Position numbers and translations under genes: made by a program. A DNA stretch of 64,000 nt from Pseudomonadota bacterium (GTDB lineage Bacteria; Pseudomonadota; Gammaproteobacteria; Acidithiobacillales; Acidithiobacillaceae). Positions 1 to 64,000 of this stretch are shown in pieces. The DNA is taken from the NCBI GenBank assembly GCA_021821885.1, contig JAKARO010000001.1, forward strand, positions 1-64,000, read 5' to 3'. The notes under the pieces are model-generated. The model did not search any database and had not been told where the DNA came from. It saw nothing but the letters and a program-made list of their open reading frames with translations. How positions within the stretch are numbered: position 1 is the first letter of the stretch; each line of letters starts with the position of its first letter.

Positions 1-2
1 AC

Positions 3-2102
3 CCCACGATCCTCATGCTCACCGACCGCACGAACCTGGACACCCAGCTGTTCGATACCTTTGCGGCGGGCAGCCAGCTTTTACGGCAAGACCCGCAGCA
101 GGCCGACAGCGTCAGTGATTTGCGGGAACTGCTGCAAAGGGCTTCCGGCGGTGTCCTCTTCAGCACCATCCAGAAATTCCAGAAAGACCGCAACGATGCC
201 TTGACGCCCCATCCCGTGCTGTCCGACCGGAAGAACATCGTCGTCATGGTGGACGAGGCCCAGCGCAGCCAGTACGAGATTCTGGATGGTTACGCCGCCA
301 ATCTGCGGGCGGCCTTGCCCAACGCCACCTTCGTGGCCTTCACCGGCACCCCGCTGGAACTGGATGACCGGGATACGCGGGTGGTATTCGGCGATTACAT
401 CGACATCTACGACATCCAGCGGGCCGTGGAAGATGGGGCCACCGTCCCGATCTATTACGAAAGCCGCCTGGTGCGCCTGAACCTGCCGGAAGACCAGCGC
501 CCCCTCATCGACAGCACCTTTGAGGAAATTACCGAAGACGACGAGCAGGAAAACAAGGAACGCCTGAAAACCCGCTGGGCGCAACTGGAAGCCCTGGTCG
601 GCGCCCCCAGGCGGGTGGAACAGATTGCCGCCGATCTGCTGGACCATTGGGAAAAGCGCAAGAGCATCCTGTCCGGCAAGGCCATGATCGTCGCCATGAG
701 CCGCCGCATCGCCGTGGAACTCTATGATGCCATCACCCGTATCCATCCCGGCTGGCACAGCGATGACGACACCCAGGGCCGCATCAAGGTGGTCATGACG
801 GGTTCGGCCAGCGACCCCATCGAATGGAAGCCGCACATCCGCGGCAAGGCGGGCAATGAGGCCATTGCCGGCCGTCTCAAAGACCCCGAAGACCCGCTGG
901 AGATCGTGATTGTGCGGGATATGTGGCTGACCGGCTTCGACGCCCCGGCCCTCAACACCCTCTATGTGGACAAGCCCATGCGGGGGCACAGCCTCATGCA
1001 GGCCATCGCCCGCGTCAACCGGGTCTTCACCAACAAGTCCGGCGGACTGGTGGTGGACTACATTGGCATCGCCCAGGACCTGAAAAACGCCATCGCCACC
1101 TACACCCGTTCCGGCGGCAAGGGGAATCCGGCCGAAACCGTCGAGGCCGCCATCAAGGTGCTGCTGGAAAAGCTGGACATTTGCCGCAGTATTTTCCACG
1201 GTTTTGATTATCAGGACTACCTGACCGGCGACGGGTCGGAAAAGGTGGCCACCCTGCGCAAGGCCACCGAATTCATTCTGTCCCAGGAACTCACGGAAGA
1301 CGGCCTCAAACGCCGTTTCCGAAACGCCACGTCGGGGCTCAGGAAGGCCGCTACGCTGGCGGCGGGCGACGACATCGTGGAACGCTGCCGGACCGAGATC
1401 GTTTTCTTCCTGAGTGTCCGCGCTACCCTGGACAAGACCAGTGACGCGGAATCCCTGGTGGAAGAACAGGAATACGCCATCCGCCAGTTGATCGACCAGT
1501 CCATCGCCCCGGAAGGCGTAGTGGACCTGTATGCCGTGGCGGGGCTGCCCAAGTCGGAAATATCCCTGCTGTCCGATGAATTCGTCCACCAGATCGAGGC
1601 CATGCCCGAAAAGAATCTGGCGCTGGAAATGCTGCGCCGCCTGTTGCAGGACAAGGTGCGCAAGGAAGGCAAAGGCAACCTGATCCAGAGCAAAGCCTTT
1701 TCGGAAAAGCTGGATGAAGCCCTGCGCAAGTACCACAACCGCTCGGTGGATACCGTCGAGGTCATGCAGGAACTTATCGAACTGGCCAAAGCCTTGCAGG
1801 CGCTGGATCAACGTCATGCGGAACTGGGCTTGAGCAAGGACGAGGCGGCCTTTTACGACGCCCTGGCGACTAACGATTCCGCCGTACAGGCCATGGGCGA
1901 CGAGGCCCTGAAAATGATTGCAAAAGAAGTGGCCGATACCGTGCGCCAGAACACCCGCATCGACTGGTCCATCCGGGAACAGGCGCGGGCGCATCTGCGG
2001 CGCATGGTGAAACGGGTGTTGCGGAAACACGGCTACCCGCCCGACATGCAGGAAGGGGCGGTGAATATGGTTATTGAACAGGCTGAGGGGTTGGTGGGGT
2101 AA
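3..2102 (+). CDS. hsdR: Type I restriction enzyme R subunit, 3' part
   Basis: This is the ATP-dependent motor subunit of a type I restriction-modification complex, which moves DNA and cuts it after the specificity subunit finds unmodified sites. The frame is open to the window edge, so the first internal ATG at 15 is not the true start. The visible part begins at LTDRTNLD and continues with helicase motif II (VDEAQ, near 252) and motif III (FTGTP, near 342). A second RecA-like domain holds WLTGFDAP and the motif VI-like [10 protein letters not shown], and is followed by a helical C-terminal domain. The nuclease domain and the hsdM and hsdS genes would lie to the left. Confidence 0.93.
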
Positions 2103-2459
2103 TTGGCAAAAGGCGAACTGCCCCCCGCGATACCGCGCATCGCGCCATTTTAATGCTGGATTATCTACAGAAACACGGTTAAGTCAGCCTGGAATATTTG
2201 GCAATAGCAGACAGTCCCGTTTCAAGCGGCCAATCGTGTGCCCGTGCCTCTTCTGGCGTTGTCGGACAGGCATAAATGATGTAGTGTTTTTTACGTTCGT
2301 GCGCATTCCGAAAGCACTAATGACGAGTGAAGACTGGGAACGGTCATTCAATGGCGGCAAGCAAATGACAGCATCCGACCCATAGTGGCCTGTTGTCTTC
2401 CCTGAGTGTCAATCGCTGGAAAGTGTCTAAAGAACTGGTGGCGATTCACTCTTCTACAG
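2103..2459. other. Intergenic stretch, no gene recognised
   Basis: About 360 bases lie between hsdR and the convergent gene. A reading frame overlapping the hsdR end (2074-2385) has no recognisable domain or ribosome binding site, and no clear terminator or repeat was seen. Confidence 0.5.
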
Positions 2460-3263
2460 CTATTCCTGCTTGTGTTTTTCGTCGTAGCGTTCGCGAAGGA
2501 CCTTGGTGAGCGCCAGCAATAACTCAAAATCAGAAAATATAACCTCACGTAATTGATCTAGTTTCTGAGAATATCCATCTATGATCGGAACGATTTTCCC
2601 ATTTGCGCGAGCCAGCCAAGACTGAAGCCCGAAATATCTCTGTTCTAGAAAGCCGCCATGAACATATGCCGACAGATTGTCATAGGTCCTTTCTATTTCA
2701 GTAATGTCATCGCTTAGCGATTGAACAAAAGACATCACATTGAAACCATTCTCTTTGAAGATATTGTTGATTTCCATCCCTTTAGGCACGTAAGACCCTA
2801 GAAGGCGTGATGCACCTTCATAAAACTGATCGATCTGAGACCGATCTTTATCAAACACCCGCCAAAGCCGGGCACCCTTGTGTACACGACCACCCACTTC
2901 TATATAAGCGCGGGCAGCCAGTGCAAAGGCATACTCATTGTTCATGCCTTTAGCAAGATTAAGGGTTTGCTCGATTCTGATTAGCGGACTCACACCTGCG
3001 TAGTAGGCACTAAGCGTTATATAGACAATGCCTTGAGATAACCTATCTTCGATGTTGTGCTCGTTAGCATATTGTCGAACTTTATTGAGTTCGTTTCCAA
3101 TTTCCACTAGGCGAGCTGAGTGAGGGCACCCGAGAACGCTCCGCCAGAACTCTTTTTCTTGTTGCTCGGCTAATTTTTGAGCTCCTTCTTCAGCTTTATC
3201 ATTGGAGCGTAGCGAAGCGGAGCGGAAGGGTAAGCCGTCGGACTCGATGTGGTTGTTAGCCAT
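2460..3263 (-). CDS. Hypothetical helical protein, possibly HEPN/DUF5677-like
   Basis: This 267-residue soluble protein was not recognised by name. It is predicted to be mostly helical. An ALAARAYIEVGG segment near residue 114 and a DNLSAYVHGG segment near 195 resemble the paired Arg/Glu and Tyr-x-His motifs of DUF5677/HEPN-like proteins, some of which are RNases or abortive-infection effectors. That is a weak motif-level inference. Its start overlaps the end of the upstream membrane-protein gene by 8 bases, so the two are co-transcribed and probably translationally coupled. Base composition is less GC-rich than hsdR, consistent with transfer. Confidence 0.7.
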   Translation of the reverse strand: MANNHIESDGLPFRSASLRSNDKAEEGAQKLAEQQEKEFWRSVLGCPHSARLVEIGNELNKVRQYANEHNIEDRLSQGIVYITLSAYYAGVSPLIRIEQTLNLAKGMNNEYAFALAARAYIEVGGRVHKGARLWRVFDKDRSQIDQFYEGASRLLGSYVPKGMEINNIFKENGFNVMSFVQSLSDDITEIERTYDNLSAYVHGGFLEQRYFGLQSWLARANGKIVPIIDGYSQKLDQLREVIFSDFELLLALTKVLRERYDEKHKQE

Positions 3264-3870
3264 TGTTTGGCAAGCCTCCAGCGCGGAGTTGGGTCCGCAG
3301 TTTGTCTAGCATCGATTCGGTAAGGCGCCTAATTAGGTCTCTACTTTCTCGATTGCTTTCGATAATCTCTTGGATTTGCTCGTCCGTAAGGTCTGCTGTG
3401 CGTCTGCATGTAACCAATCGGTCTTTCCCGATTTGGTAGTCTTCGAAGGCCTTAAGTGCCTCTATGATCTCTACATAGTGTTCTGGCTCGATCAAAAGAG
3501 CACTATTTTGGATCTGACGTCTGGCGCCCTTGAGCGCTCGGATGAATTCTCTTAGGTTGCGGGGAGAAGCCTCCTCCCACAACTGATCTACCCAGTGCTG
3601 AAGTTCGACGAGCGCCACCCATAAATCGTTATAGATCTTGAATTGCCCCTCGAAATACAGCGAGAACACAAGTTGGTTCTTGTCACGAACAGCCGTCAGT
3701 TCGTTCTTAAGTTGTTCGAGTACCGATGTGTATCTGAGTTTGTCCTGTTCAAGGATGCGGTTGGCAAAGACTTTCCCTAGAAATGTGCTAAGGCCCACGA
3801 TAATTAGGGCAGCGCCTCCGGCGGAGTTCAGGATTTTCCCCGCAACTGCAAATACATCAGATATGGTCAT
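3256..3870 (-). CDS. Hypothetical single-pass membrane protein with coiled coil
   Basis: This 204-residue protein has one hydrophobic segment at about residues 17-37 (GGAALIIVGLSTFLGKVF), followed by a long charged, probably coiled-coil helical domain that should lie in the cytoplasm. No catalytic motif was seen. It is the first gene of a two-gene unit with the helical protein downstream, overlapping it by 8 bases. A membrane anchor coupled to a possible HEPN effector, next to a type I restriction gene, suggests a defence role, but nothing in the sequence proves this. Confidence 0.7.
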   Translation of the reverse strand: MTISDVFAVAGKILNSAGGAALIIVGLSTFLGKVFANRILEQDKLRYTSVLEQLKNELTAVRDKNQLVFSLYFEGQFKIYNDLWVALVELQHWVDQLWEEASPRNLREFIRALKGARRQIQNSALLIEPEHYVEIIEALKAFEDYQIGKDRLVTCRRTADLTDEQIQEIIESNRESRDLIRRLTESMLDKLRTQLRAGGLPNNG

Positions 3871-4078
3871 ATTTTGTCGGTGTCTTGGCTAACGTAAATT
3901 CGACGGCACTGTCGGTGCCGTGTAACAAATGGGCATGCCGTATAACGCGGGATGGTCTTCCTGCTGGTTTGCGAGACCTTTGGTATCATTCTGTCTCGTG
4001 GGCGTTTGGTTGGTGTAGACGGATGGGCTGGGTTTATGGCCTGCCGGTGCAGGGCCATTTTTCGGCATTACGATGAGG

Positions 4079-4375
4079 CTACTCATTTTTGGTTGAAATC
4101 GGGAACTCACGGCGAGCATGCACCACGTTCACGATCTCAATACAGGTGGCCGTAACACGATAGAGCACCATGTAGTTTGGATGCGCGACGATCTCACGCA
4201 AGCCCGGCACGCGATCGCTGATGCGGTACAGGTAGGGATGCTCTGACAGTGGCAACACACAGACGCGCAGGCGTTCCCACAGGCGTTCGGCTGCACTCAC
4301 ATCGTACTGACCGATGTAGTCTATGATAGTGGCCAGATCGGCGTCGGCCGACTCAAGCCAGAAGATGGGTAGCAT
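4079..4375 (-). CDS. ParE/RelE-family toxin
   Basis: This 98-residue protein has the family's compact layout: an N-terminal helical part (ESADADLATIIDYIGQ), then PGLREIVAHPNYMVLYRV and a C-terminal VVHARREFP. Members inhibit gyrase (ParE) or cleave mRNA on ribosomes (RelE). The arrangement DLATIIDYI, LREI, YMVLYRV and HARRE fits the ParE/RelE superfamily but does not decide the target. Its ATG shares one base with the antitoxin stop (TGATG), so the two are translationally coupled, antitoxin first. Confidence 0.88.
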   Translation of the reverse strand: MLPIFWLESADADLATIIDYIGQYDVSAAERLWERLRVCVLPLSEHPYLYRISDRVPGLREIVAHPNYMVLYRVTATCIEIVNVVHARREFPISTKNE

Positions 4376-4563
4376 CAGGGCGCTTTGCGCTGTTTGAGCC
4401 GTGCCAGTCGCTCGGCCATGCGTCGCTCAATCTCATCATGTGGGATGCTCGGGCGCGGGTCGGCCATGCTGGCGGCAGTCTTGGCCTGCAGCCAGGTCGT
4501 GTAGCTGGCCTCCTGCTCGGCGGTCTCAAACTCGGAGATGATAGATGGTAAAACGGCATTCAT
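4375..4563 (-). CDS. Antitoxin of the ParE/RelE pair
   Basis: This 62-residue protein should neutralise the toxin encoded immediately downstream and repress the shared promoter. The start at 4563 is chosen because AGAGGAG lies about 8 bases upstream and because related antitoxins begin with a similar MN-LPSIISEFET segment. A longer frame beginning 9 codons earlier lacks such a site. The C-terminal part (DPRPSIPHDEIERRMAERLARL) is the charged segment expected to wrap the toxin. The N-terminal part would be the DNA-binding or dimerisation part, but no fold can be assigned with confidence. Confidence 0.82.
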   Translation of the reverse strand: MNAVLPSIISEFETAEQEASYTTWLQAKTAASMADPRPSIPHDEIERRMAERLARLKQRKAP

Positions 4564-4657
4564 TCTGGGCGCTCCTCTAGTATCTATCATCAGTGAGGGT
4601 TTAAACTCCCATGCGGTCCCTAAGGTCTATATTAGGCGGTTTTCGCTCTTGCAGGAA

Positions 4658-4692
4658 CCATCCACAAATTCTGTGCGCCACCCTGTGGATGG
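4658..4692. repeat. 9-bp perfect inverted repeat
   Basis: CCATCCACA at 4658-4666 is perfectly complementary to TGTGGATGG at 4684-4692 with 17 bases between. A direct GGAACCA repeat (4654-4660 and 4691-4697) overlaps both arms. It lies about 95 bases upstream of the antitoxin start and could be an operator. Confidence 0.6.
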
Positions 4693-4813
4693 AACCAGCA
4701 ACCTAGCGGAGAACATCGGGAAAATCCCCGGCCACCAAAAGCATCCAGATCCTCTGGAAGATCAGGCCGAGCCAGCTTCAACGCCATACCAACCGGCAAG
4801 GTCTAATCTGTGG

Positions 4814-4849
4814 TTGTCACTGTGACAATATCTCCCAAACGACCGTTTG
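4814..4849. promoter_or_regulatory. Tandem palindromes, possible operator pair
   Basis: TTGTCACTGTGACAA (4814-4828) is a perfect 7-1-7 palindrome. CAAACGACCGTTTG (4836-4849) is a perfect 6-2-6 palindrome starting 7 bases later. Two short palindromes so close together suggest protein-binding sites, but the regulator is unknown. Confidence 0.5.
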
Positions 4850-5267
4850 TGAGAGTCTTCAGGTGCTGACGATTGTTGCAAAGTAAATCAATAAGTTGCA
4901 ATTCTCAAAAATCATTCTTACAAGACTGCTGCGGTTTCCAGCCATGGCGACGGGTTTTGGGAACATGATATACATACCGCCGAATGGCAGCTATCGCTGC
5001 GATGCTGTCGCTCGCGGCCACAGGGCGAAGGGCAGCAATGGGTCGGATGATGCCATTTTATCGCCGCCAATGAACGTCCGCAATCTGTACCTACCCTTCA
5101 ACAAGCAGCCTCGACCGACAGCTCTTGGCCGATACTACTCGTTCCTGTTCCCAGTGGAAATTCTGTTTACGCTGGCAACACCCATGCAGTTATTTCTGGT
5201 CGACGTAGCCAGACTTTGTATTAGTGAGATAATGAAAAAAGTTCTATAGACATCGGGAAGTAGCCGG

Positions 5268-5621
5268 TTACTGAAGTTCCACCACAACCGCCGTCCCATA
5301 AGCCGTAACCTCATTCATCGCCTGCCCCTGCCCGGCATCAAACTCACCGGAATCAAAGCGCATCCCCAGGACGGCATTGGCCCCAAGAGACCGGGCATGC
5401 TCGGCCAGTTGTTCCAGGGCATCATCGCGGGTCTGGGCAATCATGTTGAGATAACCAGCCTGCTTGCAGCCAAAGAGGGCGCGGACGCCACCCAGGAAAT
5501 TGCCGACGATATTGCGGGATCGGACACCCGTGCCATAGACCGGCCCGATGACACGGACCACACGCATGCCGGGGCAGTCGTTCAGGGTAAGGATGAGAAC
5601 ATTCGTCTGATTTTCCATCAT
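5268..5621 (-). CDS. YbjQ/UPF0145-family protein
   Basis: This 117-residue protein shows the family pattern: an N-terminal strand, VRVIGPVYGTGVRSRN, GGVRALFGCKQAGY, then ALEQLAEHARSLGANAVLGMRFDSGE and a closing VTAYGTAVVVE. The family forms oligomeric rings and is often labelled heavy-metal-binding, without a settled role. ATG at 5621 has AAGGAC six bases upstream. It starts 18 bases after the IHF-alpha-like gene and probably shares its transcript. Length matches the family. Confidence 0.88.
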   Translation of the reverse strand: MMENQTNVLILTLNDCPGMRVVRVIGPVYGTGVRSRNIVGNFLGGVRALFGCKQAGYLNMIAQTRDDALEQLAEHARSLGANAVLGMRFDSGEFDAGQGQAMNEVTAYGTAVVVELQ

Positions 5622-5639
5622 GCTGTCCTTTTGTATCCG

Positions 5640-5953
5640 CTATGGCTGTTTCCGTTGTCTTACGATAGGTCCTCGCGGATTACAGCGTTGCCGAAGCTGA
5701 TTGCTGGCCCTGAATGTCACCACCCGCCTTGCCTTGATCTGGAAGGGCTCGTTGGACCTGGGATTGCGACCCGGCCTTTCCCGCTTATCCCGCAGGTCAA
5801 AACGGCCGAAGCCGGGCAACAGCAGAGGTGCCCCAGAGGCCAGCACTTCGCGCATGCGGTCAAAAAAATATCGGCCAGCCCCTTGCAGGTTTTGTGGTCA
5901 AGGCCAGGCATGTCTACCAGGAAAGCGGCGATGTCCTGTCTAGTTACAGTCAT
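5640..5953 (-). pseudogene. ihfA: IHF-alpha/HU-like DNA-binding protein, frameshifted
   Basis: Two adjoining frames together make one IHF-alpha-like protein. The N-terminal part runs from 5953 (RQDIAAFLVDMPGLDHKTCK, then GLADIF). After a shift the second part reads DRMREVLASGAPLLLPGFG, RFDLRDKRERPGRNP and ARRVVTFRASNQL, which matches the DNA-bending arm and body of IHF-alpha. The change of frame falls in a run of seven T on the coding strand (5862-5868), where eight would keep the frame open. It may be a one-base deletion, a sequencing error, or a slippery site allowing -1 frameshifting (T TTT TTG). A ribosome binding site (AAAGGA) precedes the ATG. Confidence 0.82.
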
Positions 5954-6063
5954 GTGTCCTTTCCAGTGCAGTTCTTTATTCTTTGGGCGGGTGGATTGCC
6001 CCGCACCGCGGCGACCAGGACCTTACCAGAAATATAAGTGTACCGCTTCAACCCCATGTCCAT
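5950..6063 (-). CDS. Small 37-residue ORF upstream of the IHF-like gene
   Basis: The frame starting at ATG 6063 (MDMGLKRYTYISGKVLVAAV, then RGNPPAQRIKNCTGKDT) ends in TGA overlapping the ATG of the IHF-like gene (ATGA). It begins 10 bases after the stop of another truncated frame. The overlap suggests an old operon. The product is basic with a short hydrophobic patch, and no family was recognised. An alternative start lies two codons further in. Confidence 0.4.
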   Translation of the reverse strand: MDMGLKRYTYISGKVLVAAVRGNPPAQRIKNCTGKDT

Positions 6064-6073
6064 CCAGCCGATA

Positions 6074-6190
6074 TCAGCCTGTCTCGCACAGCCATTCCTG
6101 CATATAGGTGGTGGCGTTCTCGCCATCCCCCATCTTCTCGAAACCCATCAAGCGTATCGACTGCGGGCTGATGGGCACCAGCCTGGGGTC
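6074..6190 (-). pseudogene. C-terminal fragment of an unidentified gene
   Basis: About 39 codons reading RLMGFEKMGDGENATTYMQE and ending WLCETG look protein-like and run directly into the small ORF and the IHF-like gene. Upstream the frame runs antisense into the SRAP remnant and loses sense, so the 5' part seems to have been removed by a rearrangement near 6190. The family is unknown. Confidence 0.3.
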
Positions 6191-6249
6191 GTACAGCGGG
6201 GGGCAACGGGCATGCATCGCGGGGCAAGGCAGGTTCCAGCGCGGCCACG

Positions 6250-6596
6250 GGCTTCTATGAATGGCAAACTCTGGAATCCGGCAAGAAACAGTCCTGGTAC
6301 TTCGACAGCGCCGATGGGCAGGCGTTAGCCCTGGCAGGACACTGTGGGACCACTGGCATGACGGCAGCACGATCCCGGACAGTTGCACCATTCTGGTGGG
6401 TCCGCCCGATCCTGCCGTCACCGGCATTCATGACCGAAGTCCGGTCCTGCTGGGCGATGCGGCCATGTCGTTGTGGATCAGTCCGGCACTGAAGCCAGAA
6501 GATGTTTCCCGTGTGCTGGCCTTGCCGAACGACACGCTGACGGCGCAACCAGTGTCCCGTGTGGCGGATGATGGACTGTACTTGCTGACAGCCTGA
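6250..6596 (+). pseudogene. Degraded SRAP/YedK-family (HMCES-like) peptidase
   Basis: SRAP proteins shield abasic sites in single-stranded DNA by forming a crosslink through Cys2. Here GFYEWQTLESGKKQSWYFD (from 6250) is followed after a frameshift near 6340 (an extra AC in GGACACTGTGGG) by LWDHWHDG, IHDRSPVLLGD and ALPNDTLTAQPVS. The conserved Glu of FYEW and the His of IHDR remain, but the N-terminal half with the catalytic Cys2 is missing. At least one frameshift and a 5' truncation make a working protein unlikely. Confidence 0.8.
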
Positions 6597-6657
6597 CGAA
6601 TTCTGCTTCCCGGATAGCAAGGCCAAATCGGTACAAAAAAGCTATAGCAGGACACGA

Positions 6658-6842
6658 GTCACTTTATCTGGCGTTCCTTTGGAACGTTTAAGTTCATAGT
6701 GACCATATATTTAGTGATGACAACCATCTTGATTTAGGCTGCTGTCACCAATTCGTTTGGTGACAAGTGACTTAATAGCTATACCTCTACGTCACGGCTA
6801 TACCAGTCTGTAATTGGTTATCCGCAACCTATGAGGTGAATT
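6658..6842 (+). promoter_or_regulatory. Palindrome-rich control region upstream of the replication module
   Basis: Six GTCAC/GTGAC motifs start at 6658, 6699, 6744, 6760, 6767 and 6791. Those at 6744-6764 form a perfect 8-bp hairpin (GTCACCAA, loop TTCGT, TTGGTGAC). A second hairpin CGTTCC-TTT-GGAACG is at 6672-6686. TTATCCGCA at 6818-6826 differs by one base from the DnaA box TTATCCACA. GAGGTG precedes the ATG at 6843. This is probably the operator and promoter region of the plus-strand replication genes. Confidence 0.55.
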
Positions 6843-7286
6843 ATGCAAAAGTCTATGACGGAACTATTGTCAGGGTTGGTTTTGCCAGAGTGGCCGCAAC
6901 CCAAACCCGCAGCAGAAACCACGGCAGGCACACCCCAGGCACGGTTGGAACCACAGCCCTTGGCGACCCCGGCGCGATCGTCATGGGCAGAACCAGCACC
7001 AGTGGCGGAACCGGCAACCCCGGCCAAGCGAAAAGCCGGACGGCCCCGTATCCACGCCGAGCGCCCACTGTCTGGCCGTGAGAAGGCGGCGCGTTACCGG
7101 CAGAAGCGCAAGACGCTGGCGGCAGAAGCCATGACGGGCAACGTGGATGCCGCGGGCCTGCCCAGCAGGGATCTGTGCCTTGCCGTGGCGCGGATGCTGA
7201 ACCGTCCCAAAGACCTTGAGCTGCGCCAGATCGGGCTGCCCCTGGTGAAGGAACTGAGGCGCAGGCTGAAAACCCTGATTGGCTGA
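6843..7286 (+). CDS. Pro/Ala-rich AT-hook protein of the replication module
   Basis: This 147-residue protein has a low-complexity Pro/Ala N-terminal half (residues 15-60) and a basic centre (KRKAGRPRIHAERPL, residues 62-76) with an AT-hook-type GRPR core. A charged ARYRQKRKTLAAEA segment and a C-terminal helical part (RDLCLAVARMLNRPKDLELR) follow. It is likely to bind AT-rich DNA, perhaps the element's origin. GAGGTG 6 bases before the ATG supports the start. It is the first of three plus-strand genes ending in the primase-helicase. No named family was recognised. Confidence 0.7.
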   Translation: MQKSMTELLSGLVLPEWPQPKPAAETTAGTPQARLEPQPLATPARSSWAEPAPVAEPATPAKRKAGRPRIHAERPLSGREKAARYRQKRKTLAAEAMTGNVDAAGLPSRDLCLAVARMLNRPKDLELRQIGLPLVKELRRRLKTLIG

Positions 7287-7309
7287 GACAGAGCTATCCC
7301 GTTTCCCCT

Positions 7310-7473
7310 CACGCTATACCCCAGCGTGGAAATAAAAATCCACACGGCGGATGCCTCAGATGTGCTCTGGTCCGCCCCGGCTGGTCCCCGGATATATGCG
7401 CCCTGTGCGCCATACCCCACGGCCCAGATCATGGATGGGTTCACCCGAAAGGGTGGGCACATCTGAGGCATCC
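7310..7473 (+). ncRNA. Structured intergenic element with 17-bp inverted repeat
   Basis: GGATGCCTCAGATGTGC (7349-7365) and GCACATCTGAGGCATCC (7457-7473) are perfectly complementary. Inside the enclosed arm sits CACCC-GAAA-GGGTG (7442-7455), a GNRA-capped hairpin. Just upstream, CACGCT/AGCGTG (7310-7315, 7323-7328) competes with GTGGA/TCCAC (7326-7330, 7339-7343). The element ends about 30 bases before the next gene. It could be a leader RNA, a small RNA or a recombination site. Confidence 0.5.
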
Positions 7474-7503
7474 TGTACTTGACCTTGTTTAATGGGGTAT
7501 GAA

Positions 7504-8229
7504 ATGAAACATAGCAAAACGCCCAGCGCATGGGCCAAACTGCGCGCGCACGCTTACCGCCTCAGCGGTATTGCCATTATCCCGGTTATATTGCTTGCCC
7601 AGTTCGGCATATTGCCCCTCGTGCTGGCGGACCTCCTGCTCTCTGTTCTGGTTCTGGCGGCACTGGCGGCAAACGCCACCCATGTATTTGCCATTCTTAC
7701 GGGGGACCAGCAGAAACAGCAAACCGAAGGACAGGCATGGAAAGGCACGGCCGTAACGGTCCAGAACGGCTTTCGGTGGGCACGCCAGTTCTGGACGCCG
7801 GATCGCAATCATCCCCTGCGCGAAGTCGGCGCTATCGGCCTGAACCTGGCCCGTTTCCCCGCCCGGATTGCTGGCCGTCAGCCCGGCGGCAGCAAGACGG
7901 GTGCTGGTGGGCATAAAAAGCCCGCGTCCAGCGGTTCCGATGACGAAGGCGAAGGTGAACCGCCTGCACATCTGCCCCTCATCTGGACCACTCATGATCT
8001 GGCGGCCACCCTTGCGGTAAGTGCCAAGACGCTACAGAACCAGCCGCCGCATCATCTACCCCCCGCTATCCGCATCCCCGGCTGCCGTGGCCCACGTTAT
8101 CGTCTTCAGGATGTGATGGCATGGCTGGATGGCTTTTCTGCTGAACAACGCCCGGCCAGGCCTTTGCCCCGCAAAGTCAGGGGTCGCCCCAGAATTGCCC
8201 TGTCTTTGGGCAACGGGGGTGTGGCATGA
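7504..8229 (+). CDS. Membrane-anchored protein with C-terminal helix-turn-helix
   Basis: This 241-residue protein has two adjoining hydrophobic segments (about residues 22-38 and 40-58), a soluble linker rich in Gly/Ser/Glu, and a C-terminal region. That region (WTTHDLAATLAVSAKTLQ, then PGCRGPRYRLQDVMAWLD) resembles MerR/excisionase-type winged helix-turn-helix domains. A GRPR segment follows at the end. ATG at 7504 is preferred over 7492 because GGGG lies about 7 bases upstream and nothing suitable precedes 7492. Its stop overlaps the primase-helicase start (ATGA). A membrane-tethered DNA binder next to an origin could position or regulate the replicon (inference). Confidence 0.7.
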   Translation: MKHSKTPSAWAKLRAHAYRLSGIAIIPVILLAQFGILPLVLADLLLSVLVLAALAANATHVFAILTGDQQKQQTEGQAWKGTAVTVQNGFRWARQFWTPDRNHPLREVGAIGLNLARFPARIAGRQPGGSKTGAGGHKKPASSGSDDEGEGEPPAHLPLIWTTHDLAATLAVSAKTLQNQPPHHLPPAIRIPGCRGPRYRLQDVMAWLDGFSAEQRPARPLPRKVRGRPRIALSLGNGGVA

Positions 8230-10916
8230 AGACCGTTGCGGAACTTGTAGCAGAAGACCTGGCCCGTTCCGGGCTAACGCTGGACGACATGCAGGGCAAG
8301 GTGCTGACACATTTTGACGTGCAGCATGTGCTTGGAACGGATAATACCCCCGGTGCGTCGGGGGGATACAGTATCCCGTACCGCCGTTTCACGGGCGAGG
8401 GTGTCGTGGAAAACGGGCAGCCCTTTCTGCGGGTGCGGCTGGTCGGACCCCATTCCCCAGAAACGCCCCGCTATCTTTCCCGTCCCGACACCACGGCGCA
8501 CCTGTACGTCCCGCCGCAGCTTCTGGAGGCGCTTCGGGACAGCAAGGTTGGGAAGACCCTCATTATTACCGAAGGGGAAAAGAAGGCCGTGTCCGCGTGC
8601 AAGGCAGGCTTCCCCGCGGTGGCGCTGGCGGGCATCCAGATGTTCCGGGACTTCCGGGATAAGAACCATCTGGCCCCGGAAATACGCGACATCATACGCC
8701 AGCTTCGCGAAGAAGGCGCCATCGATACCGTGGTTGTCGTGTATGACAGCAACGGGAGGCCCATGACCAAGGCCACTATGCCCAAAAATGCGGCTGAATT
8801 TGGCAAGGGCCGGGAAACGCATGCGGTCGGGGGTGGACAACACGTACTGAATCCCGATGTGTACAAAGCGGGCCGCAAGCTGGCCCAGCTTATCCGCGAA
8901 ACCTTTAACGGGTTGCCCGTCGCGGTTACATGGGTACATCCTGCGCTTGAGGCGGTCAAGGGGCCGCGCGGCGGACACAGCCTGGTGTTAACAGACAAAA
9001 GCCGGGGCATCGACGACGCGCTTATCGGGGGGGGCGGCGAGGAAATAGCGGCGCTGATAAAGGACGCCGCTCACGACGCTGAAGCCCTCAGGCCGGATGC
9101 GGAAAACGAGGGTTATATTCCCCTTGGAACCCTCAACAGGGGTCTGGACATTGCCCTCTGGTCAAAACGGTCAGAAAATTTGATCACATTACCTGGGAAA
9201 GAATTGGTCAACATCAGCACGCTAACCCTCATAGCGGGCAGCTCTTTCCTGGAAACGCATTTCATCAAAATGGACAAGCAAGGCAACGTCAGCATCGATA
9301 ACCAGCGGGCGGCGCGGGCCATTGCGGACGATTGCAGCCTGAATGGCCGGTTCAATGAAGCGGATCGCGTGTTCGGGACCGGCACGTGGCAGGGCGACGA
9401 CGGGGGCTTGATCATCAATTCAGACGATGGCGCGTACAGGCAGGATGGGACCACCGTGCCCCGCATCGCCGTTGGCCGGAAAGCCATCTACACCCGCGAG
9501 GGCACTTATCCTCCACCCGCGTTCCGCGAGGTATCCGACGCGAACTACAAGGCAGTTATACAGAAGATCAGTTCCTCGCTCAGGCAGTGGCGGTATGCCT
9601 CAGAGGTGGGTGATGATCTGGTGATGGGCTGGATGGTGATGTCGGTGTTCCTGGGGGCCATGACATCGCGCCCCTCGCTGTGGCTGGTGGCCCCTCGCGG
9701 GTCCGGCAAGACGCAGTTGGCCCGATTCATCAAATCCTGCCTGGGCGGGTACGCATGGCATACGGACATGGCGAAGGAATCCACCGGGGCCGGTATCCGG
9801 CAGATGCTGCAGCGGTCGTCCAGTCCTTGCATCATGGATGAAATGGAAAAGGACAACACGGACGGCATGTACGTCAACGGCGAGCGGGCCACGGCGGCGA
9901 TTCTCAGCCTGCTGCGTAGTGGATACTCGGCGGATTCCGATGTGCGCAAAGGCACGGCGGACCAGACGGGCAAGAGCTTCCGGGTCATGACCAGCTTTTG
10001 CTGTGTATCCATTGCCGATCCGGCTTTGGAACCCGCCGATCTGACCCGCATTGCGAAGATTTATCTGAAGCCCATCGACCACAGCGGAAAAATTGGCAAG
10101 CCGCCTGCCCTGTTGAGTAAAGAGGACGCCGCGGCATTCTTCTGGGGTACGATCCAGCGGTGGGAACAGTATCAGGCCATCTTCGCCGAAGTGCGGGACC
10201 AGTGGCTGGCCGTTGCCGGAAACGGCGATGCCCGCGAAGTGGATACCTTCGGCGTACTGCTGGCGGCGGCGCTGGCAGCGCGGAACTGCCCCGTGGATCG
10301 TGTGCGCGGCATGCTGGATATGGCCCTGCCAACTCTCATGGACCAGATTCAGGAAGCCCGCGAGGCATCGCAGGAGGCCAACCTGATCCTGGAGACGTTA
10401 TTGTCCCTGCACATCGAGATCCAGCGGCACGAAACCGACGACCGGGGGAACGGGCGCATCCAGCGGGAAAAAATGTCCGTTGGGCGAGCCCTGCAGGCGG
10501 CGATTGCGGTGCGAAACGGCGACGAGGCGCAGGCGCTCGCAGGCGTAGGCATCAGGCTCACCACAGTGGGCGACCAGCAGTATCTCGCCGTTGCCGGGCG
10601 GCATGCCACCCTCGCCAGCCTGTTCCAGGGCACCCGGTGGCGTAAGGACGGTGCATGGTCGGCTGGCTTGCGTGAGGTTGAAGGGGTGATCCGAAATCAT
10701 CCCGTCAAGCTCGATGGAACGCCCAAAAGATGCACTTTGGTGCCGCTGTCCGCGCTGAACATCGAGGCCGACACGCCCATCAGTGCCGAGGGATCGGTGG
10801 TTGCGTTCCCCGGCCCGAAGAACGGCTTTGGGGCCGCCAGCATGAACCGGGCCGGTCCGCCGTCCGCTTCTGACCATCCCGGCAGCGACCTATGCGAAAC
10901 GGACGTTCCGTTCTAG
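8226..10916 (+). CDS. Toprim-AAA primase-helicase replication protein
   Basis: This 896-residue protein is the likely replication protein of the element. The N-terminal part carries a DUF3854/Toprim-like domain (TLIITEGEKKAVSACKAG near residue 111, catalytic-type Glu; VVVVYDSNGRP near 172). The central part is an AAA/SF3-like ATPase with Walker A PRGSGKTQ (near 491) and Walker B CIMDEME (near 535). This plan is used by plasmid and phage-satellite primase-helicases. The start overlaps the upstream stop by 4 bases, and a strong terminator follows. No separate initiator gene was found, so origin recognition may rest with this protein or the small upstream ones. Confidence 0.88.
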   Translation: MKTVAELVAEDLARSGLTLDDMQGKVLTHFDVQHVLGTDNTPGASGGYSIPYRRFTGEGVVENGQPFLRVRLVGPHSPETPRYLSRPDTTAHLYVPPQLLEALRDSKVGKTLIITEGEKKAVSACKAGFPAVALAGIQMFRDFRDKNHLAPEIRDIIRQLREEGAIDTVVVVYDSNGRPMTKATMPKNAAEFGKGRETHAVGGGQHVLNPDVYKAGRKLAQLIRETFNGLPVAVTWVHPALEAVKGPRGGHSLVLTDKSRGIDDALIGGGGEEIAALIKDAAHDAEALRPDAENEGYIPLGTLNRGLDIALWSKRSENLITLPGKELVNISTLTLIAGSSFLETHFIKMDKQGNVSIDNQRAARAIADDCSLNGRFNEADRVFGTGTWQGDDGGLIINSDDGAYRQDGTTVPRIAVGRKAIYTREGTYPPPAFREVSDANYKAVIQKISSSLRQWRYASEVGDDLVMGWMVMSVFLGAMTSRPSLWLVAPRGSGKTQLARFIKSCLGGYAWHTDMAKESTGAGIRQMLQRSSSPCIMDEMEKDNTDGMYVNGERATAAILSLLRSGYSADSDVRKGTADQTGKSFRVMTSFCCVSIADPALEPADLTRIAKIYLKPIDHSGKIGKPPALLSKEDAAAFFWGTIQRWEQYQAIFAEVRDQWLAVAGNGDAREVDTFGVLLAAALAARNCPVDRVRGMLDMALPTLMDQIQEAREASQEANLILETLLSLHIEIQRHETDDRGNGRIQREKMSVGRALQAAIAVRNGDEAQALAGVGIRLTTVGDQQYLAVAGRHATLASLFQGTRWRKDGAWSAGLREVEGVIRNHPVKLDGTPKRCTLVPLSALNIEADTPISAEGSVVAFPGPKNGFGAASMNRAGPPSASDHPGSDLCETDVPF

Positions 10917-10941
10917 ATTTACCGTAGTTCACCTGGTATTG

Positions 10942-10967
10942 ACCCGCCCTCACCGGCGGGTTTTTTT
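10942..10967 (+). terminator. Rho-independent terminator of the replication module
   Basis: CCCGCC (10943-10948) pairs with GGCGGG (10955-10960), followed directly by seven T (10961-10967). It lies 26 bases after the primase-helicase stop. Confidence 0.9.
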
Positions 10968-11044
10968 GTGTCTGAGGCTGGAGGTGGCAGCCGCAGGTGC
11001 AGGCGGCGAGGCGGCAGGTGGGTGTCACTGGGACGGGGGTTGCA

Positions 11045-11362
11045 GGTAACCTGCCGCGAAAAAGGTAACTGGGCGCGAAAAGGTAACCGGGAAGTAACCA
11101 GTTATTTTTAATTCTTTCATATAGTTAGCACAGCCGGTTACCTGGTTACTTCAGTTACCTGTGAAAATGATACATATGGTGGAAAATTTTTATAGATAAG
11201 ACTGTGGTGGTTATCTATAAAAAATTCCCGCGTATAGGGGAAAACAGGAAGTAACCGAAGTAACCGATGCGTATATGTATCTGTTTTTATTTGTTTTTTA
11301 CTGTTACTTTTTGGTTACTTTTTGGTTGCCTCCCGGCAACCAAAAAGTAACCAGCGGGTTAC
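11045..11362. other. Iteron cluster, probable replication origin (oriV)
   Basis: Thirteen copies of GTAAC or its complement GTTAC occur in about 320 bases, starting at 11046, 11065, 11083, 11094, 11137, 11145, 11154, 11251, 11260, 11303, 11314, 11347 and 11358. The early ones sit in a longer unit, GCGAAAA(A)GGTAAC, repeated 18 bases apart. AT-rich stretches separate the groups. Chance would give about 0.6 copies at equal base frequencies. Position next to the primase-helicase makes an iteron-type origin the best reading. Confidence 0.75.
11312..11353. repeat. 19-bp perfect inverted repeat with 4-base loop
   Basis: TGGTTACTTTTTGGTTGCC (11312-11330), loop TCCC, then its exact complement (11335-11353). 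Each arm carries one iteron core. No T-run follows on either side, so it is not an ordinary terminator. It could extrude as a cruciform or serve as a single-strand priming site. Confidence 0.85.
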
Positions 11363-11965
11363 CGGTGGCAGGCGACGACAGCAGAACAGGCTCAGGCCGC
11401 ACGATTCCGAGGAAGCGGTAGGGTAAAGCACCCCTTTGGGTCAGCACACGGCGGGACGGCCACGGGGAAAAGCCTTTAAGCGGTTTATAAGCTATATCTC
11501 TATTTTATCGACCCCCGGCTGACCGGGAGCGCAGGCGAGCCTTCGGCAAAAGTGGGGGGTCCGTGCTCAGAACCGAAGCCCCCTTGCCGCATGGAAGCCC
11601 AGCAACGGCAGGCAGGGTGGCGACCTCCATTCGGGCGTGATGGCTCTCAGGCAGGATAAAGTTATATCTCTATTTTTTATGTTTAGCCTTAAGAGGGAAC
11701 GCCAGATAAAGTGCTTTTCGTCAGGGTATGGCTTTTCCCGGTGACATCGATGTTGGCCCCCTCATTTCCCCGGAAGCGTTATCGGGACTGGCTCTGCTTC
11801 GGACCGGGGAAGGCCGGGTATCAGACGGCCCTCCCCGTACTCCCGTTGGTGGCAGGGGCGGTTCGATACCGCTTCCGCCTGCACCTGGCAGTCCCCCTTC
11901 TTCCTGACGGTTTACCCCTGACATGCGCCTTGCCAGCCACAAGCTGCGGTCAAACCCCGCCAGCG
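11363..11965. other. Non-coding stretch between origin and integrase
   Basis: About 600 bases without a convincing gene; short frames at 11711-12229 and 11721-11969 lack motifs. It holds AGCTATATCTCTA (11490-11502) and AGTTATATCTCTA (11660-11672), near-identical to AGCTATACCTCTA at 6777-6789. On the minus strand TATCCTGC (11651-11658) fits the IncP-type oriT nick consensus YATCCTGY, but no relaxase gene is in the window. Confidence 0.45.
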
Positions 11966-12951
11966 TCACCCGATAAGCTTCACCAGATCTTCCGGTTTCA
12001 GGTGGGTGTACCGCTTCAGCATTTGCATGTTCTTGTGTCCGGTGATGGCGGCGACCTGCATCGGATTCAGGCCCTTTTCAAACAGGCGGCTGGTAGCTTC
12101 GTGCCTCAAGTCATGAAAAGTCAGGCCTTCGATGCCGGCCTTTTTCACGGCCTTGTTATAACTGGCCCGCATTCCTTCTGGCGTATAGGTCCAGACGCGG
12201 CCATCCAGATTTCGTGGCATGTCACGTAGCGTTTGCAGGGCCCTGGTGGTCAGAGGCACGACCCGCCTCTCGCCATTTTTCGTGTCATCCAGTGTTGTGG
12301 TGCGCTGTGCCAGATTCACCTTGTCCCAGGTCAGTCCCATGATCTCACCTTGCCGCATGGCCGTCTCAATGGCGAGAGTGACAATGGCAGCGAGTTCCGG
12401 ATTCAGGGCACGGCAGGCGTTAAGCAGCCGTTCATCTTCGTCACCCACCAGGCGACGGTCACGGCCTCTGGGCAGTTTGGGTTTACGCACAAGCTCTGCA
12501 GGGTTGCTGAGGGCTTCCATGCCCCACTCGGTACGCGCCACGTTGAACAGGTGGGACAATAGGGCCAGGTGTTGGCGGATTTGCCCTCGGCTTCCATGTC
12601 GCGCATGACGGAAGCAATGTCCCGGCCACGAATGGTGGCCAGAAACATTTGGGCTATTGGGCGTGATTGCCAGAGGTGCAGGACGCTAATTTCCTGGCGG
12701 CGCCCCTTTTTTGCGGGGACGACTTCCTCGGCATAACGGGCAAGAGCTTCCCCCAGCGTCGTGCTTTCGCTTTCCCCGCGATCACGCCACACCCCGCGTT
12801 CCATTTCTGACTCGATGATGGTTGCCCATGCCTGGGCATCCGCCCTGGTTCGGAAGGTTTTCGTCTGGGGCGGATATCCCTTGCGCTGAATCTGCACCTG
12901 ATAGCCAATGACGATGCCGTCACGGTCTTTTCTGGGTCGGATGGATGCCAT
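11966..12951 (-). pseudogene. int: Tyrosine recombinase/integrase, frameshifted
   Basis: The island's integrase reads from tRNA-Met inwards. The first frame (start 12951, GAGGG upstream) encodes the arm-binding and SAM-like core-binding part (GYQVQIQRKGYPPQTKTFRT, then ALARYAEEVVPAKKGRRQ). Near 12565-12575 the frame changes, and homologues appear to have about four more codons there, so a short deletion is likely. The second frame encodes the full catalytic domain: Arg in ETAMRQGEIMGL, HDLRHEATSRLF, AAITGHKNMQ and the Tyr of KRYTH. All catalytic residues are present, but the two halves are out of frame. Confidence 0.88.
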
Positions 12952-13022
12952 TTTTGCCCTCATTTTGGATGCCCTGCCTGGGCACAGTTGGGCACAATTT
13001 GGGCAAAAAATCAATTTGGCGC

Positions 13023-13053
13023 AAAAAAAGCACCTAGACATTTGCCTAAGTGC
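13023..13053 (-). terminator. Terminator downstream of tRNA-Met
   Basis: On the minus strand GCACTTAG pairs with CTAGGTGC (one mismatch, 13030-13053) and is followed by seven T (13029-13023). It lies 10 bases beyond the tRNA CCA end and so sits inside or beside the attachment junction. Confidence 0.8.
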
Positions 13054-13063
13054 TTGATTTACT

Positions 13064-13140
13064 TGGTGGCGCTTCAGGGACTCGAACCCCGGACACGCGG
13101 ATTATGATTCCGCTGCTCTAACCAACTGAGCTAAAGCGCC
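13064..13140 (-). tRNA. tRNA-Met (CAT anticodon)
   Basis: The complement of this stretch folds as a 77-base cloverleaf: acceptor GGCGCTT/AAGCGCC, D arm AGCTCAGTTGGTTAGAGC, anticodon stem GCGGA/TCCGC with loop ATCATAA giving CAT, T arm GGGTTCGAGTCCC, and encoded CCA. The CAT anticodon could also mark tRNA-Ile with modified C34, but the body resembles elongator tRNA-Met. It is the integration target of the island. Confidence 0.95.
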
Positions 13141-13221
13141 ATCGGTAGGCGATTAAATCCCGAACCCCCATTTCCTGTCAAGGGAAAGGAATACTTCCTG
13201 AAAAAGGATTTCCCAGGCTGG

Positions 13222-14001
13222 TTACACCAGGAGTCGCCGCCGGAAAAGCCGGAGGGAAAGGGTATAGCCGGCGAGGGCAAATCCTCCCAGTACCAGGAGA
13301 TGGATCCAGGCATCCTGGGGGAGCCGGCCCGTCAGCAGTGGACGCAGAAGCAAGACGGCATGGGTCAGAGGAAGAGCCAGAGCAATCTCGCGAACTGGCA
13401 GGGGCAGGGTATGAATCGGATAAAAAACCCCACAGAACAGGAACATCGGTGTTACGCCAAGAGTAAAGTAGTACATGAAAAAATCATAGCTTCGCGCAAT
13501 GGCGGTAAAGCAGAGGGCAATCGCGGAAAAGGAGAGGCCCACCAGGAATATTACGGGAATGGCAAGAAACAGCCACCGCCAGCTGATAGCCCCGAAACCG
13601 CTCGACACAATGATAATTGCCATCGCGCTGATCAGACCTTTCACGGCACACCAGAGGAGCTCTCCGCCCAGAATGTCGGCAATCTCCATTGGAGTGGCCA
13701 AAATGGCAGCATAAGTCTGCTGGATGCTCAGGCGGGTATAGGCCGAGTACAGCCCCTCGAAAGTGGCCGTATTCATGACGCTGCTGGCCGTGATACCCGA
13801 GGCGATAAAGGTCATGTAGGGGAGATTTTCCATTTTCCCTACAAAATGGCCCAGACCATAGCCCAGAGCCAGCAGATAGAGAAGGGGATCGCCAAAATTG
13901 CCCAGCAGGCTTGGTATCAGCAGTTTGCGCCAGACCAGAAAATTCCGGCTGAGCAGGGCAAGGGCTCCCCGCCCCGGCCACCAGCGCGTGTGGGCCGTCA
14001 T
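13222..14001 (-). CDS. ABC-2 type permease, NodJ-like
   Basis: This 259-residue inner-membrane protein has about six hydrophobic segments, among them LIPSLLGNFGDPLLYLLALG near the start and FFMYYFTLGVTPMFLFCG, PLTHAVLLLRPLLTG in the second half, typical of ABC-2 exporters of the NodJ group. It should form the channel for the ATPase encoded just upstream, with which it overlaps by 4 bases (ATGA). The substrate cannot be inferred; NodIJ proper exports lipochitooligosaccharides, but many relatives sit outside nodulating bacteria. Confidence 0.88.
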   Translation of the reverse strand: MTAHTRWWPGRGALALLSRNFLVWRKLLIPSLLGNFGDPLLYLLALGYGLGHFVGKMENLPYMTFIASGITASSVMNTATFEGLYSAYTRLSIQQTYAAILATPMEIADILGGELLWCAVKGLISAMAIIIVSSGFGAISWRWLFLAIPVIFLVGLSFSAIALCFTAIARSYDFFMYYFTLGVTPMFLFCGVFYPIHTLPLPVREIALALPLTHAVLLLRPLLTGRLPQDAWIHLLVLGGFALAGYTLSLRLFRRRLLV

Positions 14002-14930
14002 GGATTTTCCTCCTCTCGCAGTTCCCGTCCTGTCAGGCGCAGGAACACATCTTCCAGCGTTGCCTGGCGGGATAGAAGACGCAAGCTGGAATTCCCGGAA
14101 AAATAGGCCCGCACGGCAGACAGGTCGGGCCCATAGAGCAGCAGGGTATCACCTGCCCGCTCGCTGGCTGCCACCCGCCCCCGGTGCCATCCTTCAGAAT
14201 CGGGAGGCATCCCATCCTGCCGTCGCACTTCCAGCACCTCTCCCGGAATGTGGGTCCGGATCAGGTCTGCGGGAGTGTCTTCTGCAAGCAGACGGCCATG
14301 GTCAATGATCCCGACCCTGTCGGCCAGCCGCTCCGCCTCATCCAGATAGTGGGTCGTCAGCAGGAGCGTTACGCCCTGGCGCCGGAGATCCCGCAGCCGC
14401 TGCCAGACAAGATGTCTGGCCTGTGGATCCAGGCCAGTACTGGGTTCATCCAGCAGCAGGAGCCGGGGCTGGTGTATAAGTGCCCTGGCAATCGTCAGGC
14501 GCCGTTTCATCCCACCCGATAGCGCCTGGATGGGGCGATGTGCCGCTTCCTGGAGAGCGACGAACGTCAGAAGTTCCGCCATCCGCTGCTGTACTACTTT
14601 TGGAGACAGCCCGTAATACCGTCCATACACCCGGAGGTTTTCGGAGACCGTAAAATCAGGGTCAAGATTGTCGCTCTGGGGAACGATACCCATGACCCCC
14701 CGCCCACCCCCGGGCCACTCGCCGACGGGACGGCCATCCAGCAGAATTTCTCCGCCATCCAGCGGTGTCAGTCCCTGGATCGCACGGATCGTCGTACTTT
14801 TCCCTGCCCCGTTGGGTCCCAGAAGGGCATAGCATTCGCCCGGAGCAATCTGAAGGCTGAGTCCAGCAAGAACCGGGTGTCCGGCATAGCATTTGCGCAG
14901 CGCACGCAGTTCAAGCCGCGCCAAATTCAC
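13998..14930 (-). CDS. ABC transporter ATP-binding protein, NodI-like
   Basis: This 310-residue ATPase powers the partner permease. It shows Walker A GPNGAGKST (near residue 38), Q-loop VPQSDNLD, signature LSGGMKRRL, Walker B LLLLDEPSTGLD and the H-loop in LLTTHYLDEA. The C-terminal extension of about 90 residues is usual for the CcmA/NodI exporter group. Its end overlaps the permease by 4 bases and its start overlaps the upstream hydrolase by 20, so the four minus-strand genes from 15,959 form one operon. Confidence 0.92.
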   Translation of the reverse strand: MNLARLELRALRKCYAGHPVLAGLSLQIAPGECYALLGPNGAGKSTTIRAIQGLTPLDGGEILLDGRPVGEWPGGGRGVMGIVPQSDNLDPDFTVSENLRVYGRYYGLSPKVVQQRMAELLTFVALQEAAHRPIQALSGGMKRRLTIARALIHQPRLLLLDEPSTGLDPQARHLVWQRLRDLRRQGVTLLLTTHYLDEAERLADRVGIIDHGRLLAEDTPADLIRTHIPGEVLEVRRQDGMPPDSEGWHRGRVAASERAGDTLLLYGPDLSAVRAYFSGNSSLRLLSRQATLEDVFLRLTGRELREEENP

Positions 14931-15636
14931 GGCAGGGAGAAGTTGCAGCTACAGCCTGGGCACCACTAGCCAGATGTTCCAGCAGCACCTTCTGGAGGGC
15001 GTTAAGCTGGCCATGAAAAAAATGGTCTGCCGGAAGATGGATCTGGCCGGGGGAAACAGGCAGGCCGGCCACCCAGGAGGAAACTGTCTCCTCAGGGACC
15101 AGCTCGTCCAGTTCCCCCTGTATCAGGGTCCAGGGGCAGGACGGGACGGGAACGGAAGAAAAATCAAAAAGATTGACGGGAGGAGCCACTGTCACAAGAC
15201 GCCGGATCCGGGAATCACGGCTGGCGGCCTGGTAGGCCACATAGGCACCGAAAGAGAAACCAGCCAGCCATATATCAAACCCCGGCCTGCGGGAAGAAAC
15301 CCAGTCCAGCGCAGCAAGGCAGTCCTCTACCTCCCCCCGGCCATCATCGTATGTCCCGGTGCTTTTCCCCACTCCCCGGAAATTGAAGCGTAAAGAGGGA
15401 ATACCCAGCAGGTTGCACGTTCTGCTCAGATAATGGACTACCTTGTTGCTGAAGGTTCCGCCATATAGTGGATGTGGGTGGAGAATAACGGCCACAGCAC
15501 CACGGGTCTCCTTTTCCGGACAGGCTGTCAGCCCTTCCAGGAGCCCGGCGGGCCCAGGGATTGAGACAGCTTCTCCGATGCATTCAAGAGCCAGTTCCTG
15601 GCCATCGTAGAGATGGCTGCGGTCAATGGGAAGCAT
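14911..15636 (-). CDS. Alpha/beta hydrolase, HPHP-type
   Basis: This 241-residue cytoplasmic enzyme has the HPHPLYGGT motif (oxyanion region, near residue 53), LRFNFRGVGKSTG, the nucleophile elbow GFSFGAY (Ser near 125), an acid-site region QGELDELVP and a final ADHFFHGQL with the catalytic His. This is the family of uncharacterised hydrolases annotated near PhaC/YheT-like enzymes. The substrate is unknown. It overlaps the ABC ATPase gene downstream, and its ATG overlaps the ferredoxin stop (TGATG). Confidence 0.88.
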   Translation of the reverse strand: MLPIDRSHLYDGQELALECIGEAVSIPGPAGLLEGLTACPEKETRGAVAVILHPHPLYGGTFSNKVVHYLSRTCNLLGIPSLRFNFRGVGKSTGTYDDGRGEVEDCLAALDWVSSRRPGFDIWLAGFSFGAYVAYQAASRDSRIRRLVTVAPPVNLFDFSSVPVPSCPWTLIQGELDELVPEETVSSWVAGLPVSPGQIHLPADHFFHGQLNALQKVLLEHLASGAQAVAATSPCREFGAA

Positions 15637-15959
15637 CAGATGCGGAGCCGCTCAACGGGATGCCCATCCCGCAGGTGGGACTCGACAATCTCCCGCACGT
15701 CTTCTGCATCTACGTATGTGTACCAGACAGCATCAGGGTAGACTACCGCCACAGGTCCCAGACTGCAGCGTCCAAGACAGCCAGAACGGTTTACACGGAC
15801 ACAGCCCTCCCCGTGAATCCCCAGGGCCTTCGCATGTTTTTTTGCGGCATGAAACACTTCCTCGGCGAGCCCGCTGCTGTTACATGCCTGCTCGCCGCCC
15901 TCCCTGCGGTTCAGGCAGATAAAAAGATGCCGCTCATAAAATCCGGATGCCATACGCAT
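15636..15959 (-). CDS. Thioredoxin-like [2Fe-2S] ferredoxin
   Basis: This 107-residue protein matches the short thioredoxin-fold ferredoxins: HLFICLNRREGGEQAC supplies two Cys about 11 residues apart, and SGCLGRCSLGP supplies the second pair. These four bind one [2Fe-2S] cluster. It is first in an operon with a hydrolase and an ABC exporter, coupled to the hydrolase by a stop/start overlap. An alternative start two codons in (MASGFYE) is also possible. The redox partner is unknown. Confidence 0.88.
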   Translation of the reverse strand: MRMASGFYERHLFICLNRREGGEQACNSSGLAEEVFHAAKKHAKALGIHGEGCVRVNRSGCLGRCSLGPVAVVYPDAVWYTYVDAEDVREIVESHLRDGHPVERLRI

Positions 15960-16024
15960 TGACCCCTGCGGTTGCTGCCTCCATCATAACGTAAAATCCC
16001 TTCCAAGGTCAGGATGGAGGCACA

Positions 16025-16651
16025 ATGCTCAGCGATTCCATTATCAGCGGCATAGACAATGCCCTGCGGACACTGACCGGAAACAGCCGGGGAAGCGGCC
16101 GTCCTAATCCTTCCACCGGACAGAAGGATTCCCTGCTTCGCCCACTGGACCGCCAGCAGGCCGGGCGGATGATGCGTGTCAACCATGCTGGCGAGGTGAT
16201 GGCCCAGGCACTCTATACCGGCCAGGCTGCTGGCACGGACGACCCCGCCCTTCGCGAGACTCTGCTGACCGCACGCAGGGAAGAGGAGGACCATCTCCGC
16301 TGGTGTGAAGACCGGCTGCGGGAACTGGGCAGCCACCCCAGCCTGCTGGGCCCCATCTGGTACGCCACGGCCTGGGCCATGGGCTACGCTGCCGCACGGC
16401 ATGGCAGGGGCAGCAACCTGGGTCTCGTGGTGGCGGTAGAGAATCTTGTGGAGGAACACCTGAAAGAGCACCTGGACGGCCTCCCTGCTGAAGACCGCCG
16501 CAGCAGGTCTATTCTGGAGCAGATGCAGGCAGACGAAACCTGTCACGCCCGTAATGCGGAACATCTGGGAGCCGCCTCCATGCCGGTCCCGGTGCGCATC
16601 GCCCTCCGGGGTTTTTCTCGCGTCATGACCCGGGGAGCACTCTGGATTTGA
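16025..16651 (+). CDS. coq7: Demethoxyubiquinone hydroxylase
   Basis: This 208-residue diiron monooxygenase carries out the last hydroxylation of ubiquinone synthesis at the membrane. All ligand motifs are visible: NHAGEV (Glu), EEEDHL (Glu, His), VENLVEEHL (Glu) and DETCHARN (Glu and His). GGAGG sits 5 bases before the ATG. It stands alone on the plus strand, divergent from the ferredoxin operon by 65 bases and convergent with the Rrf2 gene. Its presence shows aerobic ubiquinone synthesis. Confidence 0.95.
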   Translation: MLSDSIISGIDNALRTLTGNSRGSGRPNPSTGQKDSLLRPLDRQQAGRMMRVNHAGEVMAQALYTGQAAGTDDPALRETLLTARREEEDHLRWCEDRLRELGSHPSLLGPIWYATAWAMGYAAARHGRGSNLGLVVAVENLVEEHLKEHLDGLPAEDRRSRSILEQMQADETCHARNAEHLGAASMPVPVRIALRGFSRVMTRGALWI

Positions 16652-16689
16652 CGTCCCGGGCAATCCCGCCGCCAGACAGGCTGTGAGGC

Positions 16690-17172
16690 TTAACGGCTGG
16701 CAGGCTCCCGGACCGGCCTCAGGCGCAGCTCTGGCCCACCGGGAAGATAGATGCGGTACTGCCCTCCCCGAACAGCCTCCGCCATCGTGCCTATTGTCTG
16801 TCTGCTGAGGAGATCAATCACCTGGGCCTTGATGGGCTTCCATGCGTAGTGGACCGGGCAGGCCGTTTCGTCCGCACAGGCCTTCAGTCCCAGCACGCAT
16901 TCCTGGCCAAAGGGATGCCCCTCGACCACTTCCACCACCTCAAGAATGTTCATCTGCTCTGCCCCGGAACGCAGGACAAATCCACCTCCGCGCCCCTTGT
17001 AGGACTCCAGGACGCCACGCTTGGCAAGCTCCTGGAGTATCTTCGCCAGATATTGCCCCGGTACCCGGAGATATTCGGAAATCTCGCGGCTCAGTACGGG
17101 CTCTCCCGGGGGCTGTGCGGCCAGGTATATCAGGGCCTGCAGGGCATATTCACTGGTTTTGCTCAGAAGCAT
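16690..17172 (-). CDS. Rrf2-family regulator with Fe-S cluster cysteines
   Basis: This 160-residue protein has an N-terminal winged helix (LLSKTSEYALQALIYLA; PGQYLAKILQELAKRGVL; GRGGGFVL) and a cluster segment ECVLGLKACADETACPVH with three Cys spaced 6 and 5 residues, as in NsrR/IscR-type regulators. It should sense iron-sulfur, nitric oxide or oxidative state. The gene begins 24 bases after the OsmC-like stop and is last of the long trp-side operon. Its targets cannot be told from the sequence. Confidence 0.92.
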   Translation of the reverse strand: MLLSKTSEYALQALIYLAAQPPGEPVLSREISEYLRVPGQYLAKILQELAKRGVLESYKGRGGGFVLRSGAEQMNILEVVEVVEGHPFGQECVLGLKACADETACPVHYAWKPIKAQVIDLLSRQTIGTMAEAVRGGQYRIYLPGGPELRLRPVREPASR

Positions 17173-17196
17173 GGATATTCCTTTCCTCGGGCCTTT

Positions 17197-17622
17197 CTAG
17201 TCCGGAGGGCGGATTTCGAAGTCGTGGGTAATGGTAGCCGTTTTTCCCAGCATGATGCTGGCCGAGCAGTATTTTTCTGCAGAAAGCCGGATGGCATGAT
17301 CGACCCGTTTCGGGTCAAGATCCCGGCCAGTTACCGTAAAATGCAGGTGGATCGAGGTAAATACTTTCGGATCGATTTCTGCCCTTTCAGCACGGATTTC
17401 CACTGCACAGCCCTGCACATCCTGGCGGGATTTCTGGAGGATGAGGACCACGTCAATGCTGGAACACCCGCCAAGCCCCATGAGGAACATCTCCATGGGC
17501 CGGGGGCCCAGGTTCTGCCCCCCGATTTCGGCAGCACCATCCATGACCAGTGCATGCCCACTGTCGGCGCTCGCCACAAAGGACATCTGTCCGGGCCCCA
17601 TCCATTGCACTTTTGCCTGCAC
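17197..17622 (-). CDS. OsmC-family protein
   Basis: This 141-residue protein has the two redox Cys of the family, in MGLGGCSSIDV (near residue 53) and AEKYCSASIML (near 118), separated by the usual distance, plus the conserved GGQNLGPRPMEM segment. OsmC/YhfA proteins reduce organic hydroperoxides, although the YhfA branch is less well defined. The start is a GTG at 17622 with GGAGG about 9 bases upstream. It begins 34 bases after trpC and precedes the Rrf2 gene, so a redox stress pair appears tied to the biosynthetic operon. Confidence 0.9.
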   Translation of the reverse strand: MQAKVQWMGPGQMSFVASADSGHALVMDGAAEIGGQNLGPRPMEMFLMGLGGCSSIDVVLILQKSRQDVQGCAVEIRAERAEIDPKVFTSIHLHFTVTGRDLDPKRVDHAIRLSAEKYCSASIMLGKTATITHDFEIRPPD

Positions 17623-17656
17623 CTTCGGATTTCCTCCCTTTCAGCCCGGAATCACC

Positions 17657-18460
17657 TTAGCACAGTAATCCACCGGCAAACAGTTGCTGCATCGCCACCC
17701 CGGGCGCTGGCGCACGCATGAAGGCCTCACCCACAAGAAAGGCATGGATACCCGCCGCCCGGAGAACCGATACATCCTCTGGGGACCGGATCCCGCTTTC
17801 ACTAATGGCAATACGGCCCTCCGGTACGCCAGAGAACAGCTCCAGACTTACTGAAATATCGGTAACAAACGTTCGCAGACTCCGGTTGTTGATTCCAATC
17901 AGGGGGGTCTGCAGCCGCAGGGCCCTCTCCATCTCCCCAGCATCATGGACCTCGACCAGCACCGCCATCCCCAGTTCGGCAGAGGCTGCCTCCAGCTCGG
18001 CCATCTGGCCGTCTCCGAGGGCTGCCACAATCAGCAGGACCGCATCGGCACCAATCGCGCGGGCCTCCCAGACCTGGTACGGGTCCACGCAGAAATCCTT
18101 GCGCAAAACCGGAAGACTGCAGGCAGACCGGGCTGCTGTCAGGTAGGCATCCGCGCCCTGGAAAAAGGCCTCATCTGTCAGAACGGAAAGACAGGCCGCT
18201 CCATGGGCAGCATAGTCCCTGGCAATGCTGACGGGATTGAAGTCGGAACGGATGACTCCCGCCGAGGGCGACGCCTTTTTGACTTCTGCGATAACCGCAG
18301 GTCGGCCGGACGCAATCTTCTGCCGGAGTGCCCCGGAAAAATCCCGGGGCGGGGCCGCCAGTTTGGCCGCCGACTGGATCTCCCCCCAGGACAGGCGTGC
18401 CCGTCTCACTCCGAGTTCTTCCTGCTTGTGGGCCAGAATGGTCTTGAGGGTATCTTCCAT
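17657..18460 (-). CDS. trpC: Indole-3-glycerol phosphate synthase
   Basis: This 267-residue single-domain TIM barrel closes the indole ring in tryptophan synthesis. Landmarks are [15 protein letters not shown] with catalytic Lys (near residue 60), [28 protein letters not shown] and [12 protein letters not shown], then VGEAFMRA. It has no fused phosphoribosylanthranilate isomerase. It starts 3 bases after trpD and ends the trp cluster. trpA, trpB and trpF are not in the window. Confidence 0.96.
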
Positions 18461-18463
18461 TTC

Positions 18464-19480
18464 TCACAGACTCCAGGAAAAATCGACCAGGGCCTGCCAG
18501 CGTTCCCATACCGAACCATTTTCCATGGCCGACCGGGCGAGCCCGATACCGGAGGCCAGGCTGGGAGCCACATCCGCCGCGTAAAGGGCTGCACCGGCGT
18601 TCAGCAGTACCACATCCCGGCGTGGTCCGGGCCGGTTCTGAAGGACGTCGGCAAACACTTCCGCTGCGCTGGCAACATCCCCAATCTGCAGGGCGGAGAG
18701 GGGTGCGGTGTCCAGCCCGAACTGTTCCGGATGGATGCGGTAGCGGACAACCTGCCCTTCGCGCAGTTCGGCCACCTCTGACGGCCCGGAAAGACTGATT
18801 TCATCCAGCCCGTCGTGGCCATGGACCACCAGGACATGCTGCCCTCCCAGCTCCCGTGCTGCCTCGGCCATAGGCACAAGCCAGGCCTGGGAATACACGC
18901 CCAATACCTGATGGGGAGCACCGGCCGGATTGCTCAATGGCCCCATCAGGTTGAACAGGGACCGGATGCCCAGTTCCCGCCGCGGACCTGCAGCATGGCG
19001 CATGGCACCATGAAGGGCCGGCGCAAAAAGAAATCCGATGCCTACCTTCTCGATGGAGGCCGCCACCTGTTCCGGTTCAAGACCAAGATTCAGACCTGCC
19101 GCTTCCAGAACATCAGCACTGCCACTACGCCCGGACACAGCGCGGTTTCCGTGCTTTGCCACCCGTGCGCCGGCTGCGGCCGCCACTACTGCAGCCGCAG
19201 TAGAGATATTGAAGGTATGGCAGGCATCACCGCCCGTACCACAGGTATCCACCAGATTCCGGGTCCCAACATGGACGCGGGTCATGCATGCCCGCAGTGC
19301 CCGGGTGGCACCCACCAGTTCTTCTACGCGCTGACCTTTCATGCGCAGCCCCATCAGCAGCGCGCCCAGCTGGGCCGGGGTCCAATCCCCGGCCATCACT
19401 TCCGTAAAAACCGCTTCCGCTTCCCGCCCGGACAGATCTTCGCCCAGGATGATCCGTTCCAGTATTTCCCGGGCATTCAT
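18464..19480 (-). CDS. trpD: Anthranilate phosphoribosyltransferase
   Basis: This 338-residue enzyme transfers phosphoribose from PRPP to anthranilate. The family's glycine-rich [18 protein letters not shown] (near residue 78), [19 protein letters not shown] and [12 protein letters not shown] are present. Length is typical and no TrpG domain is fused. It overlaps trpG by 4 bases and leads into trpC after 3 bases, so the three are tightly coupled. Confidence 0.96.
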
Positions 19481-20052
19481 GGGAGGGCCTGCTGGTGCAG
19501 AAAATTGGCCAGCAGGTCCCTGCCGTGCTCACTAAGGATCGATTCCGGATGGAACTGTACGCCTTCCACTGGCAGGGAGCGGTGGCGCAGCCCCATAATC
19601 TCTCCTTCTTCAGTCCACGCCGTGATTTCCAGGCACTCCGGCAGTTTCTCCCGGGCAACCACCAGCGAGTGGTAACGGGTGGCTGTGAATGGGTCCGGCA
19701 GGCCTGCAAACACGCCCACACCTGCATGAAAAACGGACGAGGTCTTGCCATGCATCACCCGCTGGGCACGGATTACCTGACCGCCAAAGGCCTGACCGAT
19801 CGCCTGGTGCCCCAGGCAGACCCCAAGAATGGGCACACGGCCGGCAAAATGCCGGATTGCTGCGAGGGAAATTCCAGCCTCCATCGGCGTGCATGGCCCT
19901 GGTGATATGCAGATGCGTTCCGGGGAAAGTGTCTCAATGCCCGCGATGTCCACAGCGTCATTCCGACGCACTTCCACCCGCGCCCCCAGCTCCCCGAAAT
20001 ACTGCACGAGGTTGTAGGTAAAGCTGTCATAATTGTCAATCATCAGCAGCAT
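19477..20052 (-). CDS. trpG: Anthranilate synthase component II (glutamine amidotransferase)
   Basis: This 191-residue class I glutaminase supplies ammonia to TrpE. It shows [22 protein letters not shown], the nucleophile Cys in [16 protein letters not shown], and the His/Glu pair in [10 protein letters not shown]. The start at 20052 matches the family N-terminus and has GGGAG about 10 bases upstream; a frame 13 codons longer is open but lies inside trpE. It overlaps trpE by 17 bases. It may also serve PabB, as in some bacteria with one shared subunit. Confidence 0.95.
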
Positions 20053-21556
20053 GATCCGCACTCCCTTCGGGATCGAGGCCATTTTCCGCAATGTCTACGG
20101 CGCGAAACATGGCACGGCGCTTGTTCATGGTCTCGTCCCACTCTGCCCCAGGCCGCGAGTCGGCCACAATCCCCCCTCCGGCCTGAATGTGCAGGATACC
20201 GCGCTGTATTACCGCCGTGCGGATGGCAATGCAGGTATCCATGTTACCGTTCCAGCCCCAGTAGCCGACCGCACCTGCGTAGACACCCCTGGACACCGGT
20301 TCCAGTTCCCGGATGATCTCCATGGCACGGATTTTGGGCGCTCCCGATACCGTACCGGCCGGAAAAGTCGCACACAGCGCATCCATGGCATCCAGCCCCG
20401 GTTCCAGCTCCCCGGTTACCTGTGAAACAATGTGCATGACGTGGGAATAGCGCTCGACCGAAAAAGACGCCGTCAGCCGCACCGAACCTGTCCTGGAGAT
20501 GCGTCCTACATCATTGCGGGCAAGGTCGATCAGCATGAGGTGCTCGGCGCGCTCCTTGGGATCCGCCAGAAGGTCCCTTTCGAGGGCCTCGTCCTCACCC
20601 TGGTTTTTTCCGCGCGGACGGGTTCCTGCAATCGGGCGTACCGTCACCAGTCCATCCTCTACCCGGACAAGAATCTCGGGCGAGGAGCCCACCAGATGGG
20701 TATCGCCCAGATCCACAAAAAACATGTATGGGGATGGATTGACACGGCGCAGGGCCCGATAGAGATCCAGAGGATCGGCCTGCAGGGGAATGGAAAGCCG
20801 CTGTGAGGGAACAACCTGCATCACGTCACCGGCCAGGATGTATTCACGGATCCGGTCCACGGCTGACATGTACCCCTCCCGCGTAAAACTGGCCTGGAAG
20901 TCTTCTTCTCCTACCCGGCAGCCTCTCGTCGGGCGGTCGCCACCCCCAGAAAGAGGGTTCCGCAGGCGCCGCTCCAGAACCTCCAGTCGTCCGCACGCCC
21001 TGTCATACGCATCTGGCTGTCGTGGGTCCGCCTGCACGATGAGCCGGAGCGTTCCCGCCAGGTTGTCGAACAGAAGCAGCTCATCCGTCACCAGCAGATG
21101 AATTTCTGGCAGGTCCAGGGGATCAGGAAGTTTCTCCATCCGGGCAAGACGTGGTTCAAGGTAGCGAACGGTGTCATAGCCATAGTAACCCACCAGTCCC
21201 CCGGCAAACCGCTCAGGAATTCCTGGCAGGGCAGCCGCCCGAAAGCCGGCGTGGAACTTCCGTATCCAGTCGAACGGATGCTTCCCATGGAATTCCCCGG
21301 CAAGCATGCCATCCTGGTAGTGGCGGATGTTTCCCTGCCGCACCTCAATGCGTTCGTGGGCTGGCAGCCCAATAATGGAATAGCGTCCCCACTGTTCTCC
21401 TCCCTGGACCGACTCCAGCAGATAAGCGTAGGGACCATCGACAACTTTCAGGAAGGCCGACAGGGGCGTATCCAGGTCGGCCAGTATTTCTCGGGTCAGG
21501 GGAATGCGGGTGTAGCCCTCGCGGGCCAGGGCATCAAAATGCTTGCCAGAAATCAC
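20036..21556 (-). CDS. trpE: Anthranilate synthase component I
   Basis: This 506-residue enzyme makes anthranilate from chorismate and ammonia. The chorismate-binding domain shows [74 protein letters not shown] and [16 protein letters not shown]. An N-terminal [15 protein letters not shown] segment fits the tryptophan feedback site. It lies 124 bases after gph and overlaps trpG by 17. No trp leader peptide was recognised in the 124-base gap. Coupling to rpe-gph is conserved in many proteobacteria. Confidence 0.96.
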
Positions 21557-21680
21557 GGATCACCTCAAGAAGCAGTCAGGGCATGTTTCGCAGCGCTTTC
21601 CTAGCGTCTACGCCATCGCCATGCTCCACCAAGTCCGTTCCATCCGTATGGCACTGAACAGTCCTCTGCCCGCCCGCGGG

Positions 21681-22379
21681 TCAGCCTTCTGCCAGAAGGC
21701 CCAGCAGTTCGCCCATACTATCGATTACCGCATCGGCTGCCAAGTTTTCCACCGGCATCTCTCCCCGATAGCCATAGCTTACACAGACCACTGGCATCCC
21801 GGCCGCCCTGGCGGCCTGGGTATCGTTAACGGAGTCTCCCACCAGAAGCCCCTGCGCCACATCAAGGCCAAAATGGCCGGCCGCATGCCGGAGCGGGAGA
21901 GGATCGGGCTTTTTTTTGGGAAGGGTATCGCCAGACAGCACCAGGTCAAAATATCCGCGCAGTCCCAGATTCTCCAGCAGCGGCTCCGTAAACCGGGCGG
22001 CCTTGTTGGTGATGCACACCAGCAGGCGGCCCTGCCGTCCCAGCGATTCCAGGGTTTCCTGGACACCAGGATAGACCCGGCTGTGCTTCTGCAGATGCTT
22101 CCCGTAATAGGCGCTGAAAACAGGCATGGCGGCATCCACTTCCGCTTCCGACGGTTCTCCCTGGATTGCCAGGGCCCGGCGAACGAGTTCCCGTACGCCA
22201 TTGCCAATGAATCCACGGATTACCGGCATGTCCACCGCCGGACGGCCCAGGGTTGCCAGCACATGATTGGCCGCTTCCGCAAGGTCAGGTGCCGTATCGA
22301 CAAGGGTTCCGTCCAGATCCAGCAGAACAAGCCTGGGATTGAGGCGCCTGTACATGGCCGTGGCCATGAAGTCAGCCAT
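21681..22379 (-). CDS. gph: Phosphoglycolate phosphatase
   Basis: This HAD-superfamily enzyme of about 232 residues removes phosphate from 2-phosphoglycolate made by Rubisco oxygenation; cbbZ is another name. Motif I LDLDGTLVDTAPDL, the cap domain, the Lys region ITNKAARF and motif IV LLVGDSVNDTQAARAAG are present. The start is uncertain: ATG 22379 overlaps the rpe stop by 8 bases, and ATGs at 22367 and 22355 are also possible. The frame is open further upstream inside rpe. Its place beside Calvin-cycle genes supports glycolate salvage. Confidence 0.93.
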   Translation of the reverse strand: MADFMATAMYRRLNPRLVLLDLDGTLVDTAPDLAEAANHVLATLGRPAVDMPVIRGFIGNGVRELVRRALAIQGEPSEAEVDAAMPVFSAYYGKHLQKHSRVYPGVQETLESLGRQGRLLVCITNKAARFTEPLLENLGLRGYFDLVLSGDTLPKKKPDPLPLRHAAGHFGLDVAQGLLVGDSVNDTQAARAAGMPVVCVSYGYRGEMPVENLAADAVIDSMGELLGLLAEG

Positions 22380-23040
22380 TGCCCGCAAGGGCAGCACGGA
22401 AGGCAGCAATCGTCGCCCGGTAGTCCGGGGTATTGTATATGGCGCTGCCGGCCACAAAAACATTGGCCCCTGCGTCCGCTACCCGGCGGACATTATCGGT
22501 CTTGATACCGCCATCGACTTCCAGCTCAATATCCTTCCCGGTAGCGTCGATCCGTCGGCGGATGGCCTCGATTTTGCGCAGACTATAGTCAATGAAGCTT
22601 TGTCCGCCAAACCCGGGGTTCACACTCATGACAAGAACCAGGTCCACGTTTTCCAGAATATAGTCCAGCACCTCAAGGGGAGTGGCCGGATTGAGCGACA
22701 CACCGGCACGGCATCCGAGGCTATGGATCAGCTGTATGGTGCGGTCAAGGTGAATGGTAGCCTCTGGATGGACCGTGATGATCTGCGCCCCGGCCCTGGC
22801 AAATTCCGGGATAATGGCATCGACGGGACGGATCATCAGATGCACATCCAGGGGCTTCTGCGTGTGCGGACGGATCGCGGATACCACCAGCGGTCCTATA
22901 GTCAGGTTGGGCACAAAATGGTTGTCCATGACATCCACATGGATATAGTCAGCTCCGGCCTCATCCACGGCACGGACCTCTTCCCCCAGCCGCGCAAAAT
23001 CTGCTGAAAGGATGGATGGAGAAATCTTGAACTGGGACAT
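22372..23040 (-). CDS. rpe: Ribulose-phosphate 3-epimerase
   Basis: This 222-residue TIM barrel interconverts ribulose-5-P and xylulose-5-P in the Calvin and pentose phosphate cycles. Landmarks are ISPSILSADFARLGEEV, HVDVMDNHFVPNLTIG (metal His and Asp), PLDVHLMI, VMSVNPGFGGQSF and the phosphate-binding ELEVDGGIK with AGSAIY. AAGGAG-type sequence (AAGGAGTTGCG) precedes the ATG. It lies 81 bases after fba, behind a strong stem-loop, and overlaps gph. cbbE is the Calvin-operon name. Confidence 0.96.
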   Translation of the reverse strand: MSQFKISPSILSADFARLGEEVRAVDEAGADYIHVDVMDNHFVPNLTIGPLVVSAIRPHTQKPLDVHLMIRPVDAIIPEFARAGAQIITVHPEATIHLDRTIQLIHSLGCRAGVSLNPATPLEVLDYILENVDLVLVMSVNPGFGGQSFIDYSLRKIEAIRRRIDATGKDIELEVDGGIKTDNVRRVADAGANVFVAGSAIYNTPDYRATIAAFRAALAGNG

Positions 23041-23062
23041 CGCAACTCCTTGAAAGACAGCG

Positions 23063-23110
23063 GGGGCGCCCGAAGGGCGCCCCGAGACACCAGAGGCCGC
23101 TGGCGCCAGC
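23063..23110 (-). repeat. Stem-loops between fba and rpe
   Basis: GGGGCGCCC (23063-23071) and GGGCGCCCC (23075-23083) form a perfect 9-bp stem with a 3-base loop. GCTGGCGCCAGC (23099-23110) is a perfect palindrome. No T-run follows in the minus direction, so these look like RNA processing or stability elements rather than terminators. Confidence 0.8.
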
Positions 23111-23121
23111 GAAGGTGTTTC

Positions 23122-24192
23122 CTAGGCGCTGGTTACCCGTGGATCCAGCTGGCCTGCCTTGTAGCGCCCGACCATGGTGTCGAGGGGGATGACCTTGATC
23201 CGGCTGGCCTGTCCCGCTGTACCGAAAGCTTCGTAGCGCTGCCGGCAGATATCCCGCATCGCGTCCAGGGAGGCCGTCAGGAACTTGCGGGGGTCAAAGT
23301 TCTTGGGATTCGTGTACAGGCTCTTTCGTACCGCACCAGTCGCGGCCAGACGCAGATCCGTATCAATGTTGACCTTGCGAACACCGTACTTGATCCCTTC
23401 CTGGATCTCTTCCACAGGTACCCCATAGGTTTCACCAATATCTCCACCGTACTCATGGATTACCTTGAGCCAGTCCTGGGGTACTGAACTGGAGCCGTGC
23501 ATGACCAGATGGGTGTCCGGGATGCGGGCATGGATCTCCCGGATCCGGTCAATACGCAGGACCTTGCCCGTCGGGGGCTGGGTAAACTTGTATGCACCGT
23601 GGCTGGTTCCGATGGCAATGGCCAGGGCGTCCAGCTTGGTCGCCTTCACAAACTGGGCCGCCTCTTCAGGATCGGTCAGAAGCTGGTCATGGCTCAGACA
23701 GCCTTCAGCGCCAACCCCGTCTTCCTCTCCGGCCATGCCGGTTTCAAGGGATCCGAGGCAGCCGAGTTCGCCTTCCACAGTCACACCAACCGCATGGGCC
23801 ATTTCCACGACCCTTGCCGTCACGGCCACATTGTAGTCGTAGCTCGCCGGGGTCTTTGCATCCTCCAGCAGGGAGCCATCCATCATCACGCTGGAAAATC
23901 CTGACCGGATGGCCTGGATGCAGACGGCCGGACTTGCGCCATGATCCTGGTGCAGGACGACCGGGATATCCGGATATTCTTCGATCGCAGCCAGAATGAG
24001 ATGCCGCAGGAAAGGCTCTCCCGCGTATTTCCGTGCCCCGGCGGAAGCCTGCAGAATCGCCGGCGCATCCACAGCAGCTGCCGCTTCCATGATCGCGCGG
24101 ACCTGCTCCAGATTGTTGACGTTGAAGGCGGGAATGCCATAACCATGCTCGGCCGCGTGGTCGAGCAGTTGCCGCATGGAAACCAGTGCCAT
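23122..24192 (-). CDS. fba: Fructose-bisphosphate aldolase, class II, Calvin-cycle type
   Basis: This 356-residue zinc aldolase also acts on sedoheptulose-1,7-bisphosphate in the Calvin cycle. It has [11 protein letters not shown] (Asp and zinc His, near residue 80), [24 protein letters not shown] and MHGSSSVP, with [13 protein letters not shown]. Length and sequence fit the class IIB Calvin subtype. It follows pyk after 108 bases containing an imperfect stem-loop. cbbA is the operon name. Confidence 0.96.
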
Positions 24193-24299
24193 ATCTCTTA
24201 TACCCCTAACTTAAGTAGAACGAATGAAAAATCTGTCCTGTACATGCTAATCAGCCCCACCGGCCGGCGCAACACCGCCCCTGCGGGAGCTCTTGCGGT

Positions 24300-25739
24300 T
24301 CAGCCCCGTGTTGTTGCCTCACCCACTCGTACCAGCTTCAGGGTGTTTGTCCCGCCGGGTGCACCGATCGGCTCCCCGATGGTAATCAGGATGAGATCAC
24401 CATCCCGGACAACACCCCTGCGCCGGAGCTCGTCTTCTGCTGCCCGCATTACCTGCGTCGGGTCGTCATGACGGCTCTGGGGGAAGTTGACCGGATATAC
24501 CCCGCGGAAAAGGGTAACCCTGCGACGGGTGTGCACCTGCGGCGTAAGGGCATAGATCGGCACCTGGGAGTGGGCTCGCGAAAGCCAGAGCGCCGTAGAG
24601 CCACTTTCCGTAAAGGCTGCGATCGCGGCAATTGGTGCCCGCTGTGTGGCCAGAATGGCCGCGGCCGCGATGGTTTCGTCCACCCGGTCCAGTGACCGCG
24701 CTGGCAGCGTAACCCCCGGACTGCAGGGCATCTCCCGCTCGACTTCCAGACAGGTACGCGCCATTGCGGCAACCGCCTCTACCGGATAATGGCCACTGGC
24801 GGTTTCGGCCGACAGCATCACCGCATCTGTTCCATCCAGAACCGCGTTGGCCACATCCGAAACTTCGGCACGGGTGGGAATGGGCTGGTGAATCATGGAT
24901 TCCATCATCTGGGTAGCGGTTATAGTCAGCCGGTTGTACCGGTGGGCCATCGCGATGATTCGCTTCTGTACCGGTGGCACCGCCGCGTCCCCGATCTCCA
25001 CTCCCAGGTCCCCGCGCGCCACCATCACGGCCTCGGAAACCGCAAGGATGTCCTCAATGGCCTCGACGGCCTCCGCCCTTTCAATCTTGGCCACCAGGGC
25101 GCCGTGCCCACCCGCTTCACGGAACAGGCGGCGGGCCTCCTCCATGTCTGCCGCGCAGCGCGGGAAAGACACGGCAAGATAGTCTGCCTCCAGGCTTGCC
25201 GCGGTAACAATATCGGCACGGTCCTTGTCTGTCAGTGCGGGGGCCGTCAGCCCCCCCCCGGCCCGGTTGATCCCCTTGCTGTTGGAAAGCTCCCCACCCT
25301 GGACCACGCGGGTATGGATTTCCTGTCCCTCTACCTTCTCTACCCACAGAACGATCATTCCATCATTCAGGAGCAGGGTAGCTCCGCGCTCCACATCATT
25401 GACCAGTTCCGGGTATGTAACCCCCACCCGCGTCTGGTCTCCTTCCCTGCAGTGGATGTCCAGGATGAAGGAATCTCCCTCGTTCAGATGGATCTTTCCC
25501 CCGGCAAACCTGCCTATGCGGATTTTGGGCCCCTGCAGGTCGGCCAGTATGCCAATTGCCCTGCCATGAGCCCGTGCCCGCTCCCTGACAAGGTCTGCGA
25601 CGCGGACATGGTTTTCCGCACTGCCGTGGGAAAAATTGAGGCGCACCACATCCACGCCGGCCTCGATGAGGCGGTCAATGACCGATGCATCCGAACTGGC
25701 CGGACCCAGAGTGGCGACTATCTTGGTGCGTCGTATCAA
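24300..25739 (-). CDS. pyk: Pyruvate kinase
   Basis: This 479-residue enzyme turns PEP and ADP into pyruvate and ATP. It begins RRTKIVATLGPASSD and contains VVRLNFSHGSAENH, ADLQGPKIRIGRF, ALTDKDRADI, VMVARGDLGVEIG, ITATQMMESM and DAVMLSAETASGHYP. The C-terminal regulatory domain is complete. It sits between pgk and fba in the Calvin operon, which lets fixed carbon drain towards pyruvate. It starts 3 bases after the pgk stop. Confidence 0.96.
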   Translation of the reverse strand: MIRRTKIVATLGPASSDASVIDRLIEAGVDVVRLNFSHGSAENHVRVADLVRERARAHGRAIGILADLQGPKIRIGRFAGGKIHLNEGDSFILDIHCREGDQTRVGVTYPELVNDVERGATLLLNDGMIVLWVEKVEGQEIHTRVVQGGELSNSKGINRAGGGLTAPALTDKDRADIVTAASLEADYLAVSFPRCAADMEEARRLFREAGGHGALVAKIERAEAVEAIEDILAVSEAVMVARGDLGVEIGDAAVPPVQKRIIAMAHRYNRLTITATQMMESMIHQPIPTRAEVSDVANAVLDGTDAVMLSAETASGHYPVEAVAAMARTCLEVEREMPCSPGVTLPARSLDRVDETIAAAAILATQRAPIAAIAAFTESGSTALWLSRAHSQVPIYALTPQVHTRRRVTLFRGVYPVNFPQSRHDDPTQVMRAAEDELRRRGVVRDGDLILITIGEPIGAPGGTNTLKLVRVGEATTRG

Positions 25740-25742
25740 GGA

Positions 25743-26942
25743 TTACCCCTCCCGGGTGCGGGTCTCTAGTATGGCGACGGCCGGCAGGGTTTTCCCTTCC
25801 AGGAACTCCAGGAAGGCACCACCGCCGGTACTGATGTAGGATACCCGGTCTTCGATACCGAATTTGTTGATGGCTGCGATGGTATCTCCACCGCCTGCGA
25901 TGGAAAAGGCACTGCTGTCGGCGACAGCCTTCGCAATCGTACGGGTTCCACCAGCGAAGGCCTCATATTCGAAAACCCCCACCGGGCCATTCCATACGAT
26001 CGTCCCGGCCCCGCGCAGAATCTCCGCAAGCGCAGATGCACTGGCCGGCCCGATGTCCAGAATCATCTCGTCCTCCGCCACCCCGTCCACGCTGCAGATC
26101 CGGGACGCCGCCGTTGCCGAGAATTCCTTTGCCACAACCACATCGGTCGGAAGTGGTACATCCCCTCCCTTTGCCTTTGCACCAGCCATGATGGCTTGGG
26201 CCTCGGGTACAAGGCCAGGCTCACTGAGTGATTTTCCAATACCGTGTCCGTTGGCGAGGAGAAAGGTGTTGGCGATACCGCCCCCCACTACGAGCTGGTC
26301 TACCCTGCCTGCCAGGGACTCCAGAATTGTGAGTTTGGTGGATACCTTGGACCCGGCCACTATTGCGACCAGCGGCCTTCTGGGGTTTTGCAGGGCTTTG
26401 CCTAGCGCTTCCAGCTCACGGAAAAGAAGAGGACCGGCACACGCAATCGGGGCGTATTTGGCAATTCCGTGCGTACTTGCTTCCGCCCGGTGGGCCGTAC
26501 CGAAAGCATCATTGACATAAATGTCGCAAAGTTTGGCGTATTTCCGGGCGAGGGCATCGTCATCTTTCTTTTCGCCCCTGTTGACCCGGCAGTTTTCCAG
26601 CATGACAATTTTGCCCTGCGCCACTTCAAAACCACCATCTACCCAATCCGCCTGCAGCCGCACCGGGAGGTCCAGCAGGGTGGCCAGACGGCTCGCCACC
26701 GGCGCCAGCGAGTCCACAGGGCGGAACTCGCCCTCCGTCGGGCGGCCGAGATGGGAAGTAATCATCACGCCAGCTCCAGCTTCCAGCGCCATTCTCACTG
26801 CGGGAATGGACGCCCGGACACGGGTGTCATCGGTGATTTCGCCCTGGTCATTAAGTGGCACGTTAAGATCGGCGCGGATAAAGACCCGCTTGCCCTGTGC
26901 AAGTCCACGCTTGCAGACATTTTCGAAGGTGAGTATATCCAT
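25743..26942 (-). CDS. pgk: Phosphoglycerate kinase
   Basis: This 399-residue enzyme uses ATP to phosphorylate 3-phosphoglycerate, the first step after Rubisco. Motifs are [61 protein letters not shown] and the ATP-site GGGDTIAAI with [15 protein letters not shown]. It follows gap across a gap holding a stem-loop (26976-27001). cbbK is the operon name. Confidence 0.96.
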
Positions 26943-26975
26943 GGGTTCGTCTCCAGAACTGCAGTAGCGGTGTAC

Positions 26976-27001
26976 GGTGCCAGCCGGTTTCCGGTGGCAC
27001 C
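26976..27001 (-). repeat. Stem-loop between gap and pgk
   Basis: GGTGCCA (26976-26982) pairs with TGGCACC (26995-27001), and CCGG pairs with CCGG inside around a TTT loop, with one bulged base. No T-run follows in the transcribed direction. It is one of several stem-loops in intercistronic gaps of this operon. Confidence 0.75.
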
Positions 27002-27018
27002 GGGTGCGGCAGGCAAGA

Positions 27019-28029
<1,011 letters not shown>

Positions 28030-28057
28030 TTACTCCTCAAAGTTGCAGTTGGAATTC

Positions 28058-30055
28058 TTAGAGACTCTGGAATTTGGCGACGACATGGTCGACGGTAAAG
28101 CCCAGTTTCTCAAACAGAATCGGGGCTGGCGCCGATGCGCCAAAACGGTCGATGCCAATCACCGCACCCTGTAATCCGACATGCCTGTACCAGAGGCCGG
28201 TCGTTCCTGCCTCGATAGCCACGCGGCGGGTTATCCCGGCCGGCAGGACCGCTTCGCGGTAGGCGGCGTCCTGGGCTTCGAAAATTTCCATGCAGGGCAT
28301 TGAAACCACCCGGACCTGAACCCCCTGTTCCGCCAGCCGCTCCTGGGCAGCCAGTGCCAGCTCCACTTCGGAGCCGGTTGCCACCAGAATCCCGCTGGGC
28401 TGGCCATTGGCCGCATCGCGCAGGACATACCCCCCCCGGCGGATCCCTTCGACCGTGCGGTCATCGTGCGGCAGGGCGGGCAGGTTCTGGCGGCTCAGGG
28501 CGAGAAGACTCGGCGTCCGCTCCCGTTTGATCGCCGATTCCCAGGCAACCGCCGTTTCGACTGCATCTGCCGGGCGCCAGACATGGAGATTCGGGATCAG
28601 CCGCAGGCTGCTCACCTGTTCTACCGGCTGATGGGTTGGGCCATCCTCTCCCAGCCCGATGGAATCATGGGTCATGATGTAGATGGTACGCACGCCCATG
28701 AGTGCGGACATACGGATAGCATTCCGCGCATAGTCGGAGAAAATGAGGAATGTGCCGCCAAAAGGCAACAGCCCGCCGTACAGCGCCATGCCATTCATGA
28801 TGGCGGCCATGCCAAATTCCCGCACGCCATAGTGGATGTAGTTCCCCATGAGACGGTGCTTGCCAATATCCAGGGCTTCCTTCCACCGGGTATTGTTGGA
28901 CGGAGTAAGATCCGCGGATCCACCGATAAACTCCGGAACCGCCGCTGCCAGCGCCTGGATGCACTTACCGGAAGCAACACGCGTCGCGATTTTGGGCGTC
29001 TCCTGGCGGAAGCCTGCGATAAGGCTGGAGACCGCACCATCCAGGGCAGCAGAAGGCTGGCCGGACAGGCGGCGTTCAAACTCGGCAGCATCTTCCGGAT
29101 AGAGCGCGCGATACTGGGCAAAGCGCTCTTTCCATTCTGCCTCTGCAGTCTCGCCTTTTGCCCGGGCATCATAGCCCCGGTAAACCGCCTCCGGCACCTC
29201 GAAGGCCTCTCCAGTCCACCCGAGGTTCTGGCGGGTCAGGGCAATCTCCTCAGCACCCAGCGGCGCACCATGGACATCATGGGTTCCTGCCTTGTTGGGA
29301 GCCCCGTGACCGATCACCGTTTTGCAGCAGACAAGTGTCGGCCGGGAAGACTGGCTGCGGGCCTCGAGTATGGCCTGCCGGATAGCCGCCGGGTCGTGGC
29401 CATCCACACCCCGGATGACATGCCAGCCATAGGCCTCGAAGCGCCCAGGGGTGTCATCGGCAAACCAGTCATCCACATGCCCGTCGATGGAAATGTTGTT
29501 GTCGTCGTAGAAACAGATCAGCCGGTTCAGACCCCAGACACCTGCCAGGGAGCAGACCTCATGGGATACCCCTTCCATCAGGCAGCCATCTCCCAGAAAC
29601 ACATAGGTGAAATGGTTAACAATCTCATGGCCCGGATGGTTGAAGCGGCGGCCAAGAATCTGTTCCGCCAGGGCCATGCCTACGGCGTTGGCCAGCCCCT
29701 GGCCCAAGGGTCCGGTCGTGGTCTCCACTCCCGGCGTATCCCGGTACTCGGGATGCCCCGGCGTCTTGCTGTGCCACTGCCGGAAGCTCTTGAGATCCTC
29801 CACGCTGACATCGTAGCCACTGAGGTGTAGCAGGGCATACTGCAGCATGGAACCGTGCCCGTTAGACAGGATGAAGCGGTCACGGTTGGCCCAGTGGGGG
29901 TTGGCCGGGTTGTGAACGAGGAAGTCGTTCCAAAGGACTTCGGCTATGTCCGCCATGCCCATCGGCATGCCCGGGTGTCCGGATTTCGCCTTTTCCACGG
30001 CATCCATGGCAAGAACACGTATGGCATTTGCCAGGTCGGTGCGGGTCACGCTCAT
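28058..30055 (-). CDS. tkt: Transketolase
   Basis: This 665-residue thiamine-diphosphate enzyme moves two-carbon units in the Calvin and pentose phosphate cycles. It shows [32 protein letters not shown], the cofactor motif [14 protein letters not shown] and [13 protein letters not shown]. In the pyrimidine domain [19 protein letters not shown] is present. Length is typical. It follows glpX after 67 bases holding a stem-loop. cbbT is the operon name. Confidence 0.96.
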
Positions 30056-30073
30056 AAAAACTCCTTGCTGAAA

Positions 30074-30103
30074 GGCATCCGGGACGGACGTCCGGAAGAT
30101 GCC
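30074..30103 (-). repeat. Stem-loop between glpX and tkt
   Basis: GGCATC (30074-30079) pairs with GATGCC (30098-30103), and an inner CCGGGACG/CGTCCGG arm extends the stem with a bulge. It lies just upstream of the tkt ribosome binding site. Confidence 0.7.
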
Positions 30104-30122
30104 AGATGGTAGTCAGAAAAAT

Positions 30123-31070
30123 TCAGTCATCGGCCCGCTGGTGGGTGCGCACCCGGCGCAGAATGCCATCATGGCCAGAAATTACGAGGCTTTCGCTCTC
30201 CACGAAATACCGGGAACGGGACACCCCATCCAGGATGTCGCCAGAAGTAAGGCCGGTCGCCACAAACAGGACATCATCGCTGGCCACCAGCTCATCGCGC
30301 TCCAGCCAGTGGCCGGCCCGGAGGCCGGCAGCCTCGACTGCCCCGGCCTCACCCGGATTCTGGGGCGCCAGCGCTCCAAACATGTCGGCCCCCATGGCGC
30401 GGGCTGCACAGGCCGTGATCACGCCTTCCGGGGTGCCGCCGATACCCATCATCGCGTCGACCTTCACGCCCAGCGCCGCCATGATGCCACCACTGACATC
30501 TCCGTCCGTCTGCAGGCGGACCGTCGCTCCCGCTGCCTGAATCTCCCGGATCATCGCTTCGTGGCGGGGTTTCTTGAGCACAAAAATCCGGAGTTCCCGG
30601 ACATCCTTGCCCAGCGCCCTCGCGAGGTCATGAAGACGGTCTTTCATGGGCGCAGCAGGATCAATCTTTCCCCTTGCCGCGGCAGGCACCACCAGTTTGT
30701 CCATATAGAACGCAGGACCCGGGCGGAACATGCTTCCCTTGGGGGCAGCCGCCAGAACACAGATGGAGCCAGGCATCCCGCTTGCCAGGAAGCTGGTCCC
30801 TTCCACGGGATCCACCGCAATGTCCACTTCCGGACCTGTCCCGGAGCCAACGGCCTCACCGTTATACAGCATGGGAGCCTCGTCCTTTTCTCCCTCGCCG
30901 ATCACGACGGTACCCCGCATGGGAACCTGGGCGATGGCGGCCCGCATGGCATCCACCGCCGCGCCATCCCCAAGTTCTTTTTCCCCCCGCCCGATCCACG
31001 CGCTGGCCGCACGGGCCGCCGTTTCGGTCACGGGTAGCAGGGAAAGCGCCAGATTGCGGATGGTGGCCAT
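30123..31070 (-). CDS. glpX: Class II fructose-1,6-bisphosphatase
   Basis: This 315-residue GlpX-type phosphatase makes fructose-6-phosphate in the Calvin cycle and may also act on sedoheptulose-bisphosphate. Metal and substrate motifs are GEGEKDEAPMLYNGE and DIAVDPVEGTSF, with TDGDVSGGIMAAL and GIGGTPEGVITACA further on. ATG 31070 is chosen because GGAGG lies about 12 bases upstream; the frame is open about 100 codons further but overlaps the suhB-like gene. It is the only FBPase in the operon. Confidence 0.95.
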   Translation of the reverse strand: MATIRNLALSLLPVTETAARAASAWIGRGEKELGDGAAVDAMRAAIAQVPMRGTVVIGEGEKDEAPMLYNGEAVGSGTGPEVDIAVDPVEGTSFLASGMPGSICVLAAAPKGSMFRPGPAFYMDKLVVPAAARGKIDPAAPMKDRLHDLARALGKDVRELRIFVLKKPRHEAMIREIQAAGATVRLQTDGDVSGGIMAALGVKVDAMMGIGGTPEGVITACAARAMGADMFGALAPQNPGEAGAVEAAGLRAGHWLERDELVASDDVLFVATGLTSGDILDGVSRSRYFVESESLVISGHDGILRRVRTHQRADD

Positions 31071-31117
31071 GGTTTGTTTTTCCTCCGGGAAACTGTGAAA
31101 ATGCTGGTGAGAATAAC

Positions 31118-31936
31118 TCATTGTTCCAGTTTTTGGAACTCGGGAACCCCGGTTTCCAGCCATTGCCGCCATTCCCCGTGGAGGGCAGGATCCAGTGTTG
31201 CGAGTACGGAAGTTCTGGCCAGGGCCTGTGGTGGCAGGGCCTGGCCATCCAGGGTACTGCAGATTCCTCCTGCCTCCAGCAGAACCAGCGTCCCGGCCGC
31301 CCGATCCCACAGCTGCTGTGCCCCGTGCAGGTAGAAATGGTAGCGGCCTGCCGCCAGCCAGCACCATTCCAGCACACAGCTCCCAAAATTACGCTGGCTG
31401 TGGAATGGCTTTTCATCCATGATCCGGTGGGCAAGGGATCGGGACAGCCGCTTGTAGTCCACAACCCCTACTGTCGAGCGCAGCGCCGGGGCCTGCCGGT
31501 AATGCAGGGGCTGTCCATTGCAGAAAGCCCCCCTGCCTTTTTGTGCCAGAAACAGTTCCCGGCGGACTGGATCGTAGATCCAGGCCTGGCGGGTTCCGGA
31601 ACTCTCCAGGAGCGCAAGGCTGATCCCGAAAACAGGCACACCGGCAGCAAAATTGCTGGTACCATCCAGCGGATCCAGACACCAGACAGGCCGCCCGTCT
31701 GCCAGAATCGCGGCCTGCTCCTCCGCGGGCATCTCCTCGCCCACAAGGGGGATTTCCGGATAGCGGGCGGCGAGCATCTGCTGCAGAAAATTCTGGCTGT
31801 CTATATCAGCACTGGTCACGATACTGCCATCCGGTTTCGCGCTCGCCGCCACTGTCAGATAACGGGGCAGAATAAAACGCTCAGCGCAGATGCGCAGCAG
31901 GTCGCCCACCCATTGCGGATCGATGGTGTTGGACAT
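31118..31936 (-). CDS. suhB: Inositol monophosphatase-family protein
   Basis: This 272-residue protein has the lithium-sensitive phosphatase fold motifs: GSIVTSADIDSQ, VGEEMP, the metal site WCLDPLDGTSNFAAG and WDRAAGTLVLLEAGG. Family members hydrolyse inositol phosphates, PAP or fructose-bisphosphate. The start at 31936 has AAGGAG about 9 bases upstream, better than the frame start 12 codons earlier. It is the first gene of the Calvin/trp operon and is separated from divergent rsmE by about 140 bases that must hold the operon promoter. The substrate here is not established. Confidence 0.9.
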   Translation of the reverse strand: MSNTIDPQWVGDLLRICAERFILPRYLTVAASAKPDGSIVTSADIDSQNFLQQMLAARYPEIPLVGEEMPAEEQAAILADGRPVWCLDPLDGTSNFAAGVPVFGISLALLESSGTRQAWIYDPVRRELFLAQKGRGAFCNGQPLHYRQAPALRSTVGVVDYKRLSRSLAHRIMDEKPFHSQRNFGSCVLEWCWLAAGRYHFYLHGAQQLWDRAAGTLVLLEAGGICSTLDGQALPPQALARTSVLATLDPALHGEWRQWLETGVPEFQKLEQ

Positions 31937-32078
31937 GACTATGGCTCCTTCTTTCGGGGTGCAGCAGGACATACCCGCGCTTAGGGCGGGATCGAGGACC
32001 GCAAGCCCGCGCGGCCGGTTTCCCCCTTTCCGGGTTCTGTCTTATGCTAGCGCTACCCAAGTGCCCTGTCGTCCGGTC

Positions 32079-32825
32079 ATGCCGCGCATACACCTGTATA
32101 CCCCTGTCGCCCCCCATTCCGGCGATTTTTTCCTGGAAGAAGGTGCCAGTCACCATCTGCTCCATGTCCTGCGCGCCAGGAGAGGCCAGCCCCTGACCCT
32201 ATTCTGCGGGGATGGCCATGACTATCCCGCCATCCTGCAGGGAGCCGAACAGGGGCGTGCCAGACTCCTGGTAGAAGGCGCCCGGAAACGCGATACGGCA
32301 TCTCCCATCGCCATTACCCTCTGTCTGCCCCTCCTGCGGGGAGAACGGTGGGACTGGGCCCTGCAGAAGGTCACAGAGCTGGGGGTAGCACGCATCCAGC
32401 CAGTGCAGACCGATCACAGCGTGGTTGACCTGGGTGGATCCCGGGCGGAAAAACGGCTGTCCCGCTGGCAGGAGATGGTGATTGCCGCCTGCGAGCAGGG
32501 CCAGGCTACCCGCATCCCCACACTCTGCCCCCTGGTCCCCCTGGCCGCTTTCTGGTCTGCGGTCCCGGCCGGGCCTGGCATTCTGTTCGACGCGGAGGCC
32601 ACTGCTCCCCTCCAGCGCTCCCGGCTTCCGGAGAATGGAGAGCTCCGCCCCCAGGCCATCACCCTGCTCACCGGTCCTGAAGGAGGACTCAGTGTGGAGG
32701 AACGTCAGGCGGCCGGACGCATGGGTTTCATCTCCGCACACCTGGGACCCCGCATTCTGCGGGCCGAAACAGCCGCCGTAACCGCCGTCGCCCTCGTACA
32801 GCATTTATGGGGAGACCTGTGTTGA
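32079..32825 (+). CDS. rsmE: 16S rRNA (uracil-1498-N3) methyltransferase
   Basis: This 248-residue SPOUT enzyme methylates U1498 of 16S rRNA. It starts PRIHLYTP at 32079, has an N-terminal PUA-like part ([20 protein letters not shown]) and the knotted C-terminal domain with [31 protein letters not shown] and [16 protein letters not shown] longer frame upstream runs into the divergent gene and is not used. No strong ribosome binding site precedes the ATG. ispH follows 55 bases later. Confidence 0.94.
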
Positions 32826-32880
32826 CAGGAAGCCCGGCAAAGACGGACCATGGAAACAGTCCAGACGAGGCCTGACATCC

Positions 32881-33837
32881 ATGGAAATCCTGCTTGCCAA
32901 TCCGCGCGGGTTCTGCGCTGGCGTGAACCGCGCCATCCAGATTGTTGAACGCGCGCTGGAGCTCTTCGACGCACCCATTTATGTCCGCCATGAGGTAGTG
33001 CACAATCGCCATGTCGTGGAAGACCTGCGCGCCCGTGGGGCCATTTTTGTGGAAGAACTGGACGAAATCCCGGATGGTGCAACGGTCATTTTCAGTGCGC
33101 ACGGCGTTCCTGTCTCCGTACGCGAAAAGGCAGCCGAACGCGGTCTTACGGTTTTTGACGCCACCTGCCCGCTGGTGACCAAGGTCCACATGGAAGTCCG
33201 GAAGTACAGCCGGGAAGGCATGGAAATGGTACTCATCGGCCACGCCGGCCACCCTGAAGTGGAAGGCACCATGGGCCAGGTGAAGGCCGGGATGATGTAC
33301 CTGGTCTCCAGCGTCCAGGATGTCGCGGCACTAAATCCGCGGAACCCGGAAAAACTGGCCTATATTACCCAGACCACCCTCAGCATGGACGATACCGCCG
33401 AGGTAATTGCTGCCCTGCGCCAGCGTTTTCCCATTATCCAGGGACCCAAGAAAGACGACATCTGCTACGCCACCCAGAACCGCCAGGATGCCGTCAAAAA
33501 TCTTGTGCCCGATGTCGACATCCTGCTTGTGGTGGGGGCACCCAACAGCTCCAATTCCAGCCGCCTCGCCGAGCTGGGAATCCGCCTGGGGATTCCTGCC
33601 CATCTCATTGAGGACGCCAGCCAGCTTCAGCTCGACTGGTTCCGGAATGTCCGCAAAATCGGGATCAGCGCCGGAGCTTCTGCCCCGGAAACCCTGGTTC
33701 AGGGCATCATTGATGCCCTGCAGGCCTGGGGTGCCACCGCACCGCAGGAGCGGGAAGGGGTGGAGGAAAAGGTAATTTTCAGTCTGCCTCTTGCACTGTC
33801 CCAGGCCCGTCCGGAGATTCCGGAGACCCATTCCTGA
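32881..33837 (+). CDS. ispH: 4-hydroxy-3-methylbut-2-enyl diphosphate reductase
   Basis: This 318-residue iron-sulfur enzyme makes IPP and DMAPP in the last step of the MEP pathway. The three cluster cysteines are in [23 protein letters not shown] and [11 protein letters not shown]; substrate-binding [24 protein letters not shown] and [11 protein letters not shown] are also present. Its last 59 bases overlap the convergent rmuC gene. Confidence 0.96.
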
Positions 33838-35335
33838 TTTCCTCCTCCGTCGGCACGACAGTCCGCGGAACCAGATCCACCGGGTCCAGAACAGGAAGAA
33901 CCCGGTCACGGCTGGCAGCGCCGAGATCCTGGAAGCGGCGGGCGGAAACCAGCACACGGCTCTCCAGGGACGCCGTTGCCTGATTGTAGGCATGCACGGC
34001 CTGGTGCAGCCCTTTCCCCACTTTCTGCCAGTGTCCTGCAAGCGTTCCCAGCCGCTCATGCAGCTCCTGGCCCAGGGCGCTGATGACCTGGGCATTGGCG
34101 GCTATTGATTCCTGGCGCCATCCATAGGCAGCGGCCCTTAGCAGGGCAATCAGGGTGGTAGGTGTGGCAACGATGACCCGCTGCTCCACGCCATACTCGA
34201 TAAGTGCCGGGTCCGCCTGCAGCGCCGCACTGAAAAAATCTTCTCCGGGCAGAAAAAGCACCACAAACTCCGGGCTGGTGCTGAGCTGTTCCCAGTACGC
34301 CTTTTTGCCCAGCTGGCCCAGATGGGTCCGCAGTTCCGCCGCATGCTTGCGCAGCCATCCCTGGCGCTCCCGCTCATCCTGGGCCTCAACCGCCTCCAGA
34401 TAGGCATTCAGGGGGGCTTTGGCATCCACAACAATCTGTTTTCCACCCGGCAGCCGCACGATGAGATCCGGGCGCTGGATTCCCTCCTGCCGGTCCAGGG
34501 TAGCCTGCTCCACAAAGTCGCAATGCGCGAGCATACCCGCCATTTCCACCACCCGCCGCAGTTGCATCTCGCCCCAGCGGCCACGGGCCGCTGGCTGTCG
34601 CAAGGCCTTGACGAGGGCTGCAGTTTCCTGGTGAAGCCGTGGCAGATGATCCTGCACCAGCCCCCTAAGCTGCTCGCTCAGGCTGCTGTAGGCAGCGTTG
34701 CGGACAAGTTCCAGGGCATCCAGGCGCTCATTCATTTTCGCCAGGGATTCCTGGATCGGCTGCACCATCTGCCCCAGGCCGCTCTGCCGCAGATCCCAGT
34801 CCTGCCGGGCCTGATCCTGAAAACGCCCAAGGTTCTCCTGGGCCAGCCGCAGGAAATCCTGGTTATTGCGATGCAGGGCATCTGCGGACAGCGCTGCAAA
34901 CAGCTGGGCGGACCGCTCCCGGCTTTCTTCCAGGAAGGACTGCCTTTCCTGGGTTTGCCGTCTTTCCTGTGCCAGCCTCTCCTGCAGTGCGGCCAGCTGG
35001 CGCTGTGCATCCGCATGAAGACCGCGGACTTCAGCAAGGGTAGCCTCAAGAGACTGCCTTTCCTGCAGCAGGACAGGGATACGGCGGTTTTCCACTTCCA
35101 GCTCCGCCCGCTCGACCATCTGGGCCTGAAGGGCAGATTCCAGCCCGGACATCCGGAGACGATCCTGGTCGAGGGACTGCTGAAGGGCCACATTTCTGGC
35201 AGCAGCGTCTTCCTGCTGTTTCTGCAGGCTGTCTAGCCGGGCCAGAAGGGAGGCCCGCCGGACCAGCCCGGCGAGCCAGGAGAGCAGACCACCCGCAAGG
35301 GCTCCGGCCAGAAACCACAGCAGTTCCCGGACCAT
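33779..35335 (-). CDS. rmuC: DNA recombination protein RmuC
   Basis: This 518-residue protein limits DNA inversion and rearrangement at repeats. It has an N-terminal membrane segment ([20 protein letters not shown]), a long coiled coil to about residue 200, and the nuclease-like RmuC domain with [38 protein letters not shown] and [17 protein letters not shown]. The C-terminus is Pro/Glu-rich and overlaps ispH on the opposite strand by 59 bases, so the genes may interfere by antisense transcription. Confidence 0.94.
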
Positions 35336-35422
35336 CAGGCCGCACCCCCCCTGGTCCTGTACTGTTGTCTGGCCTCGCCCCGGGGAAGAATGCGGCAGAC
35401 AGGGAGAACCGCGGCAATGGCC

Positions 35423-35881
35423 TTAATCGTGGCCTTCCAGCTGCGAGGTACAGTGTGGACAGCGGGTGGCTGCCATCGGGATTGCCGTCGCACAGAATGG
35501 GCAATTTTTGGTCGTTACCGGTGCTGTGGGCTTGGGATAGAGGCGGTTAATGCCCCGGACCAGGGAAAAAATGACCAGGGCAACGATCACAAAACTGATA
35601 ATGGACATGACAAACAGTCCATAGTTGAGGGTTACCGCTCCAGCCTTCTGGGCTGCTGCCAGGGTCACGTAGGGTCCAGGAATTTTTCCTGCATGGAGAA
35701 CCAGGAACAGGTTGCTGAAATCCACATTTTTCAGGATCAGGCCAATCGGAGGCATGATCATGTTGTTGACAAGGGAAGTTACAATGGCTGAAAAGGCCGT
35801 ACCGATCACAAACGCGACTGCAAGGTCTATGACATTTCCGCGTTTCAGAAACTCCTTGAAATCCCCAATGAATTTCCTCAT
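35423..35881 (-). CDS. mscL: Large-conductance mechanosensitive channel with zinc-ribbon tail
   Basis: This 152-residue channel relieves osmotic downshock. The core is standard: RKFIGDFKEFLKRGNVIDLA, TM1 with VAFVIGTAFSAIVTSLVNN, the periplasmic loop and TM2 (LFVMSIISFVIVALVIFSLV). In place of the usual helical tail it ends in CPFC-x10-CPHC (residues 126-143), a zinc-ribbon pattern found in some MscL relatives. ATG 35881 is chosen over 35896 because GGAGGAG lies 7 bases upstream. It appears monocistronic. Confidence 0.94.
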   Translation of the reverse strand: MRKFIGDFKEFLKRGNVIDLAVAFVIGTAFSAIVTSLVNNMIMPPIGLILKNVDFSNLFLVLHAGKIPGPYVTLAAAQKAGAVTLNYGLFVMSIISFVIVALVIFSLVRGINRLYPKPTAPVTTKNCPFCATAIPMAATRCPHCTSQLEGHD

Positions 35882-35994
35882 TTCTGGCTCCTCCATACTG
35901 TTTTTTCTTAACTTCAGTTAGAGTCTAGCAGTGGCAGCCGGAACCGGAAAGCCGCCGGAAAAATTTCTGGCGGCAGGGCAGTGGTTGTCCCTTT

Positions 35995-36537
35995 TCATCC
36001 TTCAGGCGCCACACCAGCACAGAAGGCACTGATGGCTTGCCGCTGCTGGTGCATGCCATTCCGCTGCGGCGCGGCCACACATCCGGGGGAACCGTTTTCG
36101 CAGACCAGTGCCCATTTCCCGGCAAGGGCAAAAAAACGGGCCGCCGAGGAAGATGCTTTTGCATAGGGCGGATTTTCCGCCAGAAGTCCGTGGAGGGCAG
36201 AATAATAGCGGCTTTCTTCCGTCGCCCACCCGGAAACTGCCTGCCAGCAGGTTTGCTGCTCCACCGGACGGGTACGCGCACAGCCTACGGCATCCCGCCT
36301 CGCCAGCAGGAGCGATTTTCTCCAACCGGGGCAGAACCGCCGTTCTGTCGCTTCCCGTCGGACATTAATGGTCTCCAGACGCCTTTCGGCCTCTTCTGCC
36401 TTTTCCGTGGCCATCCTTGCCCGCTCTGCCGCCGTAACGGCCGCGCCTGCCGAGCCAGCGTTTTCTGTTTTTGGTGCCATTTGTGCACAACCCGACAGAA
36501 GGACCATGCCGGCAGCCAGAATGGGCATTTTGCGCAT
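35995..36537 (-). CDS. Putative lipoprotein
   Basis: This 180-residue protein begins with a lipoprotein signal (ILAAGMVLLSGC, lipidated Cys17) and continues with an Ala/Glu-rich helical stretch (TAAERARMATEKAEEAERRL), as in small Lpp-like proteins. A Cys-containing globular part follows. GGGAG precedes the ATG. No family was recognised. It lies 86 bases downstream of the RND pump on the same strand and might belong to its transcript. Confidence 0.75.
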   Translation of the reverse strand: MRKMPILAAGMVLLSGCAQMAPKTENAGSAGAAVTAAERARMATEKAEEAERRLETINVRREATERRFCPGWRKSLLLARRDAVGCARTRPVEQQTCWQAVSGWATEESRYYSALHGLLAENPPYAKASSSAARFFALAGKWALVCENGSPGCVAAPQRNGMHQQRQAISAFCAGVAPEG

Positions 36538-36623
36538 TTTCAGAATCTCCCTCTTTCCTGGTCCCCCTTTATAGCACAGAATGTCTTGGCTTTGCGGCCA
36601 GATCGGGTTCCCGGAGGCCGGAA

Positions 36624-39600
36624 CTATCCGGACCCGGAACGGGCCCGGAGATTTTCAAAAAACACGTAGAAGGCCGGGGTCACATAGAGGGTGAGCAGCT
36701 GCGAAACCACAATCCCCCCGGCTACGGCAACACCAAGCGGGACCCGTGATTCGGCACCCGCTCCAAAACCGATGGCAATGGGCAGGATTCCCAGAATGGC
36801 GGCCAGATTGGTCATCATGATGGGACGGAACCGGGTCATGCAGGCATCTGCAATGGCTTCAGCGGCGGCGGCTCCCTCGCGTCGTCGGCGGATGGCAAAA
36901 TCGACCATGATGATGCCATTTTTCTTTACCAGTCCCACCAGCATGATAATGCCCACAAAACTGAAAAGATCCAGCTGCTGGTGAAAAATCCACAGGGACA
37001 GAAGCGCCCCAAGGCCTGCAAGGGGCAGGGCCGTCAGGATGGTGAGGGGATGGATAAAATCCTCGTAGAGAATGGCCAGAATGGCGTAGATAAGTGCCAC
37101 AGTCGCAAGAAGCAGCAGCGGGAGCGTGCTGCTTGACTGGCGGAAGGCAGCGGCCGTACCGCCAAAACTGCCGTGGACATTGGCTGGCAGTATCCCTGCA
37201 GCTGCCTTTCCGACCTCCCGCGTCGCCTGGCCCAGGGAAATTCCCGGGGCCACGTTGAAAGAAACCGTAACACTGGGAATTCCATCATAGTGGCTGATGC
37301 TCAGCGGACCCACCCCATAGGAGAAATCCGCCAGCGCTGCCAGTGGCACAAGGCCGGCATTGCCCGGGAGCATGATAGCATTGAGGGCACCGATGCTCTG
37401 CTGGAAACGTCGCGCAAGATCCAGAATCACCTCATACTGGTTTGTGGCCGCATAGATGGTACCCACCTGTGTACCGCCGAAAGCGAAGTCAAGGGCCTGC
37501 TCAACCGCTTTGGTCGTAACGCCCAGGGATTCTGCGCGATGGTGCAGAATCCGGACGTTTATCTGCGGATTGGCCACCTGCAAATCCGTGCTGACGGCCT
37601 GGATGCCAGGAATCTTGCGCAGGGCCCGGACAAGGCGTGGCACGACTGCATCCAGGTTTTCCTGGTTCTCGCTCTGCAGGGTGTACTGGTAGCTGGCCTG
37701 GGAGGCAATGGGTCCCATCTGGATGGCAGGGGGCAGAAGAAAACTGCCCTCTACTCCAGGAAAACGCTGCACAATCCTCCTCAGCCTGGCGATCACTGCA
37801 GATCCACTGGAACGACGGGATAACGGTTTCAGCCGGATGATGAGACGGCCAGTGTTGGCCGAGCCGAATCCTCCCACACCCTGTCCAGCGCTGGACAGGA
37901 CCGATTCCACGGCAGGGTCATGGCCTACGGCAGCGGCCACACGCATCTGGACCTGCTCCAGCCGACTGAAGGAAATTCCCTGGGGATATTGCAGGTTGCC
38001 CATAACCATTCCGCTATCTTCGCTGGGAATAAATCCTTTGGGCAGCACCAGAAACAGGCCGGCCATGGCCAGAAAACTGAGCATGGCTCCAAAGTACGTC
38101 CAGATCCGGTGCCCAAGACTCCAGCGCAGACTACGGCCATACCAGGAGCGAAGACGGTCAAATCCTCTCTCAAATGTACCAGGATTTCCATGCCGGATCC
38201 GGAGGTAACGGGCGCAGAGCATGGGGGTAAGGGTAAGGGACACCAGTCCCGAAAGCAGGATCACGACGGCAATTGTCACCCCAAATTCCCGGAAAAGGCG
38301 CCCGATAATCCCGCCCAGCAGCAGAAACGGCAGAAAAACCACAGCCAGGGAAATGGTCATTGAAAGCACGGTAAACCCAATCTCGTGGCTTCCCCGATAG
38401 GCAGCCTGTTCGGGCAGCTCTCCGGACTCCCCATGCCGGGCGATGTTCTCAAGCATGACCACGGCATCGTCCACCACAAAACCCACGGCGAGAGCAAGGG
38501 CCAAAAGGCTCAGGGTATTCAGGGTATACCCCAGCATAGCCATTACGGCGAAGGTCCCCAGGATGGAGACTGGGATGGCAAGGGCACCAATCAGGGTTGG
38601 ACTGCCACGGCGGAGAAAGAGCCAGAGTACCCCGGCCACGAGCAGGGAGGCGAGAATCAGGGTAAGTTCCACTTCCTGGACTGCGGAGCGGATATAGCCG
38701 GCCTTGTCGTAAACAACCTGGAGCCGGGCCCCGCCCGGGAGGTCGGCGGCGAAAGCCGGAAGTCTCTTCTGGATGGCAGAGGAGATGGCAACGGTATCCG
38801 CATTGGGCTGCCGTACTACTGCCAGAATAAGGGCGCGACGCGATCCTATCCAGCTGGCTATCTGGTCATTGTCAACTCCATTCTCTACCGTAGCCACATC
38901 CGCAAGGCGGACGACTGCACCACCGTTCTGCAGGACCGGCATGCTGCGGAATGCAGCAGCATCGTGCAGCTGCCCATGGACATTGAGGGCATAGTTCCGG
39001 TCGGGGGCCAGCAGCGTGCCTTGGGGAAGATTAACATTGTGGCTGGCAATGGCCTGGTCCAAGGCCTGGAGGGACAGTCCCCTGGCCTGCATGGAGAAGG
39101 GGTTGGCATGAATCCGGACAGCATAGTTCTGCTCACCAAACACTTCGACCTGTGCCACACCCGGTATGCCGGAAATGGCGGGAACCACCCGGTCGAGGGC
39201 ATACTGGTTAAGGCGGTAGATAGGCATGCCGGATGCCGAGAGGGCAATGAACTCGATGGGTGCCGCCGACGGGTTGAGCTGCCGGACGAAGGGAAGGCTG
39301 GGCATGCCGGGAGGCAGGAGGTGCTGCGCCTGGGTGACCGCATTCTGGACGTTCTGCGTCGCCACATTGATATTCTGGCTGAGATCGAACTGCAGGATGA
39401 TCCGCGTCGAACCCTGGCTGCTGGTCGAGCTCATGGCCGAAAGTCCCGGTATGGCCGAGAACTGTTTCTCCAGCGGGGTAGCGACACTGCTGGACATCGT
39501 CTGCGGACTAGCACCCGGCAGACTGGCGGCAACCAGTACCGTGGGAAAGTCCACACTGGGAAGCATGGCTACCGGAAGCCCTAGAAAGGCGAAAAGCCCA

Positions 39601-39671
39601 TATATGACCACTGCCAGACTGACAATGACGGTCATCACCCGCCGGCGGATGAAGAGGGCGGAAAAGTTCAC
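36624..39671 (-). CDS. RND efflux pump, inner-membrane transporter
   Basis: This 1015-residue protein belongs to the HAE1 branch of RND transporters, which drive drugs or other amphiphiles out by proton influx. It has 12 membrane segments in two repeats; TM4 carries LALAVGFVVDDAVVMLENIA with the paired Asp of the proton path. The ending VVSQLLTLYVTPAFYVFFEN is typical. Divergence from metal-type pumps (no MEM motif seen) favours organic substrates. It overlaps the adaptor gene by 4 bases. Confidence 0.93.
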   Translation of the reverse strand: MNFSALFIRRRVMTVIVSLAVVIYGLFAFLGLPVAMLPSVDFPTVLVAASLPGASPQTMSSSVATPLEKQFSAIPGLSAMSSTSSQGSTRIILQFDLSQNINVATQNVQNAVTQAQHLLPPGMPSLPFVRQLNPSAAPIEFIALSASGMPIYRLNQYALDRVVPAISGIPGVAQVEVFGEQNYAVRIHANPFSMQARGLSLQALDQAIASHNVNLPQGTLLAPDRNYALNVHGQLHDAAAFRSMPVLQNGGAVVRLADVATVENGVDNDQIASWIGSRRALILAVVRQPNADTVAISSAIQKRLPAFAADLPGGARLQVVYDKAGYIRSAVQEVELTLILASLLVAGVLWLFLRRGSPTLIGALAIPVSILGTFAVMAMLGYTLNTLSLLALALAVGFVVDDAVVMLENIARHGESGELPEQAAYRGSHEIGFTVLSMTISLAVVFLPFLLLGGIIGRLFREFGVTIAVVILLSGLVSLTLTPMLCARYLRIRHGNPGTFERGFDRLRSWYGRSLRWSLGHRIWTYFGAMLSFLAMAGLFLVLPKGFIPSEDSGMVMGNLQYPQGISFSRLEQVQMRVAAAVGHDPAVESVLSSAGQGVGGFGSANTGRLIIRLKPLSRRSSGSAVIARLRRIVQRFPGVEGSFLLPPAIQMGPIASQASYQYTLQSENQENLDAVVPRLVRALRKIPGIQAVSTDLQVANPQINVRILHHRAESLGVTTKAVEQALDFAFGGTQVGTIYAATNQYEVILDLARRFQQSIGALNAIMLPGNAGLVPLAALADFSYGVGPLSISHYDGIPSVTVSFNVAPGISLGQATREVGKAAAGILPANVHGSFGGTAAAFRQSSSTLPLLLLATVALIYAILAILYEDFIHPLTILTALPLAGLGALLSLWIFHQQLDLFSFVGIIMLVGLVKKNGIIMVDFAIRRRREGAAAAEAIADACMTRFRPIMMTNLAAILGILPIAIGFGAGAESRVPLGVAVAGGIVVSQLLTLYVTPAFYVFFENLRARSGSG

Positions 39672-40813
39672 GGTTTTCCCGCCCTGTCACCGGCCGGGCC
39701 CGGACTCAGGGACGTCTCCGCCGAAATTTCCGGAGCCACGACCTGGACCCTTGCCCCGGCAAAGATCCGCGCAGGCACGGGATATATGGCCGGGCTACCG
39801 ACGGGAAATCCGTCAACCACGGCGTCTTTTCCATTTTGCCAGAGCACCCGGACCACTTTCGTTTCCACCCGCCCATCCAGGGCCTCATAGACAAAATGTC
39901 CTGCATTCCCCTGCTGTACGGCCGCAACAGGCAAAACGGTGGCCCGGGCCAGATGTTCTACCGGCAGACGCACTTCCACAAACCCCCCTGGCCACAGACG
40001 TGCCCGGAGGTTCGCAGCCTGCGCCTGGACACGGATGGTCGCCGTAGATGTGCTGACGCTGTTGTCCACGATCTCCAGCCGCGCCGTATCAAGTCTTTTA
40101 CCCTGCTTTTCGTCAAAAACCGGGATGGCCCAGCCTTCCATCTTGGCCCTGTGCACCGCTTCCAGTAGCCCCTGGGGGATCTGGAACGTGATTCCCATGG
40201 GACTCACCTGGTTGATAGTGGCCAGCAGGGTCTGGTTTGCGACCACCAGATTCCCGGGCTTGAGCTGCGCGAGCCCGATCCGTCCGCGGATGGGTGCCAC
40301 AATTCGGGTATAGCCCAGGGCAAGCCCGGCCTGGCGGACCGCCGCCTGGTCCGCAGCCACCTGGGCCTGGGCCGCCTGGGACTGGGACACCGCCTGCTCG
40401 TAACTCTGGCGCGTAATAAAATCTTTCTGTACCAGGGGCTGGTCCTGCCGCACCTGTTCCGCATTGTACCGGGCACTGGCCCTGGCCGCTTCCAGATTGG
40501 CCCTGGCCTGCGCCAGGGCTGCCTTTGCCTGGTCAGGATTGATGACAAACAGCAGCTGTCCACGCCGAACCATCCCCCCCTGGCGGAAATGGAAGGATTC
40601 CAGCATTCCGGAAGTCTGGGGTACCAGATTGACGGTCTGGAGTGGGGTTACCGTTCCCAGGAAACTCTCGTAGCGGGTCATGGAGCGTACCTGCGCGTGC
40701 ACGACAGTAACTCGCAGGATCGGCGGACCCTGGTGCCCTGACTTCTGGCAGGCGGCCAGACCACAGGACAGAAAAAGGACAAGGACCATTCGGTTCCAAA
40801 AACGTCGTTTCAC
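39668..40813 (-). CDS. RND efflux periplasmic adaptor, lipoprotein
   Basis: This 381-residue membrane-fusion protein links the inner-membrane pump to the outer-membrane channel. A lipoprotein signal (FLSCGLAACQ, Cys22) anchors it. Lipoyl-like halves (VNLVPQTSGMLESFHFRQGG; GYTRIVAPIRGRIG) flank a helical hairpin rich in Ala and Gln, followed by the beta-barrel and membrane-proximal domains. It overlaps both neighbours by 4 bases in the order channel, adaptor, pump. Confidence 0.93.
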   Translation of the reverse strand: MKRRFWNRMVLVLFLSCGLAACQKSGHQGPPILRVTVVHAQVRSMTRYESFLGTVTPLQTVNLVPQTSGMLESFHFRQGGMVRRGQLLFVINPDQAKAALAQARANLEAARASARYNAEQVRQDQPLVQKDFITRQSYEQAVSQSQAAQAQVAADQAAVRQAGLALGYTRIVAPIRGRIGLAQLKPGNLVVANQTLLATINQVSPMGITFQIPQGLLEAVHRAKMEGWAIPVFDEKQGKRLDTARLEIVDNSVSTSTATIRVQAQAANLRARLWPGGFVEVRLPVEHLARATVLPVAAVQQGNAGHFVYEALDGRVETKVVRVLWQNGKDAVVDGFPVGSPAIYPVPARIFAGARVQVVAPEISAETSLSPGPAGDRAGKP

Positions 40814-42249
40814 GGATGTGCTGCTCCCACCGGCATACCCACGGCCTGGCCAAGCTGGGCCAGGGCCACATAACTGCTGACCAGATTGGAAATGAGACTG
40901 TAACGGGACTGGGCCAGGGCCGTCTCGGCCTGCAGTACATCCTGGATGGTTGCCTGCCCAACCCGGTACTGGGCAAGGACCACTTCCAGCGCCTTGCCCG
41001 CGTTGGCCAGACTGCTGGAGGCACCGGGATAGGCGGCCAGGTCCCCCTGAAAACTGTGATAGTCCTGCCAGACAGCGGCAAGAGTAGTGTTGCGGGTACT
41101 GTTCATTGTGGCTTCATCCTGCCGGGCCGTGGCTTCGGCCTGACGGACCTGGTAGTGGTTGCTGAAGCCGGTAAAGAGGGGCACGGTCAGTGTAAGCCCC
41201 AATGTCCAGGTGTCTCCTGGCTGGAATCCTCCCTGAAACTGGTAACCATAGGATCCGGAAATTCCAAGGGTGGGCAGTCCTTCTTCCCGGACTGCCCGTA
41301 CGCTGGCACGGGCAACGGCGACCTGGGCCCTTGCCTCCTGGAGGGCCGGATTTTCCTTCTCCGCGGCCCGCATCAGCCGGCGGGCCGCATCCCGCAGGCC
41401 CGCCGGAGGATGACTCCCTGGAGTCAAAGGCACAATATGGATGGCACTTCCCGGTGCAAGTCCCAAGGTGCTCGCCAGGGTGCCCTGGCTCGCAAGCACT
41501 GCCTGCTTCTGGCCCGCATAGGCGGACTCGGCCTGGGCCAGCGCAGCCCGGGCCTGGTAGAGGTCGCCAATCGTTGCCTGGCCTGCCCGGTGAAGAACCT
41601 CCGCCGCCTCCAGGGCCTTCCGGTTTTCAGCCACCGTCCTGGCATCCGCTTCCAGCAGGGCCTGGCTACCCATCAGCTGGTAATATGCCTGGGTTACGGA
41701 GAAAACAACGCTCTGCAGGGTCTGGTTCTGGGTAAATCCGGCTACCCACTCCTGGGCCTCCGCAACGTCATACCGGGCACGGCGCAGGCCAAAGTCCCAC
41801 AGGGTGTAGCTGAGAGTCAGGTCTGGAAAGGCGCTGTTCCGGGCCGGGACCCTGAAACCGGCGGTCGATACCGCCTGCCGGCGCGTAGCCGTACTCCCCA
41901 GGGTAAGGGTGGGCAGCCAGACGCTTTCCGCGACACCCACCGCCGCCGCCCGGGCGAGCAGTCCTTCCCATGCCGCAGCCGTCTGCGGGTTATGGGACAG
42001 GGCAAAAGACGTCAGTGCCGGCAGCGTCCAGATGCGTTCGGCCTGCACGGCAAACCACGGTATCCGGCCAGGCAGCCGGGGAAGCGGGGCCCTTTTTCCC
42101 AGCCATGGTTTTGCAGGTTGGCCAGGGACTCCCCGCCCGGTATCCAGGGGATCTCCAGAAAGAAACCCAAGGCCCGCCTGCGCAGCTGTCCCCCAGAAGA
42201 AGCATCCCAGCAGAAATGCCATTCCTGCTCCGCTGCGGCGAATACCCAT
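40810..42249 (-). CDS. TolC-family outer-membrane efflux channel
   Basis: This 479-residue protein has a signal peptide (MAFLLGCFFWGTAAQAG) and two OEP repeats with the long amphipathic helices and the NPALQEARAQVAVARASVRA and YRVGQATIQDVLQAETALAQ segments of the family. No lipoprotein Cys follows the signal, so it resembles TolC rather than OprM. It is the first gene of the efflux operon, divergent from the Spy-like and two-component genes by about 210 bases. Confidence 0.92.
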   Translation of the reverse strand: MGIRRSGAGMAFLLGCFFWGTAAQAGLGFLSGDPLDTGRGVPGQPAKPWLGKRAPLPRLPGRIPWFAVQAERIWTLPALTSFALSHNPQTAAAWEGLLARAAAVGVAESVWLPTLTLGSTATRRQAVSTAGFRVPARNSAFPDLTLSYTLWDFGLRRARYDVAEAQEWVAGFTQNQTLQSVVFSVTQAYYQLMGSQALLEADARTVAENRKALEAAEVLHRAGQATIGDLYQARAALAQAESAYAGQKQAVLASQGTLASTLGLAPGSAIHIVPLTPGSHPPAGLRDAARRLMRAAEKENPALQEARAQVAVARASVRAVREEGLPTLGISGSYGYQFQGGFQPGDTWTLGLTLTVPLFTGFSNHYQVRQAEATARQDEATMNSTRNTTLAAVWQDYHSFQGDLAAYPGASSSLANAGKALEVVLAQYRVGQATIQDVLQAETALAQSRYSLISNLVSSYVALAQLGQAVGMPVGAAHP

Positions 42250-42461
42250 GAAGGTGCCTTTTCCTGCCTTCTGATAGAGGCCATTGTCGGAAATTGGCAG
42301 GAAAAATAGAAGTGGCCCCTACAGCTGTTTTGTGTTGCAACCTGTGAATGCAGGGAACAGAATTCGCAACCTTTAAAACTTGGCTGCTGGCAAAACTGCC
42401 GGGAAGGAGACTATCTTTTCAGGGTGGGAACCATTTCCCACCATTTTGCGGGGACAAAATC
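42250..42461. promoter_or_regulatory. Divergent control region of efflux and two-component genes
   Basis: GGTGGGAA (42423-42430) and TTCCCACC (42435-42442) form a perfect 8-bp inverted repeat with a 4-base spacer just ahead of the Spy-like start. GCAACCT occurs twice as a direct repeat, 29 bases apart (42337 and 42366), a plausible response-regulator site. Promoters for both directions must lie here. Confidence 0.5.
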
Positions 42462-43007
42462 ATGTCAAAACCGTCTGGAATACATAACCTGTTTTTTGCC
42501 GTGATCCTGGCACTCGGACCGGCTGCCGCACTGGCTACCCCAGGTGCGGGCGGAATGGGGCAGGCCCCTGGCATGCCGATGGCCGGCGCTGGCTGTCACC
42601 TCTCGGGTCCCGGATTGCACTGGAGGATGGCAAACGCCCCAGTTCCCATGCTCATGCCCATCGTCTGGCGCCATGCCGTTGCACTGAAACTGACTCCCAC
42701 CCAGGAATCGCGGTTGCGGCAGTGGCGCGGCGAACACATGAAAGTCATGCACAGCCACTGGGAACAGATGCAAAAGGACAGCAAAGCCCTGCGAAAGGCC
42801 CTGCTCGGGGGGGAATCTGGCCGTGCTATCACGCCACTGGAAACCGCGGTCCTGAAAGATCATGCAGGAATGCTGCAGCACGCCATCGGCCAGGTGGAAT
42901 TCCTGCACCATCTGCTGACTCCGGCCCAATGGACTGAAACTACCCGGATCTACACCCACATGAAAAAAGGCGGGAAACCGGGACCTGGAACCTGCCAGGC
43001 CCGATGA
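42462..43007 (+). CDS. Spy/CpxP-like periplasmic protein
   Basis: This 181-residue protein has a signal peptide (LFFAVILALGPAAALA) followed by a Met/Gly/His-rich stretch and two LTxxQ motifs (LTPTQESRLRQW and LTPAQW), the hallmark of Spy/CpxP chaperone-like sensors. A start at 42462 fits the signal peptide; upstream ATG 42348 adds an unlikely leader. Its end overlaps the response regulator start by 4 bases, so it probably feeds back on that system, as CpxP does on CpxA. Confidence 0.88.
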   Translation: MSKPSGIHNLFFAVILALGPAAALATPGAGGMGQAPGMPMAGAGCHLSGPGLHWRMANAPVPMLMPIVWRHAVALKLTPTQESRLRQWRGEHMKVMHSHWEQMQKDSKALRKALLGGESGRAITPLETAVLKDHAGMLQHAIGQVEFLHHLLTPAQWTETTRIYTHMKKGGKPGPGTCQAR

Positions 43008-43732
43008 TCCGTCGGGGCAAAATCCTGCTGGTGGATGACGATGCCAGGCTTCGCGCCATGCTGCAGCGCTACCTGGAAAACCAGGGATTTTCTGTCCACA
43101 CTGCTGCCTCCGCTACCCAGATGGGCCGCCACCTGGAGCGTGAGGCTTACGATCTGCTCCTGCTTGATGTGATGATGCCAGGAGAAGACGGGTTTTCCAT
43201 CTGCCAGCGCCTCCGGGAGCAGCAGTCTTCGCTGCCTATTATCATGCTTACCGCACGCGGGCATCTGGATGACCGTATCCAGGGCCTTGCCGTGGGCGCC
43301 GACGACTACGTACCCAAACCTTTCGAACCGGAGGAACTGGTTGCCCGCATCCGCGCGGTCCTGCGCCGCAGCCAGGACAATTCCACGGCCACTCCGACAT
43401 CCGGCTTCATTGATTTCGGATCTTTCCATCTGGCCCTGGATACGCGCACGCTCTGGCGGGACAGGACCGAAATCCCCCTGACAGAAACGGAATTTTCGCT
43501 GCTCCATGCCCTGGCAGGCCATCCCTGGCAAACCCTGTCCCGGGACCGCCTGCTCACCATGATCCATGGCCAGACAGAAGGTATCCCTGGAGCACGCGGG
43601 ATTGACGTTTTCATTTCCCGGCTGCGTCGGCTGATCGAGGACGATCCGGCGCGTCCGCGCCATATCCAGACCGTCTGGGGAAAAGGGTATGTCTTTGTAC
43701 CTGGCACGCACGGGGGGCCCCCACCAGCTTGA
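43004..43732 (+). CDS. OmpR-family response regulator
   Basis: This 242-residue regulator has a receiver domain with acidic pocket LLVDDDARLR, phospho-acceptor Asp in LLLLDVMMPGEDGF (near residue 53), TARG and the Lys of VPKPFEPEEL, then a winged-helix output domain ending DVFISRLRRLIEDDP and IQTVWGKGYVF. It overlaps the Spy-like gene by 4 bases and the kinase by 4. The divergent efflux operon is its most likely target. Confidence 0.94.
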   Translation: MIRRGKILLVDDDARLRAMLQRYLENQGFSVHTAASATQMGRHLEREAYDLLLLDVMMPGEDGFSICQRLREQQSSLPIIMLTARGHLDDRIQGLAVGADDYVPKPFEPEELVARIRAVLRRSQDNSTATPTSGFIDFGSFHLALDTRTLWRDRTEIPLTETEFSLLHALAGHPWQTLSRDRLLTMIHGQTEGIPGARGIDVFISRLRRLIEDDPARPRHIQTVWGKGYVFVPGTHGGPPPA

Positions 43733-45030
43733 AACGGTTATCCTCTCTCTGGCCTGACACCCTTTTTACCCGCATGTTTCTGCTCATTGGCGGCATTCTT
43801 CTGGTCAGCCAGGCCGCCATTTACTGGTATTTCATCCTGAACCCGGACAACCCCCAGGCCCGCCGGCTGGCGCAGAACTGGGCACAGGTCCTGGCCCTTG
43901 GAAGCCAGATCGGCTCCCAGAAGGCGATCCCTCTCCCCAACGCTGCAGCCATTGAGTTCCGCCCTGCCTCCAGGATCCATGGGGTTCCGCCCAGCAGCCC
44001 CCTGTACCGCAATGCCCTTCATTTTCTGCATGGCATGGGCTGGCCAGCTGCGCGCCTGGCGGAAAACCGCCAGCAGAAAATACTCTGGCTTATAGCCTCA
44101 CCCCCCAGGGGGATAGCCATCGGGATCCCCCCGCCAGAACCTTCCAGCCCTCTCCCTCCATGGGTACGGCTCGGCGGGATAGTCATGCTTTCTCTGATCG
44201 GAGCCTTTCTGACGGTACGCCAGCTTACCCTTCCACTGAGCCGGCTCATCTCTGGAGTCATGGCAGCACGAGAAACAGAGCACCCGGTCGTCCTGCCGGT
44301 ATCGGGACCCGCCGACCTCCGGCGGCTGGCAGTTCATCTTAACAACGCTCTCCAGGACCTGGACGAGCTCTGGAAAGAGCGCGAGATGCTGCTGCTTGGC
44401 GTTTCTCATGATCTCCGGACTCCGCTGACCCGCATGCGCATGCTGGCAGAATTCCTGCCCCGGGAGGATGCGGCCATCCGTACGGACATGATCACCAACC
44501 TGAGGGAAATGGACCAGATCATTCACCAGTTTCTGGACTACGCCCGCAGCGGCAGCGGCAGCGGGGAAGACAGTGTTACGCTGGATCTGGGCTCCTGGCT
44601 GAAAGCCTTTGCGGAAAGGCAGGGCCCGGGAACCGTTCTTGACCTTCCCCCCGGCCCCGCCATTCTTCTGAAAACCGGGCCGGTTTCCTTGGGGCGCATC
44701 CTGCAGAACCTCGTCGATAATGCCCGCCGGCACGGTACTCCACCTGTTCTGGTTTCTCTGGACAGGGCAAAGGACGGTGTCCGCATTTCCGTAAGGGATG
44801 CAGGCCCCGGGATTGATCCCGAGATTCTGGTCCGGCTGGGAACCCCCTTTGCTTTTGCGGGCCAGGGAGGAGGAACCGGACTTGGATTGGCGACCGTCCA
44901 GCGCATCCTCCGCAGGCTGGGCGGCAGGATCAGCTTCCGCAATTTTCCAGGGAAGGGCCTGGAAGCCAGGATTTTTCTGCCTTTCCCGGAAGAAGCCGGA
45001 CAGAGGGCTACGCCCCCGGGACAGCTTTAG
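43729..45030 (+). CDS. Sensor histidine kinase, EnvZ-like
   Basis: This 433-residue membrane kinase has two membrane segments (about residues 14-35 and 143-162) around a periplasmic domain, then HAMP, a HisKA site LGVSHDLRTPLTRMR (His near 227), an N-box QNLVDNARRHG and G-boxes DAGPGIDPE and GGGTGLGLATV. The start is TTG, embedded in the stop of the response regulator (TTGA), so expression depends on translational coupling. It is expected to sense envelope conditions relevant to the Spy-like protein and pump. Confidence 0.93.
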   Translation: MKRLSSLWPDTLFTRMFLLIGGILLVSQAAIYWYFILNPDNPQARRLAQNWAQVLALGSQIGSQKAIPLPNAAAIEFRPASRIHGVPPSSPLYRNALHFLHGMGWPAARLAENRQQKILWLIASPPRGIAIGIPPPEPSSPLPPWVRLGGIVMLSLIGAFLTVRQLTLPLSRLISGVMAARETEHPVVLPVSGPADLRRLAVHLNNALQDLDELWKEREMLLLGVSHDLRTPLTRMRMLAEFLPREDAAIRTDMITNLREMDQIIHQFLDYARSGSGSGEDSVTLDLGSWLKAFAERQGPGTVLDLPPGPAILLKTGPVSLGRILQNLVDNARRHGTPPVLVSLDRAKDGVRISVRDAGPGIDPEILVRLGTPFAFAGQGGGTGLGLATVQRILRRLGGRISFRNFPGKGLEARIFLPFPEEAGQRATPPGQL

Positions 45031-45341
45031 GACTTCGGATGCCCTGGACAGAGCCGGCGCAGCTCTGCCGCCTGGGTGGAGGTCAGGTTGCGCCAGGCAA
45101 TATTGCCGCAGTGCCCCTGGAGCTTCCCTTCGAGGGTACCAGGCTGGGAAACGGTACGGCCAACCGGAAAAGCGGGTACGGAACGGGTCGCCACGACTCC
45201 CGGCCCGGAAAGGCTGGCTGCCACTACCGGCGCTGCGGATTCTGCCGGTCGCCAGGGTTTCCAGAACCAGAGCACCCCACCCGCTACCAGCAGAAGAATC
45301 ACCCCAGCCCATGCCATTATTCCCATGCCGCGTTTTCGCAT
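45027..45341 (-). CDS. Small membrane-anchored hypothetical protein
   Basis: This 104-residue protein has a membrane segment near the start (IMAWAGVILLLVAGGVLWFW) and a C-terminal domain with two Cys (GKLQGHCGNIAW and LRRLCPGHP). ATG 45341 is chosen because the longer frame overlaps uvrD. It lies 10 bases after uvrD on the same strand and its last codons overlap the kinase stop by 4 bases in convergent orientation. No family was recognised. Confidence 0.65.
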   Translation of the reverse strand: MRKRGMGIMAWAGVILLLVAGGVLWFWKPWRPAESAAPVVAASLSGPGVVATRSVPAFPVGRTVSQPGTLEGKLQGHCGNIAWRNLTSTQAAELRRLCPGHPKS

Positions 45342-45351
45342 CACCACCTCC

Positions 45352-47511
45352 CTATCTGCCCTGGTGTCTGCCGTCAGGGGCCAGGCATTCCAGGGGAACG
45401 ACCCCGAGAGCAAGCCATTTGCTCCCCGAGGGGAACTGGATCCGGATCCGCCCCTGCCGGCCTCCTGGCTCGTAATCAAGAACGGTTCCTTCTCCAAAAA
45501 CAGGATGCCGGATCCGGGATCCTGGCGGATAGGGCCAGTCGCCAACCCCCGCTACCGCAGCGATGGGCGGGACGGGACGGGCAATCCGGACCCGCGGACG
45601 CAGCTCCTGCAGCCTGTGAGCCGGAATTTCCCGGAGAAAGCGTGAAGGAACTGCCATCCGCTCGCTCCCGTTCAGCCGCCGGCTGTCGGCATGGGTTAGG
45701 ACCAGGGTCTCCATGGCACGGGTCATTCCCACATAGCAGAGCCGCCGTTCCTCGGCCAGTCCACTGGAATCTTCCATGGCACGCTGGTGCGGGAAGAGCC
45801 CCTCTTCCATGCCCACCAGAAACACAAGCGGAAATTCCAGTCCCTTGGCGCTGTGCAGGCTCATCAGCTGTACACAGTCCTGCCACTCCTCTCCCGCACC
45901 ATCCCCAGCCTCAAGGGCCGCATGGGTCAGAAATTCCGAGAGCAGATTTCCGGGCTCTGGACTCAGTTCCTGCAGACTGGCTGACGCATCCCCCCTGGCG
46001 AAAGCCCGTGCAGCATTCCCCAGTTCGTCCAGGTTCTCCTGGCGCCCCTCCGCACGGTCCCCGTCCCTGGCATGCCAGGTCCGCAGCTCCGTGAGCTCCA
46101 GAATCTTCTCGACCTGAAGATCCAGCTCCAGGCCACTACAGGCCCCAGAAAGACGGTCCACAAGGGTCAGGAAGGCATTTACCTTCGGCTGCTTCAGATC
46201 AGCGGCCGCCTGCCAGAGGGATATGCCCCGGCCCTGGGCCAGCTGACGGAGCCGTTCGAGGGTGACCGCCCCGATTCCCCGGGCGGGTACATTGACGACC
46301 CGGTCAAAGGCCATATCGTCGTGCCGGTTCAGGACAAGACGCAGATATGCCAGAACATCACGGATCTCGGCACGCTCGAAAAACCGCAGCCCCCCGTAGA
46401 CACGGTAGGGCATTCCCTCCCGGACGAGAAGTTCCTCAAAAGCACGGGACTGGGCATTGGAGCGGTAAAGAATCGCGCAGTCCTGGCGCTTTCCTCCTTC
46501 CTCCAACCACTGCTGGATGCGGGCAACCACAAACCTGGCTTCATCATCTCCACTGTAGGCATTGTACAGCTGGACCGGGCCGCCATCCGTGCGGGCCGTC
46601 CAGAGAGTTTTCCCCATCCGCTCGGGATTTCTGGCAATCACGGCGTTTGCGGCCTCCAGGATCGGCGCCGTGGAACGGTAGTTCTGCTCAAGCCGCACCA
46701 GCCTCGCCTCCGGGAAGTCCTCGCCAAAACGGAGCAGATTCTCTACACGGGCACCACGCCAGGCATATATGGACTGGTCGTCATCGCCTACCGCAAAAAT
46801 CCGCCCATGGCCTGCCAACCGGCGCAGCCACCAGTATTGCACGACGTTGGTATCCTGGAACTCATCCACCAGGACTTCCTGGAAACGTGCCTGGTAATAC
46901 GCCAGAAGGTCAGGCTGTTCCCAAAGCCGGCCCGCAAGCAGGAGGAGATCGCCAAAATCTACCGCATCGCTGCGCTGTTTCAGCAGTTCATAGCGCCGGT
47001 AAATCTCTACAAGGGGGGAAGCGGAGGGGGATTCTTCCTGGGCCACCCGGTCAGGAGACCAGCCGTCATCCTTCCAGCGGCCAATCCTCGCGGCAACCGC
47101 CCTTGGGGTCCACTGCTTCTCGTCAATCTGGAGTTCCCGCAGGGCACGGCGGACCAGCCGCTGGCTGTCTTCGGCATCCAGTACCTGGAAGGTTTGCGGA
47201 AGGCCAGCTATCGCATGATGCTGGCGCAGCAGCCTGTGGGCGATGCCGTGGAAAGTCCCCATCCAGAGACCCGCCAGATCCATTTCCACCATGGCCGAGA
47301 GTCGGTCACGCATGGACCGGGCTGCCCGGTTGGTAAAAGTCACCGCCAGAATTCCGCCCGGCCGCACACCTTCCTCCAGCAGGTGGGCAATACGGCTGGT
47401 GAGAACCCTCGTCTTTCCCGAACCGGCCCCTGCCAGAACCAGGGCTGGACCTGGTGGCAGCAGTACCGCCTCCTGCTGGCGATCATTCAGCTGCATCTGT
47501 ACTCCACTCAT
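45352..47511 (-). CDS. uvrD: DNA helicase II, UvrD/PcrA type
   Basis: This 719-residue SF1A helicase works in nucleotide excision and mismatch repair. It starts near LNDRQQEAVLLPPGPALVLA and has Walker A AGAGSGKTRVL, motif II VDEFQDTN, motif III VGDDDQSIYAWRGA, motif IV LEQNYRS, motif V LMSLHSAKGLEFPLVFL and motif VI RRLCYVGMTRAMETL. The C-terminus ends in a Tudor-like VLDYEPGGRQGRIRIQF segment. ATG 47511 follows ACGGGGA. It is divergent from cbpA by about 100 bases. Confidence 0.95.
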   Translation of the reverse strand: MSGVQMQLNDRQQEAVLLPPGPALVLAGAGSGKTRVLTSRIAHLLEEGVRPGGILAVTFTNRAARSMRDRLSAMVEMDLAGLWMGTFHGIAHRLLRQHHAIAGLPQTFQVLDAEDSQRLVRRALRELQIDEKQWTPRAVAARIGRWKDDGWSPDRVAQEESPSASPLVEIYRRYELLKQRSDAVDFGDLLLLAGRLWEQPDLLAYYQARFQEVLVDEFQDTNVVQYWWLRRLAGHGRIFAVGDDDQSIYAWRGARVENLLRFGEDFPEARLVRLEQNYRSTAPILEAANAVIARNPERMGKTLWTARTDGGPVQLYNAYSGDDEARFVVARIQQWLEEGGKRQDCAILYRSNAQSRAFEELLVREGMPYRVYGGLRFFERAEIRDVLAYLRLVLNRHDDMAFDRVVNVPARGIGAVTLERLRQLAQGRGISLWQAAADLKQPKVNAFLTLVDRLSGACSGLELDLQVEKILELTELRTWHARDGDRAEGRQENLDELGNAARAFARGDASASLQELSPEPGNLLSEFLTHAALEAGDGAGEEWQDCVQLMSLHSAKGLEFPLVFLVGMEEGLFPHQRAMEDSSGLAEERRLCYVGMTRAMETLVLTHADSRRLNGSERMAVPSRFLREIPAHRLQELRPRVRIARPVPPIAAVAGVGDWPYPPGSRIRHPVFGEGTVLDYEPGGRQGRIRIQFPSGSKWLALGVVPLECLAPDGRHQGR

Positions 47512-47612
47512 ATTCCCCGTGAAACTTGAAAAACCCCGGAAATGCCCCCATGGTGTGGGCAGAACGGTTATCCCGTCCGCTGTTCTCAAAAAGGCATAAT
47601 AAGGGGGTTCCC

Positions 47613-48551
47613 TTGGAATACAAAGACTATTATCAGATTCTCGGCGTCGCACGCGGCGCCGACGCCCAGGCCATCAAGGCGGCATACCGGAAAATGGCCC
47701 GCAAATACCATCCGGATGTAAGCAAGGAACCCCATGCCGAGGACCGCTTCAAGGACGTGCAGGAAGCCTACGAGGTACTCCGGGATTCCGAGAAACGCCG
47801 TGCATATGATCAGCTCGGGAGCAACTGGCGGGCTGGACAGGAATTCCGTCCCCCTCCCGGATGGGAACATTTTAATGGCGGTTCTCCCGGAGCGGGAGGT
47901 CCCGATCTTGGCGGATTCAGCGATTTTTTTGAAGAACTGTTTGCCCGCCGGGGTGGCGGAGGACGGGGTCACGCGGGATTCCGCATGCGGGGTGAGGACA
48001 GCGAGGCCACCCTGACCATTTCCCTGGAAGATGCCGCCCAGGGCAGCCAACGGGAAATTTCCCTGGAAATTCCGGGCTCTCCCGGCCCCGATGGCAGAAT
48101 TCAGCGGGAAAGCCGGCGGCTTACCGTAAAAATCCCGGCTGGGGTTACGGAAGGACAGCGCCTGCGCATCGCCGGCCAGGGACAGCCAGGGCATGGAGGC
48201 GGTCCCGGTGGGGATCTTTATCTGCGTATCCAGTTTGCACCACATCCCAGGTTCCGGGTGGAGGGACGGAACCTGTTCCACGACCTTCGCGTGGCCCCCT
48301 GGGAGGCTGTTCTGGGCTCTTCCGTAGAAATCCCCACCCTGGCCGGTCCGGTACGCATGAAAATCCCTGCCGGCAGCAGTAGCGGCCAGAAACTCCGGCT
48401 TGCCGGCAAAGGCCTGCCCGGGACAGGGGGGAAACCACCTGGCGATCTCTACGCTATCCTTCAGATAGTGGTTCCCCGCCATATATCCGGGGAAGAACAG
48501 TCGCTCTGGCAGAAACTGGCGGAGGAAAGCCATTTCCATCCCCGCCACTGA
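47613..48551 (+). CDS. cbpA: DnaJ-family co-chaperone, CbpA-like
   Basis: This 312-residue Hsp40 has a J domain (DYYQILGVARGADAQAIKAA; HPD in KYHPDVSKE), a Gly/Phe-rich linker and the two C-terminal substrate-binding domains, without zinc fingers, as in CbpA. The start is TTG at 47613 (EYKDYYQILGV), with AAGGGGG 6 bases upstream; the in-frame ATG at 47526 adds a leader not seen in relatives. cbpM follows 26 bases later, as in other bacteria. Confidence 0.93.
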   Translation: MEYKDYYQILGVARGADAQAIKAAYRKMARKYHPDVSKEPHAEDRFKDVQEAYEVLRDSEKRRAYDQLGSNWRAGQEFRPPPGWEHFNGGSPGAGGPDLGGFSDFFEELFARRGGGGRGHAGFRMRGEDSEATLTISLEDAAQGSQREISLEIPGSPGPDGRIQRESRRLTVKIPAGVTEGQRLRIAGQGQPGHGGGPGGDLYLRIQFAPHPRFRVEGRNLFHDLRVAPWEAVLGSSVEIPTLAGPVRMKIPAGSSSGQKLRLAGKGLPGTGGKPPGDLYAILQIVVPRHISGEEQSLWQKLAEESHFHPRH

Positions 48552-48577
48552 TCTTCCGGACTTGAGGAGAAAAGCCC

Positions 48578-48874
48578 ATGACATCCATCCCGGTCCCGGT
48601 AATTGAGGCAGAACTGGTAGAAGACAGCACCTTCACCCTTGATTTTGCCATGCTCTGCACCCAACTCCACTGTGGTGCCGATGAAGCCCTGGATCTGGTT
48701 CATTATGGCGTTTTACAGCCCCGGGGACAGAGTCCCCAGCACTGGCGCTTCAGCAGCCTTGATATCTACCGGGCGCAGCTCAGCCGCCGTCTGGTCCGCG
48801 ACCTGGAGCTGGATCTTGCCGGTGCAGCCCTGGCGGTCGAACTGCTGGAGCGGCTTTCCCCGGCCTGCCCCTGA
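48578..48874 (+). CDS. cbpM: Chaperone modulator CbpM
   Basis: This 98-residue protein resembles CbpM, the MerR-like inhibitor of CbpA: LDFAMLCTQLHCGADEALDL, VHYGVLQPRG, WRFSSLDIYRAQLSRRLVRD. It should bind the J domain of the neighbouring co-chaperone and control it. A good site (GAGGAGA) lies 8 bases before the ATG. Length and position fit the cbpAM operon. Confidence 0.9.
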   Translation: MTSIPVPVIEAELVEDSTFTLDFAMLCTQLHCGADEALDLVHYGVLQPRGQSPQHWRFSSLDIYRAQLSRRLVRDLELDLAGAALAVELLERLSPACP

Positions 48875-49017
48875 GCAGGCGGCAGAGAGCTGGCTGGACC
48901 GGGTATGGCGGAGAAATGCAGATACTGCCCCAGGGCACCAGGTTCAGGCTGCGGACCGGGATGTTACACGCATGGCGCAGTGCTGCCCGCTCATATATGT
49001 TCCACGATCAACAGCCC

Positions 49018-49308
49018 TTAAAGATGGTAACCATCCGGGTCTTTTTCCCGCAGACGCCGGGAAAGCACCTGGATGCAGAAATGGTTTGGAATGGCGATAA
49101 AGACCCTCCGGTACATTCTCTGGGTGTCCTGCAGTGGACGAACCATATGCCAGGGGTGCTCTGCCTGTGCAAAAAGAAAACTCCGGTTTCCGACCACCTC
49201 CGCCGTCGCGGCCACACGCAGGTCTTCATAGCCTGGGGCAAACTTTCCGGGAAGTCCTGGCCGTGGCCGTCCAGTAGCGGCCCTATCCTCCGGCCAGACG
49301 GCCCGCAT
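49018..49308 (-). CDS. Short ORF after glmS, possible 2OG-Fe(II) oxygenase fragment
   Basis: This 96-residue frame begins 7 bases after the glmS stop, with GGAG inside the last glmS codons, so translation could be coupled. Its second half (VVGNRSFLFAQAEHPWHMVR, then PLQDTQRMYRRVFIAIPNH) looks like the final strands of 2OG-Fe(II) oxygenases, where a His and a following Arg bind iron and oxoglutarate. The upstream HxD is absent. It may be a relic, or a short protein of unknown role. Confidence 0.4.
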   Translation of the reverse strand: MRAVWPEDRAATGRPRPGLPGKFAPGYEDLRVAATAEVVGNRSFLFAQAEHPWHMVRPLQDTQRMYRRVFIAIPNHFCIQVLSRRLREKDPDGYHL

Positions 49309-49315
49309 GGGGGCT

Positions 49316-51151
49316 TCACTCCACGGTTACAGCCTTGGCCAGATTCCGCGGCCGGTCCACGTCTGTCCCCTTCACCAGGGCGGCATGATAGGCAAGGAGC
49401 TGGACCGGAATGGCGTGCAGAACTGGGGAGAGTTCGCCCGCATGCCGTGGCAGGCGGATGACATGGACTCCCTTGCTGGCCTGGAACCGGCTGTCGAGAT
49501 CCGTGAAAACGTAGAGCTCCCCGCCACGGGCGTGGACTTCCTGCATGTTCGACGCCAGCTTCTCAAGCAGGCGGTCATTGGGAGCAATGACCACAACGGG
49601 CATCTGGCTGTCCACCAGGGCCAGGGGCCCATGTTTCAGTTCACCTGCCGGATATGCCTCAGCATGTATGTAAGAAATCTCCTTGAGCTTCAAGGCACCT
49701 TCCAGGGCGATCGGATAGTGCAGTCCGCGTCCCAGGAAAAGGGCATGCTCCCTGTCCGCGAACCTGGCCGCCCAAATCTGTATCTGGGGCTCCAGATTCA
49801 GGGCCTGCTGGACTCCTCCGGGAAGGTACCGCAGTGCCTCAATGTGCTTCTCCAGATCCCCCGGACCCAGTCGCCCGCGGATCCAGGCGAGCGAAAGGGC
49901 CAAAAGATATAGCGCCACCAGCTGGGTAGTAAATGCCTTTGTCGATGCCACTCCGATTTCCGGGCCCGCACGGGTTAGAAAGCTCAGAGCCGAGGCCCGG
50001 GGAATGGCGCTTTCCGCCACATTGCAGATGGATAGCGTGTGCGTATGTCCCAGTTTCTGGGCATGTCGCAGGGCCTCATAGGTGTCGAGCGTTTCTCCTG
50101 ACTGGGAGAGGGTAACCACCAGCTGCGCCGGATCCGGGATGCTTTCACGGTACCGGTATTCGTGTCCCAGTTCAGACTGGGCCGGAATCCCGGCAATACT
50201 TTCCATCCACTGGCGGCCCACCAGGCTCGCATAATGGCTGGTTCCCGATGCGAGAAAAAGCACCCGTTCCACCTGGCCGAAATGGTTCTCGGCCTCTTCT
50301 CCCCAGATGTTCCGGAGGGAAAATGCGCCGCCCAGGACGCCTTCGAGGGTCTCGGCAATAGCCCTTGGCTGCTCGTGAATTTCCTTCTGCATGAAGTGCC
50401 GGTAGGGCCCAAGATCAATGGCGGCCGCGCTCATCTGACTCCAGCGCTCTTCCCTGACCAGATCGTGGCCCTGTCCATCCTGTATCCGGACACCGTCCCG
50501 TCGCACCTCTGCGACATCGCCATCCTCCAGATAGACGATGCGCTTCGTAACCGGTACCAGCGCGGCGACATCGGAGGCAAAGTAGTTCCCGTCCCCGGAA
50601 AGGCCAAGAAGGAGGGGACAGCCCATACGCGCTACCACCAGTTCATCCGGATCCCTGCTGCTCAGAACCGCAAAGGCATATGCTCCGCGCAGCTCCCGTG
50701 CCGCACACTGCACTGCCGCTAGCAAGGTAGGAGTCTGCTGCCGGTAGCGGTGTACCAGATGCGCAATCACCTCCGTATCGGTTTCTGAGGCAAACTTGTA
50801 GCCGCTTTTCTCCAGTTCCTCGCGCAACAACTGGAAATTTTCCACAATCCCGTTGTGGACAACTGCGATTTCATTGTGTGAAACGTGCGGGTGGGCATTC
50901 TGTTCAGCGATCCCCCCATGCGTGGCCCAGCGGGTGTGACCAATGCCGGCCAGCCCCTCTAGCCCTGCACTGGCAACCAGCGCTTCCAGTTCGGCGACAC
51001 GGCCAACGCTACGCAGACGGCGCAGTGTTCCACTGCCATCACGCAGGGCAACACCGGCCGAATCATAGCCACGGTATTCCAGCCGTCGCAGACCCTCAAG
51101 GATCATGGGCAGCACGTTGCTTGCCGCCATACCACCAACTATGCCACACAT
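49316..51151 (-). CDS. glmS: Glucosamine-fructose-6-phosphate aminotransferase
   Basis: This 611-residue enzyme makes glucosamine-6-phosphate, the entry to peptidoglycan and lipopolysaccharide. The mature enzyme begins at Cys1 in [13 protein letters not shown] and has a glutaminase domain ([20 protein letters not shown]) and two SIS domains ([30 protein letters not shown]). The end LAKAVTVE is the conserved C-terminus. ATG 51151 is chosen since processing must expose Cys1. It lies 47 bases after glmU and probably shares its transcript. Confidence 0.96.
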
Positions 51152-51198
51152 AAGGTCTCCCTGACCGTACCGTCCATGCTGCTCTTCCCCAATTCCGC

Positions 51199-52581
51199 TC
51201 AGCTCCCCGTGTCCGGTTTGCCGGGACGCTTCCATCCCGGGACGGTTTTCTGCGGAACCCGGCTCAGGGTAAGCCCACCTTCCGGAACATCCCGGGTAAT
51301 AGTGCTGCCCGCGCCAACAGTGGCATTCTGGCCTACCTGTACAGGCGCCACCAGCTGGGTGTCGGAGCCAATAAAGGCCCCATCACCAATTACGGTCTGG
51401 TGTTTCGCCGCACCATCATAGTTGCATGTGATGACTCCAGCACCGATGTTTACTCCAGCCCCGACCCGGGCATCCCCGAGGTAACTCAGATGGTTGGCCT
51501 TGCTGCCGGCGCCGAGACACACGTTTTTCATTTCTACAAAATTGCCCACATGCCCTGCCGCCCCAATTTCAGACCCCGGACGGATGCGTGCAAAAGGACC
51601 CACCCGGGCCCCACCTCCGATCCGGGCTCCGTCTATATGGCTGTAGGGCAGAATTTCTGCGCCGTCACCGATCTCGGAGTCTCGCAGAATTGCCCCGGCA
51701 CCGATTCGCACACCGGCTCCGAGTTGCACGCGCCCCTCAATGATGACATTGGGGTCCAGCCAGCAGTCCGGTCCGAAGGCCAGTTCGCCCCGGATGTCTA
51801 TCCGCGCCGGATCGGCTATCCGCAGTCCCTGGTCCAGATACCCCTCTACGGCCCGCCGCTGGAATATCCGTTCAAGGCTCGCCAGCTGGCGGGCGTCGTT
51901 CACGCCCAGGGCTTCGTCCGGATCGGCAATCCCATGGGGCATTACCGTAAATCCCTGCGCAGCGGCCATCGCCACCACATCCGTCAGATAGTATTCTCCC
52001 TGCGCATTATGGGGTTTCAGCTTATTCAGCCAGCCGGGCAGATACTGTGATGGAAACAGGGTAATCCCGAGGTTGACTTCCAGGATGGAGGCCTCCTCTG
52101 CCGTACAATCCCGCTCTTCCCGGATCCCTGTGATTTCCCCGGCCGCATTGCGGAGGATCCTTCCATATCCCTGCGGGTTTGCGATACTGGCCGTACAGAT
52201 TCCGAGAGCATGGGCCGCAGGTACGGCATCCAGAAATGCCCGCAGTGTTTCACACCGGAGAAGTGGTACATCCCCATAGAGTACAAGGATCCGGTCTGCC
52301 CCTTCCAGGCCTGGTAACGCAGCCCTGAGCGCATCCCCTGTCCCCTTCTGCTCAGGCTGGTTCCACCACTGGATGGCTGGATATCCTCCAAGACTGGTTT
52401 TGACCTGTTCCGCGCCAAATCCCAGAACCGCATGTACCTGACGGACCCCAGCAAGGCCGGAAACCGCTTTCAGCACATGCCCAATCAGGGGGCGACCACC
52501 CACGGGCTGAAGCACCTTGGGGATTGCAGACCGCATGCGCGTCCCCTTTCCTGCTGCCAAAATTACCACATCGGTTAGCAT
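51199..52581 (-). CDS. glmU: Bifunctional GlmU uridyltransferase/acetyltransferase
   Basis: This 460-residue enzyme makes UDP-GlcNAc. The N-terminal pyrophosphorylase has [20 protein letters not shown] and VLYGDVPLL; the C-terminal left-handed beta helix shows hexapeptide repeats ([20 protein letters not shown]) and the acetyltransferase site [20 protein letters not shown] with [16 protein letters not shown]. The start at 52581 follows a G-run about 11 bases upstream. It is placed between the atp operon and glmS, the usual order. Confidence 0.96.
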
Positions 52582-52625
52582 GTTGTACGACCCCCCTGCC
52601 CGGAGCGGTTCCCTTCGTGCCAGCA

Positions 52626-52665
52626 GAATGGCCCCAAAGGCATTTCCATGCCTCCGGGGCCATTC
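52626..52665 (-). repeat. Long hairpin between atpC and glmU
   Basis: GAATGGCCCC (52626-52635) pairs perfectly with GGGGCCATTC (52656-52665), and AGGCAT (52638-52643) with ATGCCT (52648-52653), leaving a TTCC loop. No T-run follows in the minus direction. It separates the ATP synthase operon from glmU and may act as attenuator, processing site or 3'-end stabiliser. Confidence 0.75.
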
Positions 52666-52709
52666 CATTCTGCTTTCCTGGGCGGCGAACCACCCGTATT
52701 GTGGCCCGA

Positions 52710-53135
52710 CTAGCGCAAAATCCCCTGTTCCCGGAGACGCTGCAGTGCCTTCAGACGGGCAACCTGCTCCGCCAGCTCTGCCTGTACGGCGGCATAGTCC
52801 ATGGCATCCAGCTGCCCGGCCAGTTTGGCTTCGGCTGCCTCCTTGGCCACTTTTGCACGGGCTTCGTCAATATCGGTTGCCCGCTCAGCCAAATCGGCCA
52901 GAACGGTAACCATATGTGGCTGTACCTCCAGAACCCCTCCATTTACGAAGAGATATTCTGTCTGCGCTCCGTTGCGGATCCTGAGCTCTCCAGGACGCAG
53001 GCCCGTCAGCAGCGGGGCATGTCTGGGGAGAATTCCCAGTTCACCCATTTCTCCAGGGGCTATCACCATTTCGGCGGTCCCCTCATAAACGCTGCCTTCT
53101 GCACTGACAACCCGGACATCAATCGTCATGGCCAT
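52710..53135 (-). CDS. atpC: ATP synthase epsilon subunit
   Basis: This 141-residue subunit of the F1 central stalk regulates hydrolysis. The N-terminal beta sandwich (DVRVVSAEGSVYEGTAEMV; GILPRHAPLLTGLRPGELRI) and C-terminal helical hairpin (DIDEARAKVAKEAAEAKLAG) are complete. It starts 6 bases after atpD; a second ATG two codons later is equally possible. It is the last gene of the atp operon. Confidence 0.95.
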   Translation of the reverse strand: MAMTIDVRVVSAEGSVYEGTAEMVIAPGEMGELGILPRHAPLLTGLRPGELRIRNGAQTEYLFVNGGVLEVQPHMVTVLADLAERATDIDEARAKVAKEAAEAKLAGQLDAMDYAAVQAELAEQVARLKALQRLREQGILR

Positions 53136-53141
53136 GATCCG

Positions 53142-54554
<1,413 letters not shown>

Positions 54555-54578
54555 TTACCCCTCAAATATTCCAAAACT

Positions 54579-55454
54579 CTAGACTGCCGCAGCACCAGCG
54601 CTGATCTCCGCGATTTCCTGGGTAATCGCGGCCTGCCTCGCCTTGTTGTAGGCAAGCTGGAGATCACCTACCAGGCGTTTGGCGTTGTCAGAGGCATTTT
54701 TCATGGCCACCATCCTCGCACTCTGCTCACAGGCAAGGTGTTCTATCACGGCCTGGTAGACCACGGACTCGACGTAGCGCTGCATCAGCCGGTCCAGTAC
54801 GGGCCGCGCTTCCGGCTCATAGATATAGTCCCATACTGCCCCAGTGGCACTGGCCCCGCCGCTCCCTGCGGCTGTTTTTTCAACCGGCAGCAGCTGTTCT
54901 ACCGTTGCCCGCTGCAGCATCGTGTTCACGAACCTGGACGACACCAGATATACGGCATCAAGTTCCCCTTTCGCAAAGGCCTCGGTCATCACGCGAATGG
55001 GGCCGATCATGTCCGCCAGATGGGGGCGGTCCCCAAGTCCGGCCAGCTCGGCGACGACGTGCCCGCCATGGCGGCGCATAAAGCTGATCCCCTTATTCCC
55101 ATAGACAGCGATATGCGATTCCACCCCCTGCCCATCCAGCTCGTGCATTTTCTGGACGGCACTTCGCAGAACGTTCACATTGAGGGCGCCACACAGGCCG
55201 CGGTCCGTAGTCACCAGCAGAAAGCCCACCTTCCGTACCGGCCGCACCTGCATGAACGGGTGCTCGTACTCGGGATGTGCCTGCGCAAGGTGTGCAAGAA
55301 CCTCCCGGATCTTCTCCGCATAGGGTCTGGACGCACGCATTCGCTCCTGTGCCCTGCGCATCTTGCTGGCCGCAACCATTTCCATGGCCTTGGTGATTTT
55401 TCGGGTATTCTTGACGCTCTTGATCTGCGCGTTGATTTCCTTGGCCTTCGCCAT
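54579..55454 (-). CDS. atpG: ATP synthase gamma subunit
   Basis: This 291-residue rotor shaft begins KEINAQIKSVKNTRKITKAM, has LLVTTDRGLCGALN near residue 78 and ends in the conserved helix LAYNKARQAAITQEIAEI. It fits between atpA (9-base gap upstream) and atpD. Length matches the family. Confidence 0.96.
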   Translation of the reverse strand: MAKAKEINAQIKSVKNTRKITKAMEMVAASKMRRAQERMRASRPYAEKIREVLAHLAQAHPEYEHPFMQVRPVRKVGFLLVTTDRGLCGALNVNVLRSAVQKMHELDGQGVESHIAVYGNKGISFMRRHGGHVVAELAGLGDRPHLADMIGPIRVMTEAFAKGELDAVYLVSSRFVNTMLQRATVEQLLPVEKTAAGSGGASATGAVWDYIYEPEARPVLDRLMQRYVESVVYQAVIEHLACEQSARMVAMKNASDNAKRLVGDLQLAYNKARQAAITQEIAEISAGAAAV

Positions 55455-55463
55455 GGCCCGCTC

Positions 55464-57008
55464 CTAGTAGGTTGCTGTCGTCTTGAACTGCTTTACCGCA
55501 GCCTCAATCTGGCTCCGAACCTCGTCGCTCATGTCCTTCCGTTCCTCAAGGGCATCGAGAATTTCCTTGTGTCCGGCATGGAGATACGCCAGCAGTGCCT
55601 TTTCAAAAGAGCGGACTCTGGTGACCTCCACGTCATCAAGGGCGCCACTGGCTGCCGCAAACAGCGCAACTGCCTGCTCTGCAACCGATAGGGGGGCGTA
55701 CTGGTCCTGCTTCAGAAGCTCGGTCACCCGCTTGCCCCGCTCAATCTGCCTCCGGGTGATCTCGTCGAGGTCGGACGCGAACTGTGCAAATGCCGCGAGC
55801 TCGCGATACTGGGCCAAATCCAGACGGATGCCACCACCCAGTTTTTTGATGACCTTGGTCTGGGCTGCGCCGCCCACGCGGGATACCGACAGTCCAGCGT
55901 TGATGGCCGGACGGATGCCCGCATTAAACAGGTCCGATTCCAGATAGATCTGGCCATCCGTGATGGAAATCACGTTTGTGGGGACGAATGCGGACACGTC
56001 GCCTGCCTGGGTTTCGATAATCGGGAGAGCGGTCAGTGATCCGGTCCGGCCTTTTACCTCTCCATTTGTAAACTTTTCGACGAATTCCGCACTGACCCGC
56101 GATGCCCGCTCCAGCAGCCTGGAATGGAGGTAGAATACATCTCCCGGGTACGCCTCACGGCCTGGAGGCCGACGCAGCAGAAGGGAGATCTGGCGGTAGG
56201 CCCAGGCCTGCTTGCTCAGATCGTCATAAATAATCAGCGCATCCATGCCCCGGTCGCGAAAATACTCGCCCATCGTACATCCCGCATAGGGCGCAAGATA
56301 CTGCATTGCAGCCGAATCCGAGGCGTTTGCAGCCACCACGGTGGTGTACTCAAGGGCACCATATTCCTCAAGCTTCCGCACGACCCCGGCGACCGTAGAG
56401 GCCTTCTGGCCGACTGCCACATAAATGCAGTAGATCCCCTTGCCTTTCTGGTTGATGATGGCATCCACCGCAACCGCCGTCTTGCCGGTCTGGCGGTCAC
56501 CGATGATCAGTTCGCGCTGCCCACGGCCAATCGGCACCATCGCGTCAATTGCCTTGACTCCGGTCTGCATTGGCTGGTCCACGCTCTGCCGGTCGATCAC
56601 GCCTGGCGCAATTTTTTCGAGCACGTCGTAGGCCTCAGCCTCTATGGCTCCCTTGCCATCCAGTGGCTGGCCGAGGGCATTTACAACCCGGCCCAGCAGT
56701 GCCTTGCCAATGGGTACCTGCATGACCCGGCCCGTGCACTTGACGACATTGCCTTCCTCCAGCCCCGTGAATTCGCCAAGCACTACGGCTCCGACGTTGT
56801 CCCGCTCCAGATTCATGGCCAGCGCATAGCGGCCGCCAGGCAGCTCCAGCATCTCTCCATACATGACATCTTCCAGGCCATGAATGCGCAGGATGCCGTC
56901 CGTGAGACTGGTAATCGTTCCCTGGGAACGTGTTTCCACACGCCCCTCGAAGCCTGCTATCCGCGCACGGATAAGTTCACTGATTTCCGAAGGATTCAGT
57001 TGTTGCAT
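55464..57008 (-). CDS. atpA: ATP synthase alpha subunit
   Basis: This 514-residue regulatory subunit has [20 protein letters not shown] (P-loop, near residue 162), [54 protein letters not shown] and [10 protein letters not shown]. The N-terminus [15 protein letters not shown] is the delta-binding segment. It lies 16 bases after atpH. Confidence 0.97.
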
Positions 57009-57024
57009 GCCATTCCCTCAAGTG

Positions 57025-57564
57025 TCAATTGCGAAGATGTTGCGCCAGCTGCATCAGCTGGCCGCGCACGGAAGCATCGACCGTCTGGTCACCTGCCTGT
57101 ATCACGAACCCTGCCACAAGAGCAGGATCCACGGCTTCTCTAAGCACCATGTGGCAGCCCGGATGTCGGCGCTCCAGCGCCGCCTGGATTTCTCCCTTCT
57201 GCTGTCCGCTCAGCGCTATTGCGCTGGTAACCAGCACATCCACAAGCCGCCGGTCTGCCCACATGGCCTCGTCATAGAGCTGGGCAATCTGTGCCGCCAC
57301 TTTCCACCGGCCGTTGCGGATCAGAAGACATACAAGGCGTTCCCACTCCGCACTGTCGACGTCCACCCCAATTCCCGACAGCAGGGCGATCCGGTCCCTC
57401 TCAGGGCGTTCCGGATCATCCAGGAATTCCTGTGCGGCAGCATTGGACACCCAGGCTGCCAGCTGCCCCAGGGCCCGGCTCCATTCCGTTTCCCGTCCCT
57501 CGGCCTTTGCCATCTCGAACAGGGCTTCCGCATATGGGCGGGCAAGGGTACTGAACTCTGTCAT
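57025..57564 (-). CDS. atpH: ATP synthase delta subunit
   Basis: This 179-residue peripheral-stalk subunit holds the top of F1. It has LARPYAEALFEMAKAEGRE at the N-terminus and VTSAIALSGQQKGEIQAALE, then a C-terminal VIQAGDQTVDASVRGQLMQL, the most conserved part. It lies 11 bases after atpF. Confidence 0.95.
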   Translation of the reverse strand: MTEFSTLARPYAEALFEMAKAEGRETEWSRALGQLAAWVSNAAAQEFLDDPERPERDRIALLSGIGVDVDSAEWERLVCLLIRNGRWKVAAQIAQLYDEAMWADRRLVDVLVTSAIALSGQQKGEIQAALERRHPGCHMVLREAVDPALVAGFVIQAGDQTVDASVRGQLMQLAQHLRN

Positions 57565-57575
57565 GAAACGCCCCC

Positions 57576-58055
57576 TCAGAGTTGCGCGACCATTCGGTCA
57601 ACAATGTCCCGGTGGGCCTGCGGATCAATTTCCCGCTGCAGGATCCGTTCCGTGCCATTGATTACCAGCTGTACCACCTGGCCACGGAGCTGTTCCCTTG
57701 CCCGGTTGCTCTCCACCTCAATTTCGGCCCTGGCTCCCGCAATGATACGGTCTGCCTCTTCCCGGGCCCGGTTCTGGGCCTCTTCCCGCATCTCGTTCCC
57801 CCGCTTTTCCGCGGCGGCCACAATTTCTGCTGCCCGGTCCTTGGCCTCCCGAAGAATGTCTGCTGCCCGCTTCTGGGCCAGATCCAGCTCTTCCTTGCCC
57901 CGCTCTGCTGCTGCAAGACCATCCGCGATTCGTGCCTGGCGGGCATCCATCGCCTTCCGGAGCGGACCGTAGAGGTACTTGAAAAGCAGAGCCACAAGAA
58001 TGGCAAATGTGATCAGCTGGATGATCAGTGTTGCATTAATACCTACTGGATTCAT
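57576..58055 (-). CDS. atpF: ATP synthase b subunit
   Basis: This 159-residue stalk subunit has one N-terminal membrane segment ([20 protein letters not shown]) followed by [20 protein letters not shown] and a long Ala/Arg/Glu coiled coil to the end. This is the usual layout of an unfused b subunit. It is 41 bases after atpE. Confidence 0.96.
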
Positions 58056-58096
58056 GATTCCCTCACATGCACAGGGGCCGGCTTAGCCGGCCAGCA

Positions 58097-58351
58097 TCAG
58101 CCCACGAACGGGTTGGCGAAGAGGAACCAGAAACCAAAAGCCAAGATGATGAAAGGGAATGATTCCATCAGGCCGGCAAAAATAAAGGTGTTCACCAGCA
58201 GCTGCGGCCGCATTTCCGGCTGGCGTGTAATCCCTTCAATAGTCTTTGACGTGATCAGTCCCCAGCCAATGGCGGAACCAAGCCCTGCGGCGCCAAAAAT
58301 GATCCCTACGGCGATGGCGGTAGCTGCAACGATAATGGTATGCGCGTCCAT
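58097..58351 (-). CDS. atpE: ATP synthase c subunit
   Basis: This 84-residue hairpin forms the rotor ring in the membrane. The Gly-rich helix reads GAAGLGSAIGWGL and the ion-binding carboxylate is Glu63 in GLMESFPFI, where E. coli has Asp61. Trp occupies the place of the Gln found in sodium-type c subunits, so proton coupling is expected although Ser follows the Glu. It is 43 bases after atpB. Confidence 0.96.
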   Translation of the reverse strand: MDAHTIIVAATAIAVGIIFGAAGLGSAIGWGLITSKTIEGITRQPEMRPQLLVNTFIFAGLMESFPFIILAFGFWFLFANPFVG

Positions 58352-58394
58352 AAAAAGCTCCTTACACAGAAAATGGAAACAGAATGGAATTCGT

Positions 58395-59144
58395 TCAGTG
58401 GTCCTGCATATTGGCCATGCCCAGATACACCACCGTCAGCACGGTAAAGATGAAAGCCTGCAGCATGATGATCAGGCTTTCGAAGCCGGACCAGACGACA
58501 CCGAGGACCATCTCCCCCCACCAGGGCAGCATTGCCAGAAGCAGAAAAACCAGTTCCCCGGCAAACATGTTGCCAAACAGTCGCAGCGCAAGGCTCAGGG
58601 GCTTGGTAATCTCCTCGATGGCAGTCATGATGATATTCAGCGGGAACAGAAACTTCCCGAAAGGATGCGTGAGGTAGGTCCGGAAATAGGAAAACCCCTT
58701 GACCCGCAGGCTGGTAAAAATGGTCAGAATGAATATGGCCAGCGCGACCCCAAGGGTTGTATTGAGATTGACTGTCGGAGTAATACGGAAATCGCTGATC
58801 CCGAGCCAGCCAGCGACAAGCCCGGGCAGATAGGCCGGAAGCACATCCAGGCTGTTCATCAGCAGAATCCAGAGAAAGACCGTGAGCGCCACAGGAGCAA
58901 TCAGGGGATCCCGGACCGGAAAACTGTCTGTCACCAGCTTGTCAATGAATTCGACCGCTGCTTCCAGCCAGTTCTGCAGGCCTGCAGGCACCCCGGCCTG
59001 CAGGCGCGCACCAACGGACATGGAGGCCAGCACGAGAATTCCAGCCATTGCCCACCCCATTACGATGGTGTCCAGATCAAAGGTCCAGAATCCCTGGCCC
59101 GCCGTCCAGTTGGTCAGATGGTGGGCGATGTCGCCTGAAGTCAC
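58395..59144 (-). CDS. atpB: ATP synthase a subunit
   Basis: This 249-residue membrane subunit forms the two proton half-channels. It has the essential Arg in SLALRLFGNMFAGELVFLL and earlier NSLDVLPAYLPGLVAGWLG. The start is a GTG at 59144 (TSGDIAHHLTNW follows) with AAGGAG 7 bases upstream; the frame is open much further but that part is antisense-like to atpI. It follows atpI after 2 bases. Confidence 0.95.
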   Translation of the reverse strand: MTSGDIAHHLTNWTAGQGFWTFDLDTIVMGWAMAGILVLASMSVGARLQAGVPAGLQNWLEAAVEFIDKLVTDSFPVRDPLIAPVALTVFLWILLMNSLDVLPAYLPGLVAGWLGISDFRITPTVNLNTTLGVALAIFILTIFTSLRVKGFSYFRTYLTHPFGKFLFPLNIIMTAIEEITKPLSLALRLFGNMFAGELVFLLLAMLPWWGEMVLGVVWSGFESLIIMLQAFIFTVLTVVYLGMANMQDH

Positions 59145-59146
59145 AG

Positions 59147-59545
59147 TTAACTCCTTTGCCTGCTGCGTTCCCGCAGCATGAAACCCAGATAAATAAAATG
59201 GGAGAGCACAAGACCGGACACCAGCCCAAGCACGGGAAGATGCAGCCAGCCTATCGCTACCAGCAGGGCCACCACCGTGAAGATCCAGCGCTGCACCGCC
59301 GAACCCCCCAGGCGCCTTGCGGCACGATGGGGTGCATCGGGGAGCGCCATGAGACCGCTTCCCAGCATGATCATGTTGACAACGCTCAAAATGGCGGCAT
59401 AGAGCAGGGCATAGGCCTCCATCCGCCCCCAGCGCCAAGCGGCCAAGGCTGCGAAGAGCAGGGCTGATACCAGCATCCATGCGGCGACTCGCCCCACATA
59501 AGACGAGAAATCGGCCCTGTTCCCCACTTTTTCTTTCTCTTTCAA
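59147..59545 (-). CDS. atpI: ATP synthase subunit I
   Basis: This 132-residue protein has four hydrophobic segments (AAWMLVSALLFAALAAW; LYAAILSVVNMIMLGSGL; WIFTVVALLVAIGWLHL; LVSGLVLSHFIYLGFML), as in AtpI, a helper for c-ring assembly. It opens the atp operon. The start is uncertain: TTG 59545 abuts the palindrome GGGGCCGGCCCC (59546-59557), and a GTG six codons later is possible. Confidence 0.88.
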   Translation of the reverse strand: MKEKEKVGNRADFSSYVGRVAAWMLVSALLFAALAAWRWGRMEAYALLYAAILSVVNMIMLGSGLMALPDAPHRAARRLGGSAVQRWIFTVVALLVAIGWLHLPVLGLVSGLVLSHFIYLGFMLRERSRQRS

Positions 59546-59604
59546 GGGGCCGGCCCCAGTTTGGCGAGGAGTCTAATCAGCACGCCCGGGCTCGTCAAGA
59601 CCCT

Positions 59605-60474
59605 TCAGGTCCCATTTTCATCCAGCTGGGGCAGTCCAAGCCGCTCCCATAACGCCGCCCCTTCTCCGGAATTCTTCCAGCGGATGCGCATTTCACCTCC
59701 ACCACCAATTTCCCGCACCCGGACAGCCACGCCCAAATGGCGGGCGAGCACCTCTTCCAGTGCCCGGCTGTCCGGATCCGTCACTGTACCGCGTTTTTCT
59801 CCGGCACCCTGCCTCAGCCGCCCCTGAACCAGACGCTCAGTCTGGCGCACGTTCAGCTGCCCTGACATTACCGCGGCTGCAGCCTCACGCTGTTCGGGTG
59901 GCTCCAGAACCAGCAGGGCACGCGCGTGTCCAGCGCTGAGCGCCCCGGTCTCGACATGGGTCTGCAACCCCGGATCCAGACGCAGCAGGCGAATCTGGTT
60001 GCTGATCGCCGCACGTGACCGGCCCAGCGCATCCGAAAGGGCTTCGTGGCTCAGCGAGAATTCTTCCAGCAGCCTCTGCAGCGCGGCAGCCTCCTCAAGA
60101 GGGTTCAGCGACTGGCGCTGGATGTTCTCGATCAGGCCAATGGCCAGTGCCTGCTGGTCACTGCAGTCGCGCAGCAGTGCCGGAATATCCCGCAGCCCGG
60201 CCAGCTGGGCCGCCCGCCACCGTCTCTCCCCAGCGAGAATCTCATAGCGCCCCCCTTCTGCAGGCCGGACCACAATGGGTTGCAGCACCCCTTCGGCGCG
60301 GATTGATACGGCCAGTTCATCCAGAGATTCCTGACTGAACTGGCGCCGGGGCTGGTATTTTCCCCGCTGCAGCAGGTCCAGCGGGATCCGCCGCAACTCT
60401 CCGTCCCCCTCAGACGCTGAAGGGGAAAAAAGGGCGTCCAGCCCCCGTCCCAGAGCCATAGGGCGGCGGGTCAT
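59605..60474 (-). CDS. parB: Chromosome partitioning protein ParB
   Basis: This 289-residue CTPase binds parS and spreads along DNA for chromosome segregation. It has LGRGLDALF at the start, GKYQPRRQFSQESLDELAVS, the nucleotide and spreading motif EILAGERRWRAAQLAGL, ENIQRQSLNPLEEA, a helix-turn-helix (SLSHEALSDALGRSRAAISN) and a C-terminal dimerisation domain. ATG 60474 overlaps the parA stop by 4 bases. A parS-like site is nearby at 61998. Confidence 0.95.
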   Translation of the reverse strand: MTRRPMALGRGLDALFSPSASEGDGELRRIPLDLLQRGKYQPRRQFSQESLDELAVSIRAEGVLQPIVVRPAEGGRYEILAGERRWRAAQLAGLRDIPALLRDCSDQQALAIGLIENIQRQSLNPLEEAAALQRLLEEFSLSHEALSDALGRSRAAISNQIRLLRLDPGLQTHVETGALSAGHARALLVLEPPEQREAAAAVMSGQLNVRQTERLVQGRLRQGAGEKRGTVTDPDSRALEEVLARHLGVAVRVREIGGGGEMRIRWKNSGEGAALWERLGLPQLDENGT

Positions 60475-61226
60475 TGGCCCTTCTCGCGCAGCAGAAATTC
60501 CTCCGCAAGCCCGCGGTAGGCTTCTGATCCGGCGCAATGGGGGTCATAATCCAAGGCTGCGCGCCCGAAGCTTGGCGCCTCTGCCAGACGCACATTGCGG
60601 GGAATCACATTCCGGTAGAGCTTGTCCGGGAAATGGCGCTCCAGCTCCGTGCCCACTTCGGCGGCAAGCCGGTTGCGGCTGTCGTACATGGTCCGCAGCA
60701 GACCCTGCACCTCCAGCTCCGGATTGAACTGGCTGCGTACTCTCCGCAAGGTGCTGAGAAGTTGCGCCAGGCCCTCCAGGGCATAATATTCGCACTGCAT
60801 GGGAATCAGCACCCGGTCCGCGGCAACCAGGGCGTTAATGGTCAGCAGCCCGAGCGATGGCGGACAGTCAATGATGGTGTATTCCCTTTCCGTTTCTTCC
60901 TCAAGGGCCAACCTCAGGCGCTGCTCGCGGTTCTGGACCTGCACGAGTTCCAGCTCCGCCCCGGCCAGGTCCGGACTGGCCGGGAGCACGGAAACTCCGC
61001 CCGCCTCCTGGATGGCAGCCGTGCTGCTGGCCTCACCCAGCAGCACCTGGTATACACCAGGTGTCCGCTGCCTGCTGGCACCAATGCCCGTAGTGGCATT
61101 CCCCTGGGGATCCATGTCCACCAGGAGCACTTTTTTGCCGGCCTGGGCCAGCGCTACGGCCAGGTTGACAGCGGTGGTCGTTTTTCCCACACCGCCTTTC
61201 TGGTTGGCTACGGCAATACAGCGCAT
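60471..61226 (-). CDS. parA: Chromosome partitioning ATPase ParA
   Basis: This 251-residue deviant Walker ATPase begins IAVANQKGGVGKTTTAVNLA, with signature Lys, and contains VLLVDMDPQGNATTGIG, YTIIDCPPSLGLLTINAL and the LIPMQCEYYALEGLAQLL segment. It lacks the N-terminal regulatory domain of plasmid ParA types, so it is the chromosomal Soj type. It lies 53 bases after rsmG. Confidence 0.95.
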   Translation of the reverse strand: MRCIAVANQKGGVGKTTTAVNLAVALAQAGKKVLLVDMDPQGNATTGIGASRQRTPGVYQVLLGEASSTAAIQEAGGVSVLPASPDLAGAELELVQVQNREQRLRLALEEETEREYTIIDCPPSLGLLTINALVAADRVLIPMQCEYYALEGLAQLLSTLRRVRSQFNPELEVQGLLRTMYDSRNRLAAEVGTELERHFPDKLYRNVIPRNVRLAEAPSFGRAALDYDPHCAGSEAYRGLAEEFLLREKGQ

Positions 61227-61279
61227 GGTCGGCTCCGGTACTCCCTGCTGCCGTCAGAATCTCCCGCCAAGGATACCCC

Positions 61280-61969
61280 CTAGCGGCCCAGCCGGCCAGA
61301 CGCTCCCTGCCGCACAGGCCCGGGCGGCACTCGCCAGTCCAGGATGACCCTTCCGGGTATGCCGGGAATTTCCAGATGGTGCACGCCCAGGTCCCCAGTA
61401 ACCTCCGGTGGGCATTGGGCGATTTCCGCCTGCCATCCCGGCCCCTTCGCCAGAAGGAGCCGGGTGCCCGGCCGGAGCAGATGGTCTACCATCCGCAGAA
61501 AACGCGGAACCGGAGCTGTCGCCCGACTGACCAGGACATCGGGGGAAGCCGGCAGATCTGCCGACTCTACACGTGCCGCGCAGACCATCACCGAAGAAAG
61601 CTGCAGCCGTGCGCGAATGTGCTGGAGGAAAGCAGCGCGCTTGACCCCAGGTTCCACCAGAAAAAATTCCTGCTCCGGCCGCGCGGCCGCCAGTGGAATT
61701 CCCGGGAGGCCAGCGCCGCTTCCCACATCCACCACCGCCCCGGCCGGGAGGAACGGAAGAAAGGCCAGACTGTCGAGGAGATGCCGGCGCACCATATCCA
61801 GGGGTTCCACAACACCCGTGAGGTTATGCACTTTTCCCCAGCGCAACATTTCTGCAAGGTATATGAGAAGCGCCTCCCGCGTACCCTTGTCCACCGCCTC
61901 CAGACCCATCCTGGCGAGCCCGTCATCAAGGCACGCACGGGCTGCGGAGTAAGGGAAGGATTCTGGCAA
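61280..61969 (-). CDS. rsmG: 16S rRNA (guanine-527-N7) methyltransferase
   Basis: This 229-residue methyltransferase modifies G527 of 16S rRNA. The SAM motif AVVDVGSGAGLPGIPLAAAR is near residue 77, with MLRWGKVHNLTGV before it and FFLVEPGVKRAAFLQHI and VSRATAPVPRFL after. The C-terminus carries a Pro/Gly-rich tail. It starts 3 bases after mnmG. The former name is gidB. Confidence 0.94.
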   Translation of the reverse strand: MPESFPYSAARACLDDGLARMGLEAVDKGTREALLIYLAEMLRWGKVHNLTGVVEPLDMVRRHLLDSLAFLPFLPAGAVVDVGSGAGLPGIPLAAARPEQEFFLVEPGVKRAAFLQHIRARLQLSSVMVCAARVESADLPASPDVLVSRATAPVPRFLRMVDHLLRPGTRLLLAKGPGWQAEIAQCPPEVTGDLGVHHLEIPGIPGRVILDWRVPPGPVRQGASGRLGR

Positions 61970-61972
61970 GGG

Positions 61973-63844
61973 TCAGCCTGCCGCCTGCCACTGGCGGCGT
62001 TTCACGTGAATCATCAGCAGCGATACCGCTGCCGGAGTGACCCCCGGGATACGGCTGGCCTGCCCTACCGTAAGAGGCCGCTGGTGGTCAAGGCGCTGGC
62101 GGACCTCGGTGGAAAGTCCGGGCAATGCCCCATAATCAACATCGGGGGGAATCGCCACATTTTCCCAGCGCACGCTCCGCTCAACCTCCTCCCGCTGGCG
62201 CTGCACATATCCTTCATATTTGCAGTCGGTTTCGAGCTGTTCACAGATTCCGGGATCGGGGTCAATTTCGCTTTCCAATAGACCCGCCAACTGGCTGGAG
62301 TCGAGTTCCGGGCGGCGCAGCAGCTCCCATGCCGTACAGTCCCGGCGCAGCGGCTGTCCGGAAAGGGCGGCCAGCCGCCGGGCAGCCTCGCTTCCTGGAT
62401 GGATCCGCATTTCCTCCAGCCGCTGCCGTCCTGCGTCAAGGGCGGCAGACTTTTGCTGGAAGTGCTGCCACCGCAGGTCATCCACAAGTCCCAGTTCCCG
62501 TCCACGCGGGGTAAGGCGCCGGTCGGCATTGTCCTCGCGCAGCTGGAGACGGTATTCCGCGCGGCTGGTAAACATGCGGTAGGGCTCATCCAGACCGCGG
62601 GTCACAAGATCGTCTACCATCACGCCCAGATAGGCCTCGTGCCGGCCTGGCCACCAGGACTGGTCGCCACGCACCTGCAGAGCGGCATTGATTCCAGCCA
62701 GCAGGCCCTGTGCGGCGGCCTCCTCATAGCCGGTGGTCCCATTGATTTGCCCGGCGCAAAAAAGTCCCGGAAGAATCTGGCTCTGCAGGGCGGGGGTCAG
62801 TGCCCGCGGATCCAGGTAATCGTATTCAATTGCATATCCGGGGCGGAGCAGTACCGCTTCTTCAAGCCCCCGCATGCTGCGGACCAGCGCCTCCTGAACC
62901 CGGAACGGCAGACTGGTAGAAATGCCGTTGGGATATACCTCACGGGTATGGAGCCCCTCCGGTTCCAGGAAAATCTGGTGTGACTCCCGGTGGGCGAAAC
63001 GGACGATCTTGTCCTCAATGGAGGGGCAGTACCGCGGCCCCCTGGCTTCGATGTGCCCACCATATAGGGCTGACAGATGGAGATTTTCCTTGATGATCCG
63101 GTGGGTCTCCGCACTCGTATGCGTTATATGGCAGACCCTCTGGGGAAGATCTATGTGGCGGGTGAGAAATGAGAACGCCGGTGCCGGAGCGTCTCCGGGC
63201 TGCTCTTCCAGAACCCCGTAATGGATACTTCTCCCGTCGATTCTCGGCGGGGTCCCCGTTTTCAGCCGTGCGACCGGAAATCCCATGGCACGCAGGCGTT
63301 CTGCGAGGGCATTGGCCGGAGCGTCTCCGGCCCGCCCCGCCGGAAAGCTCTGGTTACCGATGTGAATCCGTCCGGCAAGGAAAGTCCCCGTCGTCAGAAC
63401 GACTGCCTGCGCGGCAATCTCCTGTCCCGTTTCCAGCCGCACCCCGGCAACCCGCCCGTCATGGACCAGAAGATCCCCAACGCTGCCCTGAAACAGGGCC
63501 AGATATGGGAGTTCTTCCAGCATCTGCCGGGTTGCCTCGCGGTATAGCATCCGGTCGGCCTGGACACGGGTGGCGCGAACCGCCGGCCCTTTCCGGGCAT
63601 TCAGGATCCGGAACTGGATTCCGGCACGGTCCGCTGCCCGGGCCATGACGCCACCCAGGGCATCAATTTCCTTGACCAGATGGCCCTTGCCAATACCGCC
63701 AATCGCCGGATTACAGGACATCTGGCCAATAGTATCGAGATTCTGTGTCAGCAACAGGCAGCGCATACCAGACCGTGCCACGGCCGCAGCCGCCTCAATT
63801 CCGGCATGCCCACCGCCCACCACAATGATTTCGGCCCGTTCCAT
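61973..63844 (-). CDS. mnmG: tRNA modification enzyme MnmG
   Basis: This 623-residue FAD enzyme, with MnmE, installs the cmnm5 group on wobble uridine. It begins [20 protein letters not shown] with the dinucleotide site and has [77 protein letters not shown] and [23 protein letters not shown] 63844 fits the family start. The frame is also open upstream to the window edge (see findings). The former name is gidA. Confidence 0.95.
61998..62013. promoter_or_regulatory. parS-like site inside mnmG
   Basis: CGTTTCACGTGAATCA matches 14 of 16 positions of the bacterial parS consensus TGTTTCACGTGAAACA, including the central TTTCACGTGAA. It lies about 0.8 kb from parA and 1.5 kb from parB, the usual neighbourhood for ParB binding. 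Confidence 0.75.
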
Positions 63845-64000
63845 GGGCAAATTATCCGGGAGCGGACGCCACTGCGCAATGCCCTGATTTCCAGGACAGA
63901 ACAGCTGGGCGATGGTTTCCATACAAAACGGGCTGGTGGGCACAGGATGCAGAGCATGCCGGTCGCAATCCAGGGGATAGCCGATCAGATTTTCCAGCCA
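63845..64000 (-). other. Upstream region of mnmG, frame open to window edge
   Basis: About 155 bases precede the chosen mnmG start. The same frame stays open to the edge ([17 protein letters not shown] and further), with no good ribosome binding site at 63844. No part of MnmE was recognised. It may be a leader, an N-terminal extension or another gene's end. Confidence 0.4.

Follow-up and report, generated by a model that had tools for sequence, protein, structure and literature searches.

The DNA analysed here (the window) is the 64,000-nucleotide stretch that opens a 179,725-base contig of an Acidithiobacillus-family genome (GCA_021821885.1, JAKARO010000001.1). Its features of interest are collected in Table 1. 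The original prediction had named an AT-hook ORF, an ORF with two membrane segments and a helix-turn-helix (HTH), a primase-helicase and iterons, and all four lie where it placed them, with the membrane-segment HTH protein indeed encoded ahead of the primase-helicase (PRIM). It made no mention of the frameshifted integrase which, together with a tRNA-Met gene, adjoins the module.

Table 1. Features of the replication module and its surroundings. G, C and L numbers, here and in the text, denote genomes, contigs and loci, respectively; > and < give iteron orientation.
Feature	Position	Strand	Basis or remark
Left bracket site	6637..6677	+	boxes AAAAAGCTATAGC - 13 nt - CTTTATCTGGCGTTCC; inverted repeat with 11696-11736
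AT-hook protein, 147 aa, accessory	6843..7286	+	core KRKAGRPRIH
Conserved structured RNA (or DNA hairpin)	7313..7474	+	between AT-hook and membrane/HTH genes
Membrane-segment/HTH/AT-hook protein, 245 aa, accessory	7492..8229	+	ORF, hydropathy, model
PRIM, fused primase-helicase, proposed self-initiator, 896 aa	8226..10916	+	ORF, domains, fold match
Rho-independent terminator-like hairpin after PRIM	10941..10968	+	near-identical sequence 3' of PRIM in L028
Origin, GTAACC/GGTTAC iterons (n = 10)	11046..11362		3' of PRIM, after the terminator-like hairpin; two halves flanking the core
First iteron set	11046-11149		starts 11046>, 11083>, 11094>, 11136<, 11144<
AT-rich core (66% AT), proposed melting site	11150..11250		imperfect palindrome 11181-11199 / 11211-11229
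Second iteron set	11251-11362		starts 11251>, 11260>, 11313<, 11347>, 11357<
Right bracket site	11696..11736	-	inverted copy of left site
Tyrosine integrase	11966..13041	-	frameshifted
tRNA-Met (CAT), proposed integration site	13064..13140	-	

PRIM is laid out as an N-terminal DUF3854/Toprim region, an AAA/SF3-like middle part and a C-terminal domain at about residues 757-853; the protein has the Walker A motif GSGKT. The DUF3854 match (Pfam; E 4e-8, 33.5 bits against a curated cut-off of 23) is found in all six aligned relatives as well, the model of the N-terminal part resembles DnaG primase cores (Foldseek, E 3e-5), and primase PHROGs match the C-terminal two thirds of the protein. Model confidence is low to moderate in the helicase and C-terminal regions; hence the assignment of an iteron-binding domain rests on its distribution and not on structure. 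The domain at 757-853 recurs in other helicases that are accompanied by such arrays, and it is absent from the AT-hook and membrane/HTH proteins. It is also present in Bro-N proteins encoded just past the F. caldus-type origins (L019 4679-5710, L020 13993-15084, L021 5219-6346), which are possible rivals for iteron binding. A sequence search of solved structures returned P-loop-level or chance matches only, and a pattern search for viral relatives of the helicase half returned none. Pfam detects no Rep initiator domain, such as Rep_3 or RepA_C, in any of the module's three ORFs, in agreement with the earlier claim that a separate classical Rep gene is lacking.

The GTAACC/GGTTAC words of the origin are modestly above chance in number (10 versus a shuffled mean of 5.1 and maximum of 11), and so is the word AAGTAACC, with 6 occurrences (shuffled mean 2.3, maximum 5). 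The iterons are, however, arranged in mirror symmetry around position 11199 (p about 0.004). Mirrored arrays 3' of a primase-helicase gene are present in the window, G018, G025 and G026 and as the second array of G023; the cores of the related loci measure 92-112 nt with 56-76% AT, and their layouts are likewise mirrored. When compared with random positions, six of the eight arrays show significant symmetry; the two CGCACA arrays, in G023 and G008, do not (p about 0.11). In the F. caldus-type loci L020 and L021, 12 of 12 sites are symmetric, as are 10 of 10 in L175 and L176 and 10 of 11 in L171, which have more distant helicases, the centres there having been picked to maximise symmetry. The array of L173, again beside a more distant helicase, is mirror-symmetric too. 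The iteron word itself varies by locus (GTAACC, GTAACA, CGCACA, GGTTCC, CTTACC, CCTGGA). At L022 (G023, 11650-13372), a single PRIM gene is followed by two mirrored arrays, one of CGCACA and one of GGTTAC.

A search for the three-gene order in other genomes, as had been proposed, found AT-hook, membrane/HTH and PRIM genes in succession in G018 and G023, and in G008 the same order split over contigs, with insertion-sequence genes inside PRIM. In G026, the AT-hook gene, the RNA and the membrane/HTH gene stand ahead of a different primase-helicase (PriCT_2 and DUF5906); homology between its alternative primase (G026-C198) and the helicase half of PRIM was rejected, as no convincing match was obtained. 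In G007 and G004, PRIM lies near polymerase-like and SSB-like genes (by resemblance), and no AT-hook or membrane/HTH homologue is found near it. In the F. caldus-type loci L019-L021, PRIM is present and both accessory genes are missing. Outside this genome, a survey of 399 genomes of the phylum yielded distant relatives of the helicase only.

These natural combinations bear on which protein reads the iterons. Between G018 and G023, the AT-hook proteins are 89% and the HTH parts 95% identical, whereas PRIM is 42% identical and the iterons beside it read GTAACA versus CGCACA. Between the window and G026-C198, the HTH parts are 79% identical, the primase-helicases are unrelated and the iterons are GTAACC versus CCTGGA. 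Thus, the iteron word changes with the primase-helicase and not with the AT-hook/HTH parts; moreover, loci with PRIM and no accessory genes keep symmetric arrays (seen in L020 and L021). The simplest reading of these sequences is that the primase-helicase would read the iterons, with residues 757-853 as the best candidate domain. The contrast between G018 and G023 is not a clean one, since G023 has a second array with GGTTAC, like that of the window.

The original prediction had instead cast the membrane protein as the origin binder, which would tether the replicon to the membrane. In the 245-aa protein, an HTH-like domain and an AT-hook do occur together with two hydrophobic segments, the stop codon of its gene overlaps the start of PRIM (ATGA), and members of its family stand directly upstream of other replication genes. 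There is also a precedent in p16.7 of phage phi29, a membrane DNA-binding replication protein. Nevertheless, we consider this role very improbable. The HTH parts are 95% and 79% identical in the two comparisons above despite different iterons, PRIM and its origin occur without a membrane/HTH gene in L019-L021, and 3 of the 14 family members examined lack an N-terminal hydrophobic segment. On the two contrasts and the F. caldus-type loci, the membrane/HTH protein was rejected as the iteron reader. The claim of origin binding is therefore not supported: iterons change while the AT-hook/HTH parts remain 89-95% identical, and PRIM, in L020 and L021 together with its array, does without the accessory genes. 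The phi29 protein p16.7 is named in PMC4974454.

The two hydrophobic segments of the membrane/HTH protein give Kyte-Doolittle peaks (19-residue window) of 1.95 at residue 23 and 2.67 at residue 40, and a GRPR motif lies at residue 231 near the C-terminus. The model, which is of low confidence (mean pLDDT 50), has long helices at 13-37 and 43-70 and, beyond a linker that is disordered, a segment resembling a winged HTH at 164-214. Pfam gives no match for this protein, and its best family match is an excisionase/regulator profile (E 1.6e-4). The family is present in 18 of the 29 family genomes and, in most of the cases read, the next gene downstream encodes a primase, a helicase, a RepA-like protein or an HTH protein (identities mostly by resemblance). 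An N-terminal hydrophobic segment is found in 11 of the 14 members examined; the constant part consists of the linker, the HTH and the GRPR end. Membrane segments are thus optional in this family. Our best guess is that the protein is an accessory regulator or localiser rather than an initiator, and membrane placement through sites other than the iterons would be possible. The protein was not found in PLSDB plasmids or in phage records.

The AT-hook gene has homologues in exactly 5 of the 29 family genomes (four besides the window), each upstream of a membrane/HTH gene. Strong matches to the RNA between the two genes are confined to exactly five genomes, namely those with the AT-hook plus membrane/HTH unit. 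This conserved 160-nt segment (z -3.1) contains perfect 17-nt arms (7349-7365 / 7457-7473) that form a long-range helix. Six of its pairs are changed on both sides, versus a shuffled mean of 2.8 and 0-2 when the alignment is slid; the comparison comprises five sequences, of which two hardly differ, and this covariation is therefore supportive rather than conclusive of a conserved structure. Membership in a known RNA family was rejected, with no match in Rfam. Two mutually exclusive pairings can be drawn, GGCGGA...UCCGCC or the 17-nt helix. As far as our searches reach, the accessory unit is undescribed; the covarying RNA structure and the inverted bracket sites are new here.

The bracket sites follow a two-box pattern, AAAAAGCTAYANC - 13 nt - CTTTATCTGGCGTTCM, which in inverted orientation encloses the module in every complete locus. 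The core word occurs 14 times in 7 of the 29 family genomes, mostly as a + / - pair around a replication module, and not once in a reversed-pattern control, by which chance occurrence was rejected. No such site was found in IMG/VR. Where both share a contig, the left site is about 180-360 nt upstream of the AT-hook gene. At L070 (G017, C135:79817), a lone left-type site follows an IHF-like gene; MobC-like and relaxase-like genes then take the place of the replication module, and type I restriction genes adjoin.

Each of the five genomes that encode the AT-hook protein has such sites, G026 with its different primase-helicase included. This would be expected if the membrane/HTH and AT-hook proteins tethered or partitioned the element through the bracket sites or other DNA. 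On these sequences we regard that function as unlikely: sites also occur with no accessory genes nearby (G017 and G018-C98, possibly as remnants), and the exchange of outer flanks described below fits recombination sites equally well. Somewhat less likely still is a fuller version, in which the AT-hook protein and the HTH/AT-hook protein anchored in the membrane would both recognise the sites and keep the ends of the module, and not its origin, at the membrane, while the RNA would set the expression of both and the accessory unit as a whole would be portable and joined to unrelated primase-helicases.

Alternatively, the bracket sites may delimit a cassette capable of transposition or inversion, in which case the replicon could move or flip without the integrase. 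The module of G023 sits at the distal end of its island, after the IHF-like gene; that of the window is found between the integrase and SRAP genes and, with respect to the tRNA, points the other way. Furthermore, the left outer flank of the window matches right-type outer flanks (local score 33 for G025 and 29 for G018, out of 45, with a random maximum of 11), whereas no match is seen between the inner flanks. Such matching of outer but not inner flanks across left and right types suggests exchange at the shared core. The examples are few, no recombinase gene for such a cassette was identified, and no target-site duplication was shown; a mobile cassette is therefore a tentative proposal that we place below even odds, and it is compatible with a self-initiating PRIM.

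The replication cassette would be part of a mobile element integrated at tRNA-Met, in keeping with the original assignment to an integrative element. The integrase of the window is about 13 nt short compared with an intact 347-aa homologue (L028, G025). A second, distal att copy was not found in the window's assembly, and the left end of the island falls outside the contig. In the complete chromosome of G023, the island spans 16.6 kb from tRNA-Met to a 27-nt duplicate of the tRNA's 3' end, and the island's integrase is also broken. On the module's other side, the IHF-like and SRAP genes of the window are frameshifted or fragmented (5640-5953 and about 6100-6600). G018 and G023 have an intact IHF-like/SRAP pair with a 230-aa protein of unknown function between the two, adjoining the left bracket site. 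At the contig start, the window also encodes the R subunit of a type I restriction system (15-2102, Pfam) and, further in, a small toxin-antitoxin-like pair (4079-4590, by resemblance), both likely island cargo.

Three flanking genes (integrase, IHF-like and SRAP) are thus broken in the window, and its iterons are fewer and more degenerate than in most related loci; for these reasons the window copy may be a relic. The damage to these genes and to the G023 integrase might suggest that the island has decayed and the module no longer replicates, but we hold this to be rather unlikely. None of the module's three ORFs is broken, the RNA is intact as well, the gene order is intact in other genomes, and the frameshifts could be assembly errors.

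The plan of the module is known from other elements. In phage-inducible chromosomal islands (PICIs), pri and rep are sometimes fused and the origin follows immediately 3', with two iteron sets around an AT-rich region (PMC6092414). PICIs share with the window a primase plus initiator-helicase, the 3' origin, iteron words that vary among elements and chromosomal integration (PMC6092414). Here, primase and presumed initiator-helicase are encoded in one 896-aa ORF, and the two iteron sets around the 66% AT core lie immediately 3' of it. The module differs from PICIs in its AT-hook/RNA/membrane-HTH unit, its bracket sites and its Acidithiobacillia hosts; moreover, a PHROGs scan of ten further ORFs in the complete island of G023 detected no gene for packaging or the capsid (terS, capsid morphogenesis). 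The alpha protein of satellite phage P4 (NC_001609) is likewise a single primase-helicase protein with the crr iterons directly 3' after a terminator, but P4 has two separated sites and other accessory genes. The P4 ori octamers run in an order (<<<> <<) that recurs, as a resemblance only, in both halves of the second array of G023 and of the G026-C198 array. Homology of the PRIM helicase half to alpha was rejected (hhalign with the helicase plus C-terminal regions: probability 5%, 21 columns, the Walker A stretch only).

Among plasmids, the cyanobacterial Rep proteins CyRepA1 and CyRepA2 also join an N-terminal DUF3854 to a C-terminal helicase domain and support autonomous replication, with rolling circle considered for CyRepA2; their helicase is of the DEXD type, unlike the AAA/SF3-like one here, and they reside on plasmids and not on islands (PMC10079941). 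The crenarchaeal plasmid pRN1 has a small DNA-binding repressor, a primase-helicase with a DNA-binding domain and a 3' origin, but its enzyme is an archaeal prim-pol and its origin a stem-loop without mirror iterons (PMC4234260). RepA_3 and RepA_4 of F. caldus plasmids are multidomain replicases that combine a primase with a C-terminal DNA-binding domain and lie next to oriV and a small gene associated with replication (KfrA or ORF2), although they are shorter (335-437 aa) (PMC12375680); these plasmid modules differ also in that the membrane/HTH protein is not found in PLSDB. The original prediction had regarded the lack of a Rep gene as unusual, which does not hold, since a fused Pri-Rep with a 3' origin was already published for PICIs (PMC6092414) and DUF3854-helicase proteins sustain plasmid replication in cyanobacteria (PMC10079941). 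Its interpretation thus stands for the replication module, the missing classical Rep and the membrane/HTH gene order, and is not supported for the novelty of that lack and for the origin-binder role. Judged by its sequence, the locus is a genuine replication module that follows a known plan, sits in a new setting and carries an extra accessory unit.

Gene content, gene order, the mirrored arrays of the relatives, iterons that track the primase-helicase and RNA covariation were all computed here. The explanation that we favour, and consider probable, is that of a fused, self-initiating PRIM with a mirror-image origin 3' of its gene and an accessory unit for control. PRIM would act as primase, helicase and initiator in one (Pri-Rep), its C-terminal domain binding the iterons of both half-origins. 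Helicase rings would then form head to head, one per half-origin, and melt the AT-rich core of about 100 nt, upon which the Toprim domain would prime bidirectional replication. The AT-hook protein, the RNA and the membrane/HTH protein would most likely control PRIM expression, and perhaps location or copy number, as a unit combinable with other primase-helicases. We infer each of these activities, from iteron binding to regulation.

A constant mirror geometry with changing iteron words suggests that position, and not sequence, is what is conserved in this class of origins, and that the class extends beyond phage satellites. Since initiator, iteron word and accessory genes are naturally swapped among these loci, simple exchange tests could ask which protein reads the origin. 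Finally, the membrane/HTH/AT-hook family, encoded just ahead of several unrelated replication genes, is uncharacterised and worth testing in organisms for which genetic tools are few.
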